A stretch of DNA of 34,460 bases. Source: Rhodospirillales bacterium. Its GTDB lineage: Bacteria > Pseudomonadota > Alphaproteobacteria > Azospirillales > Azospirillaceae. The DNA lies in assembly GCA_947457845.1 (NCBI GenBank), contig CANGXM010000007.1:1-34460 (forward strand), in the 5' to 3' direction. Within the stretch, counting starts at the first letter, position 1. Each line of letters opens with the position of its first letter. Below the pieces are notes generated by a model. The model was not told where the DNA came from, searched no databases, and was given only the letters and a program-made list of their open reading frames with translations. This document shows, piece by piece, positions 1-34,460 of the stretch. The position numbers and the translations under genes were made by a program.

Positions 1-1
1 C

Positions 2-193
2 GGCGTGCCCTGCCCGCTCGAGCCGGTGACGCTGGCCCGCGGCGACACGCTGGAACTGCGCATGCCGGGCGGCGGCGGGGTGGGCGATCCCGCCGGCCGC
101 GACCCCGCCCTTCTCGTCGCGGACGTGGAGGCCGGCCTCGTCGGCGCCGACGCCGCCCGCACCCTCTATCGACCGACCTCATCGGAGCGATGA
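2..193 (+). CDS. Hydantoinase B/oxoprolinase family protein, C-terminal end only (truncated by window edge)
   Basis: Frame ends ...LELRMPGGGGVGDPAGRDPALLVADVEAGLVGADAARTLYRP, resembling the C-terminus of the full HyuB at 2330-4018 (MRLPGGGGWGDPTARDRARLIEDVRNGYVTREAAARDYG). Stop overlaps next ATG (ATGA). Confidence 0.85.
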   Translation, partial: GVPCPLEPVTLARGDTLELRMPGGGGVGDPAGRDPALLVADVEAGLVGADAARTLYRPTSSER

Positions 194-2346
194 CAGAGAT
201 GACACCGCGCTTCCGCCTCGGCTTCGACATCGGCGGCACCTTCACGGACTTCGTCCTCGTGGACGAGAAGACCGGTGCCACCCACCTCAACAAGTGCCTG
301 ACCACCCCCGACGACCCGTCGCGCGGGGTGATCGACGGCCTCGTGCCGCTGCTGCGCGAGGCGGACGCCACCGGCGAGGCGGTGGACATCGCGATCCACG
401 CCACCACGCTGATCACCAACGCGCTGATCGAGCGCAAGGGCGCGCGGACGGCGCTTCTGACCACCGAGGGCTTCCGTGACGTGCTCGAGATGGGCACGGA
501 GGTCCGCTACGACATCTACGACCTGTTCCTCGAGCGCCCGGCCCCGCTGGCCCCGCGCGAGCGGCGGTTCGAGGTGGCGGAGCGGCTGGACAAGGACGGG
601 ACCGTCCTCACCCCGCTGGACGAGGCGGGCGTGCGCGCGGTGGCGCGGCGGATGCGGGCGCTGCAGGTGGAGGCGGTCGCGGTCGTCTTCCTGCACGCCT
701 TCCGCAACCCCGCGCACGAACAGCGCGCCGCCGCCATCCTCGCCGAGGAGATGCCGGGGGTCAGCATCAGCGTGTCGAGCGCGGTGGCGCCGGAGATCCG
801 CGAATACGAACGGATGTCGACCACCGTCGCCAACGCCTACGCCCAGCCGATCACCCGCAGCTACATCGACACGATCGAGCGGCGGCTGACCGACATGGCC
901 TATCGCCGCCGCCTCTACCTGATGATCTCGTCCGGCGGGATCGCGGGCGGGCAGACGGCCAAGGATTTCCCGATCCGCATGCTGGAATCCGGCCCGACGG
1001 CCGGCGTGCTGGCCGCCATCTACTATGGCCGGCAGATGGGGATCGGCAGCCTCGTCACCTTCGACATGGGCGGCACGACGGCGAAGATCGGGCTGGTCAA
1101 GAACCACACCGCGTCGAAGTCGAACGTGTTCGAGGTCGGCCGCGTCGCCCGCTTCAAGAAGGGCAGCGGCCTGCCGGTCAAGGTGCCGATGGTGGAGCTG
1201 ATCGAGATCGGCGCCGGCGGCGGCTCGATCGCCCACGTGGACCAGCTCGGCCTGCTCAAGGTCGGGCCGCACAGCTCGGGCGCCATGCCCGGCCCCGCCA
1301 GCTATGGCCGCGGCGGCGACCGCCCGACGGTGACCGACGCGAACCTCGCGCTGGGATACCTCGACCCCGACTATTTCCTCGGCGGGGCCATGACGCTCGA
1401 CGCCGACGCGGCGCGCCGCGCGCTGGCGGCGAAGCTGGGCGAGCCGCTGGGCCTGACGGCGGAGGAGAGCGCGCGGGGCATCTTCGAGGTGGTGAACCAG
1501 AACATGCTCGCGGCGATGAAGGTGCACATCGCAGAGCGCGGCGAGGACCCGCGAAAGTTCTATCTCTTCGCCTTCGGCGGCGCCGGCCCGGCCCACGCCT
1601 ACGAACTCGCCCGCGCGCTGCAGATGCGCGGCGTGATCGTGCCGCCCGGTGCCGGCGCCACGTCGGCGATGGGGCTGGTCACCGCCGCCGTCTCCTTCGA
1701 CTACGCCCGCTCCTTCGTCACCCGCCTCGACCGGATCGCCTGGCCCGCGGTGCGCGCCGTGTTCGACGCGATGGCGGCCGAGGGCCTCGCGGTGCTGGAC
1801 GAGGCGGGCGTCGGGCGCGACGCGCCAGGCGTGGCGGTGCGCCATTCGATGGACCTGCGCCACAAGGGGCAGGGGCACGAGGTCACGGTCCAGCTCCCGG
1901 CCGACGTGTTCGAGCGCGGCTCGCTGGAGGAGATCCGCGACCTCTTCTACGCCGCGCACCGGGAGAAGTACGGCCACGCGCACACCAACCTCGCGGTGGA
2001 GTTGATCACCTGCCGCACCACGGTCGGCGCGCCCGCGCCCGACGTGCGGCTGAAGGCGCTGGAGGCCGGCGGGTCCGATCCCGCGGCGGCGCTGAAGGGC
2101 ACGCGCAGGGTCTGGTTCGGCGAGGCCGGCGCCTTCGTCGAGACACCGGTCTACGACCGCTATCGCCTGGGCCCGGCGATGCGCATCCCCGGCCCGGCGA
2201 TCATCGAGGAGCGGGAGTGCACGGTGGTCGCCGGCCCCTCCGCGACCGTGCGCCTCGACCCCTGGGGAAGCCTGTTCCTCGACCTGCCCGCGCCGGCCGA
2301 GACGACGCCCCCGGCAAAGGAGACGGCCCATGCCGCCCCGGCTTGA
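190..2346 (+). CDS. hyuA: Hydantoinase/oxoprolinase family protein, HyuA-type subunit
   Basis: 718 aa; N-terminal GFDIGGTFTDFVLVDEKTG, HATTLITNALIERKGARTALLTTEGFRDVLEMG, TFDMGGTTAKIGL, FAFGGAGPAHAYELAR motifs typical of HyuA. Confidence 0.95.
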   Translation: MTEMTPRFRLGFDIGGTFTDFVLVDEKTGATHLNKCLTTPDDPSRGVIDGLVPLLREADATGEAVDIAIHATTLITNALIERKGARTALLTTEGFRDVLEMGTEVRYDIYDLFLERPAPLAPRERRFEVAERLDKDGTVLTPLDEAGVRAVARRMRALQVEAVAVVFLHAFRNPAHEQRAAAILAEEMPGVSISVSSAVAPEIREYERMSTTVANAYAQPITRSYIDTIERRLTDMAYRRRLYLMISSGGIAGGQTAKDFPIRMLESGPTAGVLAAIYYGRQMGIGSLVTFDMGGTTAKIGLVKNHTASKSNVFEVGRVARFKKGSGLPVKVPMVELIEIGAGGGSIAHVDQLGLLKVGPHSSGAMPGPASYGRGGDRPTVTDANLALGYLDPDYFLGGAMTLDADAARRALAAKLGEPLGLTAEESARGIFEVVNQNMLAAMKVHIAERGEDPRKFYLFAFGGAGPAHAYELARALQMRGVIVPPGAGATSAMGLVTAAVSFDYARSFVTRLDRIAWPAVRAVFDAMAAEGLAVLDEAGVGRDAPGVAVRHSMDLRHKGQGHEVTVQLPADVFERGSLEEIRDLFYAAHREKYGHAHTNLAVELITCRTTVGAPAPDVRLKALEAGGSDPAAALKGTRRVWFGEAGAFVETPVYDRYRLGPAMRIPGPAIIEERECTVVAGPSATVRLDPWGSLFLDLPAPAETTPPAKETAHAAPA

Positions 2347-4018
2347 CCCGATCTCGATCGAGGTGCAGTGGAGCCGCCTCATCTCGATCATGGACGAGGT
2401 GGACATCGCCCTCGTCCGCACCTCCTTCTCCACCATCGTGGGCGAGAGCCGCGACTTCGCGGTCATCATGCTCGACCGGCACGGCCGGTCGGTCGCCCAG
2501 TCCCAGCTCTCCTCGCCGGCCTTCACGGTCACCATGCCGGCCACGACCAAGCACCTTCTCGCCGCCTTCCCGGCCGAGACGCTGGAGCCGGGCGACGTGC
2601 TGATCACCAACGACCCCTGGCTGGGGTCGGGGCACCTGCCGGACCTGTCGATCGTCACGCCGGTGTTCGAGGGCCGCCAGCTCGTCGGCTTCATGGGGTG
2701 CGTCGCCCACATCGCCGACATCGGCGGGCGGCTCGACTTCTTCGACGCCCGCGACCTCTACGAGGAGGGGTTCCGGATCCCGCCGTCCAAGCTGTTCGAG
2801 GCGGGCAAGGAGAACCGGCAGCTGTTCCGTCTGCTGGCGGCCAACGTCCGCGTGCCCGACATGGTGCTGGGCGACGTCAAGGCGATCTGCGGGGCGGAGG
2901 CGCTGGGGGCCGCACGGCTGACGGAGTTCCTCGGCGACTACGGCGGGGCGGCCGGGTTCCAGGCGCTGGCCGACGAGATCCTCGACCGGTCCGACGCCGC
3001 GATGCGCGCGGCCATCGCGAAGCTGCCCGACGGCGAGTGGGGCTACGCGCTGGACGCCGACGGCTACCGCACGCCGCTGCACATCCAGGTGACGGTGACC
3101 AAGACCGGCGACCGGGTGCACGTCGACTACACGGGCTCGTCCCGGCAGTTCCCGGACGCGTCGATCAACTGCGTCACCAACATCACCTTCGCCGACACCT
3201 ACTATCCGCTGAAATGCTCGCTGACGCCGGACCTGCCCAACAACGAGGGGCTGTTCCGCGCGGTCACCATCTCCGCGCCCGAAGGCTCGGTCTTCAACAC
3301 GACGATGCCGTCGGCGGTCAAGTCGCGCTCGAAATCGTCCTTCCACATCCACGTCGCCATCTACGGCGCGCTCCAAAAGGCCCTGCCCGACCGCATCCAG
3401 GCCGGCAGCGGCTCGTTCTGGGCCATCACGCTCCACGGGACGCACCCCGACGACGGCTCGGTCTTCAACGTCCACATCCTGCCGAACGGCGGCAAGGGGG
3501 CGACGCCGCGCACCGACGGCCTGTGCACGGTCGCCTTCCCCTACAACGGCACCGTCACCCCGGCCGAGATCACCGAGAACCAGGCGCCCATCCTCGTCCG
3601 GTACAAGCGTCTCGTTCCCGACAGCGGCGGGCCCGGCGTCCGCCGCGGCGGGCTGGGGCAGGAGATCGCGCTGGAGGTGACGGGCGACCGGCCGATCATC
3701 GCCTCGCTGCGCCCGGACAAGGTGCGCCATCCGCCGCCGGGCATCGCGGGCGGCGCGCCGGGGATGGCCGGCGCCTACTCGCTGAACGGCGCCGCGGTCG
3801 CGGTCGTCCCGCAGACGCTGTCGCCGGGCGACGTCTACCGGATGCGGCTGCCGGGCGGCGGCGGCTGGGGCGACCCGACGGCCCGCGACCGCGCCCGCCT
3901 GATCGAGGACGTCCGCAACGGCTACGTGACGCGCGAGGCGGCGGCCCGCGACTACGGCGTGACGCTCGCCGACGCCGATCTCGCACCGGTCGAACGCAAC
4001 ACGGGAGGGGGATCATGA
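2330..4018 (+). CDS. hyuB: Hydantoinase B/oxoprolinase family protein, HyuB-type subunit
   Basis: 562 aa; DPISIEVQWSRLISIMDEVDIALVRTSFSTIVGESRDFAV, DVLITNDPWLGSGHLPDLSIVTPVF, C-terminal RLPGGGGWGDPTARD. Overlaps hyuA by 17 nt. Confidence 0.95.
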   Translation: MPPRLDPISIEVQWSRLISIMDEVDIALVRTSFSTIVGESRDFAVIMLDRHGRSVAQSQLSSPAFTVTMPATTKHLLAAFPAETLEPGDVLITNDPWLGSGHLPDLSIVTPVFEGRQLVGFMGCVAHIADIGGRLDFFDARDLYEEGFRIPPSKLFEAGKENRQLFRLLAANVRVPDMVLGDVKAICGAEALGAARLTEFLGDYGGAAGFQALADEILDRSDAAMRAAIAKLPDGEWGYALDADGYRTPLHIQVTVTKTGDRVHVDYTGSSRQFPDASINCVTNITFADTYYPLKCSLTPDLPNNEGLFRAVTISAPEGSVFNTTMPSAVKSRSKSSFHIHVAIYGALQKALPDRIQAGSGSFWAITLHGTHPDDGSVFNVHILPNGGKGATPRTDGLCTVAFPYNGTVTPAEITENQAPILVRYKRLVPDSGGPGVRRGGLGQEIALEVTGDRPIIASLRPDKVRHPPPGIAGGAPGMAGAYSLNGAAVAVVPQTLSPGDVYRMRLPGGGGWGDPTARDRARLIEDVRNGYVTREAAARDYGVTLADADLAPVERNTGGGS

Positions 4019-5664
4019 GCACGCTGGATCTGGCCATCGTCGGCGCCACGGTCGTCGACGGCTCCGGGGCGCCCGAACGCCGGGCGGACGTGGGCGTCGC
4101 CGGCGACCGCATCGTCGCCGTGGGCGACCTGTCGGGCGCCACGGCCGCGCGCACGATCGACGCCGGGGGCCGCATGGTGATGCCGGGCTTCATCGACGCC
4201 CACGGCCATTCCGACGTCGGCCTCTACGTGAACCCGCAGTGCCAGTCGAAGCTGGCCCAGGGCATCACCAGCGAGGTGATGGGGAACTGCGGCTACAGCC
4301 CGTTCCCGCTCTTGCCCAACAACCGCGGCTACCTGCTCGACCCCAAGGGCGTGGACGTCGACTGGTCCACGGCGGACGAGTATTTCGCCACCGTCTCGGC
4401 CCGCGGCTTCGGCATCAACGCGGTGCCGCAGGTGGGCCACATCACCGTGCGCGCCGCCGTGCTCGACAACCAGGACCGCCCCGCGACGCGCGACGAGATC
4501 GCCCGCATGAAGGGCCACGTGCGCGACGCGATGGTGGCGGGCGCGCGGGGCCTGTCGACGGGTCTCGACTATCCCTGCTCCACCACCGCCGACCTCGACG
4601 AGATCGTGTCGCTGGCCGAGGTCGCGGCCGAGTACGACGGCTTCTACAGCTCGCACCTGCGCGGCTACAGCCGCAACGTGCTGAACGCGGTCGTGGAGGC
4701 GATCGAGGTGGGCCGGCGCACGGGGGTACGGGTCCAGCTCTCCCACCTCGGCGTGTTCGGGCGCAAGCAGTGGGGCTTCGGCCGGCGCCTGCTCGACATC
4801 ATGGACGACGCGCGGGCCGACGGCGTGCGGGTCGCCTGCGATATCATGCCCTACCGCACCAAGGGCTCGTGGTGGGGTCCGCGGGCGATCCTGCCGGCCG
4901 AGGTCCACGACTGGAAGCGGCCGTGGCCCGAGAACCTGCCGGGCCTGAAGGCGATCCTGTCGGACAAGGCGCAGCGCGCGGCGCTGAAGGAGCAGGTCGA
5001 GGCCCGCCGCGTGCGGCCGAAGTACGGCTTCCACGAGGAGTTCGTGCAGTTCAGCGACTGGCGCGACATCTACATCGAGGAACTGGCACCCGACAGCCCG
5101 CACCGCGCCTTCCTGGGCAAGAGCGTCGCCGACCTCGCCGGGCACCTGAAGGCCGAGCCCTGCGACGTGTGGTTCGACCTCGTCGTGACCGAGGGGGAGA
5201 CGCTGGCGACCACCTGCATCCAGGTGGCCGACGACGACTTCCGCGGCCTTCTGACCGACGAATGGACGATGTTCGGCACGGACGCCATCGCGACCGACCT
5301 GTCGCGCCTGCGCGAGCCGTGGAACACGATCCAGCCGCACCCGCGCCACTACGGCTCGTTCCCGCGGGTGCTGGGCAAGTTCGTGCGCGACGAGCACGCG
5401 CTGGCCCTGCCCGAGGCGGTGCGCCGGATGACCGGCCTCGTCGCCGACTTCCTGGGGCTGGAGGACCGCGGCCACGTGCGCGAAGGCGGCCACGCCGACC
5501 TCGTCGTCGTGAACCCGGTGACGGTGGGCGAGGCCGCCACCTGGCGCATGCCCAACGCCTATCCCGAGGGGATCGAGCACGTCTTCGTCAACGGGGTCGA
5601 AGCGGTCGCGGGCGGCCGGTGCACCGGCGCGCTCGGCGGCCGGATGCTGACCCGCGCGGCCTGA
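4015..5664 (+). CDS. N-acyl-D-amino-acid deacylase family amidohydrolase
   Basis: 549 aa from ATG 4015 (ATGA overlap with hyuB stop): MSTLDLAIVGATVVDGSGAPERRADVGVAGDRI, MPGFIDAHGHSD, GLSTGLDYPC, C-terminal GHADLVVVNP; D-aminoacylase/amidohydrolase architecture. Confidence 0.9.
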   Translation: MSTLDLAIVGATVVDGSGAPERRADVGVAGDRIVAVGDLSGATAARTIDAGGRMVMPGFIDAHGHSDVGLYVNPQCQSKLAQGITSEVMGNCGYSPFPLLPNNRGYLLDPKGVDVDWSTADEYFATVSARGFGINAVPQVGHITVRAAVLDNQDRPATRDEIARMKGHVRDAMVAGARGLSTGLDYPCSTTADLDEIVSLAEVAAEYDGFYSSHLRGYSRNVLNAVVEAIEVGRRTGVRVQLSHLGVFGRKQWGFGRRLLDIMDDARADGVRVACDIMPYRTKGSWWGPRAILPAEVHDWKRPWPENLPGLKAILSDKAQRAALKEQVEARRVRPKYGFHEEFVQFSDWRDIYIEELAPDSPHRAFLGKSVADLAGHLKAEPCDVWFDLVVTEGETLATTCIQVADDDFRGLLTDEWTMFGTDAIATDLSRLREPWNTIQPHPRHYGSFPRVLGKFVRDEHALALPEAVRRMTGLVADFLGLEDRGHVREGGHADLVVVNPVTVGEAATWRMPNAYPEGIEHVFVNGVEAVAGGRCTGALGGRMLTRAA

Positions 5665-5678
5665 GGGGGGAACCGCAC

Positions 5679-6683
5679 ATGGCGTTCGAGTGGGAAGGCA
5701 CACGGGTCGGCGCGTCGTCGACGGCCCATTTCGAGGTTCCGGTCTGCACCATGGCGAGCGGCCATCGCCTGATGCTCTCGGTCCATGTGGTGACCGGGAA
5801 CCGGGCGGGACCGGTGACGCTGGTCGCCTGCGGCTCCCACGGCGAGGAGCTGTGGAGCGTGGAGTTCGCCCGGCGGCTCAAGCAGTTCCTCGTGCGCGAC
5901 GGGCACGACTTCGCCGGCACGATCCTGATCGCGCCGATGCTGAACCCGCATTCGTTCGAGAGCGGGACGCGCAACACGCCGATCGACTTCCACAACCTGA
6001 ACCGCGTCTTCCCCGGCTCGCCCGCGGGCAAGAACTGGTTCTCCGACATGCTGGCCCGGGTGATCGCGGACCGGATCCTGCCCAAGGCGGACCTGATCTT
6101 CGACTATCACGGCGGTGGGTCGGACACGGTCATCCACTACCACTACACGGTCGATCCCGCCCTCTCCGCGCGGCACGCGACGGTGCACCAGGTGGCGCTC
6201 GCCAGCGGCGCCGAGGTGCTGTGGGAGCAGAACGAGCAGCGCGGCACGCTCACCAACTGCGGCGACCAGCTCGGCAAGACGTGCTTCGTGTGCGAGATCG
6301 GCGGCGGCGGGCTGATCCTCGACGTCGACTATTTCGAGAAGGGCTACCGCGACCTGCTGAACATGCTGAAGGTGGTCGAGGTGGTCCGCGGCGCGCCCGA
6401 AATGGGCCGCGCGCGCATCGTCGTGCGCAAGGGCTCCTCCATCCGCCCCGCCCACGGCGGCACCTTCGTGCCCGTCGTGGGGCTGGAGGTGCTGGGCCGG
6501 TCCGTGCCGGGCGGCACGGTGCTCGGCCGCGTGCACTCGCCCTACGACTTCTCGGTGCTCGACGAGTGCGTGGCCCCCTTCGCCCGCACCGAGATGATGC
6601 AGGTGCGCAACCGCATCTCGAAGGTCCACCCCGGGGAGTACGCGTACATCATCGGCGACGGGGACACGGGTTACGCGCCCTGA
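5679..6683 (+). CDS. Succinylglutamate desuccinylase/aspartoacylase family zinc hydrolase
   Basis: 334 aa from ATG 5679: CGSHGEELWSVEF (HxxE zinc motif), LNPHSFESGTRNTPIDFHNLNRVFPG, LIFDYHGGGSD. Confidence 0.88.
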   Translation: MAFEWEGTRVGASSTAHFEVPVCTMASGHRLMLSVHVVTGNRAGPVTLVACGSHGEELWSVEFARRLKQFLVRDGHDFAGTILIAPMLNPHSFESGTRNTPIDFHNLNRVFPGSPAGKNWFSDMLARVIADRILPKADLIFDYHGGGSDTVIHYHYTVDPALSARHATVHQVALASGAEVLWEQNEQRGTLTNCGDQLGKTCFVCEIGGGGLILDVDYFEKGYRDLLNMLKVVEVVRGAPEMGRARIVVRKGSSIRPAHGGTFVPVVGLEVLGRSVPGGTVLGRVHSPYDFSVLDECVAPFARTEMMQVRNRISKVHPGEYAYIIGDGDTGYAP

Positions 6684-6753
6684 ACCCGGAGGGCGCCGTA
6701 CGGGACGGACGCCGGGAGAACGAGGACCGCAACGAAAACGACAGGAGGCAGGC

Positions 6754-8328
6754 ATGAACAGGATGACGAAGGGGATCGCCACGGCGATCCTGGCGGTCTG
6801 GGCGGGTGCAGCGGCGGCGCAGCAGCCGGTGACGCTGGTGGTGCCGCAACTCGACGAGCCCAGGACGCTGAGCCCGAACTTCGCCGCCGACACCGGTGGC
6901 TATTCGCCGACCAGCAACATCTACAGCCACCTCGTCACGATGGACTGGGGCGTCGTCGCCGGGACGCCGGCCTACGGCGACCTCGCCGAGCGGTGGGAGA
7001 CCAGTGCCGACGGCCGGACGATCACCTTCCACCTCGTCCGCAACGCCACCTTCCACGACGGCAAGCCGGTCACCGCGGCGGACGTGAAGTTCACCTTCGA
7101 CACCATGATCCGCAAGCGGTACCCCTACGCCGCCTTCCTGCGCGCGGTGGAGGAGATCCGCACGCCGGACGACTTCACCGTCGTCGTCACGCTGAAGACG
7201 CCGGACATGTCCTTCGTGCCGATGATGGCGCAGGCGGCGGGCTGGACCGGCAAGATCTATCCCAAGCACCTCTGGGAGGGGCAGGACGGGTTCGAGACCG
7301 GGCCGCACGTCAACAATCCGATCGGCTCCGGACCGTTCAAGTTCGTGCGCTGGGAGCGCGGCGGCCCGGTCGAGCTGGAGGCCTACGACAAGTATTTCCG
7401 CGGCCGGCCCAAGGTCGACCGGCTGATCTTCCGCCGCATCACCGACGCCAACGTGGCGCGGGCGGACTTCGACGCCGAGCGCTTCCCCTACCTGCCCTAC
7501 GACTACGCCCCGCCGCTGGCCGAGGTGCCGGCGCTGCAGCGCGACCGGTCGATCAAGGTGGTGTTCACGCCCTCGCACTACAGCCGGGACATCCAGCTGA
7601 ACCTGCGCCGGGCGCCGCTCGACAACATCAAGGTGCGCGAGGCGCTCGCCACCGCCATCGACCGCGACGCGATCTCGCGCCTGGGGTTCCAGGGCCTCTG
7701 GAAGCCCGCGGTCCACGCGAACGTCGACACCCAGACCGACTGGATCAACCGCGACGTCCGCTATCCGGCCTTCGACCGGGCGAAGGCGGAGCGGATGCTG
7801 GACGAGGCGGGCCTCCCCCGGCGGGAGGGCGGCTGGCGGTTCGCGGTGGGCATCACCGGCCCGTCCTATTCCGACTGCAAGTCGATCACCGAGGTGCTGG
7901 TCCAGCAGCTCCGCCAGGTCGGCATCAACGCCCGGCTCGAACAGTTCGACCAGTCCACCTGGTTCCGGCGGATGCAGGAGGGGAACTTCGACATCTCCTG
8001 CTACTTCACCCGCTACGGCCCGGACCCCGACGCCTATCGCGAGCATTTCGGGACCGGCGGCCAGCGCAACTTCATGGGCTATACGAACGCCGAGTTCGAC
8101 CAGCTCGGCGCGAAGGCGGTGACGCTCACGAACCCGGCCGAACGGGTGCCGCTCTACAAGCAGATGCAGGCGATGCTCGTGCGCGACATGCCCTACATCA
8201 ACCTCTTCAACGAACAGAAGACGAGCCTCGTGCGCGCCGGCTGGTCGGGCTTCCCGGCGGAGGAGTCGGGCTACGACAAGTCGGTCACGTGGTTCGGCTA
8301 CTTCGGCGTCGTCCCGCCCGGGAAGTGA
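6754..8328 (+). CDS. Peptide/opine-type ABC transporter substrate-binding protein (SBP family 5)
   Basis: 524 aa; Sec-type signal MNRMTKGIATAILAVWAGAAAAQQ; LAERWETSADGRTITFHLVRNATFHDGKPVTAADVKFTFD; AGGAGG ribosome-binding site. Confidence 0.93.
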   Translation: MNRMTKGIATAILAVWAGAAAAQQPVTLVVPQLDEPRTLSPNFAADTGGYSPTSNIYSHLVTMDWGVVAGTPAYGDLAERWETSADGRTITFHLVRNATFHDGKPVTAADVKFTFDTMIRKRYPYAAFLRAVEEIRTPDDFTVVVTLKTPDMSFVPMMAQAAGWTGKIYPKHLWEGQDGFETGPHVNNPIGSGPFKFVRWERGGPVELEAYDKYFRGRPKVDRLIFRRITDANVARADFDAERFPYLPYDYAPPLAEVPALQRDRSIKVVFTPSHYSRDIQLNLRRAPLDNIKVREALATAIDRDAISRLGFQGLWKPAVHANVDTQTDWINRDVRYPAFDRAKAERMLDEAGLPRREGGWRFAVGITGPSYSDCKSITEVLVQQLRQVGINARLEQFDQSTWFRRMQEGNFDISCYFTRYGPDPDAYREHFGTGGQRNFMGYTNAEFDQLGAKAVTLTNPAERVPLYKQMQAMLVRDMPYINLFNEQKTSLVRAGWSGFPAEESGYDKSVTWFGYFGVVPPGK

Positions 8329-8377
8329 GGGGCGGGCGCACGGGTCCGGTTCCGTCCGGCGGGTCCGCGGCGGCCGG

Positions 8378-8493
8378 CCCCCTCTCCCATGGACCGCTGT
8401 TCGCGGTCCATCTCTCCCCGGGGGGGGAGAGGGGACCGTGCTTCACGGTCGCTCCCCTCCCCCCACCGGGGGGAGGGGCCGGGGGAGAGGGGG
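8378..8493. repeat. Nested multi-hairpin palindromic element (four hairpins enclosed by an outer stem)
   Basis: Outer stem CCCCCTCTCCC (8378-8388)/GGGAGAGGGGG (8483-8493); inner perfect stems ATGGACCGC/GCGGTCCAT (8389-8411), CTCTCCCC/GGGGAGAG (8412-8431), GACCGTG/CACGGTC (8434-8450), CCCCTCCCCCC/GGGGGGAGGGG (8454-8478). Confidence 0.85.
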
Positions 8494-8561
8494 TCGCCGC
8501 CGCGGTCCCGCCGGTCCGATGTCCCAAACCGACCCGGGCTCCCGGGGAGAGGGAAGGCGCG

Positions 8562-9527
8562 ATGAGGCTCCGCCGCTACGTCCTGTTCCGTGTCCTCCAG
8601 CTGGTGCCGGTGGCGCTGGTCGTCATCGTGCTGAACTTCCTCCTGATCCACCTCGCCCCCGGCGACGTGGCGATCCTGCTCGCGGGCGAGGACGCGGACC
8701 CGACCTACATGGCCTCCGTGCGCGCCGCCTACGGCCTCGACCTGCCCTTCCACGAACAGCTCCTGCGCTATCTGGGCCAGGTGCTGACCGGCGACCTCGG
8801 CCTCTCCTACCGCTCGCGCCAGCCGGTGATGGACGAGCTGATGGCCCGCGTGCCGGCCACCCTCATGCTGGTGGGCACGGCGCTCGTCATCGCGGTCACG
8901 GTGGGCGTGCTCGTCGGCACGCTGATCGCGCGCCGGCCCGGCTCGGCCGTGGACAGCGTGGTGAGCGTGCTCTCCATCTCGCTGTTCAGCATCCCGGTCT
9001 TCTGGCTGGGGCTGATGCTGATCCTCTGGTTCGCGGTCCACCTGCGCTGGCTGCCCTCCAGCGGCATGGGCAGCGTCGGCGGCCCGCGCGAGGGGATGGC
9101 GATGGTGATGGACGTCGCCCGCCACATGATCCTGCCGGCGGTCACGTTGGCGACCGTCTGGGTGGGGCAGTACGTCCGCCTCGCCCGCACCTCCGTCTCC
9201 GAGGTGCTGGCCGAGAACTACATCGTCACCGCGCGCGCCGTCGGCTATGGCGAGGGGACGGTGCTGCTCTCCCATGCGCTGCGCAACGCGCTGCTGCCGG
9301 TGGTCACCGTGCTGGGCCTCCAGATCGGCCTGGCGCTCACCGGTGCGGTGCTGACCGAGACCGTGTTCTCCTGGCCCGGGCTGGGCCGGCTGATCTACGA
9401 GGCGATCCTGGCGCGCGACACGCCCATCATCATGGGCGCCTTCATCATCATGTCGTTCACGGTCGCGCTGGCCTCGCTGGCGACGGACCTGCTCTACGCC
9501 GCCCTCGACCCGCGGGTGTCGCTGTGA
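8562..9527 (+). CDS. ABC transporter permease, DppB/OppB type
   Basis: 321 aa: MRLRRYVLFRVLQLVPVALVVIVLNFLLIHLAPGD, YGLDLPFHEQLLRYLGQVLTGDLGLSYRSRQPV, EAA-loop region ENYIVTARAVGYGEGTVLLSHALRNALLPVVT. Confidence 0.95.
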   Translation: MRLRRYVLFRVLQLVPVALVVIVLNFLLIHLAPGDVAILLAGEDADPTYMASVRAAYGLDLPFHEQLLRYLGQVLTGDLGLSYRSRQPVMDELMARVPATLMLVGTALVIAVTVGVLVGTLIARRPGSAVDSVVSVLSISLFSIPVFWLGLMLILWFAVHLRWLPSSGMGSVGGPREGMAMVMDVARHMILPAVTLATVWVGQYVRLARTSVSEVLAENYIVTARAVGYGEGTVLLSHALRNALLPVVTVLGLQIGLALTGAVLTETVFSWPGLGRLIYEAILARDTPIIMGAFIIMSFTVALASLATDLLYAALDPRVSL

Positions 9528-11449
9528 ACCGCGCCCGGGTCGAGGTCGTCGTCCGCCACCTGATCCGCAACCCGGTCACCGTCGTGGCGGGGCTGGTGGT
9601 GCTGGCCGCGGTCGTGATCGCCGCCGCCGTGCCCTGGCTCGCCCTGCCGGACCCGGAGGCGATGGACTTCGTCCCCTATTCCCCGCCGAGCGCGGAGCAC
9701 TGGTTCGGGACCGACAACTACGGCCGCGACCTCTTCTCCCGCATCCTGTGGGGGACGCGGGTGGCGCTGGTGGTGGCCATCGGCTCCTCGGCGCTCTCAA
9801 CGTTGCTCGGCATCGTTCTGGGTTCGCTGTCGGGCTATCACGGCGGCCTGTCCGACGCGATCATGAGCCGGACGTTCGACGTCTTCCTGCTGATCCCCAC
9901 CTTCTTCCTCGTGCTGCTGATCGTGGCGCTGTTCGGGGCGAGCCTCGGCCTCACCATGGTCGCCATCGCCATGACCACCTGGCCCCGCTCGGCGCGGATC
10001 ATGCGCTCGCAGGTGCTCACCTTGAAGACGCGCACCTACGTGCAGGCGGCGCTGGCGGCGGGGGCGTCGGCGCCGCAGGTGCTGATGCGCCACGTGGTGC
10101 CGAACGGCCTCGCGCCCATCGTCACCGACGGCACGATCCTGATGGGCCTCGCCATCCTGACCGAGGCGGGCCTCAGCTTCCTCGGCCTCGGCGACCAGAA
10201 CACGGTCTCGTGGGGCCGCATGATCTTCGAGGGGCAGCGGCACCTGCGCCTCGCGCCCTGGATGTCGATCTTCCCCGGCCTGTCGATGCTGCTGCTGGTG
10301 GGGGCGCTCAACCTCCTGGGCGACGGGCTGAACCACGCGCTGAACCCGCAGCTGCGCACCCGCGGCGGCGCCCCCCGGCACGTGCCGCCCGTGCCGCCGC
10401 CGGCCGACGAGCCGACGGTCGAGGACCCCGCGGCGCCGATGCTGGACGTTCGCGGCCTGCGCCTCGTCTACCGCATCGGCCGGCGGGAGATCCGCGCGGT
10501 GGACGGCGTGTCCTTCGTCCTGCCCCGCGGCGGCAGCCTGGGCATCGTGGGCGAGAGCGGGTGCGGCAAGTCCTCGCTCGGCGCGGCTCTCCTCCAGGTG
10601 ATCCCCGCCAACGCGGAACTGACGGCGGGCGAGGTGCGGTTCGGCGGGCGGGCGATCCTGCTGGGCGGCCGGCCCGTCGCCGAGCGCGGTCGCCGGCCGC
10701 GCATCCGCGACCTGCGCTGGGCCCGCTTCTCCATCATCTTCCAGAGCGCGATGAACGCGCTGAATCCGGTGTTCACGGTGCGGCGCCAGCTCGTCTCCGC
10801 CTATCGCCGCCACCGGCCGGACGCCACGCCCGAGGCGGCGGCGGCGCGGGTGTTCGAGGTGTTCGACCTGATCGGCATCCCGCGCCAGCGGATCGACAGC
10901 TATCCGCACGAGCTGTCGGGCGGGATGCGGCAGCGGGTGATGATCGCGCTGGCGCTCCTGCTCGAGCCCGACATGGTGATCGCCGACGAGCCGACGACGG
11001 CCCTCGACGTCCTCATCCAGGACCAGATCCTTGGCGAGATCGACGCGCTGCGCCGCCGCCTCGGCGTCACGCTGATCCTGATCAGCCACGACATGGGCAC
11101 GGTCGCCGAGACCTGCGACCGGGTGGCGGTGATGTACGCCGGCCAGATCGTGGAGATCGCGCCGACCGCCACGATCTTCGAACGGCCGGCCCACCCCTAC
11201 ACCCGCGCGCTGATCGGGGCGCTGCCGTCGCTGACCGGCGCGCGGCGGGCGCTCGCCTCGCTGCCGGGCGAGCCGTTCGTCGCCGCGGGCGACGTGGCCG
11301 GCTGCCGCTTCGCCCCGCGGTGCGGGCACGCGACCGACCTGTGCCGGGCCACGACGCCGCCGTCGGTCGCGGTGGCGCCCGACCACGCCTCGCTCTGCCA
11401 TTTCGCCGACGCGATGGTGGCGGCTCCCCTGCCGGAGGCGACCGCATGA
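9524..11449 (+). CDS. Fused ABC transporter permease (DppC type) and ATP-binding protein (DppD type)
   Basis: 641 aa from GTG 9524 (GTGA overlap); N-half HWFGTDNYGRDLFSRILWGTRVAL...EAGLSFLGLGDQNTVSWG permease, Pro-rich linker PRHVPPVPPPADEPTVEDPAAP, C-half Walker [19 protein letters not shown], Walker [14 protein letters not shown]-terminal oligopeptide ABC motif with CRFAPRCGHATDLC. Confidence 0.93.
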   Translation: MNRARVEVVVRHLIRNPVTVVAGLVVLAAVVIAAAVPWLALPDPEAMDFVPYSPPSAEHWFGTDNYGRDLFSRILWGTRVALVVAIGSSALSTLLGIVLGSLSGYHGGLSDAIMSRTFDVFLLIPTFFLVLLIVALFGASLGLTMVAIAMTTWPRSARIMRSQVLTLKTRTYVQAALAAGASAPQVLMRHVVPNGLAPIVTDGTILMGLAILTEAGLSFLGLGDQNTVSWGRMIFEGQRHLRLAPWMSIFPGLSMLLLVGALNLLGDGLNHALNPQLRTRGGAPRHVPPVPPPADEPTVEDPAAPMLDVRGLRLVYRIGRREIRAVDGVSFVLPRGGSLGIVGESGCGKSSLGAALLQVIPANAELTAGEVRFGGRAILLGGRPVAERGRRPRIRDLRWARFSIIFQSAMNALNPVFTVRRQLVSAYRRHRPDATPEAAAARVFEVFDLIGIPRQRIDSYPHELSGGMRQRVMIALALLLEPDMVIADEPTTALDVLIQDQILGEIDALRRRLGVTLILISHDMGTVAETCDRVAVMYAGQIVEIAPTATIFERPAHPYTRALIGALPSLTGARRALASLPGEPFVAAGDVAGCRFAPRCGHATDLCRATTPPSVAVAPDHASLCHFADAMVAAPLPEATA

Positions 11450-12471
11450 CCGGGTCCGCGCCGCTCCTGTCGATCCGCGGCCTGACGGTGGAGTTCCGCC
11501 TGCGGTCCGGCCTGTTCTCCCGCCTGATCGGCGGTGCCGACGTCGTGCGCGCGGTCGATGGCATCGACCTCGACCTCGCCGCCGGCGCCACCCTTGCGGT
11601 GGTGGGCGAGAGCGGGTCGGGCAAGACGACGACGGGCCGCGTCGTCACCCTCCAGGAACGCCCGACCGCGGGCTCCGTCCGCTTCGAGGGAACGGAGGTG
11701 GCGACGCTCGCCGGATCGGCGGCAAAGCGCTACCGCCGCGCGGTCCAGATGATCTTCCAGAACCCCTACGAGGCGCTGGACCCGCGGCTGACGGTCGGCG
11801 CCTCGGTCGCCGAGCCGCTGGACATCCACGCCATGGGTTCGGCGGCGGAGCGGCGGGAGCGGGCGGAGGCGATGCTGGCCGCGGTCGAGCTGCGCCCCGC
11901 CGCCGCCTTCGCCGACCGGCATCCCGCCGACCTCTCGGGCGGGCAGCTCCAGCGGGTCGCCATCGCCCGCGCGCTGGTGATGGAACCCCGCCTCGTGGTG
12001 GCCGACGAGCCGGTCAGCATGCTCGACGTCTCGGTCCGGTCGGGCGTGATGAACCTGATGCTCGACCTGCAGCAGCGGCTGGGGGTCACCTACCTCTACA
12101 TCACCCACGACCTCGCCGTGGCCCGCCACATGTCGTCGCGCATCGCGGTCATGTACCTCGGCGCGATCGTCGAGGAGGGGCCGACCGACGCGCTGATCCG
12201 ACGCGCCGGCCACCCCTACACCCGCCTGCTCGTCGCCGCCGTGCCCGAGCACCGCGCGGGCGCCCGCCGGGCCCGCATCCGCCTGCCGGGCGACGCCCAG
12301 TCGGTCAAGGCCATCCCCGACGGCTGCCGCTTCCATCCGCGCTGCCCGATGGCGGCGGAGATCTGCACCCGCGAGGCCCCGCCGAAGGTCGCCCTTGGGC
12401 CCGACCGCTGGGCCGCCTGCCATTTCGCCGGCGAGGTGACGGAGGGCGGCATCCGGCACGGGCCCGCCTGA
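11446..12471 (+). CDS. Oligopeptide ABC transporter ATP-binding protein, DppF/OppF type
   Basis: 341 aa; Walker A GESGSGKTT, LSGGQLQRVAIARAL, VVADEPVSMLD, CRFHPRCPMAAEIC. Confidence 0.94.
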   Translation: MTGSAPLLSIRGLTVEFRLRSGLFSRLIGGADVVRAVDGIDLDLAAGATLAVVGESGSGKTTTGRVVTLQERPTAGSVRFEGTEVATLAGSAAKRYRRAVQMIFQNPYEALDPRLTVGASVAEPLDIHAMGSAAERRERAEAMLAAVELRPAAAFADRHPADLSGGQLQRVAIARALVMEPRLVVADEPVSMLDVSVRSGVMNLMLDLQQRLGVTYLYITHDLAVARHMSSRIAVMYLGAIVEEGPTDALIRRAGHPYTRLLVAAVPEHRAGARRARIRLPGDAQSVKAIPDGCRFHPRCPMAAEICTREAPPKVALGPDRWAACHFAGEVTEGGIRHGPA

Positions 12472-12505
12472 GCGCCCCGTCCCCTCGCGCCCCGGCCCCC
12501 CGCCC

Positions 12506-13522
12506 TCAGACCCCGCCCGCAGCCCCCGCCGTCACCATCGGGGAATCGTCGCGGAAGTGGCAGGCGACGCCGTGGCCGGGGCCGATCTCCAGCGGGGGCG
12601 GCACGTCGCGTGCGCAGACGTCCTGCGCCTTGGGGCAGCGGGTGCGGAACACGCAGCCCGACGGCGGGCGGAGCGGGGACGGCAGGTCGCCCGAGAGGAC
12701 GATGCGCGTCTTCGCCCGCTCCCGGTCCGGGTCCGGGACGGGGACGGCCGAGATGAGGGCCTGGGTATAGGGATGGCGCGGGTTGCGGTAGATCTCGTCC
12801 CGCGGCGCGATCTCCATCATCCGGCCGAGGTAGAGCACCATCACCCGGCTGGCGATGTGCCGCACGATCGACAGGTCGTGGCTGATGAAGATCAGCGACA
12901 GCCCGAACTGCCGCTGCAGGCGCATCAGCAGGTTCACGATCTGGGCCTGGATGGAGACGTCGAGCGCCGACACCGGCTCGTCGCACACGATCATCCTCGG
13001 GTTCAGGATCATCGCGCGGGCGATGCCGATGCGCTGCGCCTGGCCGCCCGAGAACTCGTGCGGATAGCGGTTCACCATCTCGGGCGCCAAGCCCACCTGC
13101 CCCATCATCGCCTCGACCCGCGCGCGGCGTTCGGCACGGGACAGGCCGGGCTCGTGGGTCACGATCGGCTCGGCGATGATGTCGCCCACGGTCATCCGCG
13201 GGTCGAGCGAGGCGAGCGGGTCCTGGAAGATGATCGTCATCTCCCGCCGCCGCGCCCGCATCGCCGCCTCGCCCAGCGTGGCCAGGTCGTCGCCCAGCCA
13301 CGCCACCCGCCCCGCCGCGGCCGGCAGCAGGCGCAGCACCGCGCGGCCCAGCGTGGACTTGCCGCACCCGCTCTCCCCCACCACGCCCAGCGTCTCGCCC
13401 TGGGCCAGGTCGAAGGAGACGCCGGCGACGGCGCGCAGCACGTCCGGCTTGCGGAACAGCCCGCGCTCGATCGCGAACTCGACCTCGAGGTCGCGGACGG
13501 ACAGCAGCGGTGCGGCGGTCAT
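12506..13522 (-). CDS. Oligopeptide ABC transporter ATP-binding protein, OppF/DppF type
   Basis: 338 aa from internal ATG at 13522 ([23 protein letters not shown]); [49 protein letters not shown]. Confidence 0.94.
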
Positions 13523-14565
13523 CGGGCGGCCTCCGCCAGGGGCACCGGGTCGGCCGCCGGCAGCCGGTCCGGCAGGGTCTCGGCGAAATGGCAGGCCGAC
13601 CGGCGGTCCCCGCCCAGCGGGCGCAGCGGCGGCGGGTCCGTGCGGCAGACCACCTGCGCGAACGGGCAGCGCGGGGCGTAGGCGCACCCGGGCGGCAGGC
13701 GCTGGAGGTTCGGGGGTTGGCCCGCGATGGTGGGAAGCTCGCCCCCGTGGGCGGTGTCCAGCCGCGGCATGGCCGACAGCAGGCCCAGCGTATAGGGGTG
13801 GCGCGGCGCGTAGAACAGCTCACGCACGGACGCGTTCTCCACCACCCGCCCGCCGTACATGACCAGCACCCGGTCCGCGAGGCCGGCGATCACCCCCAGG
13901 TCGTGGGTGATCAGCACGATGGAGGTGCCCAGCTCCCGCTTCAGCTCGCCCATCAGGTCGAGGATCTGGGCCTGCACGGTGACGTCCAGCGCGGTCGTCG
14001 GCTCGTCCGCGATCAGCAGCGCCGGGCGGCACAGGAGCGACATCGCGATCATCACCCGCTGGCGCATTCCGCCCGAGAACTCGTGCGGGTACATGTCGAG
14101 GCGCCGGCGCGCCTCGGGGATGCGCACCAGCTCCAGCATCTCCACCGCGCGGTCGGCCGCGGCGCGGGCCGACAGGCCCTGGTGGCGCTCCAGCACCTCG
14201 GTCAGCTGGCGCCGCACGGTCAGGTACGGGTTCAGCGAGGTCATCGGGTCCTGGAAGATCATCGCCATCTGCCGGCCGCGGATGCGGTTCAGCCGGGCCG
14301 GCGGAAGGCCCAGGATCTCCGCGCCCCGGAAGGTGACCGAGCCCGTCGCCCGCCCGTTGGCGGCCAGCAGACCCATGATCGTCATGAAGGTCTGGCTCTT
14401 GCCCGACCCGCTCTCCCCGACCACGCCCAGGGTCTCGCCGGGGGCGACGTCGAAGCTCACGTCGTTCACCGCGCGCACCTCGCCCTCGGGCGTCGCGAAC
14501 CCGGTGGTCAGGCCGCGGACGGCGAGCAGCGGCGCGTTCGTCGTCGTGTCCGTCACGGCGCTCAC
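13519..14565 (-). CDS. Oligopeptide ABC transporter ATP-binding protein, OppD/DppD type
   Basis: 348 aa from GTG at 14565; [58 protein letters not shown]. Confidence 0.94.
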
Positions 14566-15446
14566 CGGTCCTTAGGGTCGAGCGCGTCGCGCAGCCCGTC
14601 GCCGAGGTAGTTGAAGCAGAAGAGGGTGAGCGCCAGGAACGCGGCCGGGAACACCAGCGCCCAGGGTGCCGTCGACATGGACGAGGCGCCGTCGTTGATC
14701 AGCACGCCCCACGAGGTCATCGGCTCCTGGATGCCCAGCCCGATGAAGCTGAGGAAACTCTCGAACAAGATCACCTGCGGCACCGTCAGCGTCACGAACA
14801 CCACCACCGGGCCCAGCAGGTTCGGCACGATGTGGCGGGTGACGATGCGCCAGCCGGGGACGCCCGTCGCCCGCGCCGCCTCGACGAACTCCCGGCTCTT
14901 CAGGCTGATCGCCTGCCCCCGGACGATCCGCGCCATGTCGAGCCAGACGACGGCGCCGATCGCGACGAAGATCATCAGGAAATTGCGTTCGAAGAACACG
15001 AACAGCAGGATCACGAAGAAGATGAAGGGGACGGAATAGAGGATGTCGACGATGCGCATCATCGCGTCGTCCACCCGGCCGCCGAAATAGCCGGCCACCG
15101 CGCCGTAGGTGACGCCGATGACGAGGCTGACCAGCGTGGCCACCACGCCGACCATCAGCGAGATCCGGCCCCCGGCCAGCGTGCGCACGAACAGGTCGCG
15201 CCCGTTGCCGTCGGTGCCGAACCAGTGCTGGTTGGCGAAGTCGGGCGGGATCGACACGCGCGACCAGTAGACCCGGGTCATCGAATGCGGGCTGAGCCAC
15301 GGCCCGACGACGCACACGAGCGCGATCACCAGCAGGAGGGCGAGGCTGATCATCGCCATCTTGTTGCGGGCGAGACGGCGCAGCGCGTCCTGCCACAGCG
15401 ACCGGCCCCGGGTGCCGGCGGGCGAGCGGGTGGCCAGCGCGGTCAT
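14562..15446 (-). CDS. ABC transporter permease, DppC/OppC type
   Basis: 294 aa from ATG at 15446 ([43 protein letters not shown]); [48 protein letters not shown]. Confidence 0.93.
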
Positions 15447-16366
15447 CCGAGGCGGACCTTCGGGTCGAGGACCGCGTACAGCAGGTCGACGATCAGGTTC
15501 ATGACGATGATGATGACGGCGTAGAAGATGACCACGCCCATCACGAGCGTGTAGTCGCGGTTCAGCGCGCCCTCGACGAAATAGCGCCCGATGCCGGGCA
15601 GGCCGAAGATGCGCTCGATCACCACCGACCCGGTGACGATGCCGGCGATCGCCGGACCCAGATAGGAGACGACGGGCAGCATGGCGCCGCGCACCGCGTG
15701 GCGGGCCACCACGATCGTCTCGGGCATCCCCTTGGCGCGCGCGGTGCGCACGTGGTTGGAGCGCAGCACCTCGATCATGCTGCCGCGGGTCAGCCGCGCG
15801 ATGTAGGCGATCTGCGGCAGCGCGAGCGCCACGATGGGCAGCACCTTGTTCGCCCAGGCGCCACGGCCCCAGCCGCCGGCGGGCAGCCAGCCGAGCACGA
15901 CCGCGAACAGCAAGGTGAGCAGCGGCGCCATCACGAAGTTCGGGATCGTGATGCCGGTCATGGCGCCGGCCATGATGGAGTGGTCGAGCCAGGAGTTCTG
16001 CCGCAGCGCCGCGACCGTGCCGAGCATCACGCCGATCACCGAGGCGGCCAGGATGGCGATGCCGCCGATCTGCATCGAGGCCGGAAAGCCGAGCCAGATC
16101 AGCTCCGTCACCGTGTAGTCGTTGTACTGGAACGAGGGGCCGAAATCGCCGCGCAGGATGTTCCCCATGTAGCGCAGGTACTGTTCCCACAGCGGCCGGT
16201 CGAGGTGATAGGCCGCCATCAGGTTGGCCCTGATGGCGGCCGGCAGGTTCTCCTCGGTCGCCAGCGGGCTGCCCGGCACCACGCGCATCAGGAAGAACGA
16301 CAGCGTGATGATGACGAACAGCGTCGGCACGAACCAGGCCAGACGGAGATAGGTGTAGCGGATCAT
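15443..16366 (-). CDS. ABC transporter permease, DppB/OppB type
   Basis: 307 aa: MIRYTYLRLAWFVPTLFVIITLSFFLMRVVPGSP, LDRPLWEQYLRYMGNILRGDFGPSFQY, FGLPGIGRYFVEGALNRDYTLVMG. Confidence 0.95.
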   Translation of the reverse strand: MIRYTYLRLAWFVPTLFVIITLSFFLMRVVPGSPLATEENLPAAIRANLMAAYHLDRPLWEQYLRYMGNILRGDFGPSFQYNDYTVTELIWLGFPASMQIGGIAILAASVIGVMLGTVAALRQNSWLDHSIMAGAMTGITIPNFVMAPLLTLLFAVVLGWLPAGGWGRGAWANKVLPIVALALPQIAYIARLTRGSMIEVLRSNHVRTARAKGMPETIVVARHAVRGAMLPVVSYLGPAIAGIVTGSVVIERIFGLPGIGRYFVEGALNRDYTLVMGVVIFYAVIIIVMNLIVDLLYAVLDPKVRLG

Positions 16367-16469
16367 GGCGCGTCCGTGCCCCGCGGTGGACCGGCGGCGA
16401 AGGGCGGTCCCGCCGGGACCCCCGGGCCGACGGGCGTCGGCGCGGGCGAGCCCCGGCGGGCCGTGCGGG

Positions 16470-18086
16470 TCACTTGAAGACCATGTACCGGCTGGGCGCC
16501 ACGTCCTGCGGGTTGCGCACCCAGCCCGTCAGAGTCGGCCGGATCAGCCGCGCGCGGGTGTAGTGGTAGATCGGGATGATGGGCATGTCCTTGAGCATGA
16601 CCTGCTCGGCCTGCTCCATCATGTCCTGCCGCTTCTGCGGGTTCGGCTCGCGCATCGCGGCCTCCAGCAGGCGGTCGTACTCGGGGTTCGCCCACTTCGA
16701 GGTGTTGGCCTCGCCCGCGTCGCCCTTGAACTTCTCCAGGAAGTAGGAGGCGTCGGGGAAGGTGGCGCCGATCCAGCCGGCGCGCGCCATGCCGAACTCG
16801 CCCCGGGCGGTGGAGTCGAGATAGACCTGCCACTCGACGTTCCGCAGCTCGGTCTGCACGACGCCGTTGCCGAACGCCTCCTCCCACATCGAGGCGAGGC
16901 CGATGCCGATGCGGCGGTGGGTGTCGTTGGTGTTGAACAGGAACTCGACCTTCAGCGGGTTGCGGGCGGTGAAGCCGGCGTCCGCGATCAGCTTCCTGGC
17001 CTCGGCCACGCGGCGCTGCATGGGCCAGTCCTTGAAGTCGGCGACCTGCAGGTCGTACGCCACCGCGCCGTCGTTCGCCCCCGGCGGGACCCAGGAATAG
17101 GCCGGGATCTCGCCGCCGCGGGTGATCTGCTCCACGATCGTCTTGCGGTCGATCGCCATCGCCAGGGCGGCACGCACGCGCGGATCGCTGTAGGGCGCCT
17201 TCTGGACCTGGAGGGTCAGGTAGTAGGTGCCGAAGTACAGCTCGTTCGAGAAGTGGTCCTTCATCGACTGGGCGAGCGGCTGGATCTGGTCCACCGGCAG
17301 CTCATAGGTCCAGTCGAGCTCGCCCGCGCGATAGCGGGTGACCTCCTGCGCGCGGTCGACCGTCGGGAAGTGCATGACGGTCGGGATGCGCACGCCGGCG
17401 GCGTCGTGGAAGTTCGCGTTCTTCTCCAGCCGCACATGGCTCTGCGGCACCCACTCGGTCAGCCGGTAGGCGCCGTTGGTGACGAGGTTGCCGGGCCGGG
17501 TGAACTGCTGGCCGTGCTGCTGCAGCGTCGGCCGGTGCACGGGGGCGAAGGCGTTGTGCTTGAGCGCGTCGACGATGTACGGGGTCGGCGATTCGAGCCT
17601 GACCACCAGCGTCCGTGCATCGGGCGCGGACACGCCCAGCTGGTCGACCGGCTTCTGGCCCTTGGTGATCGCGTCGGCGTTGACGATGGGCTTCGCCAGC
17701 CAGGCGAAGCGCGACGCCGTCTGCGGGTCGACGAGGCGGCGGAACGCGAACACGAAGTCCTCGGCCGTCACCGGGTCGGCGTTCGACCACTTGCCGTCCG
17801 CCCGCATGCGGAAGGTGAGGGTCAGCCCGTCCCCGCTGAAGGTCCAGCTCTCGGCGGCGCCCGGAACCGTCTTTCCGTCGACGGCGTTGGTCGTCAGCGT
17901 CTCGAACAGATCGCGCAGGATGTTGCTCTCCGGCACGCCGGTCGCGCGCTGCGGATCGAGGGTCTGCGGCTCGGCGCCGTTGCCGCGGTTCAGCACCGTC
18001 TGCGCGGCCGCGGAGCCGGCGAGGACGGTCGCGAACGTCGCGGCCATCAACGCCCGCGTCAGCCCGCGGCGGAAGATCGTGGTCAT
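16470..18086 (-). CDS. Peptide ABC transporter substrate-binding protein (OppA type)
   Basis: 538 aa from ATG at 18086; signal MTTIFRRGLTRALMAATFATVLAGSAAAQ; NRGNGAEPQTLDPQRATGVPESNILRDLFETL, RMRADGKWSNADPVTAEDFVFAFRRLVDP, FNTNDTHRRIG. Confidence 0.93.
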   Translation of the reverse strand: MTTIFRRGLTRALMAATFATVLAGSAAAQTVLNRGNGAEPQTLDPQRATGVPESNILRDLFETLTTNAVDGKTVPGAAESWTFSGDGLTLTFRMRADGKWSNADPVTAEDFVFAFRRLVDPQTASRFAWLAKPIVNADAITKGQKPVDQLGVSAPDARTLVVRLESPTPYIVDALKHNAFAPVHRPTLQQHGQQFTRPGNLVTNGAYRLTEWVPQSHVRLEKNANFHDAAGVRIPTVMHFPTVDRAQEVTRYRAGELDWTYELPVDQIQPLAQSMKDHFSNELYFGTYYLTLQVQKAPYSDPRVRAALAMAIDRKTIVEQITRGGEIPAYSWVPPGANDGAVAYDLQVADFKDWPMQRRVAEARKLIADAGFTARNPLKVEFLFNTNDTHRRIGIGLASMWEEAFGNGVVQTELRNVEWQVYLDSTARGEFGMARAGWIGATFPDASYFLEKFKGDAGEANTSKWANPEYDRLLEAAMREPNPQKRQDMMEQAEQVMLKDMPIIPIYHYTRARLIRPTLTGWVRNPQDVAPSRYMVFK

Positions 18087-18506
18087 GTCTCTCGCTCCCT
18101 GGCTTATCGTCACGGCACGGTCCCCCCTGCGGCGAACCGTCACCGTGCTTCTATGGCGATGTCCTAGTGTCGAACGGCATCGCGGGCAAATCGAATCGTC
18201 GCGCGACGGCGCTCCGCCCATGACGCATCCGGGAACCCGACCGGCCCCGACGACCTGATCCCGGTCGGCGCGGGGATCCTGACCGAATGCCGCGCGCGCG
18301 GTCCTCGGCCGGACGCCGGGCGCCACGCCCCGAATGCCGGTCCCGAATGCCGGTCCCGGACGACGCCCCGCCCGAATGACCGCGCCCGCCATTGCAACCC
18401 GCCCGACATGATCGGACACTCGACGTCATGGATCGCGGTCGGCCGGCATCGCCGGCCATCACGGGGCGGACGGATCGGGGGACGGTCGGTTGATCGGCGA
18501 CATGCG

Positions 18507-19769
18507 ATGACGGCACCCCTCGACGCCCCGCCGGTCGGCCCGGCCGCGCCCCGGGGCCTGTGCACCGACTGCGGCATCTCGCGGACGGACGATCCCAAGG
18601 CGTGCGGGCGCGCCTGCCAGTTCATCCGGCCCGATTATCCGGGGATGGAAGCACGGGTCCACGGCCGGGCGCGCGACCCCTCGCGCCCCGACGAGATGCA
18701 TTTCGGCCCGTTCCGGCGGATGGTCCGCGCCTCGCTGGCACCGCCGCGCCCCGGGGCGCAGTGGACCGGGATCACCACCCGGCTGGGCGAACGCCTGCTG
18801 GAGGCGGGGCTGGTCGACGCGGTGCTGACCATGGCGCCCGACCCGGAGGACCGGTGGCGCCCCGTGCCGGTGCTGGTCACGCGGGCCGAGGGGATGGCCC
18901 GGGTGCGCGGGATGCGGATGGGCTACGCCCCGCTGCTGGCCCTGCTGAAGCCGGCGCGCGAGCGCGGGTACCGGCGCCTCGCGGTGATCGGCATCCCGTG
19001 CCAGGTCTATGCGCTCCGCGCGCTGGAGGCGGAGCTGGGGTTCGAGCGGCTCTACGTCATCGGGACGCCGTGTTCGGACAACACCACGACCGAGAACTTC
19101 CACCGCTTCCTGGCGCTCCTTTCGCCCGCGCCGGAAACCATCTCCTACCTGGAGTTCCGCGCCGACTACCATGTGGAGATCCGGTTCGACGACGGGCGGG
19201 TGCGGACGGTGCCGTTCCTGCGGCTGCCCATCTCGAAGCTCCCGCCCGACTTCTTCCCCCTGACCTGCCGCACCTGCGTCGACTACACCAACGTCCTGGC
19301 CGACATCACGGTCGGCTACATGGGCGGCGAGGGGGAGCAGTGGCTCCTGGTGCGCAACGCGCGGGGGGAGGAGCTGCTGGACCTGCTGGACGGCGAGGTG
19401 CGCCTGTCCACGCCCGGCAGCGCCGGCAAGCGGGCCGGCCCGGTCAAGGGCTTCCTCGCCAACGTGGAGCGCGCGGCGGGCGGGCTGCCGTTGCGGGGCA
19501 TGCCGAACTGGCTCCGGCCGATCGTCGGGTGGCTGATGCCGCGGATCGGGCCACGCGGGCTGGAATTCGCCCGCGCCCGGGTGGAGATGAAGGCGGTGGA
19601 GACCGTGCTGCACCTGCGCCGCCAGTTCCCGCGCCGCATGAAGTCCATGGTTCCGCCGCACGTCTGGGCGCTGGTGGCCCCCTACGGCCTGAAGCCGGAC
19701 GACCGGGACGGAACCGGTGCGGCGGCGGCGGGGCCGCCCCCCGCGCCGCGCCCACGGCAGCCGGAGTGA
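18507..19769 (+). CDS. FrhB-superfamily (coenzyme F420 hydrogenase/dehydrogenase beta subunit-like) Fe-S flavoprotein, BciB/HCAR-like
   Basis: 420 aa from ATG 18507; N-terminal Cys cluster CTDCGISRTDDPKACGRACQF; GAQWTGITTRLGERLLEAGLVDAVLTM.PDPEDRWRPVPVLVTR; IGIPCQVYALRALE; LYVIGTPCSDNTTTENFHRFL; CRTCVDYTNVLADITVGYMG; WLLVRNARGEELLDLL. Confidence 0.85.
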   Translation: MTAPLDAPPVGPAAPRGLCTDCGISRTDDPKACGRACQFIRPDYPGMEARVHGRARDPSRPDEMHFGPFRRMVRASLAPPRPGAQWTGITTRLGERLLEAGLVDAVLTMAPDPEDRWRPVPVLVTRAEGMARVRGMRMGYAPLLALLKPARERGYRRLAVIGIPCQVYALRALEAELGFERLYVIGTPCSDNTTTENFHRFLALLSPAPETISYLEFRADYHVEIRFDDGRVRTVPFLRLPISKLPPDFFPLTCRTCVDYTNVLADITVGYMGGEGEQWLLVRNARGEELLDLLDGEVRLSTPGSAGKRAGPVKGFLANVERAAGGLPLRGMPNWLRPIVGWLMPRIGPRGLEFARARVEMKAVETVLHLRRQFPRRMKSMVPPHVWALVAPYGLKPDDRDGTGAAAAGPPPAPRPRQPE

Positions 19770-19895
19770 GGCGTCGAGGGCGCGGGTCGGTGTCCCGATC
19801 CAGGGCGGCCGGTCGCGCGGCCGCAGGCGAACGCGAAGACCCGGTCGGTCGGGCGCAGGGGGTCGCGGGGGTCCGCGCGCCCCTCGCCGCATCCC

Positions 19896-21017
19896 TCATC
19901 CGCCGGACCAGCGATCCGCCAGCAGGCGGACCAGCCCCTCGACGTCGAGGTCCCGGCGCAGGAAGGCCTCCACGGTCGCGCCCGCCGTCGCCTGCCACGG
20001 GATGAAGCCGGCGAACCGCGGGCGTGTCCACGCCGCCTCCATCGTATGCCGAATCGCCGCGTGTGCGCCGCCGAAGAGCCGGTCGGCGTCGGCTCCCGAC
20101 CAGGCCTCCGCGCGGCCCGGCTGGCCGTGATGACGCATGACGAGGTCGAGTTGCGCGTCGGCCGACGCCACCATGCGCACGACCGCCGAGGCCGCAGCGA
20201 CGTCGCGGCACCCGCGCGCGATGCCGAGGCCCGTCCCCCCCAGCACCGTGCCGCGCAGGCGGCCGTCGGGCCCCGGGAAGCCGGCGAAGCGGAGGGGCCG
20301 GCGCTGGTCGGTCTCGGCATAGGTCAGGTAGGCGTATGCGGCCGGGCAATAGACGACGTCGTCGTCGCGGACCATCGCGTCGTGCAGGTCGATGGCGTTC
20401 ATCGCGCGCCCGTCCGGGCGGGACAGGTCCGCGACCGCGCGCAGGAGGCGCGCCGCATGGCGCAGCACGGCCCGGTCGAAGGGCGTGGCCAGCGGGTCGG
20501 CGGCGAGCGGCCGGTCGAGGTTGGCGCAGAGCGCCAGGAGCACGAGGACGCCGTGCGGTGCAAGGGTCGCGAGCCCGAGCCACCGGCCCTCGCGACGGAG
20601 CCGTTCCCCGAGGCGGACGACGGCGTCCCAGTCGGTGGGCAGGCCATCGCCCTGGATGAGGTCGGGGCGGTACACGGCGCATTGGGTCGCCCCGTCCACC
20701 GGAAGCGCCCAGAGGTGGCCGGCATAGCGATAGCTGTCCAGCGACCGCCCGACGAAATCCTCGTCGCGGAGGTCCGCCAGGACCGTGTCGAGCGGGTGCA
20801 TGAGGCGACAGGCCGCCACCGATCCGCAGAACGGGTGGTCGAAGACGATCAGGTCGTACCGGTCCGCCAGCGCGTCGCCCAGCCCGTGCTCGAACCCGGC
20901 GAGGCTCTGCACCTCCCACTCGACCTCGATCGAGAGCCGCTCCCGCGCGGCGCGCGCGATCGCGTCGGTCGGCCCCGTCGCCCGGCGGTGGCCCCAACTC
21001 AGGCCCCGCAGCGTCAC
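19896..21017 (-). CDS. Extracellular-solute-binding-protein-like protein lacking a recognisable signal peptide
   Basis: 373 aa from GTG at 21017 (MTLRGLSWGHRRATGPTDAIARAARERLSIEVEWEVQSLAGFEHGLGDALADRYDLIVFDHPF); SBP-like GHLWALPVDGATQCAVYRPDLI, GLGIARGCRDVAAASAVVRMVAS. No hydrophobic N-terminal segment seen. Confidence 0.75.
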   Translation of the reverse strand: MTLRGLSWGHRRATGPTDAIARAARERLSIEVEWEVQSLAGFEHGLGDALADRYDLIVFDHPFCGSVAACRLMHPLDTVLADLRDEDFVGRSLDSYRYAGHLWALPVDGATQCAVYRPDLIQGDGLPTDWDAVVRLGERLRREGRWLGLATLAPHGVLVLLALCANLDRPLAADPLATPFDRAVLRHAARLLRAVADLSRPDGRAMNAIDLHDAMVRDDDVVYCPAAYAYLTYAETDQRRPLRFAGFPGPDGRLRGTVLGGTGLGIARGCRDVAAASAVVRMVASADAQLDLVMRHHGQPGRAEAWSGADADRLFGGAHAAIRHTMEAAWTRPRFAGFIPWQATAGATVEAFLRRDLDVEGLVRLLADRWSGG

Positions 21018-22141
21018 CCTTCGGCCAGCATCGCCCGCTCCTCCTGTCCCAGTTCGATCCCGAGCCCCGGCCGGTCCGGCGGCACGAGGCACCCGTCGTC
21101 CAGCCGCCAGCCGCAGGCCCACAGGCGGTCCCGCAGGCCGTCGTGCATCAGGTGGAACTCCAGCCCGTCGCAGGACCCCGTCCCGGCGCCCAGATGGGCG
21201 GCCGCGGCGGTCGCGACGGCGGATCCGGCGCAGTGCAGGCTGATCTTGCGGTGGAACGCCGCCGCCAGCGCGGACAGGTCCCGTCCGCCGGTGATGCCGC
21301 CGGCGATCGCGAGGTCGAACTGGAGGTGGCGGACCGCCCCGGCCCGGAGCATGCGGAGCATGAGCGACCGGTCGTCGGACAGCTCGGGCCCGGCCAGCGG
21401 AAGGCCGGTCGCGGCGGCGATCGCCACCCATCCGTCGACGTCCGACGCCAGGGTCGGCGCCTCGAGGAAATGCAGGTCGTGGCGGGCCAGCCGTCGACCG
21501 AGCCGGATGGCCCCGGGAACGTCGGGGACGAACATGGCGTCCACCATCAGCGGCGCGTCGGGCCCGATCGCGGCGCGCACGGCGGCGACCCGCTCGTCGT
21601 CCGCGTCGAGGCCGGCCCCCGCCACCTTGATCTTCGCGCCGCGGACGCCCTCCCGCTGGGCCGCCGCCATCTCCTCGCCGAGGCCGCGGGGCGTCACCTC
21701 GGGACCGTACATGCCCCCGGAGGCGTAGACGGGCACCCGGTCGGCGACGCCGCCGAGGAGCCGGAAGACCGGCTGGCCACAGAGCCGTCCCAGGAGATCC
21801 CACAGCGCCATGTCGACCGCCGACCGGGCGGCCGACGCCGCCGATCCGCGCGCGGTCAGCGTGGCAAGGTCGCAGAGCCGGGCCGAGATCGCGCCCGGGC
21901 GGCGGGCGTCGCGGCCGACGAGGTGGGGCGCAACCTCGTGCCGCAGCATCGCGACCGCCACCTCGGGCGCCCCGCCGCCGTCGCAGTACATCTCGCCGAG
22001 CCCGGACGCGCCGCCCTCGGCGACGACCTCCACCAGGACATACGTCTTGCGCGACCAGGCGTGGCGGGTGTTGCGGGCGCGGCCGTCGTAGGTGCGGGTG
22101 ACGACGGCGGTCCGCAGCGCCTCGATCCGCAAGGGCCTCAC
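21014..22141 (-). CDS. Enolase-superfamily (mandelate racemase/muconate lactonizing type) enzyme, copy 1
   Basis: 375 aa from GTG at 22141 (LRIEALRTAVVTRTYDGRARNTRHAW); KIKVAG, MVDAMF, FLEAPT, AGPEL, LQFDLAIAGGI, ISLHCAGS. Confidence 0.9.
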   Translation of the reverse strand: MRPLRIEALRTAVVTRTYDGRARNTRHAWSRKTYVLVEVVAEGGASGLGEMYCDGGGAPEVAVAMLRHEVAPHLVGRDARRPGAISARLCDLATLTARGSAASAARSAVDMALWDLLGRLCGQPVFRLLGGVADRVPVYASGGMYGPEVTPRGLGEEMAAAQREGVRGAKIKVAGAGLDADDERVAAVRAAIGPDAPLMVDAMFVPDVPGAIRLGRRLARHDLHFLEAPTLASDVDGWVAIAAATGLPLAGPELSDDRSLMLRMLRAGAVRHLQFDLAIAGGITGGRDLSALAAAFHRKISLHCAGSAVATAAAAHLGAGTGSCDGLEFHLMHDGLRDRLWACGWRLDDGCLVPPDRPGLGIELGQEERAMLAEG

Positions 22142-23109
22142 TCCGCCTTGGCCCCCGACGCCCGGACGATCGGCGTCCACCGCTCGATCTCGGCCGCGAT
22201 ATGGGCGCGGAACTCGGCCGGCCCGGTCAGGGTGGGGACGACGCCCTGGGCCGCGAGCCGTTCGCGCACCGCGGGGTTCGCGAGGGCCGCGGCGAAGGCG
22301 GCGTGGATCCTGGCGACGATCGCCGCGTCGGTGCCGCGGGGGGCGAGCACGCCATACCACACGCTCGCGTCGAAGTCGGCCAGGCCGCCTTCCTTCAGCG
22401 TCGCGACGTCCGGCACGGCCGGGGCGCGGGCCGCGGTGCTCACGCCGATGCCCTTCAGCGCGCCGCTCTTCAGGTGCTGGGCCGCGGGCGGCAGGCCGAG
22501 GATGCCCATCGTCACCTGTCCGGCGATCACGTCGGTGGTCGCCGGCGCGCCACCGCGATAGGGGACGTGGACGAACGTCGCCCCGCTGGCGTTGGACAGG
22601 ATCGCGCCGGTCAGGTGCATCGGCGTTCCCACGCCCGGGGTCGCGAAGGACAGGCCGCCCGGCGTGCGCCGCGCGAGGTCGAACAGTTCCGCCAGCGTGT
22701 TCGCCGGCACCGACGGATGCACCACCACGACCCACGGGAACAGGGCGATCTGCCCCACCGGCTCGAAGTCGCGGACGGGATCGAACGGGAGCGTCTCGAA
22801 CAGGCCCTTGCTGAGCGCCAGCGGTCCGATGTCGCCGAACAGGAGCGTGTAGCCGTCGGCGGGCGCACGGGCGACCATCTCGGTCGCGAGGTTGCCGCCG
22901 GTGCCGGGCCGCGGCTCGATCACCAGCGGCTGGCCCAGGCTGCGCGAGACGTCGTCGGCCATGTTCCGCGCCATGATGTCGGCGGCGCCGCCCGGCGGTC
23001 CGGGGATCACGAGCCGGATCGGGCGGTCCGGCCACGCGTCAGCGGACGGGGCCAGGCCGAGGGCGATCAGGGTGGCGAATACGGCCGCGAGCCGTCGGGT
23101 CAGGGGCAT
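22138..23109 (-). CDS. Bug/TctC family tripartite tricarboxylate transporter substrate-binding protein
   Basis: 323 aa from ATG at 23109; signal MPLTRRLAAVFATLIALGLAPSADA; WPDRPIRLVIPGPPGGAADIMARNMADDVSRSLGQPLVIEPRPGTGGNLATEMVARAPADGYTLLFGD. Confidence 0.95.
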   Translation of the reverse strand: MPLTRRLAAVFATLIALGLAPSADAWPDRPIRLVIPGPPGGAADIMARNMADDVSRSLGQPLVIEPRPGTGGNLATEMVARAPADGYTLLFGDIGPLALSKGLFETLPFDPVRDFEPVGQIALFPWVVVVHPSVPANTLAELFDLARRTPGGLSFATPGVGTPMHLTGAILSNASGATFVHVPYRGGAPATTDVIAGQVTMGILGLPPAAQHLKSGALKGIGVSTAARAPAVPDVATLKEGGLADFDASVWYGVLAPRGTDAAIVARIHAAFAAALANPAVRERLAAQGVVPTLTGPAEFRAHIAAEIERWTPIVRASGAKAE

Positions 23110-23171
23110 GGGGGCGTCCTCCGTCGGTCTTTCGCGGCAAGCGTTGTGTCCCCCCTGGGCGCATGTCAAAT

Positions 23172-23195
23172 ATATGGAACATGGCATCTCCATAT
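23172..23195. promoter_or_regulatory. Interrupted palindrome in divergent Bug/lysR intergenic region, candidate LysR-type regulator site
   Basis: ATATGGA-N10-TCCATAT, perfect 7-bp arms, in a locally AT-rich patch between starts at 23109 (-) and 23205 (+). Confidence 0.55.
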
Positions 23196-23204
23196 GATTT
23201 CGAT

Positions 23205-24092
23205 ATGCCTCCGGATCTCCGCCTCTTCCGCTACGCCGTCGCCGTCGCCGACGAGGGCGGCTTCAGCCGGGCCGCCGCCCGGCTGGGGATCGCCCAGCCG
23301 CCGCTGTCGCAGCAGATCCGCGGGCTGGAGGCGGCGCTCGGCGTCGTGCTGTTCGAGCGGACGGCGGGCGGAGCGGTGCCCACGCCGGCCGGCATGGTGT
23401 TCCTCGATCGCGCCCGTGCGGTGCTGCGCGACGCGGGCGAAGCGGTGGATGCGGCCCGTCGGGCGGCGCGGGGCGAGGAGGGTCGCCTCGCGATCGCGAT
23501 CGCCGGCGGGGCCATGTTCTCGTTCCTGCCGGGCCTGCTGCGCGATTTCCGGCTCAGGCGACCCGGCGTCGCGATGGACCTGTCCAACCTGTCCCCGGAC
23601 GAGCAGGTGGACGCGCTGGAGGCGGGGCGGATCGACGTCGGGTTCGCCGGCCGCGCGCGGATGTCGTCCGGCGTGGTCGCGGCGCTCGCCCACGCCGAGC
23701 CGTTCGTGGCCGCCCTCCCGGCGGACCATCCGCTGTCCCGGCGGCGCGTCCTCGCGCTGCGCGATCTCGCCGACGATCCGTTCGTGATGTTCGCCCGGAC
23801 CCAGGCGAGCGGGCTCCACGCCGACGTCCTCGACCTGTGCCGTGGCGCCGGCTTCACGCCGCGGATCGTGCAGGAGATCGCGCCGATGCACGCGGTGGTC
23901 GGGCTCGTCGGCGCCGGCCTCGGCGTGGCGGTCGTCCCGCGCTCGGTCCGCGTCCTGCGCTTTTCGACCGTCGTTTACCGGCCGTTCGCGGATGCCGCCG
24001 TGCCGTCGCAGATCTTCATGCTCCACCGGTCGGGCGGCGCGTCCCCGGCGGCGGCGGCCTTCGTCGCCTTCGCCGGCGACCGGACGGCCTGA
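23205..24092 (+). CDS. LysR-family transcriptional regulator
   Basis: From ATG 23205: MPPDLRLFRYAVAVADEGGFSRAAARLGIAQPPLSQQIRGLEAALGVVLFERTAGG, winged HTH typical of LysR; ORF track starts at 23163 but the internal ATG fits the family better. Confidence 0.92.
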   Translation: MPPDLRLFRYAVAVADEGGFSRAAARLGIAQPPLSQQIRGLEAALGVVLFERTAGGAVPTPAGMVFLDRARAVLRDAGEAVDAARRAARGEEGRLAIAIAGGAMFSFLPGLLRDFRLRRPGVAMDLSNLSPDEQVDALEAGRIDVGFAGRARMSSGVVAALAHAEPFVAALPADHPLSRRRVLALRDLADDPFVMFARTQASGLHADVLDLCRGAGFTPRIVQEIAPMHAVVGLVGAGLGVAVVPRSVRVLRFSTVVYRPFADAAVPSQIFMLHRSGGASPAAAAFVAFAGDRTA

Positions 24093-24116
24093 TCCGCCCC
24101 GTCGCGGGCGCCCGCG

Positions 24117-25160
24117 TCAGGTGGCGTGCTGGCCGATGGTGCTGCCGCGCAGGATCAACTGATATCCGACGTCCACCACGCGGCGCGTCACCGGCTGCCC
24201 CGACAGCGCCTGGAGGATCAGGTTGGCGGCGTGGATGCCGATCTCCATGCCGTCGATGCGCACGGTGGACAGCCCCCCGGGCAGCAGCGAGGCGATGGGA
24301 TGGTCGCCGAAGCCGACGATCGACAGGCTTCCGGGCACGTCGATGCCGAGGACGAGACAGCGCATCAGGGCGCCCGCCGCCGCGTCGTCGCCGCTGAAGG
24401 CGATGCCGTCGACCACGCCGGGCACGACCAGGCGTTCCACCACCTCGGCGCCCACCGCCATGGACGTGGCGGTCTCGATCACGTGCGTCGCCGGAACGAC
24501 GATCCCGGCCTCCGCCGCGGCGGCGAGGAACCCCTGCTGGCGAGCGGCCGCGCGCTCGTTGTCGCGGACCGGCCGGCCGACGTAGGCGAGGCGCCGTCGC
24601 CCGGTCGCGATCAGGTGGCGGACGATGTCGCGGCTGGCGTCGCGGTTGCGGATGCCCACCGCCATGTCGATGGGCCCGTCGTCGAGGTGCCACATCTCGA
24701 CGACGGGGATGCCCGCGGCGGCGATCACGCGGCGGAAGGCGTCGGTGTGGGTGGTGCCGGTCAGGACCAGCGCGTCGGGCCGTCGCCCGAGGAGCGCGCT
24801 GGCGACGCGCTCCTCGGTCCCGCTGTCGTACTGGGTGTTGCCGAAGATGAGCTGCAGCCCCTGCCGGCCCAGCACGTTGATCAGCCCCTCCATCGACCGC
24901 GCGAACCCCGGGTCCGTCAGGGTCGGCACGAGCGCCGCGACGATTCCCGAACGCTGCGTGGTCAGCGCCCGCGCCATCAGGTCCGGGACGTAGCCGATCG
25001 CCCGCATCGCGTCGGCGATCCGGCGGCGCGTCCGTTCCGAGACCACGTCCGGCGCGTTCATCGCGCGGGACACGGTGACGACGGACACGCCCGCGGCGGC
25101 GGCGACGTCGGCGATGGTGAGCCGCTGGGGCCCGTTGGTCGTGCGGTTCGGATCGTCCAT
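24117..25160 (-). CDS. LacI/GalR-family transcriptional regulator
   Basis: From ATG at 25160: MDDPNRTTNGPQRLTIADVAAAAGVSVVTVSRAMNAPDVVSERTRRRIADAMRAIGYVPDLMAR; periplasmic-binding-like C-terminal domain. Confidence 0.95.
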   Translation of the reverse strand: MDDPNRTTNGPQRLTIADVAAAAGVSVVTVSRAMNAPDVVSERTRRRIADAMRAIGYVPDLMARALTTQRSGIVAALVPTLTDPGFARSMEGLINVLGRQGLQLIFGNTQYDSGTEERVASALLGRRPDALVLTGTTHTDAFRRVIAAAGIPVVEMWHLDDGPIDMAVGIRNRDASRDIVRHLIATGRRRLAYVGRPVRDNERAAARQQGFLAAAAEAGIVVPATHVIETATSMAVGAEVVERLVVPGVVDGIAFSGDDAAAGALMRCLVLGIDVPGSLSIVGFGDHPIASLLPGGLSTVRIDGMEIGIHAANLILQALSGQPVTRRVVDVGYQLILRGSTIGQHAT

Positions 25161-25229
25161 TCGAACCAAGCCCTTACCCCATTTCGCACCGCGGCGCCAC
25201 GCCGGGGCGGCCGGGTCGCGGCGATCCGA

Positions 25230-25245
25230 TGACAAGCGCTTGTCA
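25230..25245. promoter_or_regulatory. Candidate LacI-family operator
   Basis: Perfect 16-bp palindrome TGACAAGCGCTTGTCA with central CG, between divergent lacI-type gene and enolase-family operon; right arm TTGTCA could be a -35 with TAGGCT at 25264-25269. Confidence 0.75.
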
Positions 25246-25283
25246 AACAAGTCGTCCCGCCCTTAGGCTCCGTACGGGAACGG

Positions 25284-26417
25284 GTGGAGCCGAAACCGAT
25301 GCGGATCACGGGGCTCAGGTCGCTGACGGTGACGCGGCGCTACGACGGCAGCCTCCGCAACACGCGTCACGTCTGGACGCACAAGGACGCGGTGATCGTC
25401 GTCGTCGAGGCGGAGGACGGGCGGTTCGGCCTGGGCGAGGTCTATTGCGACGCCGTCTCCTCGACCGCGCAGCACCACGCCGGCCTGCGTGACTGGGCCA
25501 CCCCCCTCGTCGTCGGTGCCGATGCGCGGGGGATCGAGGCGATCCGGCGCCGGCTGACGGAATCGGCGGTCCTCAGCGGGCGTGGCGGGGCTGCGGACGC
25601 CCTGATCGCGGGCATCGACATCGCGCTCTGGGACCTTCTGGGCAAGATCGCCGGCCTGCCGGTCTTCCGCCTCCTGGGGGGGTACGCCGACCGCGTTCCG
25701 GCCTATGCCAGCGGCGGCATGTTCGGGGCGGGCACGACGCCCGAGGGGCTGGCGGAGGAGATGCGCGCCGCCGTCGGGCGCGGGCTGCGGGGGGTGAAGG
25801 TGAAGGTGGCGGGCGGGCCGCTCGCCGACGACGTCGCCCGGGTGCGCGCGATCCGCGCCGCGCTGGGTCCCGGCGTGCCGATCATGGTCGACGCCATGTT
25901 CCTGCCGACCGTGCCCGAGGCGATCCGCCTCGGCCACGCGCTCGCCCCCTTCGAGCTGCACTTCCTGGAAGCACCGACGGCGATGGAGGACGTGGCCGGA
26001 TGGTGCCGGATCCGCGACGCCACGGGGCTGATGCTGGCGGGGCCGGAACTGCACTGGTCGGTCGACCGGATGCGCGACATGCTCGCCGCCGACGCCGTCC
26101 ACTACCTCCAGTGGGACGTCACCCTGGCCGGCGGGATCAGCCAGGGTCGCACGCTGGCGGGCCTCGCCGCCGCCTTCCACCGCACCGTCAGCCTGCACTG
26201 CTCGGGGTCGGGGATCGGGCTCGCGGCGACCGCCCACCTCGCGGCCGGGATCGCGAACTGCGACGGGATCGAGTTCCACCTGATGCACCAGGCCCTGTTC
26301 GACCGGCTGTGGCGGGCCGGATGGTCGCTGGCGGACGGCACGTTGCGGCTGCCCGAGACGCCGGGGCTCGGCCTCGACCTGACGCCCGACGAGCTGACCG
26401 CCATCGTCGACGCATGA
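25284..26417 (+). CDS. Enolase-superfamily (mandelate racemase/muconate lactonizing type) enzyme, copy 2
   Basis: 377 aa from GTG 25284 (alternative ATG 25299): MRITGLRSLTVTRRYDGSLRNTRHVW; KVKVAG, MVDAMF, FLEAPT, AGPEL, LQWDVTLAGGI, VSLHCSGSGIG. Confidence 0.92.
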   Translation: MEPKPMRITGLRSLTVTRRYDGSLRNTRHVWTHKDAVIVVVEAEDGRFGLGEVYCDAVSSTAQHHAGLRDWATPLVVGADARGIEAIRRRLTESAVLSGRGGAADALIAGIDIALWDLLGKIAGLPVFRLLGGYADRVPAYASGGMFGAGTTPEGLAEEMRAAVGRGLRGVKVKVAGGPLADDVARVRAIRAALGPGVPIMVDAMFLPTVPEAIRLGHALAPFELHFLEAPTAMEDVAGWCRIRDATGLMLAGPELHWSVDRMRDMLAADAVHYLQWDVTLAGGISQGRTLAGLAAAFHRTVSLHCSGSGIGLAATAHLAAGIANCDGIEFHLMHQALFDRLWRAGWSLADGTLRLPETPGLGLDLTPDELTAIVDA

Positions 26418-26478
26418 CATCGGCCGCGGCGACGCGGGCGGAACGAGAACGAAGACGAACCGTGACGGGAGGAGCGAC

Positions 26479-28230
26479 ATGAGGATCAATCGACGGGACG
26501 CCATGGCGCTGGCGGGCGTGGCCGGGGTCGCGGCCGCATGGCCCGCGGGGGCGCAGGAGACGCGGACGGTGGCGCGCGGACGCACGCTCATCGTCGGCGG
26601 CATGGCCGAGGCGCCGACCTGGACGAACTTCCAGAACGCCAACTACTACGCGGCCGGCGTCGACCTCCGGAACGGGCTGATGTACGCGTCCGAGCCGCTG
26701 TTCTGGTACAACCTGTTCAAGGACGAGCTGATCCCCTGGCTGGCCGAGGGCCATTCCTGGAACGGGGACTTCACCCAGCTCACCATCCGCATCCGCGCCG
26801 GTGCGGCCTGGAGCGACGGGCGTCCGTTCACGGCCCGGGACGTCGCCTTCACCTACAACATGCTGATCGAGAACGGGAACGGCGCGAAGAACCTGCGCAA
26901 GGCCGTCGACGTGGCACAGCGCGTCGAGCGCGCCGTCGTCGTTGACGACCGCACCGTGCGCATCGAGCTGAAGTTCCCCGATCCGCGGCACCTGTTCATC
27001 CACCCGACGAGCTACTACGCGCACGGACTCTACTGGGTGCCGGAGCACGTCTGGAAGGACGTTGAGGACAAGGCCGCCTTCACCTTCTTCGATATCGCAA
27101 AGGGTTGGCCGCTCACCACCTCCGCGTGGTCCGTCGCCCGGGTGAACCAGACCGAGATCGTGCTCGACCGTCGGGCGGACTGGTGGGGGGCCAAGACCGG
27201 CTTCCACGAGATGCCGGCCGTCGAGCGGATCGTGGTGGTGCCCGGTGGGGCCCGGGACCGCGTCGTGCAGATGCTGGCGACCAACCAGATCGACACCGCG
27301 GCCGACATCCAGGATCCGAACCTGATGCTGGAACTGATGCGGCGGAACCCGAAGGTGACCAGCTTCACCGGGACGAAGCCACCGATCGGAAACCTCGACT
27401 GGTGGCCGACCTCCCTCTACTTCAACGGCGCCGATCCGCAGTGGGGCGACGTGCGGGTGCGCCGGGCGATCATGCACGCGATCAACGCCCAGCAGGTCAC
27501 CGAGGTGACGTCGTCCGGCATGAACGACGTCTCCCACTCCCCCTTCCCGGCGTTCCCGCCGCTCGTGCCCTTCATCGACGGCGTGAAGGACATCGCGCGG
27601 AAGTACGGGATCGGCACCTTCGACGTCGCCGCCACCGAACGGCTGATGCGCGAGGCCGGCTACGCCAAGGATTCCGGCGGGTTCTGGGCCAAGGACGGCA
27701 AGCGCGCGGGCGGGGCGATGCACGGCATCCCGCTTCTCAACCAGGTCGGGCCGGTCCTGCAGCAGCAGCTGCGCCGCGCTGGTTTCGACGTCACCTTCTT
27801 CGCCACGCCCGATAGCCGCCGCATCATGATGAACGGCGAATGCCCGCTGATGGTGTTCGGCCACAACGGCGGCTCGATCAACGACCCGCTGGCGACGCTG
27901 GAGATGTACCATTCCAAGAGCCTGACGCCCGTGGGCCGGCCGACCTTCTTCATGGCGCGGTTCTCGAACGCGGAGTTCGACCGGGCGGTCGATCCCATCG
28001 TCGGCATGGCGCCGGGCGATCCGCGGATCATGGCGCAGGTCCGCGCGGCGATGGAGGTCTGGTACCGCGAGCTGCCGGAGGTGCCGATCCAGCAATGGTA
28101 CCACCGCATCCCGATGAACACGACGCACTGGACCAACTGGCCGACGGAGACGAACGCCTACATGCCTCCGGCCGTGAACTTCGAGAGCACGCCGGTCTTC
28201 GTCGCCTACAAGCTGAAGCCGGTCGCCTGA
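26479..28230 (+). CDS. Peptide-type ABC transporter substrate-binding protein (SBP family 5), probable Tat substrate
   Basis: 583 aa; N-terminus MRINRRDAMALAGVAGVAAAWPAGAQE (twin Arg); YNLFKDELIPWLAEGHSWNGDFTQLTIRIRAGAAWSDGRPFTARDVAFTYNML. Confidence 0.9.
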   Translation: MRINRRDAMALAGVAGVAAAWPAGAQETRTVARGRTLIVGGMAEAPTWTNFQNANYYAAGVDLRNGLMYASEPLFWYNLFKDELIPWLAEGHSWNGDFTQLTIRIRAGAAWSDGRPFTARDVAFTYNMLIENGNGAKNLRKAVDVAQRVERAVVVDDRTVRIELKFPDPRHLFIHPTSYYAHGLYWVPEHVWKDVEDKAAFTFFDIAKGWPLTTSAWSVARVNQTEIVLDRRADWWGAKTGFHEMPAVERIVVVPGGARDRVVQMLATNQIDTAADIQDPNLMLELMRRNPKVTSFTGTKPPIGNLDWWPTSLYFNGADPQWGDVRVRRAIMHAINAQQVTEVTSSGMNDVSHSPFPAFPPLVPFIDGVKDIARKYGIGTFDVAATERLMREAGYAKDSGGFWAKDGKRAGGAMHGIPLLNQVGPVLQQQLRRAGFDVTFFATPDSRRIMMNGECPLMVFGHNGGSINDPLATLEMYHSKSLTPVGRPTFFMARFSNAEFDRAVDPIVGMAPGDPRIMAQVRAAMEVWYRELPEVPIQQWYHRIPMNTTHWTNWPTETNAYMPPAVNFESTPVFVAYKLKPVA

Positions 28231-28259
28231 CCGGGCCCGGGGCTGGGGGAGGGGGAGCG

Positions 28260-29258
28260 ATGATCGCGGCGATCGCCGGACGGTTCGCCATGCTCGTGCT
28301 GGTCGTCTGGATGGCGGCGTCGGTCAACTTCCTCATCCCCCGCCTCGCCGACCGGAACCCGGTCGCCGAGCGGCTGGCCCAGGTCGCGGCCCAGGGCGGA
28401 TCGCTGTCGGGCATCGACGAGATGGTGAAGTCCTACGAGGCCCGCTTCGGCCTCGACCGTCCCCTGTGGCAGCAGTACCTCGGCTATCTCGGCGACCTCG
28501 CCCGGTTCGACCTCGGCTACTCCATCTCCAACTACCCGATGCGGGTGGCCGACCAGATCGCGCTGGCGCTGCCCTGGACGATCGGCCTCCTGGGAACCGC
28601 CACCCTCGTCGCCTTCGCGGTGGGGTCGATCCTGGGGGCGCTGGCCGGCTGGCGGCGGGGGCCGGCATTGGCGCGCCTCGTGCTCCCCGCCTTCATGGTC
28701 CTCTCGGCGATCCCCTTCTATCTCGTGGGGCTCGTGTTCGTTTACGTCTTCGCCTACCGGCTGGAATGGTTCCCGACGGGCGGCGGATACACGCTGGGCA
28801 GCGAGCCGACGCTGACCGTCGGCTTCGTCCTCGACCTCGTGGGCCACGCGCTGCTGCCGGCCTTCTCGATCGTGATCGCCTCCATCGGCTTCTGGGCGCT
28901 CGCGATGCGCTCGATGATGGTGACCATCGAGGGGGAGGACTACGTGCTCTTCGCCGAGGCGAAGGGGCTGAAGGGCTGGCGCCTCTTCTGGACCTACGGC
29001 GTGCGCAACGCCCTCCTGCCGCAGGTGACGACGCTGGCGCTGGCGCTGGGCAAGGTCGTGACCGGTGCCGTGCTGGTGGAGATGGTCTTCGGCTATCCGG
29101 GCCTCGGGAACCTGCTGTTCGAGAGCGTCAAGCTCAACGACTACTTCACGATCTACGGCTGCGTCATCGTCCTCGTCCTCACGGTCGCGGTGACGATGCT
29201 GCTGCTCGACCTGATCGTCCCGCTGCTCGACCCGCGCGCGCGGAGGCGGGCGTCGTGA
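28260..29258 (+). CDS. ABC transporter permease, DppB/OppB type
   Basis: 332 aa from ATG 28260: MIAAIAGRFAMLVLVVWMAASVNFLIPRLADRNP, FGLDRPLWQQYLGYLGDLARFDLGYSISNYP, EDYVLFAEAKGLKGWRLFWTYGVRNALLPQVT. Confidence 0.93.
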   Translation: MIAAIAGRFAMLVLVVWMAASVNFLIPRLADRNPVAERLAQVAAQGGSLSGIDEMVKSYEARFGLDRPLWQQYLGYLGDLARFDLGYSISNYPMRVADQIALALPWTIGLLGTATLVAFAVGSILGALAGWRRGPALARLVLPAFMVLSAIPFYLVGLVFVYVFAYRLEWFPTGGGYTLGSEPTLTVGFVLDLVGHALLPAFSIVIASIGFWALAMRSMMVTIEGEDYVLFAEAKGLKGWRLFWTYGVRNALLPQVTTLALALGKVVTGAVLVEMVFGYPGLGNLLFESVKLNDYFTIYGCVIVLVLTVAVTMLLLDLIVPLLDPRARRRAS

Positions 29259-30151
29259 CGGGGGTGGCCGTGAGGCGCGGCGCGGTCCGGATCGGCATCA
29301 CCGGGGTCCGCCGCTATCTAGCCCGCAACCCGTCGCTGGCGTGGGGATTGGCGCTGGCGGCCGGGCTCGTCCTCTTCATGGCGGGCGGCAGCCTCGCCTG
29401 GGACACCACGCTGGCCGAACCGCTGTCGGCCCCGGTCGCCCGGCCGCCGTCCTGGGCCCATCCCTTCGGGACCGACACCCAGGGCCGGGACCTGCTGGCC
29501 GTCATGATCGTCGGGACCCGCCTGACGCTGAAGATCGGCATGATCGCGGGCGGGATCGGCGTGCTGGTCGGTGCGGCGGTCGGCTTCACGGCGGCCTATG
29601 CGGGCGGCCGGATCGACGCCGCGATCCGCACGTTGACCGACGTGCTGCTGACGGTCCCGGCGCTCCTCTTCCTCATCGTCGTCGCCTCCAGCCTCAAGGG
29701 CGAGATCACGTCCACCACCATGGGGCTGATGATCGCCGCCCTCTCGTGGATGGCGCCCGCCCGGCAGATCCGCGCCCAGGCGCTGGTGCTGCGCGGGGCG
29801 CCCTATGTGGTGATGGCGCGCCTCGGCGGCATGCGCGGGACCGAGATCGTGCTGCGGGAGATGCTGCCGAACCTGCTGCCGTTCCTGATGGCCAGCTTCG
29901 TCCTCGCCCTCGCGCAGGCGATCCTCGCGTCGGTGGGGCTCGAGGCGCTCGGCCTCGGCGCGCAGGACGAGCCGACGCTCGGCATGACCGTCTACTGGAT
30001 GATGTCCTACTCGGCCTTCGTCCGCGGCTTCTGGTGGTGGATCGCCGCCCCCATCGTCGCGCTGTGCCTCGTGTTCGTGGCGCTCTACCTCGTCACCGCG
30101 GGGCTCGACGAGATCGCGAACCCGCGGCTGAAGCGCCGGGTCGTGGCATGA
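29255..30151 (+). CDS. ABC transporter permease, DppC/OppC type
   Basis: 298 aa from GTG 29255 (GTGA overlap): RNPSLAWGLALAAGLVLFMAGG, HPFGTDTQGRDLLAVMIVGTRLTLKIGM. Confidence 0.92.
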   Translation: MTGVAVRRGAVRIGITGVRRYLARNPSLAWGLALAAGLVLFMAGGSLAWDTTLAEPLSAPVARPPSWAHPFGTDTQGRDLLAVMIVGTRLTLKIGMIAGGIGVLVGAAVGFTAAYAGGRIDAAIRTLTDVLLTVPALLFLIVVASSLKGEITSTTMGLMIAALSWMAPARQIRAQALVLRGAPYVVMARLGGMRGTEIVLREMLPNLLPFLMASFVLALAQAILASVGLEALGLGAQDEPTLGMTVYWMMSYSAFVRGFWWWIAAPIVALCLVFVALYLVTAGLDEIANPRLKRRVVA

Positions 30152-31125
30152 CCGACCACGTCGTCGTCGACGGCCTGACGATCGAGTTCCCGACCGAGGA
30201 CGGCGCGGTGCGGGCGGCGGACGGCGTGTCGTTCCGCCTTCCCGCCGGCGCCCGCATGGGACTGGTGGGGGAGAGCGGGTCGGGCAAGACCACCACCGCG
30301 CTCGGCATGCTCCGCCTGCTCCGTCCGCCGGGGCGGGTCGTCGGTGGGCGGGTCCGCGTCGGCGACGTCGACCTGCTGGCGCTGGAGGGAGACGCGCTCC
30401 GCCGCGCCCGCCTGCGCGTCGGCGCCTACGTCCCGCAGGGGGCGATGAACGCGCTGAACCCGGTCACGCGGATCGGGGCGCAGTTCGCCGAGGTGTACGC
30501 CGATCACGGCGAGCGGCTGTCGGGCGCGGCGCTGCGGGCTCGCGTGGCGGCGGCGCTGGCGGGCGTGGAACTCGACGCCGACGTGGCCCGGCGCTACGCC
30601 CACGAACTGTCGGGCGGGATGCGGCAGCGGGTGGCGATCGCGATCGCGCTTTCGCTCTCGCCACGCCTCATCGTGGCGGACGAGCCGACCAGCGCGCTCG
30701 ACGTGGTCACCCAGCGCCAGGTGATGGCGACCCTGATCGACAACCAGGAACGGCTCGGATCCACGCTGGTCCTGATCGGCCACGACATGGGGCTGATGGC
30801 GCAGACGGCGACCCACCTCGCCGTCATGTACGCCGGGCGGCTGGTGGAGTTCGGCCCGCTGGAGGCGGTGTTCGCGCGGCCGGCCCACCCCTACACCGCC
30901 GCGCTGATCCGGTCCGTGCCGACGCTCGACCGGCGTGACCGGGTGGAGGGGATCCCGGGCGTGACGCCGTCGCTGAAGCGCCTGCCGCCCGGCTGCGCCT
31001 TCGCGCCCCGCTGCCCGCGGGCAGCGGGCGTTTGCCGCGCCGCCGTCCCGCCGCTGGCGCCCCTCGACGCCACGCGGTTCGCGGCCTGCCGTTTCGCGGG
31101 GGAGGCGCATGGCGCACCGGCTTGA
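30148..31125 (+). CDS. ABC transporter ATP-binding protein, DppD/OppD type
   Basis: 325 aa from ATG 30148; [59 protein letters not shown]. Confidence 0.94.
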   Translation: MTDHVVVDGLTIEFPTEDGAVRAADGVSFRLPAGARMGLVGESGSGKTTTALGMLRLLRPPGRVVGGRVRVGDVDLLALEGDALRRARLRVGAYVPQGAMNALNPVTRIGAQFAEVYADHGERLSGAALRARVAAALAGVELDADVARRYAHELSGGMRQRVAIAIALSLSPRLIVADEPTSALDVVTQRQVMATLIDNQERLGSTLVLIGHDMGLMAQTATHLAVMYAGRLVEFGPLEAVFARPAHPYTAALIRSVPTLDRRDRVEGIPGVTPSLKRLPPGCAFAPRCPRAAGVCRAAVPPLAPLDATRFAACRFAGEAHGAPA

Positions 31126-32074
31126 GATCGACGGGGTCCGCCGGGTGTTCCCCGGCCGCGCTTTCGGCGGGCCGTCCGTCGTCGCGCTGCACGGATTGTC
31201 GCTGACGCTGGACGGCGCGCGGCCCGAGATCGTTGCCGTGGTGGGCGAGTCCGGTTCGGGGAAGTCGACGCTGGCGCAGATCGCGCTGGGCCTCGACGAT
31301 CCGTCGGCGGGCACCGTCCGCTTCGACGGGACGTCCCTCGGCCGGATGGACGAGGGCGGCCGGGTCCGGTTCCGGCGGGCCGTGCAGGCCGTGCTGCAGG
31401 ACCCGTTCTCCTCGTTCAATCCCTTCTATCGGGTGGAGCACGCGGCGATCCTGGCGCTGGTCCGCTTCGGGCTCGCCCCCGACCGGCGGGCGGCGCGGTC
31501 GATCCTCGCCGACGCCTGCGAGGCCGTGGGCCTGAACCCGGCCGACACGCTGGGCCGGTTCCCGCACGAGCTGTCCGGCGGCCAGCGGCAGCGGCTGATG
31601 GTCGCCCGCGCGATGGCCATGCGCCCGGCGGTCCTGGTGGCGGACGAGCCGGTCTCCATGGTCGACGCCTCGTTGCGCGCCACGATCCTCGCCCACCTCG
31701 CCGCGATGCGCGACGCGCAGGGCGTGTCGATCATCTACGTGACCCACGACCTGACCACCGCCTACCAGGTGGCCGACCGGCTGATCGTCCTCTACCGCGG
31801 CCACGTGGTCGAGACGGGCACGCCCGAGGAGGTCCTGAAGGCGCCGGCGCACCCCTACACCCGCCTCCTCGTCGACAGCGTGCCGTGGCCGGACCTCGCC
31901 CGGCCGTGGGGCCGGGTTCCGAAGGTGGCGGACGGCGCGCCGGTGGCGGACGGCTGCCCCTTCCGGGGCCGTTGCCCGGACGCGACGGCCGTCTGCGCCC
32001 GCATGCCCGGTCCCGCCGTGCTGTCGCCGACGCGGACCGTCCGTTGCCATCTGCACAGGAGCCCGCCGGCATGA
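31109..32074 (+). CDS. ABC transporter ATP-binding protein, DppF/OppF type
   Basis: 321 aa; [61 protein letters not shown]. Confidence 0.94.
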   Translation: MAHRLEIDGVRRVFPGRAFGGPSVVALHGLSLTLDGARPEIVAVVGESGSGKSTLAQIALGLDDPSAGTVRFDGTSLGRMDEGGRVRFRRAVQAVLQDPFSSFNPFYRVEHAAILALVRFGLAPDRRAARSILADACEAVGLNPADTLGRFPHELSGGQRQRLMVARAMAMRPAVLVADEPVSMVDASLRATILAHLAAMRDAQGVSIIYVTHDLTTAYQVADRLIVLYRGHVVETGTPEEVLKAPAHPYTRLLVDSVPWPDLARPWGRVPKVADGAPVADGCPFRGRCPDATAVCARMPGPAVLSPTRTVRCHLHRSPPA

Positions 32075-32949
32075 CCGATCCGACCGTCGAAGCCCTCCCG
32101 GTTCCCCGATCGACCCTCGGCGAATCCCCGCTGTGGGACCACCGCCGCGGCGTCCTCTGGTGGGTCGACGTGCGCTCGCCCTGCATCCACGGGCTGGAGG
32201 TCGCCACCGGCGCCGTCCGCTCCTTCCGCACGCCGGAGGTGGTCGCCGCGGTCGCGCTGCGGCGGGGCGGCGGGCTCGTCGCCTGCATGGTCTCCGGCCT
32301 CTGGGCCGTCGATCCGGACACGGGCGCCGCCACCCGGCTCGCACCGCGCGACGACGGGCACGCGGGGAACCGGCTGAACGACACCAAGGTGGACGCGAAG
32401 GGCCGGCTCTGGACCTCGACCATGTGGGACTTCGCCCGCGAACGGACGGGCGCGCTCTACCGGGTCGACGCCGATCTCGTCTTTCGCCGGATGCACGGCC
32501 CGGTCCGGGTTCCCAACGCGATCAGCTTCGCCCCCGACGGCCGGACGCTCCACTTCACCGACACCGCCGAGGGCGACATCCTCGCCTTCGAGCTCGACAT
32601 GGAGACGGGAGCGCTGGGCCCGCCGCGGGTGCTGGCGCCGGCCGACGTCGCGCCCGGGCACCCGGACGGCGCCACGGTCGACGCCGAGGGGTATCTCTGG
32701 AACGCCCGGTTCGGCGTCGGGCAGGTAATCCGCCTCGCGCCCGACGGGCGTCTCGACCGGACGGTGCGGCTTCCGGCGACGCAGGTCACGGCGTGCGCCT
32801 TCGGCGGCCCCGACCTGTCCACCCTCTACGTCACCACCGGCACGCAGGGGCTGACGCCCGACGGGCTGCGCACGCAGGTGACGGCCGGCGCGCTGTTCGC
32901 CGTCGACGTCGGCGTCCGCGGCCGGAAGGAGCCCGAATTCCATGGCTGA
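32071..32949 (+). CDS. SMP-30/gluconolactonase/LRE family protein
   Basis: 292 aa from ATG 32071: STLGESPLWDHRRGVLWWVDV, RLNDTKVDAKGRLWTSTM, PNAISFAPDGRTLHFTDTAEGDI, PDGATVDAEGYLWNARFG. Confidence 0.93.
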   Translation: MTDPTVEALPVPRSTLGESPLWDHRRGVLWWVDVRSPCIHGLEVATGAVRSFRTPEVVAAVALRRGGGLVACMVSGLWAVDPDTGAATRLAPRDDGHAGNRLNDTKVDAKGRLWTSTMWDFARERTGALYRVDADLVFRRMHGPVRVPNAISFAPDGRTLHFTDTAEGDILAFELDMETGALGPPRVLAPADVAPGHPDGATVDAEGYLWNARFGVGQVIRLAPDGRLDRTVRLPATQVTACAFGGPDLSTLYVTTGTQGLTPDGLRTQVTAGALFAVDVGVRGRKEPEFHG

Positions 32950-33706
32950 ACGGGGGGAGCGGCGGGTCGTCCTGGTGACCGGCGCCGGTACCGACGGCAT
33001 CGGGCGTGCCGTCGTGCGCCGCATCGCCGACCCCGGTACGGCCGTGGCGATCCACTGCCACGGTGCGAGGAACGGGGCCGACATGCTGGCCCGTGAGGCG
33101 ACGGGGCGGGGGACGGACGCGAGCGTGCATCCCGCGGATTTCACGGCCGAAGGGTCCGGGCGCGCGCTGGTCGAGGGCGTCGTGGCGCGGCATGGACGGC
33201 TCGACGCGCTGGTCCACTGCGCGGCCGCGACCGTCCGCCGTCCGGCGATGGAGACGACGACCGAGGATCTCGACCGCCTCCTCGCGGTCAACGTCCGCGG
33301 CACGTTCGAGGTGATCCGGGCCACGGCGGCCCACCTCCTCGCGCGCGGCGCGCCGGGGCGGATCGTGATCGTCAGCTCCGTCAACCAGCAACTCGTCGTG
33401 CCGGGCCAGGTCGCCTACAGCGCGACCAAGGGGGCGGTGATGCAGATGGCGAAGACCTTCGCGCTCGAACTCGCACGGACGGGGATCGCGGTCAACCTGG
33501 TGGCCCCCGGCACGATCGAGACCGACCTGAACCGGCACCTCCTCGCCGATCCCGCCTTCCGCGCGCTGCGGGAGGGTCCGATTCCCATGGGGCGCGTCGG
33601 CCTGCCGGCGGAGGTGGCGGGTGCGGTCGCCTACCTCCTGTCCGAGGAGGCCCGCTACGTAACCGGTGCCACGCTCGCGGTGGACGGCGGCCTCTCGCTG
33701 CCCTGA
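32942..33706 (+). CDS. Short-chain dehydrogenase/reductase (SDR)
   Basis: 254 aa; VTGAGTDGIGRAVVRRI nucleotide-binding motif, IVIVSSVNQQ, catalytic YSATK, VNLVAPGTIETD, C-terminal VTGATLAVDGGLSLP. Confidence 0.95.
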   Translation: MAERGERRVVLVTGAGTDGIGRAVVRRIADPGTAVAIHCHGARNGADMLAREATGRGTDASVHPADFTAEGSGRALVEGVVARHGRLDALVHCAAATVRRPAMETTTEDLDRLLAVNVRGTFEVIRATAAHLLARGAPGRIVIVSSVNQQLVVPGQVAYSATKGAVMQMAKTFALELARTGIAVNLVAPGTIETDLNRHLLADPAFRALREGPIPMGRVGLPAEVAGAVAYLLSEEARYVTGATLAVDGGLSLP

Positions 33707-33738
33707 CCGGGGCTGGGCACGGACCGCTTGACCGGAGA

Positions 33739-33756
33739 ATGATAAGCGCTGATCAT
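33739..33756. promoter_or_regulatory. Second LacI-type operator-like imperfect palindrome, within a possible promoter
   Basis: ATGATAAGCGCTGATCAT (one mismatched pair across the dyad); shares ATGA-N-AAGCGCT-N2-TCA with the site at 25229-25245; flanked by TTGACC (33728-33733) and, after 17 nt, GATCAT (33751-33756). Confidence 0.55.
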
Positions 33757-33815
33757 CCGGAACCGGACGATGGTGGCCACGGCGCCCGCGTCCTCGGCGA
33801 CCCCGGGGAGGATCG

Positions 33816-33949
33816 ATGGTGACGCTGATGGTGCCGTTCCCGGCCGGCTGTCCGGCGGACATCATCGCCCGCCGCGTCGGCGCGACGGGCTGCGCCAGCG
33901 CTGGACCGTGCCGATGATGGTGGAGAACCGCCCCGGCGCGTCCGGTGAC
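33816..33949 (+). pseudogene. Frameshifted remnant of a Bug/TctC family substrate-binding protein
   Basis: MVTLMVPFPAGCPADIIARRVGA in one frame, then LRQRWTVPMMVENRPGASGD in another frame: both recognisable Bug N-terminal blocks, with the rest of the gene missing. Confidence 0.7.
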
Positions 33950-33967
33950 AAGCGGAGGGAGGGACGG

Positions 33968-34078
33968 GTGCGGGTCGTCTTCGTCCTGTTCGACCGCCTC
34001 GACCGGCGCGCGCTCGGCCCTTGCGGCAGCCGCAGCGTCCCGACGCCGAACTTCGACCGGCCGCTGGTGGCGTCGTGA
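33968..34078 (+). pseudogene. Truncated N-terminus of a sulfatase-family protein
   Basis: VRVVFVLFDRLDRRALGPCGSRSVPTPNFDRPLVAS then stop; resembles sulfatase starts (xxVLFDxLxRxxLxxYG...TPNFDRL). Purine-rich ribosome-binding-like AGGGAGGGA precedes the GTG. Confidence 0.6.
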
Positions 34079-34384
34079 AGGAGTGGGGTCTCGCCGGCCG
34101 GATCCGCTCGGCCCTCTCGCGCCTCTTCGGCAGGCGGATCGGCTACCGGCCCGAGCGGCACTACATGCGCGGGTCCGGCGGGCGCGGGGCGCCGGGACCA
34201 TCGGCCGGCGGAAACGACAACGCGTGGTCCGAACGGAACGCGGTCGAACCGCCGGCGTCCCCCGAGCCTCCCGGTTCGGATCGGAGGGCGTCGGACGGGC
34301 CATGAACCGTGCGAGGTCGTGCCCCGCGGCGTGGTGTAACAGCGACATGGTCGTCACGCTCTCCGGCAACGCTGGCCGGTTTCG

Positions 34385-34460
34385 TCAGGCGGCCACGGCG
34401 GGCAGCATGACGGCGGGATCATCGCCGAGTGCGGTGATGGACTCCAGCGTCATGTAGCGC
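34385..34460 (-). CDS. C-terminal tail of an unidentified ORF entering from the right edge
   Basis: Minus-strand frame reads ...RYMTLESITALGDDPAVMLPAVAA then stop at 34385-34387; upstream part is outside the window. Confidence 0.35.
   Translation of the reverse strand, partial: RYMTLESITALGDDPAVMLPAVAA

Follow-up and report, generated by a model that had tools for sequence, protein, structure and literature searches.

A signal-less family of sugar-type solute-binding proteins encoded beside carboxylate-processing enzymes

What is the role of a protein that resembles the solute-binding protein (SBP) of a transporter but has no recognisable means of leaving the cytoplasm? The question is raised by a gene, here called cytSBP, in a 34,460-nucleotide stretch of DNA from a Rhodospirillales bacterium (contig CANGXM010000007.1); this whole stretch is termed the window below. 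The initial annotation, made from the letters alone, described the product as SBP-like, noted that it lacked an export signal and an adjacent permease or ATPase, and proposed that it may act in the cytoplasm as a partner of the enolase-superfamily enzyme to which it is translationally coupled.

The gene and its operon

The cytSBP open reading frame is real and is encoded on the minus strand (Table 1); read from the GTG codon, its N-terminus is the one originally quoted. The overlap with the enolase gene was also read correctly: the enolase sequence ends ...GAA GGG TGA, that of cytSBP begins GTG ACG CTG... and the four bases GTGA are common to both. The enolase matches Pfam MR_MLE_C (5e-48) and MR_MLE_N (3e-18), its best PDB match is 4ggb (1e-37) and all of its active-site residues (KxK, D, E, E, D, H) are present. 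Upstream of it the operon encodes a TctC receptor, whose signal peptide is of the ordinary kind when read by eye (MPLTRRLAAVFATLIALGLAPSADA); this receptor serves as an exported comparison inside the same operon. As this exported protein overlaps the enolase in the identical manner, the GTGA overlap is silent on compartment and on complex formation. It is weak, unspecific evidence and we rejected it as an argument for partnership, although it had been offered as one. A LysR-family regulator gene is divergent from the operon both here and at a related Comamonadaceae locus (L020).

Table 1. Features of the cytSBP operon, with positions in the window
Feature	Position	Strand	Basis or remark
cytSBP gene, 373 aa	19896..21017	-	GTG start, without signal peptide
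Codon R332	20022..20024	-	Invariant; aligns with ligand-binding hinge Arg404 of LpqY
Codons Y228, Y230, Y233	20319..20336	-	Probable cleft aromatics near the sugar-stacking tryptophans of sugar SBPs
Codons D108-x-A110	20688..20696	-	Hinge/cleft segment, invariant
Codons D60-H61-P62	20832..20840	-	D60 aligns with trehalose-binding Asp80 of LpqY
Codons W8-x-H10-x-R12	20982..20996	-	Loop between strand 1 and helix 1, invariant in the family
Stop/start overlap GTGA, enolase to cytSBP	21014..21017	-	
Enolase-superfamily (MR/MLE) enzyme, sugar-acid dehydratase/cycloisomerase type	21014..22141	-	Pfam, PDB, active-site columns
Stop/start overlap GTGA, TctC to enolase	22138..22141	-	Identical to that of enolase to cytSBP
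TctC (Bug-type) periplasmic receptor	22138..23193, probable start 23109	-	Pfam TctC 7e-64
LysR-family regulator, divergent from the TctC-enolase-cytSBP operon	23163..24092	+	

In the window no cluster-D-type permease or ATPase adjoins cytSBP, in agreement with the initial annotation. The ABC genes closest to cytSBP, at 12.5-18.4 kb, belong to an Opp/Dpp-type system, which we rejected as the cognate transporter because it has its own SBP_bac_5 receptor. Between this system and the cytSBP operon lies an FrhB/FdhB-type (coenzyme F420 hydrogenase beta-like) gene (18408-19769, plus strand). A second enolase-superfamily gene (25284-26417, plus strand), 56 percent identical to that of the operon, adjoins genes for a LacI regulator and for an Opp-type SBP_bac_5 protein.

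Fold and ligand cleft

The SBP-like character first noted for cytSBP holds. Pfam SBP_bac_1 (PF01547) matches at 7e-7 with 29.9 bits, above the curated cut-off of 26; for one relative (L022) only SBP_bac_8 passes. Among proteins of solved structure, LpqY and the maltodextrin/trehalose-binding proteins come nearest in sequence. An AlphaFold (AF2) model built from 60 family members (mean pLDDT 95.7, pTM 0.93) has the complete two-lobe SBP fold with strand 1 at residues 2-8, and hence nothing is absent or hidden at the N-terminus. A Foldseek search with the model gave ligand-bound SmoF as the best PDB match (E 1e-18, TM 0.85), together with other closed sugar SBPs; open SmoF scored lower (TM 0.79). 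We are confident in the predicted sugar-type (cluster-D) SBP fold.

The ligand cleft was placed by sequence alignment to LpqY, with residue numbers counted by hand. In LpqY Asp80 and Arg404 both touch the buried glucose; the Arg404Ala substitution abolishes trehalose binding and the Asp80Ala protein is unstable (PMC7949145). In the 60 sequences, whose members have different partner genes, W8, H10, R12, D60, P62, D108, A110, Y233 and R332 never vary; H61 and Y230 are almost invariant, and position 228 is occupied by Tyr or Phe. The window protein carries the full signature (WxHxR / DHP / DxA / YxYxxY / R332) together with the signal-less start, and a paralogue linked to UxuA genes keeps the cleft residues except H61, which is Tyr. 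At these positions the secreted SBP1 proteins encoded in the same loci are variable. As the cleft is unchanged when the partner enzyme changes, its sequence suggests a single class of ligand or a single chemistry.

A signal-less family and its gene neighbours

A profile-guided scan of genome contigs gave at least 570 confirmed relatives, of which the best 80 were retained. Among these best 80 the alignment begins at query residues 1-5, and they come from at least five phyla (Pseudomonadota, Acidobacteriota, Bacteroidota, Bacillota and Actinomycetota). A relative was found in 12 of 298 other sampled Pseudomonadota genomes (about 4 percent). In the phylogenetic tree all family members group in a single clade with full support, separate from the secreted SBPs of the same loci. 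Annotated members are labelled 'extracellular solute-binding protein' or ABC transporter substrate-binding protein. Two members of one genus (L134 and G670:C1:480440-481540) each contain a single internal TGA, and may be pseudogenes or contain sequencing errors.

Could cytSBP be a periplasmic receptor after all, exported by a non-classical route or through a signal missed by choice of the wrong start codon? Its fold and family name, like the labels given to its annotated relatives, would suit a secreted receptor. However, the cytSBP start and the sequence upstream of it lack any Sec, Tat or lipoprotein signal and any signal-like hydrophobic stretch, and a recognisable signal peptide is missing from every member examined. 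Across 102 distinct relatives, spanning at least five phyla, the N-terminus lies at the first beta strand, nearly always at a motif like LKGxTWxHPRG. An in-frame stop lies no more than 12 codons upstream of this strand-1 motif in 18 of the 98 members examined, and therefore no signal peptide can be encoded there; one of these is from the clade of the window (L020, stop 10 codons upstream). With the limit set at 20 codons the count is 40 of 98, and stops at either distance would leave little or no space for a signal peptide. The RR of GHRRAT sits in the loop between strand 1 and helix 1 and is not a Tat signal because no hydrophobic stretch follows. The median of the hydropathy maximum near the start is 0.63 in the cytSBP family and 2.23 in secreted SBP4 receptors by the same computation, but this measure is crude (a small TctC set also scored low) and it is the stop codons that carry the argument. 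A conserved upstream start supplying a signal was looked for and not found, and we rejected a hidden start or a Tat signal on the basis of the upstream sequence and the in-frame stops of relatives. Judged from these sequences, the absence of a signal is a family trait rather than chance, the reading as a periplasmic receptor is largely refuted and very improbable, and a cytoplasmic location without a transport role, as originally proposed, is strongly supported.

The gene neighbourhoods agree with this conclusion. Among the 62 loci that span 19 kb or more, 26 have no match to an ABC permease or another SBP, 32 have a permease with a separate receptor, three have only a permease and one has only a receptor. 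Hence, in most cytSBP loci an ABC importer is either absent or accompanied by a receptor of its own.

Neighbouring genes were identified by profiles made from the annotations of plasmid relatives, which mostly have a CaiB/BaiF CoA-transferase gene alongside. Among the 102 distinct members (one duplicated locus being taken once) a CoA-transferase gene is directly adjacent in 73 and an enolase-superfamily gene in six, and the catalytic Asp is kept in all 74 neighbouring CoA-transferase copies. No CaiB/BaiF CoA-transferase gene adjoins cytSBP in the window, where the enolase stands instead. The type of partner is thus variable and does not define the family, yet it tracks the cytSBP tree (12 changes, versus 45.8 with shuffled labels). 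Other contexts are a Pedobacter locus, in which cytSBP follows rhamnosidase, GH130-like and GH2 genes, and the UxuA-linked paralogue, encoded elsewhere in the genome to which the window belongs (L124), which is preceded by two genes for UxuA-type dehydratases and one for an RraA-like protein. What these contexts share is cytosolic carboxylate enzymes, mostly in operons for the breakdown of sugars or sugar acids. Two loci (L025:10001-12312 and L028:10001-12312) contain two tandem cytSBP genes of different clades downstream of ECH and CoA-transferase genes.

The enolase partnership is a property of a smaller group. Window cytSBP forms one clade (SH-aLRT 100) with proteins from an Acetobacteraceae (L019, 66 percent identical), the Comamonadaceae (L020, 54 percent) and Jannaschia (L021, 52 percent). 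In all four loci, which belong to different genera, the enolase gene is directly upstream of cytSBP, its stop codon overlapping or almost touching the cytSBP start, and the cluster includes a TctC gene. The three other enolases are 50-68 percent identical to that of the window and keep KxK / D / E / E / D / H. The Jannaschia cluster also contains TctA, gluconolactonase and SDR genes, which point to sugar acids. In the sister group (L022-L024, L119, L120) the clusters contain an enolase gene to which cytSBP is not directly adjacent, and the data support a cytSBP-enolase partnership for the window clade only. The proposal of an enolase partner therefore survives for these four loci; as a CoA-transferase is the usual neighbour family-wide, we widened it to a cytosolic partner of carboxylate-processing enzymes.

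Possible roles and comparison with known systems

The explanation we favour, tentatively and with rather less than even confidence, is that cytSBP is a non-transport cytosolic metabolite-binding partner of the neighbouring carboxylate-processing enzyme. It would bind a small polyhydroxy-acid-like metabolite that is the substrate or product of the adjoining enzyme, close over it as SBPs do, and either buffer it or hand it on in the cytosol. In the window operon an acid captured extracellularly by TctC would be dehydrated by the enolase inside the cell, where cytSBP would deal with the same metabolite or the one that follows it. In favour of such a partner the canonical SBP ligand positions D60 and R332 are kept, the model is nearer to ligand-bound than to open SmoF, and both the active site of the window enolase and the catalytic Asp of the CoA-transferases are intact. 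Against it, CoA-transferases and enolases elsewhere function without such a partner. No fusion of cytSBP with either enzyme was found among the loci examined. Gene distances of cytSBP correlate with those of the CoA-transferase (r 0.86), but Gfo/Idh (0.86) and ECH (0.84) genes of the same operons correlate equally; hence, we rejected the correlation as uninformative about a specific physical partnership.

The partners, and presumably the substrates too, differ across the family whereas the cleft does not, a pattern explained by a shared catalytic step no less well than by the passing-on of varied substrates. The family may have left transport and turned catalytic, performing a step common to the CoA-transferase, enolase and UxuA pathways, for example isomerisation, dehydration or lactone opening. 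Residues capable of acid/base chemistry (H10, R12, D60, H61, D108, Y228, Y230, Y233, R332 and R334) are nearly or fully invariant across partner classes, as would suit catalysis, and SBP-derived enzymes are documented: cyclohexadienyl dehydratase evolved from an arginine SBP, according to a paper that lists structures of MqnD, thiaminase I and porphobilinogen deaminase among its references (PMC7683729). However, D60 and R332 also bind ligand in ordinary sugar SBPs, so their conservation need not mean catalysis, and we know of no enzyme that arose within the PF01547 sugar-SBP group. From the conservation pattern we consider an SBP-fold enzyme possible though doubtful, and nearly as likely as a binding partner, which is put slightly ahead because the canonical sugar-SBP binding residues are kept. 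Appreciably less probable is a cytosolic sensor, in which ligand-bound cytSBP would signal to a regulator or transporter and so tune the operon. An IclR regulator gene directly follows cytSBP in eight Mesorhizobium-type loci, and the occurrence of SBP domains beside an HTH-like region in separate, probably cytosolic proteins makes a sensor plausible, but most members have no adjacent regulator, window cytSBP has no DNA-binding domain and it is metabolic enzymes that are the constant neighbours.

More broadly, and at a little under an even chance, a sugar-type SBP fold would have moved to the cytosol and spread over at least five phyla, and would now work in catabolic modules for carboxylates (CoA-transferase, enolase, UxuA), either as an enzyme or as a subunit indispensable for handing on the substrate, which would be the first such role in this SBP group. 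The literature searched, whose coverage excludes most subscription journals, contained no publication describing the family and nothing relevant on cytosolic SBPs with CoA-transferases or enolases. The fold was already known; what is new is a signal-less, enzyme-coupled family of five phyla. If confirmed, its role would correct a systematic misannotation (at least 570 genome contigs encode relatives), extend by one of sugar type the few known binding proteins that have been taken over for tasks other than transport, and make cytSBP a marker of uncharacterised sugar-acid routes in which CoA-transferases take part. With so constant a cleft, the question of the ligand is directly testable.

Several systems invite comparison. 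Cyclohexadienyl dehydratase, MqnA/MqnD and thiaminase I resemble cytSBP in using the SBP fold outside transport, and MqnA/MqnD are cytosolic; all stem from SBP groups other than that of cytSBP. A second signal-less SBP_bac_1 family, with the motif IAVRKFGPFE (L044:13457-14692; also L054, L059, L064, L067, L077 and L004), has an SBP_bac_1 match at 2e-25 and an SBP-like AF2 model (pLDDT 91) with strand 1 at residues 2-7. It occurs in the same CoA-transferase/Gfo-Idh/MaoC operons as cytSBP, but is a distinct clade with a different cleft. Alphaproteobacterial proteins of about 600 aa (L018, L105, L108, L111, L112 and L116) join an N-terminal HTH-like region, to which Pfam gave no name, to a C-terminal SBP_bac_1 domain. 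These are candidate cytosolic SBP-domain transcription factors and would share with cytSBP a probable cytosolic use of SBP_bac_1 (L018, L105, L111), but differ from it in their length and HTH-like region. The cluster-D sugar SBPs (SmoF, TMBP 1eu8 and LpqY) have the full two-lobe fold in common with cytSBP (TM up to 0.85), and the cleft Asp80 and hinge Arg404 of LpqY have their equivalents in D60 and R332. Unlike them, the cytSBP family lacks a signal peptide throughout and a dedicated permease or ATPase, and has instead an invariant cleft signature and operon partners that are cytosolic enzymes.
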